From Gracilariopsis chorda (lineage: Eukaryota > Rhodophyta > Florideophyceae > Gracilariales > Gracilariaceae): DNA of 64,000 nt. The translations under genes were made by a program, and so were the position numbers. The stretch lies in contig NBIV01000114.1 in assembly GCA_003194525.1 (NCBI GenBank), forward strand, positions 167,915 to 231,914, given 5' to 3'. The notes under the pieces were generated by a model that worked only from the letters and a program-made list of their open reading frames with translations, made no database searches and was not told where the DNA came from. This document shows, one piece after another, positions 1 through 64,000 of the stretch (positions are counted from its first letter, which is position 1; each line of letters starts with the position of its first letter).

Positions 1-3000
1 TTCTCTGACTCCTGGGACTTGGAGAGCGACCTGTCAGATTCCTTCAAGCGATGTTCGACATCTCTGACCGATTCACAGATGACCTGAATTAACTCTAGAG
101 CTGAATCTGACTCAGACATGGATCGAAGCAGCGCAAACTTCAGGTTCTCCGCCTCGGCATTGAGACTTTCTAGTTTCCTTTCAGATACCTCTAGGGCAAG
201 ATCTGATGAACTGGGGACGACGGGAACATCCGATGTATTATGATCCGCTTCAGAAACTTCTGAAATAGCTACGCTCCGGGAAGCATGATGCTCGTTGCCC
301 TCGACATGGGTTTCCAATTCTTCGATTCTACCACGAGCGGTTAATAGTTCTGCGTGCATCAAAGACTTGTCAGAAGAGATCTCCACCAGCAAACCTTGCG
401 CAGCGATAAGCTCTAGATTTGTAGCAGCCACCGTTCTTGCTGCATCTCGCAGAGCCTCCTCAAGCTCAGTTATTCGCTTCTGTGAGATCTCTGACGATGG
501 TACGTTAACTTCGCTTTGAACTTGATTTGCAGTTGTCGACCCCATGAATCGAGATTGCAGTTCAGTTAGCTGAGCGAGAACAGACTGCTTCTCATCTTTC
601 AGTTTTGCTTCAGTATGCTTGGCAGCTTCAAGAGCTGTTTTCATCTCTTCTCCCAGTTTGACTGCTATGCGCAGATCATGGACTTCAGATGACATTTGAT
701 CAACCTTGCTCTCGTACTCGGAACACCTTATGACGGCGTTATCACGGTCAGACTTAATTGCTTGCATTTCCGCCAGCTTCGAAGCAAGTTCATCAATCTC
801 CTTCCGCAGACGTGAGTTTTCCTTGGACAACTGGTCGCAGGACTCAGTGGCTTCATTGACCCTATTCTTCCATCTTTCAACTTCAGCTTCAAGGGAGGCA
901 GTCAAAACAATAGTGCTGACAACTCTCTCCACCTGACGAGATTTTGTCTGACGTTGTATCGCATCTTGAAGAGAACTGACAGTCTGCTTATACACAAGCT
1001 CCTTACTGCGGCCCGATTCAATTTCATTCTTCATTTCAATACTTTCTTTTTCGAAATGCTTGCATGCCTGAACCAGAGTTGCTAGCTCAGTGGAAATCTC
1101 TCTGCTCTTGTTTTCACTCTGCTGGAGCTTCTCCTCAAGTTCCTGAACCTGAGCAACATATTCGTCCGATGATACAGGTTTACTCTCGAGTTCTGCCTTC
1201 GTCTTTTCACATTCACGCAGCAGATTCTCTCGTTCCATTTGGACCACCGATAGAACAGTTTCTGCCTCATGGATTTGCTTCCGAAGATCAGCACTTTCAC
1301 GGGTCGCATATGCAAGTTGATCCTTGGCCTCCTTGAGAGATTCGCTGTAGTGAGACAAACTCTTCTCCTTCTCCTCGCACATTTCGTGTGCCTCGCGCAG
1401 TTTCTCATTCAAGCTATCAACTTCTGACGCGGGTACCATACCGTCGATGGGTTGACGGTTGATATTATGCTCGTTAGCTTCATCCAAAGACTTCCGCAGG
1501 GAAACAACTTCCATGGTAAGATTTCTCTTTGCTTCTTCAGCTTCATCAAGGAACAACAACCTTTCCTGCAGGTGACTGACCTCACGCTCTAAATCAGTGA
1601 TTGTCATCTGCTTCGTTTCTAGTGATGTTTGAAGCTCACTTGTCTTACTCGCAAGCGCATCGCGATCACCTGCTCTAGCCTCAAGGAACTGCTCTCGGTC
1701 TTTGCTATCCGAGAGGGCCCCCCGGGCTTCATTCAGACCGTTTTCGAGGGCAGAGATTTTGCGAAGGAGCTCTTCATTATCTGCTTCTCTAGACATCTCG
1801 AGCTTGTTAGCGTCTTTTGCTCCCTGAACTTCTTTTTGAAGCAATTCAACACGCGATTCTAGAGCCCTATTCATCTCTTCTAGTTTAACCCTTTCAGCTT
1901 CGATCTCATACAGCTGTCCTGATAGGCGAATACTTTGCTCCGTTCGCAACGCAAGTTGTTCGCTAAGTGAACCAGATTCTTTCTCTGTTCGCTGCCGAAT
2001 TTCGTCTATCTCACTACATTGCTGTTGAAGTTCAGCAATTCGTGTATTCATTGCACTGGACGCCTGGTCTCGTCTGAGTGCGACATCGTGCAAGGATTGC
2101 AGCTTCATCTCCAGCTCCTGCGCATAGGTAGACAAGCGCCTGATTTCGGAGACCTGTTGATCCTTCATAGATTCGCTCGCCTGTGCTCGCCTTTGCCATT
2201 CCGAAACAGCATGACGCGTATCCATGAGCTCCGCTTTCATTCTTTCCCTAGTCTGCAAAAGCTCCCGATGTTCGTTCTGCATTTGTTCAAATGCTTGCCA
2301 CTGCTCCGGTGCAAGCCCATTCTTCGCACTGTTCCTTTCATTTTGTAGTTCGGATTCCATTTCAGTCACTCTCTGTCGCAAAGCGTTGATCTCTTGTTGG
2401 GCAGCAGCCGACACTGCAGCAGAAGACTCCCTTGAGGCTTTCATTTCACGTTGCCTAGCTGCTCTCAGGCTTTCTAGTTGACGTTTAGTCTCAGCATCTG
2501 TCTGATGGAGAAGTTGAAGCGAAGAAATTGCTTCTTTCCTTTGAAAATCAGATTCCTGCATTCGGGCGTTGAGCTCCGAGACCGTCGTTTGTAGCGCATC
2601 CAGTGTTCTTTGGCGTGAATCCAGTTTAGATTCAGCGACATCTGCACGTCTCCGCCATTGGAAAGCATCGACTTCAGAAGGAGTGGTTCCAGATCTCAAG
2701 GCTTCGAGTTCGCTTGTGATAGACATTAGCTCAATATCCTTGTCTTGGACAAGGCTTTCCAAGTTACTTGCGCGAATATATGCTTCATTACTCTTCCTAC
2801 TCTCCTCTTCTAGAGCGGCCTTCAAGGAATTGCACTGACTTTGCAGGCCCTGAAGATTAGCAGTAAGGGCTTCGTGGTTCTCTGAAATCAGAGAGTTTCC
2901 ATTTGTAACTTGGTCCTCTTCCAGAGCGGCATAGGCCTCCGTTAGCGCAGTAAAGTCGGACTCCTTCTCTTCCAGCAAAGATCTCAAGTCTTCCCTTTCC

Positions 3001-5555
3001 GCTAACAGGATCTGCTTCTCGTTAAGCAACGAACGAATATTCTCTGCTTCTTTGGATGCAGATTGTTGATTCAATTTCGAGTCCAGTTCGACCTGTGCTT
3101 CTTGTAGAGCAGCCTTCAAGGTTTGTACTTCTTGGCGAGCTGCGGTCAAGGAATCATCTTGACTGCGGATCAGTTCCTTATATGAGTTCAAGATCTCGTC
3201 TCTTGTTGAGTCAGCAATAACAGATTGATCTTTGGAGTCAACAACAGTTTCGTTAGTGTGCCCATTCATAAGTCTGGCAGGTTCATGAGAAGCTGCAATA
3301 AGATCAAGAGCCCTTTCTCCAACTTTCTCGTATACACTATTTACAACATTGACGATTCCGTCGTTGTACCAGTTTTCATGCCCGAGACTACCAGATGATG
3401 ATAAGAAACCATTTCTTCGTTCCAAGGACATGAGGCTTTCCGCAAAATTCCATGGATTGGCATAGATATCCCAGGTCTCGAATGACCTTGTAGCTCGGAG
3501 GTCTTCAAGGCATGCAGTAAACAAGGTTGCTCCAATTCGATTGCGGATTACGTTCGCTACCGTTCCCTGTGGAATAACAGTGGACGGTCCACCTCCAGAC
3601 AAAAACCCACCATCATTGGCAGTATCCGACGTGCCTTCAGTTGCTTGTAAACAAATCCCGAGAAGAACAGCTGCAAGTCCTCGTGTGTGAACTTCACCTA
3701 CATCTCCCCTGGTACCGGTTTTGCTTATGACGTCAACCAACATAGGTAGATTCATCGCCGAGGACAGAAACGCTGAAACTGCTGAAGGACTTTCGTAAAG
3801 CCATACGCATGCCAATGAGAAAAGTGATATCCGCACCTCGGGAGGCCCCTTTTCACGCTCAAGCCTCCCTATTGTGCGGAAAACTTGAGGCAAAAGCGAG
3901 CTACCGTTCACATACGAACCGAGCAAGCGCTCTCTTGCTCCGTTGACACGGTTAATTACCCATGAAACTAAAGAGGCCGCATAGAAGACCCCTGCAGCGT
4001 CCGCAACTTCAGGGTATCCCACAAGACTTTCTTTCAGTACATTCGATATATAAGCCACTGCGTTGCTCGGAGAAGACAGGTCACCAGCAGAAGAAAGAGA
4101 AGACCGAGATAGGTTTCTGCTTTCTCCGATAAAGCTTGCGGTTCCGGAGGAGCTCGTCATCGCGTTGAGGAGCACGGAAGATGGGAGATCAAGCCCGGCA
4201 TCAACGACGAAAGAATCCCGAAGCACTGTGTACGCCGCGACCCGGACAGCACTCGAGGGTTCTATCAGCATGTTTCTTAGTGCTAGAATCTGCGGGCTGG
4301 TCGCTTGATCACCATTCGCAACTGAGAACGCTGATGAGTTAAAAACAGTACGGAATTCCTCGTGTCCGCGCACTAACATGGCTACAGTCTTAAGCGCAGT
4401 CAGTCGAACGTCTAACCCACTTTCAGATACTGAAGTCTGAGCAGAGGATATGGATATGAAACTGAGGTTCATTATTATGCGAAAGATGTTGGTGGTACAC
4501 AGGTTGTTCTTGATGCGAGAACTTTCTTCGTCATTGCCATCCACTAAGCCCGCTACGCATTGCAAAGATAGCAAAAGGTTTTTGCGCGCCTGGCGCTGGA
4601 GTGCGTTTTGCATACCAGCAGATGTGGTGTTCGCAGAAGACGGATGTGCTTCGTTTGTGATAAATCCAGCATCGGCTGCCATTTTCTGAACAAGACCAAC
4701 AAGCCGTGGAAGGCACCCAGTGTCAAGTACAAATGTTCTCGTTGTCGGTGTACCCGCTACAAGATTTCTGATGACCAGCAGCACATCATGGGTCACAATG
4801 CCAGCCTCTAGGCTGTCTTCATCGAGGACGTCACCGGAGAAGTCGCCCACAGAAACGTCTGACACAAATGAGTCAAGCAAGACGAACAGTTTCTCGAGCA
4901 CGCCACCGAAGGCGACAATCTTACATATTTCACTCGATTGTTCGCAAAGCGTAGAAAGAAGTAGAACCGCGTTCGAACGAATATGTCGATGGGAGTCGTC
5001 CAGAAGATCACATACCCGCGTAACACCCTGTGGCGACGATAGCAAAGCAGCTTGCAACACGGGACGCGAATTGGCGGCCATAGCAGTGAAAAGCTCTATC
5101 GTACCGAACTTGATGTAGAAGTCATCTTTCGCCAGTTGCTGCAACAGCAATGAGATGGCATCTGGCAAAGCCAGAAACATATCAACATTCTGCTTGGCCG
5201 ACTCCGCAGTTGAGGCTTCAAATTGTTTCAGATCCACTTGTTGAGCTATCTCGGGGTCGGAAGGAGGCTCTAGAGTGCCGCAGATGGCAATCAGGAGTTC
5301 GAGAGTTACTTTAATCGTCTCATCGTACTCATTATCCTGCTCTAGAACGGCGTATATAATCTTGATTGCAAGTTCCCCGACTTGTTTTTGTCGCTTCGGT
5401 GACTGCTTTGCAGCGTCGATTAGTTGTTGAATTGCCGCGCGACGGTCCACAGGGAGAACGGAAGTCTTTATACGGTCGACAAGGCGCGGAACGACATTTT
5501 GCGCGTCCGACTCGCCACCGGCGACATAACGGAGTGCGCCGGACAGATAATTCAT
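1..5555 (-). CDS. USO1: Uso1/p115-type vesicle tethering factor, 3' end outside the window
   Basis: The minus-strand frame is open from the ATG at 5555 to the window edge, giving at least 1,851 residues. The closest upstream in-frame stop is at 5619-5621, so this ATG is the first available. The first 700 or so residues are armadillo-like helices that follow the p115/Uso1 head: a start like MNYLSG, then blocks such as SPQGVTRVCDLL, IRSNAVLLL and KIVAFGGVLEKL, which line up with human p115. From about residue 780 the protein is a continuous heptad-rich coiled coil rich in E, L, Q, S and K. The family tethers ER-derived COPII vesicles to the cis-Golgi by binding Rab1/Ypt1 and SNAREs. Human p115 is about 960 residues and yeast Uso1 about 1,790, so this one is of the long type. 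The C-terminus is not visible. It is divergent from the small membrane gene starting at 5712, with 156 bases between the start codons. Confidence 0.87.
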   Translation of the reverse strand, partial: MNYLSGALRYVAGGESDAQNVVPRLVDRIKTSVLPVDRRAAIQQLIDAAKQSPKRQKQVGELAIKIIYAVLEQDNEYDETIKVTLELLIAICGTLEPPSDPEIAQQVDLKQFEASTAESAKQNVDMFLALPDAISLLLQQLAKDDFYIKFGTIELFTAMAANSRPVLQAALLSSPQGVTRVCDLLDDSHRHIRSNAVLLLSTLCEQSSEICKIVAFGGVLEKLFVLLDSFVSDVSVGDFSGDVLDEDSLEAGIVTHDVLLVIRNLVAGTPTTRTFVLDTGCLPRLVGLVQKMAADAGFITNEAHPSSANTTSAGMQNALQRQARKNLLLSLQCVAGLVDGNDEESSRIKNNLCTTNIFRIIMNLSFISISSAQTSVSESGLDVRLTALKTVAMLVRGHEEFRTVFNSSAFSVANGDQATSPQILALRNMLIEPSSAVRVAAYTVLRDSFVVDAGLDLPSSVLLNAMTSSSGTASFIGESRNLSRSSLSSAGDLSSPSNAVAYISNVLKESLVGYPEVADAAGVFYAASLVSWVINRVNGARERLLGSYVNGSSLLPQVFRTIGRLEREKGPPEVRISLFSLACVWLYESPSAVSAFLSSAMNLPMLVDVISKTGTRGDVGEVHTRGLAAVLLGICLQATEGTSDTANDGGFLSGGGPSTVIPQGTVANVIRNRIGATLFTACLEDLRATRSFETWDIYANPWNFAESLMSLERRNGFLSSSGSLGHENWYNDGIVNVVNSVYEKVGERALDLIAASHEPARLMNGHTNETVVDSKDQSVIADSTRDEILNSYKELIRSQDDSLTAARQEVQTLKAALQEAQVELDSKLNQQSASKEAENIRSLLNEKQILLAEREDLRSLLEEKESDFTALTEAYAALEEDQVTNGNSLISENHEALTANLQGLQSQCNSLKAALEEESRKSNEAYIRASNLESLVQDKDIELMSITSELEALRSGTTPSEVDAFQWRRRADVAESKLDSRQRTLDALQTTVSELNARMQESDFQRKEAISSLQLLHQTDAETKRQLESLRAARQREMKASRESSAAVSAAAQQEINALRQRVTEMESELQNERNSAKNGLAPEQWQAFEQMQNEHRELLQTRERMKAELMDTRHAVSEWQRRAQASESMKDQQVSEIRRLSTYAQELEMKLQSLHDVALRRDQASSAMNTRIAELQQQCSEIDEIRQRTEKESGSLSEQLALRTEQSIRLSGQLYEIEAERVKLEEMNRALESRVELLQKEVQGAKDANKLEMSREADNEELLRKISALENGLNEARGALSDSKDREQFLEARAGDRDALASKTSELQTSLETKQMTITDLEREVSHLQERLLFLDEAEEAKRNLTMEVVSLRKSLDEANEHNINRQPIDGMVPASEVDSLNEKLREAHEMCEEKEKSLSHYSESLKEAKDQLAYATRESADLRKQIHEAETVLSVVQMERENLLRECEKTKAELESKPVSSDEYVAQVQELEEKLQQSENKSREISTELATLVQACKHFEKESIEMKNEIESGRSKELVYKQTVSSLQDAIQRQTKSRQVERVVSTIVLTASLEAEVERWKNRVNEATESCDQLSKENSRLRKEIDELASKLAEMQAIKSDRDNAVIRCSEYESKVDQMSSEVHDLRIAVKLGEEMKTALEAAKHTEAKLKDEKQSVLAQLTELQSRFMGSTTANQVQSEVNVPSSEISQKRITELEEALRDAARTVAATNLELIAAQGLLVEISSDKSLMHAELLTARGRIEELETHVEGNEHHASRSVAISEVSEADHNTSDVPVVPSSSDLALEVSERKLESLNAEAENLKFALLRSMSESDSALELIQVICESVRDVEHRLKESDRSLSKSQESE

Positions 5556-5711
5556 CGCATGGAAGATAAGGACTCCCCGCAGAAAAGGGGCGTGGGCAGC
5601 GGAGGAACCGCGGTCGTTTCACCAAACGTGAGGAGCTGACGGCGGGGAAGAGTTTGCGCGCGTTTGCGGCCTTCGGCTTAACTCTGCTATCCTTGAACAG
5701 CGCATGACCGA

Positions 5712-6163
5712 ATGTTACACGTTTCCAAAGCCTTACATCCGCGCCGAGTTCTCAATTTTTTTACAGAGCTGATTGGAGAGGATGCCCAGTCAGGCCTCTA
5801 TGATGCATGGATGGTGGCAATACATCGGAACACCTTGGTGGCTTTCTTCGCCCAAGTCGTTGTTCTTATGGGAGTCTGCATTCTCGTCTTCTTTCTCTCT
5901 TCGTGTCTTGTTTTTCTGAGCATACTAACTATTAACTCAATTGGTTACACTAATATAGACAATATGTACCGGCGCTTGTCAAAGACGTTGATACGCTTAC
6001 GCGTTCTATGACAGCAATCTTTGCTCGCGCAGACCCAGTGCTTTGTGGCTTGTTCCTGTTGATGGCAATACTCCTCAGTGCCTACTGTAATCATGGGCAT
6101 TTTCTCAAAGCGTTCATGGCACCGAGTTCATCATACTCAGCTCTGCTGATCCACGCTTGTTGA
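5712..6163 (+). CDS. probable spliced small membrane protein, unrecognised
   Basis: The frame opens at ATG 5712 and gives about 53 residues ending in a hydrophobic stretch (AFFAQVVVLM). A candidate intron follows: a perfect TACTAAC branch site near 5922 and an AG at 5961. Past that AG another frame stays open to a TGA at 6161-6163, reading QYVPALVKDVDTLTRSM and then a second hydrophobic helix (CGLFLLMAILLSAY). I cannot fix the donor. GT dinucleotides lie between 5873 and 5910 but none is strong in the required phase. The 3' exon overlaps the antisense end of the ARP4 gene by about 70 bases. I do not recognise the family. The shape suggests a two-helix membrane protein. cDNA would fix the exon boundaries; the model could be wrong in detail. 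Confidence 0.42.
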
Positions 6164-7617
6164 AAAGTGCCTAAGCTTGATACAATGGACCCACCTATCC
6201 ATGAAGCACAAGTTCGCTCTACGTAGTTGGAAGGAGCGTATACCTTCAATTTGTACGCCTGCGGTGACATCAACGCCAGCTCCCTTGTCACACGCTCAAC
6301 CAATCCAGGCATCAGGCTAGTTCCACCAGTGATGACCACACTATTAAAAAGATCGCGTCTCAAATCCACATCGCAGCCGCTAACTGCTTTGAAAGCCATT
6401 TCAGATATCGAGAGCATACCCTTCGCTTCATCCGTCCGGAACAGCATATCTGGAATCGCCAACCCGTCATTGTCATTAAGGTTGAGTATGTTACCATCGG
6501 GCAAACAGTACTCAGTACTACGCTCAGTTGTACCCTTGTCTTTGGATTTGCTCTCCTTCCCTTCTTTCCCTTCTTTGGAATTCTTCCCATCATCTTCTTT
6601 CCCATTACCATCCCTTGCTGCCCCATCTTTGTTGGTTTTAGCTTTCCCATCGTTGTTACTGCCCTTGTCCGATTCCTTGGTAGTTCCATTCTCACCCATC
6701 CTCGTTTGAGAAACTCGAAACGTCGAAACTTTCATGTCATCCATGATCCGAAGCCGGTAGAATTGGCGTTGGTACTCGGTAGCTTGTGCAAGTGCGCCTT
6801 GGTTCGAAACATCAGTGACTCGGAACTCGCGTTTTGTTCCAACCCCGTCCAGTCGTTCCTTCTTGATTTCGTGATGTGCTCGTATCCAATCTACTTTCTT
6901 TGTCTCGTCATCTCTAAGCCTCTTCGTTCGATGCTCAGTACCGTCATGGTTTAACCGTCCGTCCAAAATATTGTTCGCCCAGTCATATAACATGTCAGAT
7001 ATGTACTTTCCTCCGACCACGCTTTTCACAATCTTTCGCTGCACTGCGTACCCATCTACGACTGGTACCGCACACGAATCATAATAGCCGACGTCTATGA
7101 CGCACGCAGAAGTTCTCGCAGAGGCAAACGCAGACATGGCACTTCCCTTCGCAATAAACGCAGCAGGGACATGGAGTCCTTCGAAAGCTCGTTCAAGAGC
7201 TTTTGCACGATTCTCCGGGCTCCACATGCGAGCCGGTTCAATAATTAGGAAGGGTGCGTCGGGCTTGATCTGCAACGAATTCAAACCTGATTCCCAACAG
7301 GTTTGCATTGCATCCCAGTTTATCTGCTGCTTCTCAAAGTCATGAATTGGTATTACATGACAAATCCGTCTGGGGGCGTTCAATAACACATCACCAGCTA
7401 CGTAGGAATTTTGCTTTTTGTCACTTTCCTTTCCTTCATTCTTGTTGACGTCAAGCATCTCCACGTCCGCCTTTGTGTGTTCCAAGCCGACTGCGCTTGG
7501 AATAATCGCCCTTGGAGTATCATCTCCGGATGAACCGATTCGAATATGGTAGGTACCGCAATCGGCGACAATTGCGCGTATGTCATCGCTACCAAGAACA
7601 GTTTTTGCAGCCGTCAT
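6091..7617 (-). CDS. ARP4: nuclear actin-related protein 4 (ARP4/BAF53 type)
   Basis: The product is 508 residues from the ATG at 7617. The frame is open further upstream but has no ATG there, and the family N-terminus aligns at this methionine. The actin fold shows in the N-terminal block DDIRAIVADCGTYHIRIGSSG (beta-strand and first phosphate loop region), in VIDVGYYDSCAVPVVDGY (second loop) and in NSVVITGGTSLMPGL. The C-terminal signature ERTCASWIGGSIVSSLG, then FQQAWISRAEYDE, and a terminus ending in RKCP are characteristic of ARP4/ACTL6. ARP4 is a structural subunit of the INO80, SWR1, SWI/SNF and NuA4 chromatin complexes. A roughly 60-residue lysine-, glycine- and asparagine-rich insert sits where family members carry a short loop. 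The gene is convergent with the small spliced gene on its 3' side. Confidence 0.92.
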   Translation of the reverse strand: MTAAKTVLGSDDIRAIVADCGTYHIRIGSSGDDTPRAIIPSAVGLEHTKADVEMLDVNKNEGKESDKKQNSYVAGDVLLNAPRRICHVIPIHDFEKQQINWDAMQTCWESGLNSLQIKPDAPFLIIEPARMWSPENRAKALERAFEGLHVPAAFIAKGSAMSAFASARTSACVIDVGYYDSCAVPVVDGYAVQRKIVKSVVGGKYISDMLYDWANNILDGRLNHDGTEHRTKRLRDDETKKVDWIRAHHEIKKERLDGVGTKREFRVTDVSNQGALAQATEYQRQFYRLRIMDDMKVSTFRVSQTRMGENGTTKESDKGSNNDGKAKTNKDGAARDGNGKEDDGKNSKEGKEGKESKSKDKGTTERSTEYCLPDGNILNLNDNDGLAIPDMLFRTDEAKGMLSISEMAFKAVSGCDVDLRRDLFNSVVITGGTSLMPGLVERVTRELALMSPQAYKLKVYAPSNYVERTCASWIGGSIVSSLGTFQQAWISRAEYDELGAMNALRKCP

Positions 7618-8799
7618 CGCGTTTGTGGATACTAGCCCTAGACGTGTCCCACATCTAGAGAGGGTTTGTCGAAGAGCACCATGCTCGCGGACTACGAAAG
7701 AGGGGATCAACTTGATCGTCAGGCAAAACCAGAATTTGTTCCGCACTTCGGCGGTGGGGCTACTAAAGATATCAGAGTCGCCTTCAGTTTCTACCGGCAA
7801 AACCCCAGTTGCAGAATTTTGGCATGGCAACAGAAACGTGAAATACAGAAGAATGCGCCACCCGAACGGGGTAGGATTACGAACTGTTGACGGCTAACTT
7901 TATCCCTGGTAGCTTTCCACCCTGCTAACCCTCAGCTACCATCATACCCTTGCGCGGATTGAGTTCATAACAAGGACAGAGGATAGATCAAAATGCCTAT
8001 CTGTGGTACAGATAGGCACAGATTCTGTACTAGGTATCATTCGTTGTAAGGTCTGTCAAGATCATAGCGCGTAGAGGACTTCTTACGCCTAGCTAGTACG
8101 AAGGGTAAAGGGTTAGCGGTACTTTTATCTTGAAACGCCTTGATGAGTGAAAGGATGGTTGAGCTGCCGAAACCATTCATGGAGAACTTCATCCAAGGGC
8201 TAACGCGTTACAAGACACACTCAATATCATGTGTACAAAGGCATCTACTGCGGCTGGGGGTAATGCACAAACCGATGTATTGTCCCGCTTCTGTATTGTA
8301 TTCTAAAATGAAGTCGCGTTTTCGTATCATGTAACGCATGACGAGGAAGAATAATGAAGGCGAGGAATCTTCATGGAAGCTTAAATGGGTCACAGGGTTT
8401 CATTCAAACTGATAGACGCCAATCCCAGAATTGTACAACCCCGGAAAACGAACAAGGGCATGCAGCTAGACTCTGCAATTACTAGTACAATCGCAAAATC
8501 CTCAATTCAGGGTAGCAGTCCTTGATTATTCAGTTAAGTTTTAGACGTCTTTCATCAAGAAAGCACTGTGTCATTTGTGCTGCCCAGGGAATGAGATATG
8601 TTCAACCAACCATGGTAAAGATGTGGATGAAAGTGGATACATTTTGCCATAAACGAGACTCCACCGCTGTGCGCCCTTCCACGGCGTAGGAGCGACAACG
8701 CTAAGCTTCCCAAGGATAACCCAGCTTCCTCGCCAATCAGAGCACGCGTTGCGTCCATTCAAACAAACCAATACCATTTCGCACAAAAGCCTTGTGGCG
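7618..8799. other. intergenic spacer upstream of ARP4
   Basis: No frame here looks like a real gene. A short perfect hairpin lies at 7994-8018, with 11-bp arms TGCCTATCTGT/ACAGATAGGCA and a 3-base loop, about 380 bases upstream of the ARP4 start. Nothing else stands out. Confidence 0.5.
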
Positions 8800-9666
8800 T
8801 TATTGCTGTTCCGCCGCAACAGTCTCTAGCATGCTCTGCAATTCCCCAGAAACCATCATATCTCTCACGATGTCATGGCCTCCCACGAAGTCTCCGCGAA
8901 TATAAAGTTGCGGAATAGTAGGCCACTTCGAGTACTGCTTGATTCCGTTTCGCAGCCCAGGATTTCTAGCTTCATCCAAACAGTCGACGCAGACAAAGTC
9001 CTTGGTTACATTTTGCAGCATGTCCACAACTGCTGCAGAGAAACCACATCGCGGTCCCCGTCTCGTTCCCTTCATAAACAGCACAATGTCATTGTCACGA
9101 ACAATGTTCTCGATTTCTCCTTCTAGTAGCTCGCTGGGACAACCGGGTGGGATACACAAGTTCTCCTCCTTCCGCTCCTTCCGCCATTCGGGGGCTGTGT
9201 CAGAGTTGCCTGGAGGGATGCCAGGGCCGTAGTCGGCATGTGTGATAACCCACTTCTCCGCCAAATCCCCGAGCGCTTCAGCCTGGTCAAGATTATCCAC
9301 AGTGAGCATTCGAACCGAATGACGCAAATCTTCATCTTTCACGAAAAGGACGTGATTAGCGATCGCAGAGCGAACGTCCGCAACAGCTGCTACGTACTGC
9401 AATACATTTTTCGATGAGTACACTCCATAGACTCCTGGACGAGACCAGTACGCTGGAAGCTCTTCAACACTGCGAGGAATGGGCTCTGTGGGGAGATCCT
9501 CAACACTACCATATTGCTGTGCGCGAATGGAAGCTCGGTGAATCAGAGCTCTGCGAATCGTAGCACGGGGCAGCACCGGGGTAAACAGCTTAGAAGGTCC
9601 ATTTGCTACAGTGGCGACGCGGGATGAAGACGTGCCAATTGGAAGTGGTGTAGTGAATGCAAACAT
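8800..9666 (-). CDS. GRXS16: plastid-type monothiol glutaredoxin S16 with GIY-YIG-like N-terminal domain
   Basis: The product is 288 residues from the ATG at 9666. Residues 1-50 are rich in S, T, R and A with no acidic residues, as in a plastid transit peptide. Residues 75-145 carry a GIY-YIG-like region (PGVYGVYS ... NVLQYV), which in plant GrxS16 is an N-terminal endonuclease-fold domain. The C-terminal glutaredoxin domain spans about 180-286, with the monothiol active site CGFS at 207-210, the TIP-type segment at KWPTIPQLYIRG and the GGHD glutathione-binding turn. The family binds a [2Fe-2S] cluster with glutathione and delivers it in the chloroplast, with redox control of the N-terminal domain. 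PRCGFS replaces the usual PQCGFS. The gene shows the host has, or had, a plastid. ARP4 lies downstream on the same strand. Confidence 0.92.
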   Translation of the reverse strand: MFAFTTPLPIGTSSSRVATVANGPSKLFTPVLPRATIRRALIHRASIRAQQYGSVEDLPTEPIPRSVEELPAYWSRPGVYGVYSSKNVLQYVAAVADVRSAIANHVLFVKDEDLRHSVRMLTVDNLDQAEALGDLAEKWVITHADYGPGIPPGNSDTAPEWRKERKEENLCIPPGCPSELLEGEIENIVRDNDIVLFMKGTRRGPRCGFSAAVVDMLQNVTKDFVCVDCLDEARNPGLRNGIKQYSKWPTIPQLYIRGDFVGGHDIVRDMMVSGELQSMLETVAAEQQ

Positions 9667-10606
9667 ATTCAACTTTCCTGCAAGAGCAAATGGTGTGAAG
9701 GTAGGAAGAAGCGAAGCGACGCCGAAGAGCTATCTCCAAGGACTGATGGCGGTGTGCGCACCACGAGAGTGAGAGATTGAACAGTGTTCTCCCACCCAGC
9801 CACGTCGTACAGCAGAATTGCCCCGGTGTCACTCAAAGGGGTCTTTGAATCAAGACACTCGGAATGAAGACGCCAAATCTGGTCTCTTTTGAATTTCCAA
9901 GAGCATTCCCGCTCTTGTGCTCCTTTTATCCACATGAACGATGACTTCAGGTTTCCGGGCGTCTACCGCCGCAACTGCCCGAATCGAATTGTAACAAGAT
10001 GATGGAGGGATGGTGATTGGTTCGGTGAAGTGCTGCCACCACGACGCCTCGAACAGGAGAGTAAGAAACAGAGTATTCCATTCTGCAGTTCTACGAGCTA
10101 GCGCCCTAGCTCTGTGCCTGGCAACCCTGCTGCTATAGAACAAGAAAGATTCCCACTCCATGCCATGACTCCTGCCTTAATCTCTGGCTGTAGAGTAGCT
10201 CCTGTGACTGCTGCTTTCCTTCTTGCTTTTGCAACAGCGGTGAAGATAAGGATGGCGCGGGCGATCACTTCGTCACTTCATTAATGTCCTCGTTCCTACA
10301 AACAATGCTTCACTGCAAACCTAGAATAAAGAAGAAGAAAAGATGTGGATGGGATATCGGTACATTTCTGCCTCTACGTCCATATAGTTCATCCGCAACA
10401 TGAGTCCAGGAAGTGTGGCCGTCTGCTTCGGTTTTCTTCTTATGCTCGTGGAACATACGACACACATAAAGTCGCCCTATCCTTGTTGCTCACCCAGGAA
10501 GTGACTATTCCTAGTTTCGGAGGATCACTACAAAAAGCTTCTCTCTCTCTCTTCGAAGAGTTTAAAATCGACAAAGAGGAAGAACATGAAATTGATTCAC
10601 TGATGT
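9667..10606. other. intergenic spacer
   Basis: This is the upstream region of the glutaredoxin gene and must contain its promoter. No TATA-like element or convincing frame was recognised. Small frames near 9850-10160 and 10345-10635 have no family features. Confidence 0.4.
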
Positions 10607-10906
10607 TTGACGTCTCCCCGTGCAAATGTCCTTGAGAATCGGCAACCACTTTGGTCCAAACAATTTAGGCGTCTGCAAGGCACTGAGAGTTGCCTAAGAA
10701 TCGCCACAATGAGAGCTAATGGTGTAAATAGTCTGAGCCCTATGCTGAACAACTTTAAAACTGCAAAAAAGTCAGACGTCCTGCATCCAGAGATTAGGGA
10801 TGCCGCTAAACTCGTCCAGGCGAAATGGGTTGAAATTGAAGATGTCGTAGCTCATCTCTACAGCTGCGGTGCCCAGTCGCTTTTTGCAGGATTAGTACTT
10901 CGCTGA
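10607..10906 (+). pseudogene. possible TFIIS N-terminal (LW) domain-like fragment
   Basis: A 99-codon frame without a usable ATG at its start. Its second half (SLSPMLNNFK, then HPEIRDAAKLVQAKWVEI) has the spacing of the TFIIS/Elongin/MED26 N-terminal helical domain, in which a helix ends with lysine-tryptophan. That domain binds RNA polymerase II regulators. The fragment is too short to stand alone and has no neighbouring exons that I can join safely. It may be a relic, an exon of a spliced gene, or chance. Confidence 0.28.
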
Positions 10907-11155
10907 GGCATCACGCAGGCACTGCCCGTGGTCTTGCTTTGGAAACAATTTAATCCGCCCGTCGTGGTGTGCCGACCTTGCTGCTGATGCGAATCAGGAG
11001 GAAGCAAAATGGGTCCGCAACTGGGACTGCCCCGAGAACGTGGCCCTCGCGGCAGAGACTAGCTTATTACAGATTTGTTGCGTCGAAGTGGGAAGTAGGC
11101 TTCGTCTGCCCAAAAACAACAACTGCATCCAGAAAAAAACACGTTAGTAGTACCC

Positions 11156-11186
11156 TCTTCTTCTTCTTCTTCTTCTTCTTCTTCTT
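11156..11186. repeat. TTC microsatellite
   Basis: About ten uninterrupted TTC units. Confidence 0.9.
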
Positions 11187-11231
11187 TAGTATGGTCTGTC
11201 GCTCCTGATTTCGAAGCGACAGGAGATCTAT

Positions 11232-11520
11232 CTAATTACAGGTAGTTCTCTCTCTTGAAGAAGGCCAAAAACTTGATGGCCATTTTCTAATCATTTCTAA
11301 AAGCGATTTGTCTTCTCTTTCTCTAGCCGCGGGGAGTTCATTGCGACTGGTTCTGTTAGTCCGCGGACAGCGGAAAAGAACGTGATCCACATCTTTCTTG
11401 ACTGCTGTGCCACACTCACAACGCACTACTTTCTTATTCAGATAAGAACCCACTGGATGAAAGGAAGGGACATGCCTCGTCGCGAACTGAGCGAGCGTTA
11501 CTTCTGCTTTTCTTGCCTAT
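11232..11520 (-). mobile_element. remnant of a non-LTR (LINE-type) retrotransposon, 3' end of the ORF
   Basis: The minus-strand reading runs from about 11520 to a stop at 11232. It contains TLAQFATRHVPSFHPVGSYL followed by a zinc-binding cluster CECGTAVKKDVDHVLFRCP (C-x-C ... H-x4-C). This pairing is typical of the C-terminal tail behind the reverse transcriptase or RNase H of LINE elements. An in-frame TAG a few codons upstream shows decay, and no reverse transcriptase core is preserved upstream. About 95 codons survive. Confidence 0.6.
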
Positions 11521-11820
11521 CTTGCCTCTTATTCCGCACTACTCCTCAAAACACTTTTGCTCTTGCTCTTCTCTTTTAGCTGCGCTTTCACGTCCGCAAA
11601 ATCCACCGGCACCGCAAGTTGCTGTTCCAGTGGCAGCTTAAGTCCAGACTTTGCAAGTCTGCAGTAGTACCCTCATACTTGAAGGACGTAGAAAGCTAAT
11701 CATCTACTTCACCGGCCGTAATTCACTTCTAAGTTCCCCTTGTGGACCCAATCACCTCTCTATTCGGCTTCGTCGTCCGGCGCAAGTTCATAGTATTTTG
11801 CAGCCTTTGGAAAGTCACTG

Positions 11821-11923
11821 CACCTCGGCGAAGGAATTCCCTTCGCCGAGGTGTGCGGACACTAGATGGAAAGCACACGTTCAGTTCCATTCAAGGGAAC
11901 TGCACGTGTCCTTTCCATCTAGT
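11821..11923. repeat. two adjacent long hairpins
   Basis: The first hairpin is at 11821-11853: perfect 14-bp arms (CACCTCGGCGAAGG and complement) around a 5-base spacer. The second is at 11861-11923: a 28-bp stem with two mismatches. Its outer 13 bp (ACTAGATGGAAAG) are perfect. Only 7 bases separate them. They could be a small fold-back element or the remains of one. Confidence 0.85.
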
Positions 11924-13977
11924 ATTCAAATAGGAAAACACGATGAAAATGGGAGAGAGAACATTAAATAGATCGACATACGTACTAGGAAGCTGTTGAC
12001 CAGAGTAAAGAAGAAGAAGATACGTTGGAAATTTTCGCCATACTCAACGAAATATGGCAGGAGCACGCCTCTTAACTCGCTCAGCGAGAATCAGCACCGC
12101 CATCTGCAAGCTTCTCTTATCCATGAAAACGATCGAAGAAGAAGAAACGAGGGATTCGCAATGCCTGAGAAGAACATCCGATTGGTGCCTGTAACCTATC
12201 CAAAACTATCAATCCAGGGATGGCAGGAACGGGTGCAGACCTAGCTAAATGGAGAAAGAGGGCTCTTTCCTATAGAAATCACAGACTTATTATTGGAATT
12301 TGAAACACAGGGCATAAAAGAGAGAAGGATCTTCTTGGATTAGCCCCTAGATACCGTAGTTTTGTAATAAAGGGCACGAGCCCAAATCACTACACACGGA
12401 GCTAAAAGAAACAACTATCGGATATGTGTGAACAGGTATTGGAAGAACTCTATAGCAAGCGATTGCACTTCTGTGTTGCATCGCTGCAATGGATTTTTGG
12501 AGTTTGTTTGTTGCTATCGCAATTCAATCAGTCCATAAGTCTACAATTATATTGCAATCAGTAGTCAACAAATGCAATCGCTTTATCGAAAGTAGTGATC
12601 AAGGAGAAGTGTCACTGCTCTCCACACAGACCTGACTCTTTTCAAAGTTGTTTGGTCTCCATCAGAAGCCCGGTTGCGAACGCATTTCGCTTCACCTGGA
12701 AAGTTCCGGGACGAAGACAGGCACACTACGTGAGGGCAGGATGCATACGCCCCGACTTTTTTGATATCGCTTTGTTTCCTCACGGAGAAGAGTTCCAAGC
12801 ATTTTGACGCGCTCTAAGATCAGATTTGTGTTTCTTCCTTTGCATTTATGCAAAGTTTAAAACTATCCTAGCTTAGAAACATTCACTTTTGCCATCGATA
12901 GTGCGAGACTTTCTTTCTTTCTTTGAAATCCATATTTCGATTGGTTATAGAACGTGCATTATAATTGCAATTGCCGGAGGAAGAAGCAAACAGGTATTGC
13001 AATCACTGCTTACAATCAATGCAACCCACCCCTAAATGTGAGGATGAAGCTCAAGAAGTTCGATTGAATCACTTGATATGAAGATTTCTTATACTTGGTC
13101 AACGATGTTGTCGGAATTCCTCTTGTAATATAATGTGAGGATGCTTGCGATGGAATGTTGACTGATCCGGTTGGGTTTAACTATAAATGCCTGGCACAAA
13201 GACGAGTGTCTATCTCAATTTTGAAAAGGGCAGCTCGTGACATGTTACAAGAACCATTCCGCGCCTATATCCCAACCTCGAAGGGTGGACAGCTTTCACT
13301 ATGTCAAACTCTTCTGTCCAAACGATCTTAAGGGTTTGACACATGGAAATTCAGCGATGGAGCTCAGTGACACTCCACACCGAATCTTCTCTCCTGATTA
13401 GCAAATACGGGGTTACTGCTGCTCGGGATGTTGATAAAGACGCCCGCTAAGCTGTACAAAACAGAAGGCAAACGGCACAAGCCTCATCACGGGTCTCGCC
13501 ACCATTTCCCTGACCTTTCTCACGGTTCATTCTTCCTTTGGAAGAAGGGCGCTTGAGCCAACACCTGTGTGCCGTCCAAAAATGGGGCTGCGCAAGCGTG
13601 CACTGCATCTGGTCGGGCAGTACATGACCTCACGCGGTTTTAACAAGTTTTTAGAGATGGATAGTACGCGGAGATCTGTAGAACGTACATGTAGCTAGCC
13701 GATTCTACCGCCCGAAGTCGCCAAGGACAAAGAGGAAAGAGCCGGTAAGATGCCGCTAATACCTTTGAGCGGCAAAAACGTGGTACATGTAATCCGCCCT
13801 GTCGTGGTGTGCCCCTTAGCTGCCGTCCTCTCGAGTTGGAGAAGGGAATAGCGGAAAAAAAGGTGAACAAGGTGAGCCGCGCCAGAACGAAATGGATATG
13901 CAATGGTCTTCCCGCAGAAGTTTAACGCCGATCTGCTAAGGCTGAAAGGTTGTTGGTCTCCGTGAGACCCATCCACT
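11924..13977. other. gene-poor spacer
   Basis: No supported gene. A segment near 13794-13815 (AATCCGCCCTGTCGTGGTGT) nearly repeats one near 10951-10972, so both probably derive from the same dispersed repeat. Confidence 0.4.
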
Positions 13978-15167
13978 AAGTTACAGAATGTTTGCTAGTG
14001 AGTGTAAGACAACTGCTGCAAGGTGAGCATAAGCAGTATTCATCGGCTATACTCAGGTGACAGAGACTCAGATCGGTCTTACGGGATAGAGTGAGGCTTT
14101 CTTGACTGTAATGCGACGTAGTTCACATTTCTCCGGAGATTGTCTTTGGGCCGTATGACGAGAGAACGCTTCCTTGCAGGGCTAGAATGAGCCACGCTTC
14201 CGGAATTAGAAGCGTGCTCTCAGAAACCTCATCATCATCACGGAGTTGGTGCTGCGGGACAAAACCTTTTCAAAAAGGCAGAGATGTATCTCTAAACACA
14301 CAGATCCAACAGGGAGTGATCATCACCCTTCCATGGACCTCTAAGATGGCCAGCAACATTTTCTATTCCTCATAAGTCGAAACCGCACATAAAGCGAGGC
14401 TCGCGTACCCTTCTGTGACGCTGACTGTCCGTTTTATTTTGGAAGTCTGCCTCAATTCTCCGTTGCGCGACAGACTGATCCTGGTATCCAAAAGCCACGA
14501 GCCTATTCAAATGGTCGACTTCTTAAGTTCATCACTCTTCGTTTACCCACGTAAACCTTATCTTCGTACGGAACCTTCACCATATGACCTATGACACCCT
14601 GTCATTCTATCTTGAATGCCCAACCCTGAAACAAACACAAGCCATCCTCTTTATCAATGACACTGCAGCGCTCCACACACAGTGCTGCTTCTTTCATGTC
14701 AAAAGACTCCGAGAACACAATCGTTCCATACTTTCCTGCTGGACAGAACAAGAATTCACTTCAGACAGCAAGAACAGAAGCTCCTTCTCATAGGTACGAG
14801 CAACTTTGACCACGTCAAGGGTCGTTCCAAGCACCCTACGCTGCTGATCCTCATTAGCGAATTCTGTAATGAGACTAAGCCAATCGAGAGTAGAGGTGAG
14901 CGTTCCGGTTATCATACAAATCACAGCGATATAGAGTGGGCTCCATCGAAAGCAATCTCTAACCAGTTAACTTGTCCCGCAATATTACATGCACGATTTA
15001 CCAGTAGAAATTGTAGAAAGGTACTCCAGCCGATAGGCACGGGAGTTTTTGTCATGGCACCTGAAACGACCACGCAGCATTGTGTCAGCAATGAGCTCTT
15101 TGAGCTGTTGAGGCCATTTTGGTTTGGATGGGACGTTGGATAAGCAGAATTTCAAGGGTTTCAACAA
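13978..15167 (-). pseudogene. decayed protein-coding sequence, family unknown
   Basis: On the minus strand, successive segments read as ordinary protein in changing frames with scattered stops. They are about 15167-14985 (KPKWPQQLKELIADTMLRG), 14890-14750 (LITEFANEDQQRRVLGTTL), 14735-14525 (YGTIVFSESFDMKEAALCVE, then VPYEDKVYVGKRRVMNL) and 14490-13980 (LRDDDEVSESTLLIPEAWL). The last stays in one frame for roughly 170 codons with only three internal stops, which is more than chance suggests. Composition is that of soluble protein, not low complexity. I cannot assign a family; a transposase or a dead host gene are both possible. Confidence 0.35.
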
Positions 15168-15618
15168 TACGGGAACTAGTACTGGCCCTCGACTCCCATC
15201 ACATTTGGATGAAGATGAGGGTGCGACATATTCTAGGGATTGAGAAGCGTGGGAGAGTAAACTTTACTGAATGTTTGAGCGAGGTCATGAATGAGAACAG
15301 CAGCTGGTAGATTGCTAAGGGCTAACCCTTATCCGTTTATAGGTGAACACAAGTGAAGAAGACACCCTCTAAGGCGGAAACCGTTGGTACTAGCTCATTG
15401 ACTTAAAGGTCGGATTGAGGGTTTGTCCGTCCACGATAGCCAAAGAACAAAACAAACGTCATGCTAGGAATACATTTACGGCTTGGAAGGTGAAAGAGGA
15501 ACCAAAAACGTTGTTACCTGCTTCATTCGTTTGTAGTTGAAACACAAAACGCTACATGTTTCATTCGTTTGTCGTTATGTGAGACGTATGGTCGTAGTTC
15601 AAGACCAACAGACAGGGA

Positions 15619-16380
15619 TCAACTGCTGTTTGCAGTCAAAGAAATTTTTCCTCGCTTGGCAGTGAATCTTCGAGAAAAGCGGACTTTCTCTTCCACCAAC
15701 CGTTCTAAGTTTTGCGGATCTTCCTTTCCAAAGACAGCTGATATTTGTTTCACAAGAGCTTTTGTTCGTAATGTTTGCTTTGGAGCACGTTTCAGTGCTT
15801 TCTTGATCGCCCTTTTTAAACCTCGTATTTTACGAGCTGGGCTCTGATTTGTGCGATGCGGATCCTTCTCACAATCTGCACCATCTGCTGCTTTCCGTAC
15901 TTCTCGATGACTGGATGTTTTGGTCTTCTTCCTTGTGCTTCCCTCCCTGCCATTGACCTCATCAGGTAATATTCCGAATGGCTCAGTTGCATCCGGTTCG
16001 TTTCCATCAACTTTCGGCAGAGCCTTCCCTTCAGGTTGCACTTTGCTATTGGTCCCAGCTTCAGCCGAAGTCAAAATCTTCCGTTTCGCTTTACGTATGT
16101 TTGCTCGATGTTTCTTACTATTATAATGCTGTTCCGCATGCACAGCACCGTTAAGTTGCAGGTAGCAAGTAACACAGAAAGTTGAATCTGACTTTGTTCG
16201 GCGGGGTCCATACTTCTCAGCTTCGGTGATACAAGAAGTATGGGCTCGGATTGTGTGGCGGTCAAAGACAGTTCCGCAGTCTATGCAACTCACAGTGCTC
16301 GTTGGGCAGTTATACAAATGGCGCTCTACTTTTGGTTTGGTGAATACATTCTGGCAGGCGTCGCAGCTGAAACTTACCAT
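15619..16380 (-). CDS. LYAR: LYAR-type zinc-finger nucleolar protein
   Basis: The product is 253 residues from the ATG at 16380. The N-terminus has the tandem LYAR zinc-finger module: C6, C9, H21, C25 and C32, C35, H47, C50. It ends in the family's TEAEKYG segment. A further U1/JAZ-like C2H2 finger follows at about 69-93 (FCVTC ... HYNSKKH). The rest is basic and low-complexity, as expected for a nucleolar RNA-associated protein, with a lysine-rich C-terminal segment around residues 185-253. LYAR-family proteins act in rRNA processing and cell growth control. The first 60 residues are conclusive for the family, while the tail is lineage-specific. The next gene, PCID2, diverges from it. Confidence 0.88.
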   Translation of the reverse strand: MVSFSCDACQNVFTKPKVERHLYNCPTSTVSCIDCGTVFDRHTIRAHTSCITEAEKYGPRRTKSDSTFCVTCYLQLNGAVHAEQHYNSKKHRANIRKAKRKILTSAEAGTNSKVQPEGKALPKVDGNEPDATEPFGILPDEVNGREGSTRKKTKTSSHREVRKAADGADCEKDPHRTNQSPARKIRGLKRAIKKALKRAPKQTLRTKALVKQISAVFGKEDPQNLERLVEEKVRFSRRFTAKRGKISLTANSS

Positions 16381-16973
16381 TTCTGCTGCCGTGTAGGTTT
16401 ACCTTAGCCTGTATACAAGGAAGCAGTTCCCGAAGTTCGGCCTTGGTCGAAGCGACGACACCGGACTTGCTCTCCGCTCCCTTTCTCCCGACGGTAAACG
16501 ATCGTCGACTACGAGCACAAATTGGAATGTCGTTTGTGAACATTGACAAGCTGACAGGATCAAGCTACGTGTACCGTTGTACCGTCGTACTGGACATATC
16601 AGACATCGTACTGCACTTTTTTGCGGGTTCAGCTTCAGCACCCTTGAATTACAAGTGATACCCAAGGTAGCACTGGGTTAATTTACCGACACCGACGGTG
16701 AATTACCTGTCAATTTCCATCCTATGCCCACCTCTCTTCGAATGAATGCGTTCCTGATACGATTCCTGACCCTGTCCTTTTCACGGAGGAGTGCTTTGCT
16801 CCAATTGTCGCATCAAACCACAACTTACATTCGAAGCGTACGTCTTTCCAACTACTATTTAAGCTTGGCAACGCACTGACAATTACGCCTTCCCTTGGGA
16901 AAACCATCGCAACTCCTACCTGTATCGCGAAGTGTACCTCAGCTTCCAACATCTCAAGCTCCGAAACACAAAC

Positions 16974-18185
16974 ATGTCTTCCCTTTCCCAATACAACATC
17001 GACATAGAGGACGCCGTGCGCCAGAAGAACTCCGACGCTCTTCAAGACCTTCTGCGCATGTCCTCAAGCCATGCCACAGCCGCCATGGAGCAATATGTCC
17101 TGCAAGGCGGTAATGTTCCGAAGCGCCTGGACGACCCTTGGGAACGACTGCCCGAGATTGTTCAGAAGCGTTTCGTCACGGGGGCGGCCCTCAACGCCAA
17201 CAACTGGGTTGCCGCATTTGACAGTCTGGCGGAGATGGTTTCGCAGCTAGCTTCGGTCGTGCAATACGAAACGGCTTGGTGCATACCCGCATTTGTTACC
17301 CTTTGCGTGGATTTGCGCGTGGTTGCGGAGGAAGCCGACAGGCAGCTCGTCGCAAGCAAGAAGAAGGCGGCGAAGCTGGAAGCAGCGGAACGCGTGTTGA
17401 AGAAAGGGTTCGCTTTGACGAACAACGACAGAACCGCCATAGAGGATGGTTCCAAGAAAATCGGCACGCTCGGTATCGTCAACCAGCTGCTGAAGATATA
17501 CTTCAAGCTGAACAACCTGCGGCTGTGCGGAAACCTGACGAACAGCGTCAATCTGAGATCCGCCGAGTATTTTGAAAGCTTTCCGATTTCGCATCGAGCC
17601 ACCTACCGTTACTACACGGGACGGCTAAAACTGTACGAAGACAAATACGGGGAGGCTGTGAAAGACTTGGAGTTTGCGAACGAGAACCTGCCGCAGCATC
17701 TGGAGCTGAACAAACGGCACATCATGCTGTTCCTAATCCCGGCAAAGATTTTGACAGGCACGTTGCCGTCAGAACGGATGCTGCACACACTCAACATGGT
17801 GTGGTTTATGGACATTGTGAAAGCGATTCGCAGCGGGAACATGGGATTATTTAACAAAGCGGTAGAAGAACACGAGGAGTTCTTCATTCGAAAAGCGCTC
17901 TATCTGGCGGTGGAAAAGATGAGACCGCTTGTGTTCCGCTCTTTGTGCAAGAGGGTAGCGGACATGTGGATGAGCAATAAGATTCCTTTACGTTGCGTGG
18001 AGAGGAGCTTAAAGGTGTGTGGAGTGGGTATGGAGGCGGATGAAGTTGAGTGCATGCTCGCAAACTTGATTTTCAATGGATATATCAAGGGGTACATTTC
18101 GCACAAGGTCGGATACTTGGTTTTGTCCAAGAAGAAACCGTTTCCAAACATAAGTGAGCGGTCAAAGAGCATTATCAAGAGGTAG
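16974..18185 (+). CDS. PCID2: PCI-domain TREX-2 subunit PCID2/Thp1
   Basis: The product is 403 residues from the ATG at 16974; the open frame extends upstream without an ATG. The C-terminal half is the PCI domain of PCID2/Thp1, with matches such as YYTGRLKLYEDKYGEA, KRHIMLFLIPAKILTG, FFIRKALYLAVEKMRPL and ECMLANLIFNGYIKGYISH. The N-terminal half is helical, as in the family. In TREX-2 this protein pairs with Sac3/GANP and Sem1/DSS1 at nuclear pores, in transcription-coupled mRNA export. Length fits the family (about 400). It converges on the unrecognised gene 18290-18994 with 104 bases between stops. Confidence 0.93.
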   Translation: MSSLSQYNIDIEDAVRQKNSDALQDLLRMSSSHATAAMEQYVLQGGNVPKRLDDPWERLPEIVQKRFVTGAALNANNWVAAFDSLAEMVSQLASVVQYETAWCIPAFVTLCVDLRVVAEEADRQLVASKKKAAKLEAAERVLKKGFALTNNDRTAIEDGSKKIGTLGIVNQLLKIYFKLNNLRLCGNLTNSVNLRSAEYFESFPISHRATYRYYTGRLKLYEDKYGEAVKDLEFANENLPQHLELNKRHIMLFLIPAKILTGTLPSERMLHTLNMVWFMDIVKAIRSGNMGLFNKAVEEHEEFFIRKALYLAVEKMRPLVFRSLCKRVADMWMSNKIPLRCVERSLKVCGVGMEADEVECMLANLIFNGYIKGYISHKVGYLVLSKKKPFPNISERSKSIIKR

Positions 18186-18289
18186 GCGGGCTTGGATGCA
18201 ATGAAAAACGGCGAAGAAAGCATGTCGGTGTGGCGGGGGCGATGCGGGCACGTGCAGTGAGGAAGGGAAGGAGATAGGGACGACGCGAG

Positions 18290-18994
18290 CTATCTGAACA
18301 GTGCCACCCTGGTGGTGGCGAGTTTGGACATGGCGGCAACGCGTTTCCTCATTTTGGACCTCGGGGTGACAAACGGCTCGTCAGGATAAGTGTCAATTTC
18401 TTCGGTTGGCTCGTTCGGAATATGATAGTCGTGCTCATGGTGGTTGATGTCGGCGAATGTATCGGTCCAGTCGTTGACGAGATGATTTTGGTCGGGAGCA
18501 GAGTTGGATGCGATGGCCAAAGCGTTGGTGACATTTTCAACCCTCCTGTTGGTATCGGCGCTAGCCACGGCTAGGTTGTGAATAAAATGTGCAGTATGGG
18601 TGATTCGCGTATCAAGTTGTTCGGCGAGCGATTGCAATATGATGCGGTTTTCATCGAACGAAGGCGGGGATGGCGGTGGTGAGAACTCGGCAGCTCGTTT
18701 GTGACTGCGCTCAACGTTGAGCTGCAGCTGCTGAGCATGGGTTTGGCGCACCTGCTGGAGGCGGTTGAGAAGCTGTGCGGCGCGATTGGTGGAGTCTGCC
18801 AGCTGCTTCCTCTTGCTGTCCGGAATTGGGGAGAGAGGATAATCGGATGGATGAACGAGACGGATGCTGCGGCGGGCTTGTTTGACGAGCTGTTGCTCGA
18901 GGACGGTGCCTTCGAAGCACTGCAGAAGCGCGTCGACGCGCTTCTCGTTGAGGGGGATGTGCTTGGACTGCTCAGCGGGGACGGGGAGAGTCAT
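18290..18994 (-). CDS. conserved-looking hypothetical protein, coiled-coil centre
   Basis: The product is 234 residues from the ATG at 18994. The frame continues upstream but without an ATG and into a lysine run. The N-terminal 60 residues look folded (KRVDALLQCFEGTVLEQQL), residues 65-110 are probably coiled coil (NRAAQLLNRLQQVRQ), and a proline-rich linker (SPPPSPPS) leads to a second helical segment and an acidic, D/E/P-rich tail. Fold and size recall small kinetochore or Mediator subunits, but no diagnostic motif supports either, so no function is assigned. The gene lies between two housekeeping genes and is probably expressed. Confidence 0.62.
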   Translation of the reverse strand: MTLPVPAEQSKHIPLNEKRVDALLQCFEGTVLEQQLVKQARRSIRLVHPSDYPLSPIPDSKRKQLADSTNRAAQLLNRLQQVRQTHAQQLQLNVERSHKRAAEFSPPPSPPSFDENRIILQSLAEQLDTRITHTAHFIHNLAVASADTNRRVENVTNALAIASNSAPDQNHLVNDWTDTFADINHHEHDYHIPNEPTEEIDTYPDEPFVTPRSKMRKRVAAMSKLATTRVALFR

Positions 18995-19574
18995 GACGGT
19001 GGGATTGGACGGAGGAAGACGACGGTGCGACAGCGAAGTTGCGGCGTTGCGGATGGGCGCGATGGTGGGAGCTGGCGAAACGCAACCTTCGCGAATCGCA
19101 AGTAGAAAGGGAAGCGCACGCGCATTCAAAATTTCGAACGTGCAGTCGCACGAGCGCGGCGCTTTTTTAGACTTTTTGTTTTTTTTTTTTTTTTCTTCTT
19201 TATTCGGGAACACAGCGAAGCGCAAATGGTAACAGCCAATGGATGTGCGCGGCGGCGTGCACCAGTGCTCGAGGAGGGGCGAGACGCCGACAAAAAGCGG
19301 CGGAGAGCAACCAGCGCCGTGGAACGCTGCATAATTTATTTACGGAACACAATTCCAAAGCGCTCTGCGATGCGCGCACGCTCTCGCTGGCGCTCCGCAA
19401 ACACGCGTACCCTTGTATTTGTAAGTTATCTACAAGCCCCTGTGACAAGCGCTAAAGGGTTAGCGGGTACTGCTACCCTTCGTAGATTGCTAACTCTACA
19501 TAGCTTACGACTGAACTGCGCCCGCAACCCAAATCGCACCCACCCCGTGAAACCCCCATCCCCACCCCCCCCCC

Positions 19575-20810
19575 ATGAGTTCGTTTTGGTCTCGTTCCAG
19601 CGATGACCCCGCCGACTTCCTCTTTCCCCGCCGCTCCGCTCCTACATCCCCCACAGGACCCCCCGCCGCCCAATCGTCTTTTCCCTTCTCCTTCGATTCC
19701 TCTTCCTCAGACGATGACTTTCCCTCGGGACCCAGACGGCCAAAGTTCATCCAAAGCTCCAAAACCTCCTTCTTACTGGGCGAGAAGCTCGGGGAAGGCG
19801 CCTTCGCCGTCGTCAGAGAGGGCATCGATCAGAACACCCTCCGCCTCGTCGCCATCAAAGTGCTCGACATGCGCCGCATCAAGAAAATGAGGGGCGGCGC
19901 AGCCGCCGTCGTGCGCGAGGTTCGCGTTCAGAAACGCCTCAAACGACATCCCAACCTCATCGAGCTCATCGACGTCATCCGCCCAAAGCACTCCTCAAAG
20001 ACATACATCGTCTTGGAGCTGTCAAACGGCTGCACCGTCGCCCAGCTTGCAGACCGCAACAACGGAACGCTGCCGCACACCCAGGTCGCCAACTACGCCT
20101 ACCAAGTATTGCGCGGTTTGCACTACATGCATGGAAAGGGCGTCGTTCACCGAGACATCAAGCCCGCCAACATGATGCTCAACGTCAACGGCACACTCAA
20201 AATCTCTGATTTCGGCGTCGCCGAGTTTCTCGACGAGTACAACCAGAATGACAACGTCAGCAGAACCTCTGGAAGTCCAGCCTTCCAAGCGCCTGAAATC
20301 GCCCGCGGCGACGCCGATTACTCCGGCATGAAAGTCGACGTCTGGGCGCTAGGCATATCCATTTTTCTTCTCATCACAGGTCGTATCCCCTTCCAGGGCG
20401 ACAACCTTGTGCAACTGTTTGAGAACATCGGGCGCGGCACGTTCGAAATGCCTCCCGAATTGCCGCACGACATTCAACACGTTTTGAGCCAAATGCTCAC
20501 CGTGGACTGGAGACAGCGCGCCAGCGTGGGCCAATTGTTACGACATCCGTGGATTGTTCGCGGAAGTTTGATTCACTCCGACAGCCAGATGGAGCAACTG
20601 GGGTGGATAAAGATCCCCGCCGTGCGCGCCAACATCTTGGACGCGGTGAGACGGCTGTACGTGGACGACGCCGACATGGTGCAAACGTCTGCACTGACGG
20701 AAGATGCGCATCCTCAAGATGCTGCTTCTGACGCGGCGTCAGCACCGCAACGCGAGGAACCGCTAAGCATGGCAAGAGCGTTTTCCACAATCTCGTGCTG
20801 CATCTGCTAG
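19575..20810 (+). CDS. LKB1/STK11-like Ser/Thr kinase with C-terminal CaaX-like box
   Basis: The product is 411 residues. Kinase domain runs about 66-327: glycine loop GEGAFAVV at 73-80, K95 in AIKVL, catalytic HRD at 192-194, DFG at 212-214 and APE at 239-241. Blocks typical of LKB1 rather than CaMKK or AMPK include NGTLKISDFGVAEFL, TSGSPAFQAPEIA and the PFQGDN / LFENIG region. LKB1 is the master kinase that activates AMPK/SnRK1-type kinases and usually works with STRAD and MO25. The N-terminal 65 residues are S/P-rich. The protein ends ISCCIC, so a cysteine (C408) stands four residues from the end. Animal LKB1 is farnesylated at such a site. Whether this box is used is inference. It converges on the UBE2J gene. 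Confidence 0.9.
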   Translation: MSSFWSRSSDDPADFLFPRRSAPTSPTGPPAAQSSFPFSFDSSSSDDDFPSGPRRPKFIQSSKTSFLLGEKLGEGAFAVVREGIDQNTLRLVAIKVLDMRRIKKMRGGAAAVVREVRVQKRLKRHPNLIELIDVIRPKHSSKTYIVLELSNGCTVAQLADRNNGTLPHTQVANYAYQVLRGLHYMHGKGVVHRDIKPANMMLNVNGTLKISDFGVAEFLDEYNQNDNVSRTSGSPAFQAPEIARGDADYSGMKVDVWALGISIFLLITGRIPFQGDNLVQLFENIGRGTFEMPPELPHDIQHVLSQMLTVDWRQRASVGQLLRHPWIVRGSLIHSDSQMEQLGWIKIPAVRANILDAVRRLYVDDADMVQTSALTEDAHPQDAASDAASAPQREEPLSMARAFSTISCCIC

Positions 20811-20931
20811 CACATATTGAGCTCGGGGGTAGGCTAAATGGTTTAGGCGTGGGTACATCATAGTGTGTAAAAATATATTTGTACAAGACAAGAGTTGTCT
20901 ACTATACGGGTAGCAACAAGTTTGATGACTG

Positions 20932-21888
20932 CTACGATTCGGTCATGGTCTTGATGACGCGGCGGACCACTACGGCAAGCATCATAGCTATTATAGCGTA
21001 GGCAACGTACAAAAGCTCCCGCTCTTCGCGGTTCGGAACAACTTGCGCGGCGGCAGGTCGTGTTGGTCGCAAATCGTTGTGCGTTTGACGTGTAGCGCTC
21101 TGAGCGGCGGGAGAGCAATGGGCATTTGCGTTTGCTGACTCACTCTGTGAGTTGGCGTTATCGGGTCTCGTTACTGTTGGCACGACGCTACTGTTGCCAC
21201 CGGGGTTGGGAGAGTGGCGTGGGCGGTCCGAAAGTGAAGATGGCGCGGTTGGATTGGATGAGGATGCGGAGGACGGGTGTGTGGCGGACGACGAGGGCTG
21301 TGAGGGCTGCGCAGGCGGTCGTGTAGATGAGTCGGACGGTGAGTGGTTGCGAGAGTTTCGAAGCGCTTTCGATTGAATCTTTCCGTTGGCAGGAGAGCAG
21401 GTCTGTGTCATGGGAGGGAGGTGGTCAACTGGGCGGGAACCACAGCGTCCACAGTGGAAAAGATGACTTCTTCTAGCAAGACGACGGCGGTCGTCATCCG
21501 GATAATCAAGCGCGCCCACGCCTTCCGCGGGGGAGGGCATGAAACCAATAAGAGCGGTAAGAATGGTTCGAATACCCCATGAGGGTTGCCATGTCTCCTG
21601 ATGGTGAGCGGTAACCGATAAGCAAATGCGTTTGCCGACCTCAAAACGACCGTTGGGCGTGAGGAGGATTATCTCCGGTGGTTTGAGAGGATAGTCTGGT
21701 GGAAGAAGAATCCTCCCATGGTAAATGCCGCCTTCAAAGGCGGTGTCAGGCGGACCGCGTACGGAGAAGTGCCACTCGAAGAGGTCGGTCTCCAGAGGGG
21801 AGGCGTGAAACAATCGTAGCGGGTGCGTATTCAGACGTGAGAGCTCCTTGAGCTCGGCCATAATCCGCCTGACGGCATCGTTGGACAT
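20932..21888 (-). CDS. tail-anchored ubiquitin-conjugating enzyme, UBE2J/UBC6 type
   Basis: The product is 318 residues from the ATG at 21888; an alternative in-frame ATG at 21987 would add 33 residues not typical of the family. The UBC fold is at 1-130 with the J-type signatures LFEWHFSVRGPPDTAFEGG and GRFEVGKRICLS, the catalytic cysteine at 89, and HHQETWQPSWGIRT after it. Residues 160-285 are a polar S/P/N-rich linker. A hydrophobic helix (LLYVAYAIIAMMLAVVV) near 290-308 is the tail anchor. In yeast and animals this enzyme works at the ER membrane with Doa10- or HRD1-type ligases in ER-associated degradation. The gene is divergent from RPL6 with 476 bases between the starts. Confidence 0.92.
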   Translation of the reverse strand: MSNDAVRRIMAELKELSRLNTHPLRLFHASPLETDLFEWHFSVRGPPDTAFEGGIYHGRILLPPDYPLKPPEIILLTPNGRFEVGKRICLSVTAHHQETWQPSWGIRTILTALIGFMPSPAEGVGALDYPDDDRRRLARRSHLFHCGRCGSRPVDHLPPMTQTCSPANGKIQSKALRNSRNHSPSDSSTRPPAQPSQPSSSATHPSSASSSNPTAPSSLSDRPRHSPNPGGNSSVVPTVTRPDNANSQSESANANAHCSPAAQSATRQTHNDLRPTRPAAAQVVPNREERELLYVAYAIIAMMLAVVVRRVIKTMTES

Positions 21889-22364
21889 GCTTGAAACGAC
21901 GGGGAGGGGGAAGTTGAGTTGCGACGGCAACGACAGGCGGCGGGGGAGGGGGCGGGTGCTTCCAACAAGCAGACGGTGGCCAAGCATGAACGAAAGAACT
22001 TGCAGAGCAAAAAGCGCGCGCGGAGCGCCTTGACAGGCTTGTCGCTCTGCCAAGCAGCAGCAGTTCCGTCTCTATCCAATCTGCTCTCCTAAATTGATTG
22101 GCCAGAGCCGATGTTGATTTCCGGAAGATCAGCTCAACGTGAACGTGTTCGTCGTGGCCACCTGTGCAACACGAACGCGTTGCGACGTGTCTCGGCGCTG
22201 GCGGTCGCCGGCCGCGGGCGCGGGCGCGCTGCACGAGCGCCATCGTCAACATGCGCTCTCTCTCTCAATGTCTGGCGCCGCCCGGTTGATCGCGTCGCGC
22301 AGCAGCATCCCCCCTTCTCCGCGAGCACACATCTCCCTTGTTTCACACGCGCTTCGTCCAGCAA

Positions 22365-23117
22365 ATGGGAAAGAGCAGAGACGCCAGAAGGCGCGCAAAG
22401 GAAGCGGTTCGTTACCCACTCATTCCCTGCCAACGCGCCCACCCACCTCCGATCCCGATCGCAATGCGTGCTAACTCTCACTCCCAAAACTTGTCCGCGC
22501 CGCGTTCCGCCTTTCAGCCCACCAAGCCCGTGCTTCAAACCATCACCAAGAAGATTGGCGGCGAGAAGAACGGTGGTGAACGAACCGTGATCGTCAACAA
22601 GGGCCCCAAATGGTACCCCGCAGACGACATCAAGAAGCCCGTCCCCAGTCGCAAGCACGCGCACAAGCCCCCTAAACTGCGCTCCTCCATCAAGCCGGGT
22701 TCCGTGCTCATCCTTCTTGCAGGTCGTTTACAGGGATGTCGCGTAATCTTCCTCAAGCAACTCAAGTCCGGAATGCTCCTTGTCACCGGTCCCTACTCGG
22801 TCAATCGCATCCCGCTTCGCCGCGTCAATCAGGCGTACGTCATTGCTACCAGTACTAGTGTTGACGTCAGCGCCGTCGATGTGTCCAAGTTTGATGACGC
22901 CTACTTCAAGCGCGTCAAGGCAAAGAAGAACGCTGACGTCATGGAGACCGACGAGGAAGCAGCCAAGTACGCCCCCACGGAGGAGAGAATTGCTGATCAG
23001 AAGGCTGTGGACCAAGTTTTGGTGCCTGTCATTGAGAAGGAACCGTTGATGACCAGCTATCTCAAGAATAGATTCACGCTCAGGAGGGGAATGAACCCGC
23101 ACGTTATGAGCTTTTAG
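22365..23117 (+). CDS. RPL6: 60S ribosomal protein L6 (eL6)
   Basis: The frame from the ATG at 22365 is open to 23117 (250 codons). The conserved core starts at KWYPADD and includes RSSIKPGSVLILLAGRLQG, LLVTGPYSVNRIPLRRVNQ and YVIATSTSVDVS, all diagnostic of eL6. A likely intron is 22407-22517 (111 bases): GT at the start, GTGCTAACT as branch site, and TTTCAG at the end. It is a multiple of three with no stop, so reading through is also possible. Splicing would give 213 residues starting MGKSRDARR and would remove a stretch with no eL6 similarity, so I favour it. The gene is a large-subunit component found in all eukaryotes. Confidence 0.93.
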   Translation: MGKSRDARRRAKEAVRYPLIPCQRAHPPPIPIAMRANSHSQNLSAPRSAFQPTKPVLQTITKKIGGEKNGGERTVIVNKGPKWYPADDIKKPVPSRKHAHKPPKLRSSIKPGSVLILLAGRLQGCRVIFLKQLKSGMLLVTGPYSVNRIPLRRVNQAYVIATSTSVDVSAVDVSKFDDAYFKRVKAKKNADVMETDEEAAKYAPTEERIADQKAVDQVLVPVIEKEPLMTSYLKNRFTLRRGMNPHVMSF

Positions 23118-23644
23118 TTGCAGTCAAATAAAAGCTTGCTCCGCTCCAAGTGGCCATAATCAAGTGGATCATTGCGTACTGCGCAAGTAGCGTGACTGAT
23201 CGGATGTAGTACGCCCTCGCTGCAAAGAGCTTGTAAAGAATGCACACATGCACACAAACACGGACTGCACGCAGCACAAATGAAAGCTGACGTATTTTCT
23301 TTTTTACTGAGCATCAAGGTGACAAGATCACTCGATGGGTTGGAAAGAACAACCCACACATGATTGCCAATACGCATTGATCTGATCGCAATAAAGGAAA
23401 GAACAGTGAGCGGCAATAGGCCTTGACAAAAGTACAAGTTACACAAGTTTGTGCAAAGCACATGTTGAAAGCGATCTTGTTCCAAGCGCACATAGTTAGA
23501 GAAGGAGAAAAAACAGCCAGCGATTTGTGTAGCGCACCGCCCTTGTTATGGTCGCATGGCAAGGTGTGGACTATCGACAAGGGGGGAGGTATACACGCTG
23601 ACATGCACAACGTCATCACTCGTTATAACAGTATGCATGAAGGC

Positions 23645-24082
23645 TTAAGTACGCGGCTTTTCCTTCTTGTTGCGGAACAAAGCGAGCAAGGACACACCAG
23701 CAACTTTGACAACCTTAAAGCGCACACCGGGCAGATCACCTACAGAGTGTCCACTTCGACCGAATCCAGAGATGAGAACCTCATCGTTCTCCTCCACAAA
23801 GTTGAGGCATCCATCTCCCGGCACGAAGGCGGCGATCTTCTTTCCGTTCTTGATGAGCTGTACTCGACACGACTTTCGAATGGCCGAGTTGGGCTGCTTG
23901 GCTTCGATTCCAATTCTTTCCAGGACGATGCCCTTTGCGTGTGAGGCGCCGCCGAATGGATTGGCCTTGAGGGCGGTGGAAGAATGCTTGCGGGAGTACT
24001 TTTTGTTGTGCCATTTCTGTTCACGACGATGGGTGCGCAGCTTGCGGGCGCAGCGCATTCCCGCCGGCTTTCCGTTTCCCAT
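23645..24082 (-). CDS. RPS23: 40S ribosomal protein S23 (uS12)
   Basis: The product is 145 residues, the usual length, from the ATG at 24082. The sequence is near-canonical: N-terminal GNGKPAG and [15 protein letters not shown], then [20 protein letters not shown] with the PNSA decoding-centre loop, and [17 protein letters not shown] ending in RNKKEKPRT. It belongs to the small subunit and shapes tRNA selection at the A site. The proline in the PNSA loop is the one hydroxylated by OGFOD1/Tpa1 in other eukaryotes. No intron. It is convergent with RPL6, 527 bases between stops. Confidence 0.96.
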
Positions 24083-26761
24083 GGTGTTGATGCGCGGCGG
24101 TGGTGGGCAACGTTTGCGGAACTACGAGATGGTGGAGCGGGACGGCGAGCGAAAAGGGGGGGGGGGGTGGTGTGGTAGCTTGGGGGCGGTTGGCGGCCGC
24201 GGTGAGCGCGCGGCGACACAAAGGCGGCACAGACGACGGCGGCCTTGGGCGGGAGCCAATGAGCGGCGTACAGGTGTGATAGCCGATCAGCATTGCAGGG
24301 CGCGCGTGCGAGATGCAAAATGTAAAAAGTGGATCCAGAATCGAATTTGATTCGGCAATGGCTTACAGTGTAAGGCGACGGGGGGGGGGGGGGGAGGTGA
24401 GCCACGATGCGGAGTGGGCTACGCACACACGTCGTGGTGGGAGACAGGTGGTGCTGGACTGATGATGAGCGCGCGTAGCGGCTGCGCATGCGCACGAGCG
24501 CAAGGCGCGGAGCGGCAAAGAGTGATGTAAGGTAATGGGTGCGCAGGTTGGGGGGTTTGACAGGCGACAAGGTGTGTATGCGGTAAGGCTGGCGTGGGGG
24601 TTCCGGACGGGTTCCACCAGCCGTCACAGCGCATGGTACGCCGGCTGGAAAGGCAAGCGTTGGTTGTGCGATGTTTATAAGAGGTTTGGTTACCAACAAG
24701 GGCGAAAATTGTTTTGCACCAGCACGAAATGATCGCTAGCATGACGTTGACTGTCGGGTTTCTTACAGCTTTATGGCGTTTTGATATGTTGCATGAGAAG
24801 CGCTGCCGTTACGGTGGAGCGACAGGCAGTGCACGGACAAGTGTACTCAAAAGTGATTGTTTGCAATAGTAGCAGGCTGCGCGTGTGTTGAAGCGAAAAG
24901 CAGCAAGGGACAGTGCAGGTGCACACGTTGTTAAGTTAGGGTTAAGCGACACAAGGAGCAGCTGACGTGGGGTGGCACGGGCTCACGAAACAGAATGATT
25001 GTTCTTTTTCGGGTACAGGACAGAGCTGTGGCGGCGTGACGGGGGCAATGACAAGCAGAGAAGCAGGCAAAAGCAACAACGGCGCTTTCGTAGCACGCAT
25101 GTGTGTGCAAGTGTTTCAAAGGGTAGAGTGGAACAGGCGTAGCAACACAATGTATATGCGCACAGCCAGACAAGAAAAGCGCTCCATACACGCGCAGGGA
25201 TGGTCAGACGCGCTCGCTGTGACAGCTTACGACGGCGCAAGGTTGGTATGTGTACATTGATGGATTGCGAAAAGAAGCCAATGTGAAGGCTAAGAAAGCC
25301 AAAACGACGACGTGTTGCACGTGTGCTGGTGGGGGGCGGGCGAAGCGAAAGCAAGCCAACGGCTCGCGCGCGCACAAGCGCAGGCGCGCTGCAGCGCGCC
25401 AATTGCTCCTTTTCTGAAAAACAGCGCGGCCACCGGCGGCGGGAGAGCGGCTCAAGGGGCGGTTGGAATGGTACAGCGGACAGCGCATGCGCAGTGAGCG
25501 GCACGACGCTTCGTAGCTGCTCCAATCAAAATCAGGTCGCGGCGGCGCACATGCGGCGACCCCATTTTTTTTTTTTCTCTTTTTTAAAGGCTGCGCGTGC
25601 CAACTACACATGACGTATTCACGCGCCGTCAATTCAGCTGGTTGAGAGTTGTATATGTTTTCATCACCCATTCCGTGCTGTAAACGCGTTGCGTGCTGTC
25701 GGATATGACGGCGCCCCACGACGACATGAACACACAAGCGCGCAGCCAATATCTCCAAACGAAAACGCTGTTTCTCCGAAAAGAAAAAACGTGCGCAGCT
25801 GAAGCGAAACAGCTCTCCCGCCGCACACAGCGCGCGCCTAAACGCAACCGTCCGCCACCAAAAACCAGCGCAAAAGCGCACCACCAGCGGCCGCCACTCC
25901 CCTACGCTGACAAGCAGCTCTCAAGCAGCGAGTGCAGTGCGCGCACTGAGCACTGCACACAGCGCAGCAGTTCACAGAGCGCGCCGTCTTCGCGCCCGCC
26001 CTCATCTTTTGGTTGGCTCGCTGCCGCCCAATCGGCCGACACCCAACTGCACTCGGCGCGCACGCGCAACTGCTGTGTCACGAAACGCCTGTTCGACTGC
26101 TGCGCTCGTACAGCCGCTCTAGCCGCCGACACCCCCCACCCGTCCCCCTTCCCTCTCCCACCACCGCCTCTACCGCGCACACCCCAAAATTGCTCACCGT
26201 GCGTATGCTACGTGACCCGCCCAAAATCTCACTAAAAATGTCTCAAAAAGAAACATTTATCGCCACTGCTATCGATCAGTCCACCTCCCCTCCCCACCCG
26301 CCCCACCCCCGCCCCACCCCCGTCCAATCGCCGCCACCGCCGCCACCGCCGCCGCCGTCAGTGCAAATCTCCACAAACAACTGCGTTACACCTCCATTGT
26401 GCAAGTCAATCTTGTCAGAATGCTCCCAATACCCCCGTCCCCCAATCCCCCACCCCCACCACCCCCTCCCGCCCACAACCTTCTCTTTAAAAAGACCCCC
26501 TCTGCTCACCAACCACTCCCTCTCTCTCAGTCTGCAAAAGTACGTTCTTCTCTAAGCCGTTTCCCCCAACCACACGCTTTGTCTCCCCTGTCTGTCACCA
26601 CCACTCGCCGTATCAGCGACAGTTCTTCCTCCCTCCGTTCGCTTTTCAAACGCCGCCGCCTTCGAAACGGCACATCCGCTATCTTGTTGGCCCAAGTCGA
26701 AACGAAACCGATTTGTGCACCACCACCACCACCACCACCACAAGTGTCTCCAAACAGCACC
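24083..26761. other. GC-rich spacer between RPS23 and the zinc-finger candidate
   Basis: About 2.7 kb with no supported gene. It should contain the RPS23 promoter and perhaps that of the downstream C2H2 candidate. Notable are G-runs at 24156-24167 and 24380-24394, a T-rich run near 25564-25586 and several CG-rich patches at 25350-25560 and 25900-26100. I found no tRNA or snRNA. Confidence 0.5.
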
Positions 26762-27457
26762 ATGAACTCGTTGACGCCACACCATCGTGCCATGCTCACC
26801 GAGCAAGCACAAACCATTGCGCCCCGGATGACGCTCCAACATTCGTCCCGACTGCACGCGCATGCGCCACAAGCACATCCGCCGCAACAGTTTCACACCC
26901 CGCTTCCCCTTCCCCGTTGGTTGACTAACCTCCACCACTCGTGTGCCACTACTTCGCCGCTTAGTTCCGTCGCCACAAATTCTACCGCCGACGTGGCGGC
27001 GCAAAGCACTCTTCCGCCGTTCGACAACTTTGTAATGGATTCTCACCCTGTGACGCTGCCCTGTTCAGCTGCTTGTGGCTGCCAAAGCTGTGCGACGCGT
27101 GGTTCCGACCATGCACGCCACGCGGCTCACGCCGGCGCGCGCTCTGACACTCAGCCTGCAGGCGCAGCGGTCGCACAACTTGTGCCTGCTTCCAGGGCGG
27201 TATGTAACGGCGACGAGATTGCGCCGCCACCTGTACAACAAGCAGCACTCGATTTGCAGCAGAGGAAAAAGCACTGGGATACGGTTTTGGGAAAGGAACA
27301 GCGCTCCGACCCAGTAGCATTAGGAGTACGACGACGAGATTGGGGAGCTACTGGACTTCGGTATCACTGCAAGGTGGTGGGATGCACTCAGATGTTCCGT
27401 CACCGAAGTTCAAGAAGCAGGCACCAGAAGAAGATGCATGCTTCACACGGCTTGTAA
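26762..27457 (+). CDS. candidate single C2H2 zinc-finger protein
   Basis: A 231-residue frame from the ATG at 26762, which has an adequate CACC context. The frame is open further upstream as a proline-rich stretch, so another start or an intron is possible. Most of the protein is H/A/P/T-rich and probably disordered. At the C-terminus, about 205-224, one zinc finger is clear: YHCKVVGC, then FRHRSSRSRHQKKMH (C-x4-C-x12-H-x4-H). This spacing is that of a nucleic-acid-binding finger. A DNA-binding regulator is a reasonable guess. The low-complexity bulk keeps confidence moderate. Confidence 0.5.
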   Translation: MNSLTPHHRAMLTEQAQTIAPRMTLQHSSRLHAHAPQAHPPQQFHTPLPLPRWLTNLHHSCATTSPLSSVATNSTADVAAQSTLPPFDNFVMDSHPVTLPCSAACGCQSCATRGSDHARHAAHAGARSDTQPAGAAVAQLVPASRAVCNGDEIAPPPVQQAALDLQQRKKHWDTVLGKEQRSDPVALGVRRRDWGATGLRYHCKVVGCTQMFRHRSSRSRHQKKMHASHGL

Positions 27458-27822
27458 CAAGCAGTGTAGGGTTGCTTTTCTTGTTTTGTTTTTTTTTGTT
27501 TTTGTTTTGGACATGCAATATGTGGGTTGAACCGCCAGCGATACTTTGTAGTCGGGAAAGCTTGTGGAAACCGACTAGTTCCTTGCGGCGATTTGAAGTG
27601 GGTTATGTTTTTTTGGCTTTGGTCTCACTCATTGGATACGTGGCTAAGGAATAGGGGTGGGTGAGTAGTTGTAGTTGTAGTATGACGCGACGATAATGGA
27701 TATAGAGATGAAAAAGAAAATGAGCTTTGACCACGCTTCACTGAAACGAAAGCAGCCAATGGAGCAGCACGCATTCGAAACTGTGTGTCCACAGATTTGG
27801 CTTGTAGATAGATCGCTGTCTA

Positions 27823-27858
<36 letters not shown>

Positions 27859-30800
27859 TATCTACGCTGTGGCTAGCAAGCGTTTGTTGGCTGCGTGGTG
27901 CAGCTTGCAACTGCGCGTGTCCGTTGCTTGCGGTAGCGATTGGGCGGTTGCGTGGCGAGCTGGCGATAACAAGCAACGACGCACGACCGGAGAAAGTGCT
28001 CAAAGGAAGCACGCTGTAATCGGGGCACGGCTTGCGTGAGCGAGCACTGTGATAAGCAGAGAGGGCGTACAGGGGGACAAGCTTTCAAGCGCGGTGAATG
28101 TGTTGTAGAGCGGAGAGAAATGGTGGGGCATACAGCTTGGGATGGGAGGTGTGTTAGGGGGGGGGGGGAGATTGTTGATAGATCGCGGAAGGCTTGAAGC
28201 GGAGGTGGGACGCGCGGGAGTGTGACAGAGCGAGGGTGGCTGAAAAGAGGAAGGTACGGAGGTTGCGATGAAAGCTGAAAGCAAGCGCGGCCACTTGGCG
28301 TGGCGGCAGCCACACTTGCGGCGAAGCTGTGAGAAGCAGTGAGCAGAAGAGCTGTTTGCAAGCAGAGTGGGTGCGAGCTAAAATAGGCTGCACGCAGTGC
28401 GCGCAGCGTGGCGACAAGACGGCGGCTGTGCAAGGCGCGAATTTGGGCGGCGCGAGGGAGGCGCGCGTGCGGCGGCCGCTGTATGCGGCGCGTTGACAAG
28501 TGACACAAATGCCGCGCTGCTCGCTTTCGTACGGATCGGTTGCCTTTTTTTAAAAGCGCTCGCCGCGCGCCGCACGTGCCACCTCTGGCCGCAACTGCCT
28601 CCAGCGGTGGTGGACAGTGTCACAGTCAAAGACCGATGACGGCGTATAACTATTTCATCCACCACAGTGCCGCCTCTGCGCAAGCTCTCAACTTGAGCCG
28701 CGCGCTGGCGAGTTCTTGCGCGCTTCGTTGCACACAATCCGCTTCGCAGCGCCTCAACGGACAACGCCAATAAAACTGTGTCACACAGCACAATAAAGCG
28801 TTCCATCAACCCCAAGCGCGCGTTGCCCTTTCCTTTACATTTTGCCACTCGCGCTTTCGATCCCAAACGCTTCAGTGCAGCCTCCGCCGCTATCTCCCAC
28901 TAACCCTAGCCCACACCACACAACTGCCGCCCTCGTTCACGCCTCGCCTGAGCTCACCTCACTGCACCCCAACCTTTCCCCTTCTCCCCCGTCCCTTCGT
29001 CACAGCCGTCAACAAATCCAAAAGTGCCGCCCATCATAGTATCCACACCTACTACCATTGCCACTTTCATCTTGTGCACACGACGCTGCCGCCCCACATT
29101 CTCACATTTGCCTAGAGCAACCAACCCCTTGCCTGTCCCACAACATCCTACCTTATTCACCCCAATCACGCACATTTTACTGTCACCGTCGTCATGCGTT
29201 GCGTCAAACACCACCCACATGTTCACACCATCGCCTTCCATGAAAACACCCTCTTCTGTTATCTGTGCCTTAACGGCATGCTGCAACCCCACCTTCCCCG
29301 CCAGAGCCACCTCACGCACCATTCACTTTCAACTCACTCACCATACCCACGTTGCCTTCGCCCTCCCTCAGTATCTTGCTCTGCATATTACCTAACAATA
29401 CCTTCTGTTACGTCTGCCTGCTTTGTGCAATAATCTGCAATTCTGCACCCATCAATATCTAAACCACCACAACCCATGGCCCGTTCAACAATGGCTACCT
29501 GTACCTCAACTATACATATTTGCGTACCCTACCAATCTTTCAACGTCCCGCCTAGCCCCTCGTATCTTCGTCATGGTGAACATGCGTCACTTCAGAGACA
29601 CAACCACAAAAAAAAAAAAAAGAAAACCACCGCAAAGTGACTGTTTGCATTACAAATCCGATGGCCCCGCCGTTTTGCGCTCCTACCGGGTCCATGTCAG
29701 CAGCGCAATCAACGCATCTCACTTCAATCCAATTACAACCTTATCACCCTCCCCGCTTGCTTTCTGTTGAGGGAGTGCTGGGCCCCTGCGTAGACAGCTT
29801 ACATCCACCATCACACCCATTACTCAGTAAGTTGCCTTGGCGTCCGCCAATGCATGCGTACTCGTGCGTCTCCAAACCACCCACCCACACATTCATTGCT
29901 TCGCTATCAACTAACAGCCCTGCAAACCTCTAGCTTTTCGGTTCGCCCTTTCTGGAGTGCATTAAAATCCAATTCTGCCCTACGAGCCGATATGTCAACG
30001 CACTACACCCACAAACTATATCGCCTCCATGAACAAAACTTCCTTTTCATCAATCATAAACCCACATCAGAATAAGCTCGCCTACCTTGGCAGACACACA
30101 GCAAACGCAATTACACTCAACGTCCCGATATTCAACCTAGAAGAAACAATGAGAACCGGCTAGCCACAAAACACCCCCTCCTTCCCGTTTTCGTCGTAGC
30201 CGTAGAGCCACTCTTTTCGGCCATGCACACGGCGATCATTATCGTCACATTTTTTCTCTATGAAGTAACCATTCTCCGTGAAACCACTTCAAGTTCGAAG
30301 TCCCGTGATGCCTCCTGCGTATCGACAACCATAAGCGCCGCTGTGTGTAGAAGATTGTAACCAACACCTCAAGACCCTTGGTCAGGGCCGAAATGATACT
30401 TTATTGCATGACATTGGCAACTGTCTTGGTACACGAAAACATTTTCTCATCTGCAGAACAGACAATTATCACATTCTGCATCGGGACTTATCTGGCAGCG
30501 AGCTTGAACTTGTCCGAGAGAATTCCTGAGCCCTGACACCAAGGTCATTTCGGTATCCAATCATTACAAATTTATAGACCTGGTAGCAGCAATTTTTTTT
30601 CAGCCCTGCCCAGAATGCAGGTCCCTGTAACATCATGGGGCGCTATTAGCTTGGTAGTCATCACTGCGTCATCGTCGCAATGCCAGACAACTGTCAGGCT
30701 ACATCATAAGAGAATCGGCACCACGGCCTACGGCCGAACGATACGTAACTTGCTCCATCTGCAAATGTGAAGTGCCATTGTCGTGTATCAAAGTCACCTG

Positions 30801-31126
30801 CATTCTAAACGTGCTCCTGCGCATCACCTACGCATATCATACACAGCAACTACGCCTATCATGTCCGTGTCGAAGCCCGGGGAGGGAAGCGCTCGTTTTT
30901 GATCACACACGTGCGAGTTTTTCAGATAAGTAGGACAAATTGACGTTTAGTATTCACAAATGCTGTTAATATTCTTGAAGTATTCTACAAACTCCCAGCA
31001 TGTCGCAACGTTCTTGTTCTTTCATACCACAGAATAGCTCATCTTACCGTTTTTCTTCTTGCGATGATTCCTGATGTTTTTGAATTTGAAAGTAATCCGC
31101 TCAATTTATGCGTTATCTTTGCTGCG
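27458..31126. other. long non-coding spacer
   Basis: About 3.7 kb. A TA microsatellite sits at 27825-27853 and an A-run near 29609-29621. From about 28850 to 29560 the plus strand is strongly C/T-rich and frames in it are low complexity. At about 28636-28673 a short match (CATCCACCACAGTGCC) to the SINE-like repeat at 31.1-31.4 kb occurs. No gene is supported. Confidence 0.5.
27825..27853. repeat. TA microsatellite
   Basis: Uninterrupted alternating TA, 29 bases. Confidence 0.95.
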
Positions 31127-31129
31127 CTA

Positions 31130-31440
31130 AATCAACTTCAAGCCTGTCGTAGCCAAAACGACTAGGCCACATGTCTGGTGTGAACTGATGACGGTCGGAG
31201 CTCGTACACGTATATCATCCACCACAGTGCCCCGCACCCGAGATAATGCCCCTGAAGTACGAGGGTGGAGTGCGGAGAAGAGTAGGAATGGTTGCCTTGG
31301 CAGATGAACTGGAGGGAATCGAACCCTATACCTCAGAAATATCTGAGCCCATAACCGGTCGTGTGCAAAACGACTAGGCCACATGTCCGGTGTGAACTAA
31401 TGACGGTCGCCGCTCGTAAACGTATATCACCCACCTCAGA
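31130..31440 (-). repeat. tRNA-derived SINE-like repeat, one fuller and one truncated copy
   Basis: The fuller copy (about 31440-31240, minus strand) has a polymerase III A box TGGCCTAGTCG at 31371-31381 and a B box GGTTCGATTCC at 31315-31325. Between them lies a variable-arm-like hairpin CTCAGA/TCTGAG as in class II tRNAs. There is no good acceptor stem, so a functional tRNA gene is unlikely. A second copy (about 31235-31130) repeats the 5' part, including the A box at 31159-31169, but lacks the B box. A shorter match is at 28.65 kb. This is the pattern of a dispersed tRNA-derived element. Confidence 0.62.
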
Positions 31441-32489
31441 GTCGTTCGAAGAAACTGTTCGTTTTCATAGGCCCAAATTATGTCAAAGCACATTTGCAGT
31501 GCCCAGGCTCTTTCCGAAAACAGTAATCAGTTCTTCATACCTTGAATCCTGCTTGGATTTCTGGGCAATATTGCACTTTGGAACTGTTTTGTGCGTTATG
31601 AAATAGTACTCTCATAGGATTCAATGCTTTTTGTAAAACTGATGCATTTCTTTTTCTTTGATTTGCCTTAAACTTTCCATTATTGCTTAGAACAAGTTTT
31701 TGCTTAATGCATCTAGATGCTTTTTCCAGGGTTCCAAATGCACTTTGGACATTGCGGTCGTTTGTCTACTTCTGTATCCATTTATAGTTCTCCCAAACAT
31801 CAAGAACAAAGTCTTAAAGCTAGTCAGTGAGAAATTTGCGCAGTTAGAAGTTATAAGCCATACGCACGTATACAACATATCATTGTCACTTATGGGTAGA
31901 CTGTTCGCCTTTTTTGAGCGACATGGTCTTAAAAATACCATTTGCGTTTTTCGCAATTTTTCGTTCCTGGCTTGTACTGAAACACTTTACAATGCTTTAT
32001 ACTGTTCAGAGGCATAAGCCATTCTATAAGCCCATCCGCAACATTCAAGCCGTTCTTCGGCTGAATGACATTTGCACCTCAGAGATTGCAAAAACTTTCC
32101 ATTACGTCCGCGGTGCAGTTCTTATTTCCGTGTTCTAAAATGGACTTAAAATGCCACACGTATTCACCATGCACACCATAACCAACAATCACATCACAAA
32201 GAGAAACAGCATGAGCCTTGTTCTCGATATTCCTCCGCATTCCATGTCACCAACAACTTCTAAGCAACCGTTTGTTTAATCCCTCTATGCAATACGAACC
32301 ACATTGGTCAGCAAAATACCACACAATGTATTACACCACTTGATTAGCGTACAGAGTGGTTAAAATGCACAAAAAAGCGTGTAGCGTACGAATTCATTTG
32401 GATAGGTTCTGAAGCTATAGACACACCGCAACTGTGGCATAGAGCCATATCATTACGGCAGTTCCCAACGTACACCACGGAGTGCTCGC
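31441..32489. other. spacer without supported gene
   Basis: AT-richer sequence. Frames near 31687-32140 lack ATG starts and family features. Confidence 0.4.
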
Positions 32490-32816
32490 CTACCTGAACC
32501 CAAGCCTTACCAATCCTGTATATAGAAGCTGCCATTTCTCATCACCCTGTGACACCTGTAAGCCTATTTCGGTTAACCGTTGTACTGTTTGTGTATGGCG
32601 TAGGGTAGATTGTCTTAGTTTTGTAGCATGATAATGTATAGTAATTAGTGACTGCGTGTACTGGTTTGAGAGGGTGGGCGGACTGTAGTGATGGAGGTAT
32701 TGGATGAACAGCTGGGCTGAAGTTTCGATAAGGCTGGTGATGTGAAGTTTCAACTTGATACCGGACTTTGTGCTTCGTCCAAGGCTATTGTGAATCTGGG
32801 TGTATGCTCTTGCCAT
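32490..32816 (-). CDS. hypothetical small helical protein
   Basis: A 108-residue frame from the ATG at 32816. The composition looks like real protein (HITSLIETSAQLFIQYLHHY, LRQSTLRHTQTVQRLTEIG) and predicts mostly helix. Just past its end, another frame continues to 32344, and GTAAGG near 32513 could be a splice donor, so the gene may be longer. Family unknown. It is divergent from the frame at 33387. Confidence 0.33.
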   Translation of the reverse strand: MARAYTQIHNSLGRSTKSGIKLKLHITSLIETSAQLFIQYLHHYSPPTLSNQYTQSLITIHYHATKLRQSTLRHTQTVQRLTEIGLQVSQGDEKWQLLYTGLVRLGFR

Positions 32817-33386
32817 GATGGCAAGGCGCACCCCCCAAAATTGCCATCATGGCAAGACCATGCATCTGCATAAGCATACAAAGCAGCCGGCGAGTCCACC
32901 GCGCACCGGCAGCGCCCTCCCGACGCCCTACGCCGCGGCCCCGGCCACGACTGCCGGCCAGCACCGCCACTAGAAGTACTTCCTTTCACTCCCCGTTCCA
33001 AGCTCGCAGGCAAGAACGCCCCGCGCTCCTTGTTGAAGCGTGCATCCGCGTCAAACCTGCATGAACCTGTCCTTTCTCAGCTCGGAATTCCGGTGAGCGC
33101 GTTTGTGAAGAAACCGCACCCATCTTCCACAACCCCGCACTCGGGCCCCAGTGAGAGCCGTACAGCACTTCTCGACTTCGCCATCGTCCCTAACACCCCA
33201 TGGATGGGTCTCCGCGCAGTCGCTTCTACTCTGTACTTGCAACCAGTTTGTCAATTCACGCCTTCCTTGCACTAACGCCTTGAGCAACTTAAGCACAATC
33301 TGAGCCTTCAGTTTGTGAACAGCTCCCAATGTTGTTGCGGAGAGCTTTTTCTAATGGGTTTATACAAGCTGACGTAGAGTGCAATC

Positions 33387-33797
33387 ATGGCACTGGAGCT
33401 TGGCTCTATTCTCTTGGAAGCCGTTTTTGGCGTGGCAATCAGCTCAAATCGATCATCCAGGCAAAACACTGCAAAAGGTTACTTGCATTACTTGCGACAA
33501 ATTTGTAGGGTTTTTCAGCATGTTCCAGCGCAACGTCAAACCATCGAGTCCATTTTACTCAGCAAACAAACGAAACAGTCAACGCAGAACACCCATTTCA
33601 AGCAAGTCAAACAGCAAGTCCCACAAACACTTGTAACCCTCCCAGAAATTCTGCAAAACTTCGCCGTCGAACTTGTCACTGCCGTTCCGATGGGTTGGTG
33701 GAGAATGGATACGCGTACAGCGGCAGCTATTCACCGGATCAGATGCACAACAGCAGCAGCAGGAGCAGCAACAGCAGCAACCACAGTATCACAGTGA
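33387..33797 (+). CDS. hypothetical helical protein
   Basis: A 136-residue frame from the ATG at 33387. The N-terminus is a hydrophobic helix (MALELGSILLEAVFGVAI) followed by amphipathic segments (GYLHYLRQICRVFQHVP, LPEILQNFAVELVTAVP). The last 30 codons run into a CAG-type repeat at 33749-33775, read here as alanine and threonine, so the true 3' end may differ. I cannot name a family. It converges on the broken minus-strand gene at 33812. Confidence 0.42.
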   Translation: MALELGSILLEAVFGVAISSNRSSRQNTAKGYLHYLRQICRVFQHVPAQRQTIESILLSKQTKQSTQNTHFKQVKQQVPQTLVTLPEILQNFAVELVTAVPMGWWRMDTRTAAAIHRIRCTTAAAGAATAATTVSQ

Positions 33798-33811
33798 AGA
33801 AGAGGTACCCT

Positions 33812-34234
33812 TTATTTGTCTAGACGGATATCAAGCATATTGATAAGGTGTGGAATACGGCTGATGGTATTCACAAGATGACAGTTTGCAGAAAACACCA
33901 CTCCATGCAGTAGGCCACGCACGTAAAGATTGGGTGCCTGGGAAATGATTTCATTCATTTCCACAGCAGCTTCTTCACATTTCATTTCTTTTTCAGAAAT
34001 ACGACGGAGTACCTCTTCTAGCTTCCGTCACAGGGAAGAAGAATATCTGAAGCCTACCACCAGTGCCAGTACTGCCTCTCTAACCATCTGCACAGCCGAC
34101 GGTGACGATGACGGTAGTGCTTTATCCTCTCTGACTTCCATTTCGATAAAAGGGTAGTATGAAATGAAGTGTTGCGATGAACTAGAATCGTCTGTCATTT
34201 CGCGAAGGATAGAAGTTGCGTGTGGAATGTGCAT
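33812..34234 (-). pseudogene. hypothetical gene split by one in-frame TGA
   Basis: From the ATG at 34234 a frame gives 68 residues, then a TGA at 34028-34030, then 71 further residues in the same frame to a TAA at 33812-33814. The second half is clearly protein-like (RKLEEVLRRISEKEMKCEE, then YVRGLLHGVVFSANCHL). Readings are: a nonsense mutation in a dying gene, a very short in-frame intron over the TGA (GTAGGC ... GGAAG), or a recoded TGA. The first is the simplest. The family is unknown. Confidence 0.45.
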
Positions 34235-34432
34235 GATGAGGTGTTTGTAGCAATGTTCGTGGGATAATCTAGTACCCTCACCAGATATTATATAGACGAC
34301 AAAATACCCTAAGAGGTATCATACCTTTTGCTAAGCTGGTCCATCATGGCAAAGAGGTGTCCCATAACCAGTTATTATGGGTGGTTACTTATACCTAGTG
34401 TGCAGAACTAAGGGGTATGCAAATAGAACAAG

Positions 34433-34701
34433 TTTTTATAAAAGCCCGAGCTCCGCGGCCTCCAAGCCAACTCGGGCCAGACCACTTTTTATCCTTTTGA
34501 CAACCCCCACCTTCTCTTAAAGCAGTCTGTTCCTCCCTGCCATCAACTACAATGTTCATCACTCATCTCTTTACGTGTTGCGGCTCGGTCTTCCGCATCT
34601 TCAAACGGGCTTGTACTACGCTGCCCTTGTTTGGGCTCTTCTCGTGTAGCACGATGCACTTTGGCCACGCATTAGACCTAAATTTTTGGTCGTGCGTGTA
34701 G
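34433..34701 (+). other. TATA-like box and 49-codon frame
   Basis: TTTTTATAAAAG at 34433-34444 is the best TATA-like element in this part of the window. The first ATG downstream, 34552, opens a 49-codon frame (MFITHLFTCCGSVFRIFKR) to a TAG at 34699-34701. Nothing else supports a protein here. The box could equally belong to a non-coding transcript or a transposon. Confidence 0.25.
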
Positions 34702-36522
34702 GCCATTGCTCTGTACTAGGACTGATCATCAGCATTACGCTAGATATGAGGTTTTGATCGCGTTGGTTATCCGCTGGTGTAGTTTCTTTGCTTCATTGTA
34801 CCGGGCTTTGTCGCTTGTTGTGTTGTTGTGTTGGGTCACTACTGGGTTTCCTTTCTACCTTGCATCTTGGTTTTTTGTCGCAGTTTGTGCCTATGTACTA
34901 CATCGGCACTGCACGCCTGTGCTGGTACTTTCGAGCTACGAATATATTTTTGATTTAGTCTCCAGCAAATAAGGGTACAAAGAGGACAATCATTGTCCGG
35001 TGTCTTGAAATCGTGCAACCTGACACTCACAGCTATAAGTCTTTTACAGACCACGTTTAGCTGGGTATGATACCTAACTATGGCCCTGCTAGTCCGTGAC
35101 CAATTTGTGCGAAATGTTTCGATCTAAATGGGGTTAGTAAAATTAACCCTACATGCACTTCTTTTTCTACTTGTCATTATTCTACGTATTCAAATTTCTT
35201 GAATCAATTTCCTTCTAGAACTTCTATTGTATCCTGTTTTATGATTTATCCTCCAATCATGCAACTCTCTTAAACAGTTACGTTCTCTTTCTTTGAATAG
35301 ATGCGATCAGACTCTTCATCATTGTCTTGAATATTCATGAAGACTTTTCACTATTTCCTACTTGAGACATATTATTTTGAACTATAGTTAAATAATAACC
35401 TTGGTTCCGTAAATGACCATACATTCCAATTATAAAATATTTGAATTGAGTACGAAATGTTTAGTTCCAAAAGCCGGCAAATTAAAAATTGTAGATTTCA
35501 ATCAGGAAAAGGTTCAATGATTATGTACATCATATCGAAATTGTGTCTTAGTTCTTCTGTATGCTGGAAATATGTAGAAAATTTTGTATAGAGTAACTTC
35601 TGAAAATAACGATTTGTCTATCTTTGGTCCTTAATGATTCTTTATTCAGTCTCCTGAAACACATAGAAGTCCATATTCTTTCACGTCATAAATATTTATA
35701 GTAGGTATGTCCTGATAGCCGTCGTGTGTTACTTAGTATCCAAGTTTAGTTTAGTAGGTATGCGAGTGTATTTTTTCTTTTTATACTATTTCTGGTTTCG
35801 GCTTCGCATGTATGTCATAAGCTTGATTCGATACTTGTATACTACTCATAAACAAATACGTGTTGTGATTCTTCATCACATGTGCGTAAAAGCTATTTTA
35901 ATTCATTTTTGTGTAGCCTATATCCAAATAGTCCAGATCGAGGTTAGTTCTTTTGATGTATGAATATCTTGATATCCATGTTTCTTTATTTTGCTCACCT
36001 AGTGCTAAACGCTTTTAATAGTAACATGTTGGAGGTCTTGTGTAATAATTTGTATTGTTTTGGAAGTTCAAATTTATGTGATATGTGCAACGTATTACAA
36101 GATAGACTTTTGAATGGTCCTCTAAACTTTGGAGTGGAGTTTCTCGATCAGTCTTGAAGTATCATCGGATTTTTTGTGGAGAATAGCACGTAATTGCCAA
36201 TCTGGAGTTGTATATGTTTTCTTTTACAATTAGTGTTTTCTGTATTTCTTGTATTTGCTACTTCAATTGCATACCTCGCAATCTTGTTTGCTTTCCTTAC
36301 TTATTTGGAGAACTTACTTGATATATCATTTCCTCTTTTCTTCGCTAACTGTATAGAATATCCCTTATTGTTATTGGGTGTTGTCCGTATTCTACGAGGA
36401 ATGATATTAATGCCAGTTCACTATCTACGTGAGTATTGTAGGCAACTTCAAGATTTGGTAAATACTTTATCTACACTTTTTGAGTGTGGAATACATAGCA
36501 TGGTAACATGTATTATGATGTT
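34702..36522. other. AT-rich island without supported gene
   Basis: From about 35,100 the base composition drops visibly to AT-rich. Frames at 35724-35963 and 35960-36157 (overlapping by ATGA) and at 36194-36526 are rich in F, L, I, Y and C, as expected of random AT-rich frames. The last lacks an ATG start. No organelle gene is recognisable. A transferred or element-derived segment is possible. Confidence 0.4.
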
Positions 36523-36634
36523 CTAAACATACGTTCTGCTTTTCCATCCGTTTGGGGATGGAATGAAGTTGATACGTTTAGTTTGATGTTTAGGAGTTTT
36601 CTTAAGGTTGAAGTGGAACGCTCTCAGAAAGGTA

Positions 36635-38639
36635 CAGGTAAACACTGTGATTAGTGTGGACCACACTAAATCTTAAGCCCAGATTTCGCACAGTCACACA
36701 TATATTAGTGTGTTCCACACTATTTTGCCATCCACACTAATCATGTCATGGTTAGTTTACTGTGGACCACACTACTTCATGGTTACAATAAATAGTGTGA
36801 GCAATCAACCTACAATACCGACAACCTCACCGTCAAAGTTCGAACGGTATTTGTTGATAATACTTTGCAGCTCAGGGAGGAGCTGACGCTCTTCCCATCT
36901 CCCATTCAAATTTAAGGCCAAACCACATTGTATCATGGCCTTCCTAGCGTAATTCAGCCCGCCCCTGTCTCTCAGAGTGCTTACTTTTCGCACCGACTGA
37001 GCTCCTAACTTCAAGAAAACCCTTTTCTCTGGGTTTGAAAGCTTGCCATATCCCCGTGGTCCATTTGAACACGCCTAACTGCGCATGAGATGCAACTTGT
37101 GATCTTCCCATTCCGAACGCCAACAGGCTTTCAGTCTTTGAATAACTAAAGCGTCGCCAGTTTGCACTATATGTGTTGCATTGCATGGAAAAAAGCGTAA
37201 CTCTGTATTGATCTCTGCCAAAATTTGCTTCACTTTTTCGGTCACAGCATTTTTGTTGACATCATCCAGGTATATAACTCGTTTCTCATTGTTTGTTAGA
37301 CAGCGAAATATTCGTTTTTTTTCGAAGCCACTCAAGAAAAACTCGACGATCCATCCACGCTTTTGGCCCCGTCCGGTATACGACACCTGGCACGTCGTCG
37401 GATAGGGCTCTGATGGGATAGTTCTTCTCTGCATTTTTGAAAATAAGCATCGGTATCTCAAGAGTGGAACGTGGGCCTTGCGAGATTAGAACCATCACGG
37501 TAATACTATCATCACCCGACACCACGTCAGCATATCTTATCTGCTTGTCGCCCACGGTAGCCAGCGTTTTATGGTTATCCGTATTCATGGCAAAGTGCGT
37601 CTCATCCGCATTGTACACGTTTTCTTCTTTTAACTGATTGGAACGGAAGTCCCGTGCTAGCTGACCCAAGTGATACGCAACTTCGCGTTCAATGTTTTCC
37701 TTTTTGGAAGGTGAGACCATGAGCTTGCCACACTGAGATCGGTTAACGATCTTTGGTCGTTCCATGAACGTCTGGATCCAGCGCGCCGTAATCAACTCTC
37801 GTACTGGGCGATCCGATCTTGGATCGACGCTGTTTGCGTTGTACGTTTGACTGGAACTATGCGTGATTAGTTGCAAACACAGGAGACGCCAAGAGTTGAA
37901 CTTAACCCCCGCTTTTCTCAACCTATGAAACTCTTCAAGAAGGTCGTTCTGAAGTGCTTTGACGCAAGCAGTTCTTTTTTATCCCCATCCTGCGGCGGCT
38001 TTGACGTAGTGGCGTTGAATGCTAGTTTTTGCGACGCGAATACAAGAAGTTTGCGTTGCTTTGCCGCCGTTTTCTTGGTTTGTAACAAATTGGAAACGTT
38101 ATTTCCAATATCGGCTTGTTTTCTAAATGTTTGCTTTATAGGAACTTCGAAAATAGTGCGATAAATGGTTAACCGCTGCTGCGATTACATGCTTGTCTGT
38201 GTTTGTTTTTGTGGTTTGGACCATCCATTTGACAATTTGAGACTTTTGTTGGTGTGTCAAGACAATTTGTCGGCTTCGTTTGGAAATAGTCGCGGTAACT
38301 TGGTGCAACCGGATTTTTGAAGCGCTGGAGATAACGACAGCGTTAGGTTCATGGTTATTAGTTTGAACTGCTGCTTGGTGTGCTGCGTGCATAAAAGCAC
38401 TTAAGATCGGTGAACCATGGAGAGACATTGTTTGTCCCGTCTTCTCTCGAGACACATGAATGCCTGGCAGAGACGGGCGAAGTTCTACGATGGGAACTTG
38501 CGCGCTTTGCAGTTTACTGTCTTACTATCCACACTAATTAGGGGTGCAGGAAGATTGTGTGTACCATGAATAATGTGTACCACACTAATCAGCGTATCCA
38601 CACTAATTGATGACCCACACTAATCACAGTGTTTACCTG
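36635..38639 (-). mobile_element. pogo/Tc1-mariner-type DNA transposon
   Basis: The element is 2,005 bases. Its ends are perfect 25-base inverted repeats, CAGGTAAACACTGTGATTAGTGTGG, at 36635-36659 and 38615-38639, and TA flanks both ends (36633-36634 and 38640-38641). TA target duplication is the mark of the Tc1/mariner/pogo superfamily. Inside each end lie several copies of CCACACTAAT or its complement (36650-36800 and 38520-38640), likely transposase-binding sites. The interior encodes a DDE transposase on the minus strand. The element sits inside one arm of the inverted duplication described below. Confidence 0.9.
36805..38455 (-). pseudogene. pogo-like DDE_1 transposase, frameshifted
   Basis: Segments on the minus strand, in order: an N-terminal DNA-binding part (RQIVLTHQQKSQIVKWMVQT, 38455-38165), a middle part with the first catalytic aspartate in YNADETHF (about 37610), then a shift into IYLDDVNKN (second aspartate region, about 37270) and ATHIVQTGDALVIQRLK, the block after it, and a C-terminal helical part to 36805. 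Frame changes fall near 38165, 37980, 37320 and 37050. The second lies by an A6 run and the third at a T8 run. At least three are true breaks, so the copy looks inactive. The block order fits the DDE_1 (pogo/Tigger, CENP-B-related) family. Confidence 0.75.
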
Positions 38640-38910
38640 TAGTTGTGGCACTTGGTTGATTTCCCGAATGTTTTGATAACGTATTCATTGCATGAACTAT
38701 GTCCACTAATAGTGGGTTTGACAGGTGGGACACGGAAGACTCAATTGGTGGTTGGCATAGTTGGGCATAGTGGTGGACATGAACAACTAATGTGGAGTAA
38801 TTCTCGTCAAAGTGTTTTATTATGTTATACCCATTTCTGGGATGGTTAGTAGTTACTGCGCAACCGAGTTGCCGTTGCACCAGTAAATCTTGCGCAAGAA
38901 GGGACTTCAA
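38620..38910 (-). pseudogene. outward frame of the left arm, interrupted by the pogo insertion
   Basis: The reading contains SNPLLVDIVHAMNTLSKHSGNQPS and then runs into the transposon end. The right arm encodes the same stretch (40033-40410: SNPLLVVGVHAMTTLLKHSGNQPS). Skipping the transposon, the left-arm frame resumes at 36634 (FLRAFHF) where the right arm has SLRALHF and reaches a stop at 36523-36525. Function unknown. No ATG start was found, so it is probably a 3' exon or a fragment. Confidence 0.5.
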
Positions 38911-38919
38911 TCTGTAGAA

Positions 38920-39307
38920 ATGGCTCTAGACCTCGCCGCCTTCGCGTGCTCTCCACTCTTCTTTGAAGAAAAGTACCGTAGCCGACTTAAAGTCTATCCC
39001 TTTGCCCGTCTAAGGGACCCCCGTATCAAGACTGTTATTTCAACGGCTTTGGTGTTCGACTTTGTATAAGGGTCACTTACTGGCACCGTTGTTCACCTCC
39101 GTTACTACTCTCGTGACTTAGTTCCCTCTTTTCTTCTTCCTTTTACAGGGTGGCTCTTCCACTGCCTGCGGCCCGTCTTTTCACGTGCCACCTACGTGGA
39201 TCCTTACCTCTCTCGAGGACACTCACCCACACACATTGCTTCCACGGATACCCGATTTCTGCCTAAACCTCCCTGCACAAGTCGCCACGGCAGGGCTTTG
39301 GCCTTAA
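38920..39307 (+). CDS. small spliced gene of the left arm, unknown family
   Basis: Exon 1 is 38920-39063 (MALDLAAFACSPLFFEEK, 48 codons). The intron is 39064-39148 (GTATAAG ... TTTTACAG). Exon 2 is 39149-39307, ending PAQVAT and a few residues before TAA. The total is 100 residues. Support comes from the mirror copy: its donor (GTATAAC at 39759) and acceptor (TTTACAG at 39678) fall at the same places, and exon 2 of both copies reads similarly in this phase (IPDFCLNLPAQVAT against IPNSCLSFPAQVAT). No known domain is visible. It may be one exon pair of a longer transposon gene. Confidence 0.5.
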
Positions 39308-39489
39308 AAACCGACATGGATGTTGCACCTCTAGGAGGGCACTATGCAGTGCAATGGATCCTCGAACACGAGGGAAGGACTCGACTCATATTGAGTTTCT
39401 ACCTGTAGTACAATGCCCGGAAGCAGGAGTGCACCGAAAGACGTTCAGGATTTTTCCCGGTTAGAGATGAACCCAGTTGGGTAGAACTC

Positions 39490-39860
39490 TCCCAGTAGTG
39501 GCAGGCCTACGTCGGTTTGTAAGGCCGAGGCGACCCGTCGCGACTTGCGCAGGGAAGCTAAGGCAAGAATTGGGTATCTGCAGGAGCGGTATAGGGGGGA
39601 GGTCGTCCTCTAGGCAGGTGAGGTTTCCACGTTAGTGGCATGCGCGAACACGAGCCGTGGGTAGCGGGAAAGCCACCCTGTAAAGGGAAAATAAGGGGGA
39701 GCTCAGTCACGAGTGTCGTGATAAAGACTAACGGCAATGCCGTTAAATAAACGTTATACAAGGCGAACACCAATACAGTTGGAGTAACAATCCGAATACT
39801 CGGGTCCTTTAGATAGGCAAAGTGGTTACACTTCCCATATGCGACGGTGCTGCCCTCCAA
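39490..39860 (-). pseudogene. mirror copy of the spliced gene in the right arm
   Basis: The minus-strand exon 1 region is frameshifted (LALDLTTFACSLLLFGG, then FAYLKDPSIRIVTPTVLVF in another frame). The intron is 39759-39678. Exon 2 starts at 39677 (GGFPATHGSCSRMPLTWK) and remains open. It differs from the left copy mainly by substitutions that keep short motifs, plus a frameshift in exon 1. Confidence 0.45.
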
Positions 39861-40032
39861 AGAGGAGTAGTGAACAAGCGAAGGTGGTGAGGTCTAGAGC
39901 CAATTCTCCAGGTTAGGCTCCCTTTTTGGGGAAGGTGTGCTGGTGCGACGGCAATTTGCCGGCGCACTAAGTACTAAACATCCCAGAAATGGGTGTAAAA
40001 ATAATAAATACAATTAACTAAAATACTCCACT

Positions 40033-40410
40033 TTGGTTGTTCATGCCCGCTACTGTGGGCAACCGCCAATTTACTTTTCCGTGTTCCACATGTCCAATCC
40101 ACTATTAGTGGTCGGGGTTCATGCAATGACTACATTACTGAAACATTCGGGAAATCAACCAAGTACTAAGAATCCCTCCCTAAGGGCATTGCACTTCATT
40201 ACCGAACGATCAGGTGTGACTCAGATGCATGTGTCAGAGGCCCTGAATGCCACGAGAGGGATAGCCCTGCTACCATTAGTTACTGGAATGGGAAGTCATA
40301 TGTGCATGATCCTTGGCCCCGCTGAGAGTGTGGACGTAGTGGAAAACGTGTCCGGTGGGCGAACGCTTATGCAGATGATCTCCTGGGCCAGAATGTCACA
40401 CACTCTGTAG
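40033..40410 (+). other. outward frame of the right arm
   Basis: A 125-codon frame lacking an ATG start. Its first half mirrors the left arm. The second half (LRALHFITERSGVTQMHVSEAL, NVSGGRTLMQMI) is present only here because the left arm is cut short. Unknown function. From 40411 to 41172 I see no further supported gene, although protein-like stretches (ARSYAQLFPNVSERS near 40895) suggest more element-derived sequence. Confidence 0.35.
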
Positions 40411-41172
40411 GGTTTGGGTGGGGTGCGTGCAGTAATAGTTGTTTAATTTCTGATTAGTTTGTTAGAGCAGTGTCCGAAAGTGATCCCACTGAAGCGAGGG
40501 CCTCACGGCGGCCGACGGAAAGTAAAGTAAACCAGGGTTGGCTCTACTTAAGTTCAGCCACACGTGACTGCTATCTAATTCTCGGGAGCATCCGTGTTGC
40601 ATCCGGCTTAGTTACCCGTCCTGAATCACTGAATAGTGAGCCCGCGCTAACGGTATTACTGTTGCTTATTTCTGTTTTCCGTTGCATGGTTTCTTCTCTG
40701 CCCTTTCTTTCAGGTTGTTATCGTCCTCGGGCTGAAGTTTTGTCTTGTTTTCTGCTTTCTTTTTCCACATTGCGTCAGACTCAGTACCGTTCTTGTACGG
40801 CCTTTTTGCAACTTCTTCCCCTATTGGGACCTACCCTTCTTGGACACAGATATCCTGTATTGCCTTCCTGCCCCATTTCCAAGTCGAGGCGCAATGGCCC
40901 GGAGTTACGCCCAGCTATTCCCGAACGTATCGGAGCGCTCAATAGCGAAGTCTACCTTTTACATGGGAAAGGATTCGGACATCTTTCATGTTCATCCCCG
41001 CTTGCATGGGATCGCACCACACTTTACCCTGCTGGGATCACCTCTAACGAGAGAACATCCCAAACGCTTTTTGGTGTGGTTTCGCTCACGTCCATTGCAA
41101 CACAACATGGTCCCCTGACTTGGAATTGGTTTTGTGTTTTGTTGTCTCTTTCAAGCTTTTGTATCTGGTCGT

Positions 41173-43029
41173 TTCCCCATCGGAGCGGTTAGTACTCACG
41201 TCAAGGAAGCGGTCCTCTGCGAAGTATGCGATCACGCGCCGCCTCTCCAAAAATGGTGGAGACCATCCCGAAGTTCGGTTCTTTTCTGGGCCCCCGTCTC
41301 AGGCTAATTCCAGTCGTGCTTGCGGTGCCTCTTATAGTACTTCAAACCCACCTTGGGAAGCCCAGAACTTCCCGTATGTTCCGTTTTCTAACACTTTGGA
41401 TGGTGCTCATTCAGCTCCGACAGTTGCCGCCGTACCCGCACCAGAGCCCCTTGGAACGGTCGAAAACCCTCCACAGGGAACCTCCCTAGAATCTCAGACT
41501 TGCGCTCTATGGATAGCTCATGGCATCCTTGTAGAGGGAATAGAAACCCTCCGTGAGGTGGTGATGGACACCCTTGCAAAGTTGTTCGCAGAAGATTTCT
41601 ATGTCCTGCCGTCTGATGTTAACTCCATGTTAGAAAGTTTGCGGCAACCAGCCAGCTTCATCGTAGCAGGAGGAAACCACCACACATATGGTCAGGATCA
41701 CATGGATACCTATGCACCAGTTGTGTCTTTCAACTTGGTTCAGGTGTTTCTGTAAATTATGCTGTACATGCAAATGTATATCGCACAGGTTCACATTAAG
41801 ACTGCATTCCTGAATGGTGACCTGAAGGAAGAGGTTTGATTAATGTCTCCACGTGGTATCCCTGGGCTTAAGTCACAATGCTACAAACCTCTAAAGGCCA
41901 TATATGGACTCAAGCAGGCTCACCTTTTGTGGCACACCAAGTTCAGTACTGACACTAAAGGCTTAGGATTTGATGAACTGCCTAGTGTGCTATGTAACTT
42001 TCGACACAAGTTGACCAGTAAAATCTATGCGTACATGCTGGTATACGTGAAGGACCTGCTTATGTTTGCGCCAAGTGCTAAACAATGGTCCCGAGTCTTG
42101 GAGGAGCTCAAGGCATTGTATGACCTGAGGGTTGAGGATGGGGTCAGACTTTACCTCGGTGTTGAGTCTACATGGAAGATAGACCCCAATGGGCAGCTGC
42201 TGGGTGCAAAATTCGCACCACCCATATATGTGGGAGGAATACTGCGCAGGTTTAGACAGCAGAATTGGAAACCAGCACCAAGCCCAATGGTGGAATTGTT
42301 CTTTACTTCACTTGATGTGTAGAAGGACAAATCATCTTCTCATGTTCAACTGTATCAGCAATTGATCTGGTCTCTGCTGTACTTGGCATTACGTAAGCGT
42401 CTGGACATATTGGCTCCTGTTCTTATACTGGCGCGCCTCCAGAACGCTGCTATTGCATACTGCCGCCGAGCAGCCAAAAGTTTGTTACGATAACTAGGCA
42501 GTACTGGTGATCATGGTTTAGTGTACCCCAATTAAGGTGTACATAGAAATGCTTTTCAGACTCTGATTTCATGGGTAGTACCACAGATCGCAAGTCTTTT
42601 TATGAGTATTTGCATAGGCGTGGCTCCAGCTAATGTTTCTTTGGTGCTCGTAAGCAATGCTCAGTTGTACTGTCTATTGGTGAGGCCGAAGATTATGCAC
42701 TGGTAAAGGCGGCTTAAGAGATACTTTGGATATCACGTGTGCTGAGAGAGTGTGGTATAGCATTTGCTAACCCTTTTCCAGTCCTCTGGGACAACCATTG
42801 TGCTATTGGATGGGCTGTTGGTGATCGTGGCCCTTCTGGCCGTGCGAAGCATATAGATGTCAAGGTGCACTTCATTAGGTAGCTGGTTAAGGGCACGGTC
42901 ACATCTGTGAAGTATGTTGCCAGTGAAGACAATGATGCAGACATCCTCACCAAGCCACTTAGCCCTGTGGCTGCACCATTGATATTGGAACGAGTGGGAC
43001 TTCACCAGGAACTAGAAAAGCAGTGTTGA
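41173..43029 (+). mobile_element. decayed copia-type retrotransposon segment 1 (RT and RNase H), joined in frame to unrelated sequence
   Basis: From about 41641 the frame reads as copia polymerase: IVAGGNHHTYGQDHMDTYAP, then KPLKAIYGLKQAHLLWHTKF and YMLVYVKDLLMF, where the catalytic YVDD is YVKD. The RNase H part after 42322 is broken by stops and ends with HQELEKQC at 43027-43029. Upstream (41173-41640) the same frame carries a different S/P-rich sequence and a helical segment (IETLREVVMDTLAKLFAED), not copia-like. Gag, protease and integrase are absent. The copy cannot be active. Confidence 0.7.
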
Positions 43030-43769
43030 TGTTGGCACATGGTCGAGTGCTTGGAAGCCCTAGGATATCCTGGTAGACTACTTGGAAACAAATTTGCATA
43101 TAACGATGGGCAATTTTGAGCACTTCCTTTGAAAAAGCGCATATACGCGCGTGCACGAACCGAACGTGAAACGGGCTCATGATTGGCTACGGCATTTGCT
43201 CCTATGAATTATGTGATTTAAAGGTGTTATACATTGTATGGGTCGTGAAGACAGCATGGGCCACTTGTGATACTGTGAGTGGACAACGTACATGAGATTC
43301 AATGTGGCTACAACTGGTTTTCAGGTATTTCTCGTTGTTGCAGACGTGCGACTGCGTGTGCCACCACGTGCGGCACGCAAAGGACTTAAGCTATCGATAT
43401 GGATGCAGTGTCATGTGAACTTGTGCATTGTCATGGTCATGAGGACGCAACTAAGTCATAATAAAGAGGTTTGACATGCCGACACATTGTAGTCATGGTT
43501 GTTTCACTTACCGTGCTTTCTTGCCTTGTGCCAGAATAATGTCATGTATGGTTGTAGTAAACTTCTAGCAGTTTTGGAACCATTATTGTGTTATGTTTGA
43601 ATATGATTGGTAGTATTTAGTTTCCGCACTTCTGGGTTATGGTTTTCATTGTAGTTGCAGTGCACTCTAGTGGTCCTATATAAGTTGCCGATGTTGCAGC
43701 TCCAAGTAAACTACGCCAAGGCTGACAAACGTCACTCTTGATTTTACTTCTTTCTTTCTTTCTCATTTC
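43030..43769 (+). repeat. LTR-like sequence between copia segments 1 and 2
   Basis: It follows the RNase H stop. Parts (GATGGGCA...TTTTGAGC, GCGCATAT, AACGTGAAACGG, ATGATTGGCTAC) match the sequence following the second copia segment at 47580-47670. A TATATAAG near 43677 could be the LTR promoter. Exact LTR ends cannot be set from one copy. Confidence 0.5.
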
Positions 43770-46700
43770 AGTCGAAGCCCAACTTTATCTATCACCTTCA
43801 TTTATCATCAAAAAGTTCTTCTAGTTCGGGACGTATGCGAAGTCGAAAGAAGAACAGAAGCAAAGCTTCTGGTGCTTTGCGTGTGTCCCAAAACTCTGGT
43901 CATTTGCGCGTCAGGAATGGCAGTGACTCCGATGTTAGGCCAAATACATCTGGTAAAACATACGTCGTGTCCAGTAACAGGACTTGTCACTGTGAAATCT
44001 GTGACCGTGATAATCACAAAAAGGACAGATTCCATGTGAATTCGGATAACCCGCATAATCACTTTCCCAAAAGCATCCTGGATAAGCCTAATTTCAAGTC
44101 AAGGAGCAAATCTGGGGCTTCCAAATCTTCGAATAAGCCGTCTGATAGTTCATCAAAGATTAAAGTATGTGTTATGGCACTGCAAAAGACTTCCATTGTA
44201 CCTCCAGACAGTCGTGATATGGACACTTATACGAATAGTGGTGCTACATCACACTTCTTCCATTCGGTGTCTGCGTTTATTCGCGAGTCCTTGCACCACA
44301 TAGAAACGCGAACCAGCATGCTTGCAGACAACAATGAACTATGTGCGACGCAGCGGGGTGACGTATTATTGCCATTTGAGTACGCAAACCTACGATTGAC
44401 TGATATCCTGTTCGTTCCAGAACTGGATTAGAATTTGGTGTCCGTAAAATGCATTGCAGACGAGGTCATTGAATCCTTCTTTCGCTCAGGTGAAGTTCGT
44501 CTCACAGTGGACAATGTGTTTGTAGTCGGCAGTGGCCATCGCGATCGACGCTCGGGGTTGTACACCTTACCCGATCCGATATTGTAAGGTACCAACCCAG
44601 CCTCACCCTCGTCACCAACTAGTGAAGATCATTGCATGAAGAGTTCAGATTCCAGTTTTGCTCGTCTATGGCATCGGTGACTTGCCTACATCAATGTGCG
44701 CGACATCCTATCAGTTTACAAACTTGCTGAAGGGGTGCCGAAGATGTTGCAAATGTAGGAGATATGGCGTCCTTGCATGCTTGGTATGGCGCATAAACTT
44801 CCGTTTCCTGGCAAGTATGACCGAGCATCAGCCGTACGTGCGATGGTACACTCCGACATACTAGGACCCTTTGTACCGTAATTCCCACAAAGGTTTCAAT
44901 ATACCTCTGCCTTCCTTGACGAGCATTCAAGGTATGCACGCTTAGGCTTCATGACCCATAAAAGTAAAATTGCTGTTGAATTCGATGCAGTTGAGCACAA
45001 GTTCCAGCAGCTTCGAGGAGTGTGCATTGCGAAAGTGCACTCTTATAATGCCGAAGAGTATATTGCGTTGCAGCTGAACCCCGCCAACGATCTTCAAGAC
45101 ACTTCTTTCTCTCCTCCGTATACTCCGTAGCACAACGCAGTAGCCGAGCGCATCAAACGCACTATGGAGGAAGCTGCTGGAGCTTTGCTCATACAGGCAC
45201 GTCTACCCGAGTCCTTGTGGCCATATGCGTTAAAGCACGTCATACATGTTCGCAATAGTGTTTGTCCCTCTGCAACTGGAAGCAGCCCTTACCGTTGTAT
45301 GACTGGTTCAAAACCATCCCTGAACCATGTCAAAGTGTTTGTGTGTGCTTCATTCGTGCTTAAGATGAAGCCAAATACCAAGTTCGGGTCTCGTGCACTT
45401 GAGGGAGTGTACTCGCAGACTCTGGAGCATGGTGTGTATGATGTTCTAATCAATGATAGTGATGGGATTTCATGCATTGTAAAATCTCGGCATGTGACAT
45501 CTGACGAGTCCAAGCGCCCTGGTGCACCATTTCTGGAACATGTTATAAGTGATAAAGGTGCAGCAGATGATTTTAATGAATGCACAGGTCACTCCAAAAT
45601 TGATACTGAGCGTGGCAGTATGGTTTCTGTGGACAATCCATTCGACACTGAGAGTGATACGGAACATATTGAATCCAGTCCTATACCAACGTCACAGAGT
45701 ACTGAAAGCAATACCAAGCCTCCTGATGATAGCGAGCTTACTACTGATGAAGATTTGGACCCATACAATGGTGGTGAGCATGCCCCAAGGGTTAGTCAAC
45801 CTACGTCGGACACTGATATCTTACCGGAACCTGAACCAGAACCACGCTATCCTCGCCGTACACGACGTGCACCAGATAAGTGGTGGTACATGGCCGGTAA
45901 TGCAACGTCCCAAATGGACGTTACTACCAGTGATGAACCTATTCTGGGCGAAGCACTTTTTGCCACACCACTTGAGCAGAGCCTTTGGAAAAATGCCATT
46001 GATGAAGAACTGACATCTCTGGAGGAGAAAAACACTTGGGAGGAGGATGAAGCACATGCCTCTCAGCCTTTCCTTACTCATGTCATCCTAAACGTCAAGC
46101 GTGATGCCAAAGGATCGGCTGATAGATTCAAGACTAGGGTTGTGGCTGGTGGCAATCACTAGAAATAGGGGCAGAACTATATCGAGACATATGCGCCAGG
46201 GGTGCCATTTAGTCTGGTCCCCATGTTCCCTTACGTTGCAATTTGTCTTCAGATGTATGTGGCTCAAATAGATGTTAAGACTACATTTATCAACGGTGAG
46301 CTTAAAGAAGACGTGTGGGTGATGTCTCTACGTGGTGTTCCTGGTTTGACCGCAAAGTGCTAGAAGTTGGTAAAGGCTATGTAAGGTTTGAAACAGGTTC
46401 TTCTAGCATGGCACACCAAGTTCAAAGCAGAAATGAAGAGGTTGGGTTTTGAGAAACTACCCAGAGCACCGTGAGTATTCAAGAGAAAGATTGGAGATGG
46501 CATCTACGCCTACTTAATCGTATACGTGGACGAAATTCTGGTGTTCACCCCAACGCTGGAGCAACGGACTACTGTGTTGGAGGAGCTGAAAGAACTCTAT
46601 GAGGTTCGCATTGAGAACCAAATCACTCTATAACTTTGCATAGAGCTGTCATGGAAGACAGGTAAAGCTGGACAACTTCTTGGTGTCAAGCTTGGACAGT

Positions 46701-47507
46701 CGCTGTATATTGAAAGTATACTTCGATTATTTGCTTCCTAGAACGCTAAGCCAGTACCTAGCCTTATGGTGGAGTGCTTCTTCACATCTCTAGCGATGAA
46801 GACGACAAATCACCAATGGATGTGCAGTTGTACCAGCAGATGATCGGGTCTCTGCTGTACTCGACACTACGTACTAGGGTAAATATATTTGCTCCAGTTC
46901 TTATCCTGGCTCATTTTCAGATTGCTCCTACCGCTTTGTGCCACAAAGCTGTGAAGCGTGTGCTCAGGTACATGTGTGGAACGCGACAGCATTGGCTATG
47001 CTACAGGCCTGGATCGGTAAATCTGCATTGTTTTTTGGACTCTGACTACGCTGAAAAAACTACCAGTCGGAAGTCGATGTCCGGGTATATGGTTAAACTC
47101 AAGTCAGCAACTTGCTAGTATGGTGGTAGAAAACAAGCGTCAGTTGCGCTATCAACTGGCGAGGCGGAGTACTAGGCTCTAACGTTGGTTGCACAGGAAG
47201 TGGTATGGGTCGCTCGTGTGCTACGGGAATGCGACTTCTACGTGAAAGCTATGGTTCCTCTACACTCTGACAACCAGTGCGCATTGGAGTGGGCTGGTCG
47301 TGAAAGGTGTCCTTCTAGTTGTGCTAAGCACATTGATGTAAAGGTTCACTTTATCCGAGATCTCATAAGAGGCAATGTGATTAGTGTTCACTACGTCCCA
47401 AATCAGCTGAACGATGCCGATTTACTCACCAAGCCATTGGTACTTATAAGTGTTAATGCAATCTTCAAACGGCTGTGTCTTGGACAGGAACTCGAGAAGA
47501 AGTTTTG
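43770..47507 (+). mobile_element. decayed copia-type retrotransposon segment 2 (gag tail to RNase H)
   Basis: Order is that of Ty1/copia: gag tail with a damaged zinc knuckle (CEICDRDNHKKDRFH, 43990-44035, last cysteine lost), protease (TNSGATSHF near 44235, catalytic aspartate replaced by asparagine), integrase 44640-45440 (HSDILGPF kept, then VHSYNAEEY with aspartate changed to tyrosine, then NAVAERIKRTMEEAA), reverse transcriptase 46070-46770 (YLIVYVDEILVF instead of YVDD) and RNase H to 47507. Several stops interrupt it, for example at 44429-44431. The 5' gag half is missing. The longest open piece is 45164-46162. Confidence 0.85.
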
Positions 47508-48935
47508 AAGTCTGGAAGTGGTCCAGTGACTACCCAACCCCCACAGAAGGCCTTAGATTGGTCCAAAACCAAACCCACAAGGGATGATGGGCACTTTTGG
47601 AGCCCCTCGCTCCAAAAACGCATATGTGCCTCTGCTCAAATCCAACGTGAAACGGCAATGTGATTGGCTACTGCAAAACGCTATATGCATTGTATACCGT
47701 ACAAGTGTTGTGGAGTGTATGGTACTGGATTGCGGTTGTGCACAAGTGGAGCAATGTGGTTGGTCCAAGTTTGCGCGCAGTAGACGGTGTGCTGCAATGC
47801 CAAAGATGCAAATGGAAGCTCTATTGGGCGATTTGGGACCATGTGCGTTTGTCGGTTAGCCTGAGGGGTTGGAGTGCCAGGATGGAGATTGTTGATTTTT
47901 TAGAGCTGGTTCCAGATCAAGGGAATGGCAATGAATTTGGTGCATGGATTGATTTAGTTATTTGAAATTGTGACGCTCTAGATTGGATGCGCTTTTCGTG
48001 TACAACTGCACACACGAAAAACGTGTAATGTACTAGTGCAACCACCGCCGTCGCTTGCTGCGACGACGGTGAAGTGTGTGCGTTAGGATATATGTAGGTT
48101 GGCTTTGCCCGCTCTCGAGTATATTGGTCGACTAAAGCTGAAAACCTTCCTTGTTTTACTTTCTATTTCTTCTTCCTCTCTTTTCTTCCTTTTGTATTCA
48201 TAAACCACGTTCTTTGCGTCATGAGCGGTTGATCCGATTAATATGGGAAGGTAGCCTGGCAGCTTAAACCAAAGCGGGTGTACTGTCGAGCGGCTTCCCA
48301 CCGGTTCTTTTGGGCGTATAACGGTGTTGCTCGTAAAGACCTGATACGTACAGCGGGCGCATTCTTGGACGGGGTGCCGTGGCGTACTGCACAGGTGCGA
48401 GTATTTATGTGTTTGTGTTGATCCTGATTCTGTCTCGGGAGACTTGGGCTGTGGTGAAGGTATTCCATAACGAGCTTTTGATCTGTGCATCTGACCTTCG
48501 GGTGATTGTACGGGGAGGCGACGTGGCGTAGGCTGACCTCTTTTTCAGGATCAGGGCACGTGTGACCTATTTTGGTTGCACTTCAGTAGCGTACTTTGGA
48601 TAACAGAATAACTTCAGTCTCGAGATCTCGCACGTTCTTGCAAGAGACCAGAGAGGGTGTATTATTGAAGGCATATCTTTGGTCGTTAAATATCCTCTGG
48701 AAGTCCCGTAGAGAGCATCGCACATTCTCCTCAAACGCAGGAGGAGGTAGAAAGAATAAGTCGTTTCCTGCCCAAAAGGTCTCCGGGGGCCCGGGTTCCA
48801 ACTCTCTAGGGTAGCGGGAATAGTATTTACTGCCAGTGCGCCTGAATTTGGAGTTTTTATTTCTTTTGTTTTGTTTCTTACTATTGGTGATTGTCTGTTA
48901 TCGAAACTGCACCGTGGTGTTCATTTTCATCTACA
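47508..48935 (+). repeat. LTR and leader-like sequence between copia segments 2 and 3
   Basis: Its first 170 bases match those after segment 1. The remainder contains no gene and leads directly to the gag ATG of segment 3, so it should include a 3' LTR of segment 2 and the 5' leader of segment 3, perhaps sharing one LTR. A primer-binding site was not recognised. Confidence 0.5.
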
Positions 48936-49523
48936 ATGGACTCGTTGGGAGGCATCAAAATCAAGAAGTTGGGAGAGGATAACTTCCACGTATGGAAGCA
49001 AAACGCTCGGTCGCTTGTGGAGCTCAAAGACCTCGATGATCAGCTCGAAACAACCAAACCCATGGACGATGACGAGCTGTCAGAGTGGAAAAGGAAATAT
49101 GCCAAGGCACGAGCTGTGATTGGTCTCACCATCATTGATGTGCATTTGGATGATGTTAGAGACACTGAAAATGCTGCAGAAATGTGGAAAGCCATATGAG
49201 ATGTGTTTCAGTTCAAGACGCTGCTCAACTGAATCAATGCGCAACGTTCCTTCTATACAGCCAAGATGCGGAATGACAAGAAAATGTTACAGTTAATCAA
49301 TAGCGTACGTCATTTTGCATCGGATCATAAGAGTATGGGCGTCACCATTGAGGATTAATACATCGCAATGGCTATTTTATGTGGACTACCGGAACGCTTT
49401 GAGCACCTCATAGTTGGCATCGACACTACAATTGATGAACGCAAACTTGAACTGGATTTTGTGAAGAGTCGTTTGCTGCAAGACGAGCAGCGAATGCGTC
49501 GGTGTTCTCGGAATGCTAGATAA
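48936..49523 (+). mobile_element. copia-type gag fragment (segment 3)
   Basis: The frame from ATG 48936 (MDSLGGIKIKKLGEDNFHVW) is a UBN2-type copia gag N-terminus, with AAEMWKAI before the first stop at 49197-49199. The same frame goes on past stops to 49523 (GLPERFEHLIVGIDTTIDE, KSRLLQDEQRMR). It ends at about the point in gag where segment 2 begins, so the two segments complement each other. The rest of this copy is missing. Confidence 0.75.
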
Positions 49524-49938
49524 GGGTGCTAGATCGCAAGTTTGTTAGGCAATCACTCAAAAAAACTACGAAAACGCTAGATTCTGCTAGTTCGTGGTGG
49601 TTGGCAAGCAAAAAAAAAAATTTTTCGGAAATCACTCTTTCATATTTTCTATTGTCATCCGTCCCTAGTACCGCACTTCGCTAGTTTCAAGTTTAGAGCA
49701 AGTTCTTTGCTCACTAAACGCTAGTTAGAGGGCTCGAAATGGCGCTGGCCGCGTAGCAGCCAGCGGCCCCACCCCCATGCAACGCAAATTAACTTACATA
49801 TTTCCATCTCGTGGATTTCAAACTTCAAATTGTCAAAGTTTGGAGCCCAACTGTTCTCTCAGCCTCACTGGGTGGCACCCACACTCTTGAACACCAAACA
49901 TAAAACCTCCCTTACCATCCTTACCATCCTTCTTCTCC
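49524..49938. other. junction between copia fragment and the 50-64 kb unit
   Basis: Contains an A/T run at 49610-49625. The gag similarity stops near 49,520. No clean terminal repeat of the downstream unit was seen. Confidence 0.4.
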
Positions 49939-50697
49939 TTATCCTCTCATTCCACGCCTCCTCTTCAACCGACTCTCACCTTCTATTCCTTCGTCGTCCT
50001 TCTCCTCCAACCTCTTCCTTACAGCCCCTCGACCGGGAGTAACAGGAGTGCCTTCCCCGACAACAGCTCTCCCTTCCGCATCACACACCTTCTTCTGCAT
50101 TTCCTCGATTAGATGCACAGCCCTACCAACCAGTAAAAGTTGCTTCTCCAACACCAAAACCCGTCTACGCATCTCCTCGTTCTCCTTCCACAGTCTCCTC
50201 AGCTCCTCACCCACACACGCCACAACCCCATCGACATGCATTTCCGCCCACACCCCAGCCTCCCTTGCCCTCCTACGCAGCTCAGCCACAGCACCCATAG
50301 GCACCCCTTCCTCTGAAGAACTCAGCACCATCCCCCCCATCTCCACCACAACCTCCTCGATACACTCATCCAAACGCTCCTTAAGCCCTCCGCCCACGCT
50401 CCTCACCAGTTTCTTCACATCGCGGTAAAACCGACTCATTCGCCCCGCCCCACCTCCTCCTCCTCCCCGTCCTCCTCGACTTCCCTCGCCCTCACTTCCC
50501 TCCCCCCCATCCCCTCCCATCATCGTCCCAACCCCAAGCTCCCCGAACCCAACACCGTTCCTTCCCTTGCCCTCTTCACCATCACCCTTCCCTTCCTCCT
50601 CCTTCTTCGTCCTTGGAGGCGTCTCGGGGACCTCCCTCTTCTCCGCTTTATCCAACAACGCCAGTAGCTCCTCATCATTCACGTCTTCGCTAGACAT
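49939..50697 (-). CDS. coiled-coil protein with glycine/glutamate-rich region, unknown
   Basis: The product is 252 residues from the ATG at 50697 (MSSEDVNDEELLALLDKAEK). Residues 35-85 are G/E/K-rich and probably disordered. Residues 86-215 are helical with heptads (ELRRLWKENEEMRRRVLVLE). The tail is basic (ESRLKRRRGMRG), like a nuclear signal. No family is recognised. It lies downstream of, and on the same strand as, the membrane protein gene, and its strand-skewed purine-rich composition matches that of the 61-64 kb genes. Confidence 0.55.
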   Translation of the reverse strand: MSSEDVNDEELLALLDKAEKREVPETPPRTKKEEEGKGDGEEGKGRNGVGFGELGVGTMMGGDGGEGSEGEGSRGGRGGGGGGAGRMSRFYRDVKKLVRSVGGGLKERLDECIEEVVVEMGGMVLSSSEEGVPMGAVAELRRRAREAGVWAEMHVDGVVACVGEELRRLWKENEEMRRRVLVLEKQLLLVGRAVHLIEEMQKKVCDAEGRAVVGEGTPVTPGRGAVRKRLEEKDDEGIEGESRLKRRRGMRG

Positions 50698-50939
50698 GGC
50701 TACTACACGCCCCACCACAACGGCGCTCCCGTTCCTAACCCAACCACCAAGCGAGCACTCCCCAGGTACTTATCCAACCGCATTTTTTCACTCGCCCGTT
50801 TTCGCGCCATTTCCCACCGAGTCGTGTCCCACCAATAATCTGAAACGAAAAATTTAGAACGACATTAGTTTAACACTTCCTTCAGTTTACAACTCTATCA
50901 CACTAACTTAGGTATGTACAGGTAGAACTACGAACGTGT

Positions 50940-52136
50940 CTAAAGAAATGGTTCAAAACGAGAACCAACAGGCCTACATTGCTCTCCTAGATTCGCAACA
51001 TACCTTCGAAAATGGTACTCCAAGTCCATATCCACAGCCATACCCAAAAGAAGCAGCACGAAAAAGATAGTATTCTCCACTACAGGCGCGAGTCCCCTTA
51101 CCTTGTGCAAAGAAGTATCGCTCAGGAACGTGAAAATCAAGTAGGTAAACACAACAGGGAACACCCTTCCGATATAGAGCCTCATAGTAGCCACACCATC
51201 TCTAAACCCAAGCACCTTATTCAAACCACCGTATACGGTCCTGCACACATCCAAAATCAGCCCAACACTACCTCTCTGCACATATGGGAGCTCTCTCTCA
51301 TTGTTAAGGCTGTCCCTAGTCACAAAAAACATCGTTAGCCGTTCAACCACATACGACATACCCCCAAACATGAAACCACCAGTGAAAAATGCAAGAGCAC
51401 CAGTCCTAAGTTCCATTCCAATCGAAATTGGCGCTTCCAAGAAGTGATAGCCAACAAAAATACAAACATTCAACGGCAAAAGACCTGCCATCGTGAATCC
51501 AAGTAGTCTGTTTCGAATCACAGAAATCCGTGCCATTCGCTGGCTTTCCCGCAAAGGTACGTATGCCAATGAACCAAAATGCCTTCTATGCAATGCAAAC
51601 ACCATATCGAAGATAAACAAATGCAAAACAGTCTCCAGAACTACCACAATCAACATCTTCGGAGACATTCGAACATCCCCTACCACATAATGCATCAAAA
51701 GCGGTTTCAATACCCCATAAAGAGCACCAATGGCTAATGAAAACAGAAACGCATATGCGCACCAAGCCCTGAAACTGAACATATGACGAGGGCTTCTAGA
51801 AAGGTTTGGCGCATTCTCCAGATATTGTATCAAATGAGTACTCCCGTACAGCACGTGCAAAAAATTTGAATTCGTTAAGATATAATTATGTGTCGGTACT
51901 TCGTCTAGAACCTCGTATATCTCCGTCACATCCTCCAAAACACCCGCGGTGAGCAACCTTGACGCCCCTCGCACAACACCCTTCTCCGTATCCGTACTAT
52001 ACCGAATTTCAAGTACTTCGTCAAACCGAATCACCGTCTCATTCGGAAAGATATTCAGATACGCACGAGTCCTCCGGTCACTCTCGGAAGACTGCAAATA
52101 GTAGTCGTGGTGCTTGTGGATGTTCTCGAATGCCAT
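50940..52136 (-). CDS. six-helix membrane protein, unknown
   Basis: The product is 398 residues from the ATG at 52136. A soluble N-terminal part (1-130) is followed by about six membrane segments: AYAFLFSLAIGALYGVL, MLIVVVLETVLHLFIF, TMAGLLPLNVCIFVGY, GALAFFTGGFMFGG, FPVVFTYLIFTFL and TIFFVLLLLGMAV. There are charged loops between helices and no signal peptide. I recognise no transporter or receptor signature. The frame is intact, unlike the enzyme genes next to it, so it may still be under selection. It lies between the coiled-coil gene and a small divergent gene. Confidence 0.72.
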   Translation of the reverse strand: MAFENIHKHHDYYLQSSESDRRTRAYLNIFPNETVIRFDEVLEIRYSTDTEKGVVRGASRLLTAGVLEDVTEIYEVLDEVPTHNYILTNSNFLHVLYGSTHLIQYLENAPNLSRSPRHMFSFRAWCAYAFLFSLAIGALYGVLKPLLMHYVVGDVRMSPKMLIVVVLETVLHLFIFDMVFALHRRHFGSLAYVPLRESQRMARISVIRNRLLGFTMAGLLPLNVCIFVGYHFLEAPISIGMELRTGALAFFTGGFMFGGMSYVVERLTMFFVTRDSLNNERELPYVQRGSVGLILDVCRTVYGGLNKVLGFRDGVATMRLYIGRVFPVVFTYLIFTFLSDTSLHKVRGLAPVVENTIFFVLLLLGMAVDMDLEYHFRRYVANLGEQCRPVGSRFEPFL

Positions 52137-52697
52137 GTTTGAATGTCGATCACGATTGTACCTCCTCCCCACTTGAACCAACCTCTTCCTCGCTTATATG
52201 CACAACGTACCATCCTCCGACTTGCTAAACCCTCCCAATTCCAAACACGCGAAGCAGTGTTTTGAACCAGTACACGATAATGCATTCAGTGTCTACACTC
52301 CTTTTCATAAATCAAGCACTGCTTGCACCCCACACCGCATTCTGATATGAAAGGAACCACTACCTTCACTATGGACACATTTGGGAACCGCAGTCTTTCC
52401 CTGTAGCAATGTCGTGCTTCACATCCCTACAATCTCCTTTAATTCTCATAAATAATTACATATTCACTTTCATTTACATTCATATCTCATATGATTTGTC
52501 CACTATACCTTTCTTTATTCTCCCCACCGATATACCCGCCCACCAAGTTTCTTCTTATACCTGTACCTCTCTTAATAAAATATAACAGAGCTTCATCTTT
52601 CCAGACATCATCCCTTCACTATTAAACATCATCCAACACAAATGGCGTCATCTTTTCCACTCCCATCACCCTGTCCCTCTATTTACATCTATTCAAC

Positions 52698-53018
52698 ATG
52701 TCAGAAAGTCGCTTCCCTCCTCATCCTTATGTCGCAACAACACATCGGGAGGAGGTACCCGTCGTGATGAGAGAACTTTTGCGCCTTGTAGCTCTTCATA
52801 CACGAATTCATCATAATACTCTCACCAATGAGCACTCCATGGAAGCACTACTCAAGTACGGAAAATCCCTCACATCCCTCAAGGCCTCCTTCTCTGAGTT
52901 TCACGTTCGAAACGGTTTCTTCTACGAAATCTCAAGAAAATTGAAGGAAGCTGGAGCTAAGGACCCAGCCCCCCTCCATACAAGGCTCGTAGACGTTATC
53001 CAGTTCCATATTGTATGA
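52698..53018 (+). CDS. small unrecognised protein
   Basis: A 106-residue frame from the ATG at 52698. It is mostly helical (EEVPVVMRELLRLVALHTR, HSMEALLKYGKSLTSLK) and not low complexity. It is convergent with the oxygenase gene, whose stop lies 134 bases away. An out-of-frame ATG at 52642 comes first, so the start is not certain. Confidence 0.5.
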   Translation: MSESRFPPHPYVATTHREEVPVVMRELLRLVALHTRIHHNTLTNEHSMEALLKYGKSLTSLKASFSEFHVRNGFFYEISRKLKEAGAKDPAPLHTRLVDVIQFHIV

Positions 53019-53151
53019 TAGTACTCAATAGAAGACCCATCATGAGTATGATACTTGCTCACATCCATTTCAAAAGAAACGAATAAACACATTGCACTAA
53101 TTTAAGTCAAGTTTTACAAACGTTTATCACCATATATACTACTTATCATCA

Positions 53152-56100
53152 TTAATCACTTTCATCGTCCTCTCCTATCAGACCCTGCAATCCTTTAGGG
53201 ACCATCTCTCCCTCCTCATCATCCTGTTCATAATCCCCATCAGTATTCATCTCCACGGGCTTCCATACGTAATCCTCCTCCTCATCGTCTGACTGATTGT
53301 TCCCCTCCACATCGTCCATATCAACGTCTCCATCATCAGAACTACCACCTCCCGCCTCCATCTCTTCATCTTCCTCTTCCTCCTCAAATCGAGGTGTAAA
53401 TCCGACCTGTCTATGTACAGCATCCGGGAGATTGTATCCGTCAGGCACAAGATACATATGGTAGCGGAAGCAATACCCTTTCACAATCGCATCATCATAC
53501 CCAGCTCCAGCGTGGAATACATCCCCTCTTCCAATAAACACAGAAAACGGCGGAATCCTCACCTTTCGCACCACCATAGAACCAGAAAGCCGTTTCACGT
53601 TCTCCCGAGTCATAGTCAGGTTATGAGACCTCTCGCATACCCAAATCATGAACGCATCTGGCCCAGATGCCATTACGAAATAGCCCGGGTTTGCTTCCTT
53701 CTTCCTATCCGCCTCCGACAGATTCCTAAAATCAGTGTGCAACACTTGCCTAGGGCAATCCTCTCCAGTACACAATACACGACCACCAGTTTCAGGCGCA
53801 TACATCGCTCCACCTTCTGAGTTTCGCTCAGTCAACCAAAGTGCTGCCGCAATCTGACCAATTCTTGCATCCAACAACGCCCTCTTCCGCACAAGCACTG
53901 CAGCGTTTTTGAGCGCCTCAATTCTATCCACAATCCCCCTCTTCGTTGTTATAAAACGTCCCACTGCCTTTAGGAGGTTCAAAGCATCCCTCTCTCCCCC
54001 GCATTAATGATGAGATTCCAAAACATCCTATTCCTCTCATCCGCAAGGTCCGGTTGCGATTCAAAATCACTTCTAAAGAACTCCATCAGTTCCCCTACCA
54101 CATCCTCATCCACTTTCACACCCTTCTTCATCGCCGCAGTAGCCATACCTTCATCCGTCCCAAACTCCTCCAACACACAGAAACCTCTCTCTGAAAGTTC
54201 CATTCTCTTCTTTGCAAAGTACACGCGAGCCAAATCCTCCCTCCAAACGCAGCCATCCATAATGCTTCGTCCTCATCTGTAGGGTTTCCGGATTTCGGCA
54301 TCTTCACTCCCAGCACCGGATGCCTCGTCGTTCCCATTTCCCTGTGCATGTTACGGGATGCCCTCCAATACACAGCATGGTGCACCATCCGGAAGTCCTC
54401 CACTGACAAGCACTCAGCTCGATGATTCTTCCTCAAGTGAATCCTCTGCATCCATGGATGCGGATGCTTCACTCCGTTCTCGTTCCCAAGCCACTCACTC
54501 GGCAACGAGTACACGAGGTCTAACCAAGACATGTCCGACCCCGTAGCCACGTCAGCTGGGCGACTTAACCCCTCCGGAAGCTTTTCCGGATTGCTATCCT
54601 CAAACCTTCCTGCGGTCTGCTGCCCCTCCTCATTCTCTTCATCAAACTCGAAGTCGTCCTTTGCTTCATCTTCACTAGACGACAGGGCAATGATATCTTC
54701 ATCATTCAACCACCTCTTCAGTTCCCATCTCCCCATACTGCGCAATACCTCCACTACCTCTCGCGCAATACTCGGTCTGTTCACGCCTCCTGTCTTCGTG
54801 GGGTTTCGATTCGGCCCTTTCCGCTGCGGCCGTTTCGGCTTCTTCAGTGATGGTTCAAAGGCTTTGGCACTATCACTGTCAAGGACCTCCGCTTTCCTTT
54901 TCTTGGAGTTCCCCACCCGACCATCGGCGATTCTCTTACTTCGTCTAGGCTCCAAGGTAGCCGACTTCAAGGTAGTCGACTCGTATAAACCGAGCAACTT
55001 CGGTTCAACAGATTGATCGAGGACCGGCTCTGAATCCTGTGGCCCGTCCTCCTTCAGAGCTCTATACAACGTCCTATGTATCTCTCTCACCTTATTCTCC
55101 ACCCTCGACTCCAAAGAACTGTGTTTCCCCTTCGTATACCACTTTCCAAGACGCGATACGATATATTTGGATACCGTCTGGTCCGAATCTCCAATCTTCA
55201 TTGGTATACTCATCACTTCTTCTACGCCTTTCTTCTTCTTCATAGTTCTACCAAGTTCAATGCATAGGTCATACACTTTAGAAGCGCAGTGAAAGAAGTA
55301 CTTTCGGAAATCCTCAAACGGCCCCATCCTCACCGTAGCGGCGGACCTCACTCGCACGTGTGCCTGTAGACATTGGATAGTAAAAACGAAACCTATCCGC
55401 AGACATCCGGAGCAGCATGTCACTAGACACATGGGTAACCCCAATTTGAGGTGTTTCCTGCCATACGCCATCGAAGAACTCGAGCAACCCCGGGTTCCGT
55501 GCAAACTTCAGAGCAAGAGCGGAATGTCGATTGAAATGGCGTATCCTTCCTTCATTTCCTTCAGTGTCACTGCTCCACAGCACCCCCGTTATTTGGCTTG
55601 GCGTCAGCTTCTGTATGTCATAACCGTCCTGCTCTACGCCATTGCGAATAAACGAAACCGTAGTGTGAATCCTATCAGCAAAAGACATCACCAGAACATT
55701 AGAACTCAAATCATTCAACGTCTTTCCGAGCCATAACACCTCATTGAAAGTCATTCTTTGCGTGTCCTTGCGCTTCCAGAGTGTCACGTTCAACCCGGAA
55801 ACAATACGAGCCCATTTCCCACCTTCCTTCTCCAACTCCAGCAAAACAGTGATGCGATGGTAGCCGTCTACAAGAACGACAGGCACAACCAGCCGCCCGT
55901 TCGCATCGATAGCCTCACTCAGCGGTACGTCCTCCGCTAGGGCAACTGCAATAGACCCAAGCGAAGGAAGCCATCCGAATTTTCGCAGTTTGTTCGACGT
56001 CTCTCGAAGGTGCTTCTCATTCTTTGACCGTACCATGTTCTTCGGAAATCGAATCATGTGTACGTCAATGACACAATCATGTTGCTCATAGTCGTCATGA

Positions 56101-57041
56101 TTGATGTTCAAAACACCTAAGGTTCTGTCCACCGCTTCTGAACCAACTACATCCCCCTCATCATACAAAACCCTCTCCTCTGGGGTGAGGTCCTTGTTGG
56201 ACTGTCGCGGCACCTCTATGACGTCATCATCAGAGTCTTCCACGCTTACCACCTCTTTCGCTTCCTCTTGTGCCTCAGGAATAATGAGGGGAGCAGACAC
56301 CTCTTCAAGTTCAGTTTCCTGCGGTTTTCTAACTCCTCTGCTAGCAGGTCGCGGTGTCACATCTCCCTTTCCACGGCCACGGCCTCTCGTTCCTGAGCTT
56401 CCTCTTGGAAAGGGTTCTATATCGGCAGGACCTGAGGCCGCTTCACCACTCTCAATCCTTTTAACTGGTGCTCTACTCGTCAAAATGCTTGACGGCGTAC
56501 CAGAGGCAGTTGAAACGAGCCTCCTACGTGTACCAGGTACCCTCGGAGTCGCCAGCGGCTTCTTCTGTTTGGTCGCGGGGGGGTTCTTTTGCTTCGAAAG
56601 GGTCTTCGGAGTGGCCAGGGGCTTCTTTGGCTTCATAGGAGTCGTTGCAGTACTAGCACTAGTGCTTGGCTGCGCAGCCTTCACATTTATTGCTGACTGC
56701 GGTGGAACCGACTCACCCCCCTCTCCCACTTCCTCCCTACTGCTCATCATTGCAGTGTCCCACGCATACAGCCCTGCAGACACCATCTCCTTCAGAGTAG
56801 CGGGCGGTTCCTCAGGACCTCCAAATACGTACGGATACCTTTCATCTCCATGTGACGATATATTAGCCTTCCATATCACTACCAAATCCTGTCCCTCTTT
56901 CTGGTAAGACGACAACGGATGGCGATGCAGAGATCGGCAGAGTCCTGTTCCAGGCCCAGATCCACCCGCTACGTCCATACCCCGCAATTGTGCTTTGCCA
57001 ACCTTCACCTTTTCATCGCTATTACCGATTCGCACAAACAA
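53152..57041 (-). pseudogene. ParB-like (DGxHR) and 2-oxoglutarate/Fe(II) oxygenase-like gene, frameshifted
   Basis: Four minus-strand frames follow one another with small overlaps: 57041-55314, about 55320-54240, about 54250-53985 and 53982-53152. Only the first has usable ATG codons (the first in frame at 56978), which suggests one gene of about 1,290 codons with three frameshifts, not four genes. The first part has a P/K/T-rich region and then a ParB/sulfiredoxin-like domain: RFPKNMVRS, KFGWLPSLG and the signature VLVDGYHR at about 55850-55872. The middle is basic and acidic linker (PRRSKRIADG). The last part resembles a double-stranded beta-helix oxygenase: H82 and D84 in LHTDF, H157 in VFHAGAGYDD and R173 in FRYHMYL (residues of the last frame). 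An acidic tail ends it. ParB-like domains cut or bind DNA using nucleotides. Such oxygenases hydroxylate bases or proteins. Real substrates are unknown. Confidence 0.65.
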
Positions 57042-57465
57042 ATTGACAGACGCCCCACCATGGAGCTCTCTGTTTGCATCGCGTTGAGCGGGCGGAGGCG
57101 TGGAAAGGTTGGAAGCTCTGAGCTGCCCATGCTTTTCGCTTTTCCTCGCGTAGTCGGCATTTCTATGTCAGGCCTTCGCAGCGAAGCGGATTTCCTGGGA
57201 CAATGCTTCTTCGTCTTCGTAGAACTCTTATTCCGGCCGAGAACCACGCTGCAATCTTGAAGCGTTCGCGTGATCAAGTTGTCGTGGCACCCAGTCGCGT
57301 AAGATGCTCTCGTGATCACGTCTGCTCGGTTCAGGCGACGTGAGCATCTATACTTTTGAAATACATGGTATTGAAGACGTTTCCTGACAACCATTAAGTT
57401 CATTTAGGCGGCGCTGCAATGCACCTGTAATGATTTTGCATTGGTATTCGAAGTTTGTTTTTGGG
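57042..57465. other. upstream part of the divergent intergenic region
   Basis: The oxygenase frame stays open to 57167 without an ATG, then a stop occurs. This leaves room for a lost or spliced 5' exon. No promoter motif is recognised. Confidence 0.4.
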
Positions 57466-57782
57466 GGTGGAGGTCCGTGGACCGGAGTGTCGTGGCGCTT
57501 CATCAGGCGCCTGATGAAGCGCCACGACACTCCGGTCCACGGACCTCCACCACGTGGCGGCCAGCAGTTCCGAAAATCAAAAAATTAGTTTAAAATTAGT
57601 GTCTGGAATGAACGGACATCTGCGGTACGACCTAGTAGGTCATGGGCGGAAGATGCATGGTTCATTTTACACTAATTTTTTGATTTTCTGAACAGCTGGG
57701 TGGCGAAGGTCCGTGGACCGGAGTGTCGTGGCGCTTCATCAGGCGCCTGATGAAGCGCCACGACACTCCGGTCCACGGACCT
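57466..57782. repeat. nested palindromic element: two perfect long palindromes around an inner inverted repeat
   Basis: Palindrome 1 is 57466-57551, 86 bases, perfect, with no spacer (centre CATCAGGC|GCCTGATG). Palindrome 2 is 57707-57782, 76 bases, perfect, with the same sequence. The 155 bases between them form an imperfect inverted repeat (GAAAATCAAAAAATTAG near 57571-57587 against CTAATTTTTTGATTTTC near 57672-57688) around a small palindrome GACCTAGTAGGTC. The outermost bases extend the symmetry (GGGGGTGGAGG ... CACCCCC). The element lies exactly between the divergent enzyme genes. Confidence 0.97.
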
Positions 57783-58105
57783 CCACCCCCCCTAGCAGTT
57801 CAACATCAGCATAGTTTCTCGCAATGATCTTCTGACCGCCGCGCTCCTTCATGCAATCGGTGTGATGCGCAGATATTCTCTCTTATCATCGCAGTGCAAC
57901 CACGCCGGCTCACAAGCATTACAACGATTCCGAAAACCCGCCAATCTTCATCCGCGTGATTGCAACTTTTGGTCATTGACGACCACCGAAAAACACGGTA
58001 ACCACTTTCTCTTTGCTCCGCGACCGCTCCGAACGTGTGGAGTATCGCGTTCCTCCCCCACGTCCGTTCATTTTCAAACTAGCTGCATAGCCATCGAGGT
58101 ATATC

Positions 58106-61100
58106 ATGGGCTCCTCCGTCGAAGAAGTTAATGTGAGGTCGGCCGCCACCGGGAGTGCTTCGGGAAGCGGTAAGATGCATGGAACTGGGGAGCAGCTTCT
58201 TGCTGCTTACCTGGGTATTCGCGACGCCTACGTGGCGACGAGGCAAAACTTTGACGAGCCGAGAGGTCTGAAGCACAGCGATTTCTTGACGTTCGCGGTG
58301 GAAACCCGAAACGTTCATGAGTCTGTGAAGCAAATGTTCTATACTCTCATCGGACCGGATTACACCTCGTACTCCGATTCCGAGCTACGGAAAGTCGCTT
58401 CTAGGGTCCGGCACGTCAGATGTACTTGATGGCAAGGGTAGTGGACCTGAAGGATGGTGATGGGGACCGACGTGTGAGGGACTTTTGGGAGCTTATTGTG
58501 GAAGCGAGGTGCATAAGGTATACCACGCAATGTATTGCTAAGTGTTTCTTCAAGTCTCGAGTGCTAGGCGTCATCAATAACTCTTCTCCTTTCCACACCA
58601 AACCTTGCACGGATTTCGAATTCTTCATAGCCTTGTCTATGGTGCAGAACATCTCGTTGCATAAGAAAGCGAGTGGTAGAAAAAGGAAATTCGGAATGTC
58701 TAGTACGAAGTTCTCGAAGGTGAGCCTGTCTGACAAGCTGCAATGTCAGAGAGTGGGCTATGGCGTCCAGCTGGTTACCAGGGCATGGATTGCTTTGCAC
58801 AATTCTTGGTTTTCCCAACGTCGAGGTTATGATATTGCCGTACATTCGACTGGACTACCGTAACATGGTATTCAAAGATATTGGAGAACCTTCCCTGGGT
58901 TTTCAACACAAAGACTGCTCGAAACAATTTGTGAAGGAGAAGAACGCCACTACCATCAGGGAGAACGTTGTGGAATGGGCTTGGAGCCTACCTGGCGCAG
59001 TTGATACAGGACTTCGTTTATGTGCAAAGGAATACCTTGGGACCTTTCCAGTGTGGTAGTACAAGAGAAACTGTTCGAAATCTCTGCTCCCAGTAAATGG
59101 GATGCTCTAAAGAGATTCAATATCACGAACACAAGGCATTTCCCTACACGATTTGAGGACTTTAGTGAGTCTCTTGTCACTACAGTTCAGGATGCCATCA
59201 AGCCTCTTAAGCTAACTAAATCGCATGGAAGCAATTTCGCCGTTCATCAAGCTGTTAAGCAGGAGCCTGGGAAGATGACGATATCATGATGGTGCCGGTA
59301 CGGACCAACCCTGCTGCTGGGAGGCACGAAGGTATTCATGAAAAGGAAGGTATCGCTGATAATGAGGTCGAAGAGGTGGTGGAGAGTGTGGCTGCTCCAA
59401 GAGCTACTACTGGTCTGCAGACAACGACATTGTCTCAGAGACTGACGTACAGCGTGAAGGAGACTGGTGTTCAACCTCCACCGTATCCGAAGACTTTAGA
59501 TCAGTTGATGTCGTACGAGTACTGTGAGAGGCAGATGTCCCGCAGCTTCCGTCTTCACAACTGCAGTTTCCAAGACCTTGTCGAAGTCGACGACAACAAG
59601 TCCGGGGACAGCGAACTATCCATTGAAGGAAGGTACAGTTCGTGCTTTCGGATCCCCCATATGGGACTCGTGCGGAGCGTAATCGGGAGAACAGTGGTCA
59701 TGATGTTCTCACCGAGAAGACCATGCCCGGGCAGGGAAAAGAATTTCAAAGTTGCTACGTCCCGGTGGGCATGTTATATTGTTCTGCTCGTGGGATCAGA
59801 TACAGAAGTGGCGGGAGGTGCTGCGGAGTGTTACGTACACAGATGACTCTGGCACAACTCGTTTTTCTTTTGTCGTGGACGAACAACCCCTCCAGTTCGT
59901 ACGATCCATGGGAACTCGATGGTAATCCGGGAAGGCGGAGCTGTCGGCTGTACCAGACGTCGGAGTATGCCGTACAAGCAGTGCGCTCTGGGGTCCCGTA
60001 TTCCCAACAGCACAGAATGGTGAACTATGAGAACTTTGATTTTATCCCTTCACGCTACCCGGCATATCACGCAATCATAGACCAGGTGCCGCCTATGTCT
60101 TATGGGGAAACTCTGCTATGGAATGTGACAAACTCGGAGAGAATCACTACGAGGAAAAAGGTGCGACCGGAACAGAAGTGTAGGGCATTGCTGAAGGAAC
60201 TCATTGCAGGTTTAGTCAGCCAGGAACCTAGTGGTTGACCTCTTTGCGGGGACGTTCTCTACAGCGATGGCATGCATGGAACTGCCGAAGCACCGGATAT
60301 TTGTAGGATGTGAAGACGATAAAGCTGCTTTGAACACGCAAAGCATGCTGCTATTGTTCGTTTTGCTTCTATAATCCGGGAAGAAACACCAATCTTGAGA
60401 AGAACCAAGAGCTCAGGAAGATGGCCCATACTGTTGTCATCGCATTTCCAATGGGCAGATTGAGGCATACCTTGTCATGGAAGGCAGTCAATGGCTTTTC
60501 TCCGTACCAGATGCTTCCCCCACACGTCGTCCAGTTCCTGTCGAAGCTGTGGAGAAGTGAAGAGGTAGCCAAATTGGGTAAGAGCAGGACCTCGATCAAT
60601 GGCCTAGCGTGCTGCAGGGTAGGATGAATCTGGAGAACATGAACTCGCTGCTGGCAATGGAAGCTGTGCATTATGGACTACGAATCAGCAAGTCTACTAT
60701 TCGCCACGATAACGCTGGTGTTGGAGTGTTTGCAACTCGTCGAATTGCTGTAGGGGAGGTAGTGTGCTACTTCTATGGGACACTCGTGTATCATGATCTG
60801 ACGAACCGTAAAGAAGTGCACAAGACCTACGGGACGGAGTTATGGGTGTGACGAAGGATCGCTTTCGAAAATATGCGGTGGAGGTGGATTTCATGGGCAT
60901 CAGTTCTCTGCACTACCTCATCGGAGAAACACTGAACCATGGAAAACAAACCAACCCGATTCTTTGGGTTGTTCCAGCTCCGTTTTGTGTTGCAGGGTAT
61001 ATTAACGACCCTAAGTATGTCGAAGGCGATAAGGACTTAGATGCTACGGTAGATGGCCTTGTGAAAAAGCGTGAGGCTAACGTGCGGATGAAAACGTTCA

Positions 61101-61271
61101 CCTGGCCTAGGGCTGAACCGTAGGAAACTAACAGACTACAGGCTTATCAAGCTGGAAGCCCTTGTTGAAATAGAGGAAGGGGACGAAATCTTTAGTGAAT
61201 ACGGAAATGTCTATGATTGGCATACTCAGACGCATCTGCGTATAGATGATGGAGCTATTGTAATTGACTAG
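58106..61271 (+). pseudogene. DNA amino-methyltransferase and SET-domain fusion gene, frameshifted
   Basis: From the ATG at 58106 the coding sense passes through about 14 frame segments to a TAG at 61269-61271, roughly 1,050 codons. The first 500 codons are an unknown region. The methyltransferase part starts at VQFVLSDPPYGTRAERNR (motif IV, DPPYG at 59651-59665), then KLLRPGGHVILFCSWDQI (about 59750), YQTSEYAVQAV (about 59950), KCRALLKELI and the cofactor-binding motif VVDLFAGTFSTAMACMEL (60231-60284). This order, DPPY before the FxG motif, is the beta class of N6-adenine/N4-cytosine methyltransferases. A SET domain follows: NAGVGVFATRRIAVGEVV (60708-60761), a GYINDPKY block (about 61000) and EALVEIEEGDEIFSEYGN (about 61158-61211). 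Motifs are spaced normally across the shifts, so these are single-base indels rather than introns. The first 300 codons could belong to a separate gene. Confidence 0.75.
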
Positions 61272-61530
61272 CTTATATACTAAAGAAACCGAGTTTGTAA
61301 ACCACATAGCTACTTTAGTGAAAAAGTCCTTGATGGGGGGATATGTCAGGGGACCCATTCGGTTAACGAGTGGTAGGAACATCAGGGTAATTTTTTTCAT
61401 GTTTTCAGAGAGGTGGAACTAATGCCAAAAAACCCTTCGTGGCTTTTCGTGAGTTCTTCCTGCTCGGCACACGTCGTTTTTAGGGCCGCGGTGTTTCCCC
61501 GCCACAAGCACGCGACATTATCTAACAGCT

Positions 61531-62508
61531 ATGCCCGTGAAGGGGAAGAAGAGAGGCGCCGGGAGGGAAGGCGCGACGAATGCACCGAAAACGCGACGGA
61601 GGGGTGTGGAGGAACGAAGTCCGAGTGGCACGAAAGGACCTCAGGTAGGAGCTACCCGCGTTCCGAGGAGCGGTTTGTCCGGGAGAAAAAGGGAGGACAG
61701 GGGGTTCAAACCCAAGTGGCGCATCGGATCGCACGATAAACGAATAATTTGAGGCCGGAGCTCTCCGAGAGGCGCGGTCTGGCAAGGAACCAAGGCGCGT
61801 GCAACGGATGAAGCGGAGATCCAACGAGGAAGCTGCGAAACACGACAGGAGCGGAGTGGAGGGAGATGGTGTTTCCGAGCAGGCACGCGCTGAACGCTCA
61901 GGAGTGAGGAAGGTCTTGTCGTGTGGAAAGGAGGTGCAGGAGTGTCGTAACTCCAAGCGACGTGGAGCTCCCAGTGGTAATCAAGAGCGCGCGCAAGAAG
62001 AGGTGAATGTTTATTTGCCTGAGAGCGAAGGAGAGCGCGAAGATGAGATTACGAAGGGGAGGTGTACCGAAGGAAGTGCACGTGAGAAGCACGGGCGGTG
62101 TTCTAATGTATTTCATGAGAATGAGGCCACGAGAGATCAAGATGGAAATGGTGGCACTCCCATCCGATCGAGGAATATATGGACATCGTCCCTGACGTAG
62201 AGAAAGAAAGCGGACGCAATGCGCTGCGTACACCGGAAGGAATGCGGGAGAGAAGGCGAAGAATTTCGGTATCATTTGACCGATCTTTCGAAATGGGATT
62301 GGAGGCGGAAGAGAATGTGAATAAGTCACCCCGTGATGAGCAAGTGGTGAGTACCGATGTTGTGAAGGACCTTGATGATGATGAGATCGGTGTGTTGTCT
62401 AGACCTACATTGGTTCAGAAGGTGAATTCGCTAAAGGGAGAACTTGGAAGCCTTAAGGAGGACCATACTACTTTAAAGATATCTTTGAAGCTGACACAGG
62501 AGAACTGA
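61531..62508 (+). pseudogene. basic, purine-rich coding remnant upstream of the 62.5 kb gene
   Basis: ATG 61531 opens 73 codons of a K/R/G-rich protein (MPVKGKKRGAGREGATNA). Frames at about 61799-62200 and 62179-62508 continue in the same strand and composition (EEIGVL-like acidic and LKGELGSLKEDHTTL coiled coil). The last frame stops at 62506-62508, just before the ATG at 62514, and coiled-coil reading resumes there, so one frameshift probably separates it from the next gene. The whole may be one gene with a disordered N-terminus. Confidence 0.4.
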
Positions 62509-62513
62509 AGAGG

Positions 62514-63860
62514 ATGAGGGAAGAAATGATCGAGAAGAACATGCTGATTGACAGTTTGAGGGAAGGGATAAAGGTAAGGAGTGCGGAGAGAAGAAGAGCT
62601 GAAGGGGGAGACACTGATTTGACGAGGCGTAAAAAGTATGTGGTTGATGTGGACGAGAGCTTTTATGGATTTGCTAGGGTAGTGTATGATAGGATATTGT
62701 ATTACGCAAAGTTGGAAGTGTCGGAGCTTTGTTTTACTACGGATCGAATGGAGAGGAACTGGACGAACCGGTGTGAGATCTTAGGGAAAGGGACGGAGTC
62801 GAGTGTATTCGTAGTGGGAGGGAACGAAATTTTTCCTCGGTGTCCCTTTGAGATCGTATCGGAGATGAGGGCGTATACACCGAGTTTGCGAGGAGGAAGC
62901 AATGAACTTTTGAAGTATTTGATTGGTGTTGAGATTGAAGGGCATAGATGGGAGTCGATTCGACAAGCGGGTAAGAAGATTCAGTGTATGCAGGACGTAG
63001 CTCGGGACAGGTGTTTGAGGCAGCGTATGAAGCAAACGTTGAGCGATGTGATTGGGGTTCGGAAGCGGGCGGCACGGGAAAAGTTGTTTTCGCTACTTGG
63101 GTATGACTTGATAGCAAGACGTGTGAGACCTCAGGAGGGGACGGAGCTTGATGTGGAATTGAAGAAGCAGTTAGAGGAAGCGAGAAGCAAGTTAATGGGA
63201 AAGGAGGTAGAGAAGAGCCGAATCTTATGTGCATGGAGAATGAGTGCGATTGACGATCTTACATATTCTGGATTTCAAGTTGCTCGAAGGTTAAGGGACT
63301 TTGGTGGGGAGGACATGTACTTTAAGAACGGAGCTGCGGTAGAAGTGCTGGCAGAGTTTATGGGATATGAGGTGGTACCGGGAGGCGAAGGGAAGACAGA
63401 TTATGTGGATGGAACTGTGATGCATTTGGCACGCTTGGATGCTTGGATCGGATGTGTTTTGACTGCGTTGGACACGAATGTGGGCCGTGGAGGAAAACGG
63501 CAGTTATTGTTTTCAAAGTTGTTTGGTGAGTATCTCCCGCTTGCTCTGGAGAACATAATTGGGGTGGCATGGGAGAGAGTGAGGGAACGGCACCATGAGG
63601 AATTGGAGAATGAAGGGTTCGACGAGGGGGATCCGCGTCGCATAGCAGGGAATGAGAATAGGAAAGCGACGGTTGCGCTTTGGATACCTTCGAAGCGGGA
63701 GATCTACTTGGCAATGAGGGATGAGTACTTCTTGGAGCACCTGACGAAACGACTTGGAGGGGTGCTTGACTGTTATGTTGCTGCTTGTCGGCCGGAGGAT
63801 GTGTGGATGAAGAGGTTGCAGAATGAGAACGGAGGGAATGGGAGGAATGGTTCAAGGTAA
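62514..63860 (+). CDS. unrecognised 448-residue protein
   Basis: From the ATG at 62514 an intact frame of 448 residues. The first 30 residues are coiled coil that seems to continue the preceding frame. The rest looks globular and helical with recurring charged segments (YGFARVVYDRILYYAKLEV, EVLAEFMGYEVVPGGEG, RLDAWIGCVLTALDTNVG, SKREIYLAMRDEYFLEHL). No catalytic or metal motif is recognised. G/A-rich codon use resembles that of the minus-strand gene 49939-50697 read on its own strand. No family can be given. The intact frame next to broken ones suggests recent function or a later insertion. Confidence 0.6.
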   Translation: MREEMIEKNMLIDSLREGIKVRSAERRRAEGGDTDLTRRKKYVVDVDESFYGFARVVYDRILYYAKLEVSELCFTTDRMERNWTNRCEILGKGTESSVFVVGGNEIFPRCPFEIVSEMRAYTPSLRGGSNELLKYLIGVEIEGHRWESIRQAGKKIQCMQDVARDRCLRQRMKQTLSDVIGVRKRAAREKLFSLLGYDLIARRVRPQEGTELDVELKKQLEEARSKLMGKEVEKSRILCAWRMSAIDDLTYSGFQVARRLRDFGGEDMYFKNGAAVEVLAEFMGYEVVPGGEGKTDYVDGTVMHLARLDAWIGCVLTALDTNVGRGGKRQLLFSKLFGEYLPLALENIIGVAWERVRERHHEELENEGFDEGDPRRIAGNENRKATVALWIPSKREIYLAMRDEYFLEHLTKRLGGVLDCYVAACRPEDVWMKRLQNENGGNGRNGSR

Positions 63861-64000
63861 GAGCTCTACGGTGAAATGGAGGGTGTTGAGGGAGGCGAGT
63901 AGTTGTTTCAAGTGGAACGGATAGTTTATGGAGGGGTAGTGGAATGGGGTTGTAGGGCTTTGAAGCGGTGTCGCGATAGAAGCGGTTAATGTAGAAACGA
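63861..64000. other. short downstream sequence to the window edge
   Basis: Nothing recognisable. Confidence 0.3.

Follow-up and report, generated by a model that had tools for sequence, protein, structure and literature searches.

The window analysed here is a 64,000-nucleotide stretch of the Gracilariopsis chorda genome (contig C114), whose right part is occupied by a transposon carrying a gene for a DNA methyltransferase domain joined to a SET domain. The features located in this part are as follows.

49497–64000, no strand assigned: Plavaka-type transposon, collinear with the C745 copy; its right side is cut by the contig end
49497–49519, plus strand: left terminal inverted repeat CGTCGGTGTTCTCGGAATGCTAG, from repeat pattern counts and the boundary common to copies
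49942–50769, minus strand: ORF of 276 aa without a Pfam match
50943–52193, minus strand: ORF of 417 aa, an apparent membrane protein by eye, with no match in Pfam, PHROGs, or NCBIfam
53155–54003, minus strand: C-terminal part of an apparent long protein of the element; by eye only, it resembles a dioxygenase (HT[DE] ... HAGAG ... FRYH)
54131–57167, minus strand: probable rest of the long protein, from alignment, in overlapping ORFs (54131–55507 and 55317–57167); ParB-like motif by eye only
57466–57551, no strand: perfect palindrome of 86 bp in the intergenic region of the divergent genes, also present in C745
57697–57787, no strand: second, imperfect copy of the palindrome
58106–61271, plus strand: methyltransferase–SET fusion gene, located by tblastn with the intact 1065-aa L009 protein and by the Pfam domains on L009; frameshifted in this copy
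59630–60409, plus strand: N6_N4_Mtase region of the fusion, DPPYG to VVDLFAG (tblastn segment aa 517–778)
60567–61268, plus strand: SET region of the fusion (tblastn segment aa 832–1065)
61391–63857, plus strand: next element gene (821 aa in L009), located by tblastn of P0002; frameshifted here, with no match in Pfam, PHROGs, or NCBIfam

The fusion frame opens with an ATG at 58106 and closes with a stop codon ending at 61271, and in the window copy the gene is broken into several frames. The original prediction of continuous coding sense without a gap is thus not literally true of this copy, while the DPPYG and VVDLFAG motifs and both SET stretches that it named were all present within 58106–61271 at agreeing coordinates. 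When the window ORFs were searched alone against Pfam (seven gene pieces and two neighbours), N6_N4_Mtase was not found, and only sub-threshold matches to SET (16.3 bits) and UPF0020 (11.5 bits) were obtained. Intact relatives had been expected and were found in the same genome, where the 1065 codons are open in L009, L010, and L011; DNA identity among near-identical copies is approximately 99%. The L009 protein (1065 aa) matched N6_N4_Mtase (PF01555) with 66.8 bits at aa 518–756, covering positions 1–220 of the 221-position profile, which agrees with the predicted beta-class order of motif IV before motif I. It also matched the entire SET profile (1–105 of 105) at aa 882–1044 with 23.3 bits, barely above the curated cut-off of 22.4, which was exceeded as well by L012 (26.8 bits) and L016 (29.0 bits); in all three, both Pfam domains lie above cut-off in one ORF. 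The SET domain starts approximately 125 residues after the methyltransferase domain in the same polypeptide, and an N-terminal portion of approximately 500 residues lies ahead of the latter. At the DNA level, an N6A/N4C beta-class DNA methyltransferase domain and a SET domain are hence one polypeptide, so that the fusion foreseen for a eukaryotic genome is borne out by the match of both profiles in L009.

The linkage was then evaluated over the assembly (91.3 Mb, 1081 contigs), which gave at least 150 N6_N4_Mtase matches (150 of 175 candidates were scored) and 85 SET matches. For 59 of the 150 scored methyltransferase matches, a SET match lies 373–430 bp downstream on the same strand (median 379). 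Chance pairing of motifs was ruled out by the Pfam matches together with this near-fixed spacing. In 19 of the 59 linked pairs, situated on 18 contigs and belonging to three groups, the two matches have open frames of equal length without stops in either; in the other 40, no such shared stop-free frame was reported for the two domains. The remaining 91 methyltransferase matches have no SET at that spacing, deleted or broken copies being among them (e.g., C12 and C32). Conversely, 26 of the 85 SET matches are unlinked, including the eight best-scoring ones, which are presumably host genes. An alignment of 12 proteins was divided by eye into four groups, L009/L017/L026, L012/L013/L016/L027, L014/L015, and L022/L023/L024, of which L017 and L026 are 70% identical to L009, and the other three groups 33–44%. 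Each of the first three groups has at least one copy with both domains in one open frame, which shows that intact homologues do not always keep the two domains in separate genes. In the L022/L023/L024 group, the spacing to SET is unchanged, but the SET match contains a stop in all three fetched copies.

Selection was estimated between L009 and L017/L026 (dS 0.96–1.3), for which dN/dS was 0.14–0.16 in the N-terminal part, 0.15–0.16 in the methyltransferase domain, 0.19–0.28 in the SET domain, and 0.21–0.26 in the two linkers; the ORFs that represent L017 and L026 have frame breaks that interrupt SET. Few changes separate near-identical copies, and their pairwise values scatter between 0 and 3.7 or are undefined, as copies after insertion should show; dS was saturated in most regions of the between-group comparisons. 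The values well below 1 in both domains indicate that both remained coding during the divergence of the L009, L017, and L026 lineages. The methyltransferase and SET domains are both under purifying selection.

The window copy had been described as dead or badly decayed. Its frameshifts are present as described, but its death is doubtful, since 26 of the 32 indels that separate it from C48 over 57–64 kb (6509 aligned bases, 23 mismatches) fall in homopolymers. When C48 and C53 were each compared with C745, one indel was found in the 1.5-kb bin at the gene start, and the three bins that follow had no indels; the C48 fusion contains one in-frame stop, giving frames of 452 and 612 aa. Between the window and C745, 19 indels were counted at 54.0–55.5 kb, of which 16 lie in homopolymers and for which the faulty copy may be either. 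The window frameshifts therefore look largely like residual error of a long-read assembly, which is the simplest cause, with true decay as the alternative. An isolated dead gene in the window was ruled out by the intact copies and by the whole transposon around them.

The unit carrying the fusion was delimited by comparing copies. Window positions 49611–63612 are collinear with C745 at 99.1% identity, and contig C114 ends at window position 64000, before the right end of the element. Both element ends carry a 23-bp inverted repeat, CGTCGGTGTTYTCGGAATGCTAG, with the termini CGTCGG..CCGACG; with up to two mismatches, this pattern has 115 + 124 occurrences genome-wide, whereas the reversed control has 1 + 0. 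The left boundary common to the copies is window position 49497, and the right boundary was located at C745:16843, C187:90097, and C790:9457. A 2-bp target duplication, within the 2–3 bp typical of Plavaka elements, was present in all 10 fetched pairs of facing ends, which were chosen from the terminal repeat sites listed. The right-end ORF of C48, on the minus strand, matched the Plavaka transposase profile PF18759 with 73.4 bits (cut-off 26.3), and by eye it contains CPRC, HLLDH, and then E, to be compared with C(2)C and H(3–4)H between the second D and the last E. Among 114 Plavaka transposase matches in the genome, one was located within 12 kb downstream of 72 of the 150 scored methyltransferase matches, on the opposite strand in 71 of these 72, and within 12 kb upstream of only 1 of the 150. 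The terminal repeats, the target duplications, and the linked opposite-strand transposase thus assign the fusion to a Plavaka-type DNA transposon, and the unit is a multicopy one with terminal inverted repeats, in line with the earlier remark that such enzymes in eukaryotes usually come from mobile elements or viruses. The same three features ruled out insertion of a giant virus or phage as a unit. No relative was found among 109 pattern-matched stretches of prokaryote genomes, and viral contigs gave a weak relative of the methyltransferase part only, in 4 of 47 such stretches. The C745 copy is approximately 17.0 kb and C48 has 1313 bp absent from it; hence, the element of the L009 group is approximately 17–18 kb.

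Many copies are internally deleted, and deletion derivatives with the common junctions 51769/57125, 57703/59358, and 61113/63067 have spread (L018–L021, L029, and L031–L036). Several of them retain a shortened fusion frame of 593–650 aa, which in L032 and L034 crosses the last junction with loss of the SET end. Most of the first palindrome is missing in C27 and L018. Outside the element, the window contains an inverted repeat of approximately 670 bp with 74% identity (38650–40164). As for the host, seven phycobilisome linker matches were obtained in the genome, which is consistent with a red alga, probably a florideophyte. One linker tested against PDB gave CpcN of 8imn in the top row (564.7 bits, the sum of five stretches of a repeat protein); among single-stretch alignments, LR3 of 5y6p was the best (467.5 bits), and 6kgx gave 290.9 bits. 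The 5y6p structure is from Griffithsia and 6kgx from Porphyridium. A nuclear ORF (L062:1495–2484, minus strand) carries a partial phycobilisome domain (28.1 bits, profile 66–155 of 155).

The apparent long protein encoded divergently from the fusion is another conserved component of the element. Its C-terminal part has 142 genome matches (pieces of one copy counted apart), some of them within frames that stay open for 1417 and 1350 aa, and two divergent ones are 45 and 52% identical to that of the window; from the frame length, we infer that one frame covers the whole protein in C550. The protein has no match in Pfam, PHROGs, or NCBIfam. The dioxygenase-like part, considered as a candidate TET/JBP or other 2OG dioxygenase, matched nothing in Pfam (three members) or PDB, and a fold search with its single-sequence model gave 0 of 606 matches at E ≤ 0.001, this model (pLDDT 44.7), like that of the ParB-like part (pLDDT 35.5), being too poor. 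For the ParB-like part, none of five members matched Pfam, and PDB returned only LvrB (E 0.016), RNF4 (E 0.35), and NdmD (E 0.77), which were taken as chance. Elsewhere, in two copies of the L012 group, ORFs downstream of the fusion showed OrsD above the cut-off of 26.6 bits at L016:6470–8902 (31.1 bits), and OrsD below it (23.6 bits) together with a DEAD helicase (30.0 bits) at L013:3757–6941. A speculative and rather unlikely reading is that the fusion and the long protein form a complete chromatin-editing kit, in which the fusion would methylate DNA (6mA/4mC) and histones, and the ParB-like/dioxygenase-like protein could target or erase a mark. If so, the transposon would counter silencing by the host with an epigenetic system of its own that has two layers.

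The catalytic outlook of the two domains was assessed from their motifs. A sequence search of PDB with the methyltransferase part gave eight matches; those named were the adenine enzymes DpnA, CcrM, MboIIA, and RsrI, and two were labelled only "Methyltransferase". The best PHROG for the fusion was a phage DNA methyltransferase family (81.4 bits). Judged against the catalytic (D/N/S)PP(Y/F/W) of beta-class N6A/N4C enzymes, DPPY is kept in 3 of the 11 aligned proteins covering it (L009, L026, and L014) as well as in the window copy, and is altered in eight (L012, L013, L015, L016, L017, L022, L023, and L024); the L027 alignment does not reach this site. Two of the four groups (L012/L013/L016 and L022/L023/L024) have D-A-P-[YTA] or D-V-P-Y throughout, and single members are altered in the other two. 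Since the site is altered in most aligned proteins, some or many of them may lack activity on DNA. Motif I is conserved despite these changes, as is much of the remaining methyltransferase domain. SET domains are recognized by the SAM-binding and catalytic motifs GxGVFA, NHS, and a terminal Y. In the six aligned SET domains, the first and last of these are invariant, and INDP is invariant at the usual place of NHS, as judged by eye. The SET profile matched KMT2C, EZH2, SETD8, and the viral vSET weakly (32 matches, E 0.0012–0.53), and the two alignments shown cover both halves of the domain.

On balance, the fusion is somewhat more likely than not a dual writer of DNA and protein marks that serves the Plavaka-type transposon in anti-silencing or self-regulation. 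The element would produce the fusion, whose methyltransferase domain would methylate DNA at adenine or at N4 of cytosine, its targets most likely being element copies and the DNA around them. A lysine of histones close by, or of the transposase, would be methylated by the SET domain tethered to it, and the two marks combined would keep the host from silencing the element or set the time at which it is expressed and transposes. A role of this kind has been put forward for other transposons with TET/JBP or SET genes; the precedents given in PMC12730594 are DNA transposons that carry SET (HarbingerS and MuDR) or TET/JBP, Plavaka being among the latter. If true, one enzyme would naturally couple a DNA mark with a histone mark.

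The anatomy would fit self-silencing just as well as anti-silencing. The fusion might put repressive marks on the element's own copies and limit their number so that the host survives, a restraint that could pay for an element that is abundant and whose deletion derivatives with common junctions have spread; this is judged unlikely, as selfish elements should generally be under selection for escape. Less likely still is a scaffold role, in which the methyltransferase fold would bind DNA and so recruit the SET enzyme to it, catalysis on DNA being lost or secondary. The altered DPPY in 8 of 11 proteins, which includes all of L012/L013/L016 and L022/L023/L024 while motif I stays conserved, is in keeping with such a scaffold, but L009, L026, and L014 keep DPPY, and the methyltransferase part is constrained at least as much as SET. 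That the fusion is passenger cargo captured from a virus or host, with no function for the transposon, could be read from the phage family as best PHROG and from the four weak viral relatives of the methyltransferase part; a dN/dS far below 1 throughout the protein and an order and spacing that are the same in four groups make it improbable, the selection result in particular. Finally, neighbouring genes or a chimeric assembly misread as one protein, as the broken window copy at a contig end might suggest, is hardly credible given the 19 single-frame, stop-free pairs on 18 contigs in three groups.

A DNA methyltransferase–SET fusion, in a transposon or elsewhere, was not found in the largely open-access literature consulted. 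To our knowledge, no transposon protein that joins a DNA amino-methyltransferase to SET has been described. The methyltransferase domain of the present fusion resembles the beta-class adenine enzymes DpnA and CcrM (PDB 5hek and 6pbd) in placing motif IV before motif I and in covering the whole Pfam profile; it differs from them in the approximately 500 N-terminal residues and the C-terminal SET that are added, and in its location in a eukaryotic transposon. The N4CMT of bdelloid rotifers reportedly belongs to the host's own genes rather than to a multicopy transposon, carries a chromodomain, and is said to have no SET. It is likewise a bacterial-type amino-methyltransferase in a eukaryote (PMC8885841). 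The giant Plavaka repeats of Amoebidium are Plavaka-flanked gene clusters with hits to red algae, for which the relevant section of PMC11244446 names tyrosine recombinases and not a methyltransferase–SET protein. In Phytophthora, HarbingerS and MuDR are likewise DNA transposons with a SET methyltransferase gene, but they belong to other superfamilies, and a DNA methyltransferase in the same protein is not mentioned in the part of PMC12730594 that cites them. The fungal TET+ Plavaka and other TET/JBP transposons are alike in the Plavaka-type transposase, the 2-bp target duplication, and the epigenetic enzyme as cargo. Their cargo oxidises 5mC, whereas here it is a DNA amino-methyltransferase fused to SET, and the termini CGTCGG..CCGACG match neither published lineage, PlavakaA (TGT..ACA) nor PlavakaB (CATCA..TGATG) (PMC12730594). 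Transposons with TET/JBP or SET genes are thus known already, and an amino-methyltransferase–SET fusion in a transposon is apparently new; it offers a direct test case for the relevance of 6mA/4mC in a red alga and for transposons that write their own chromatin.
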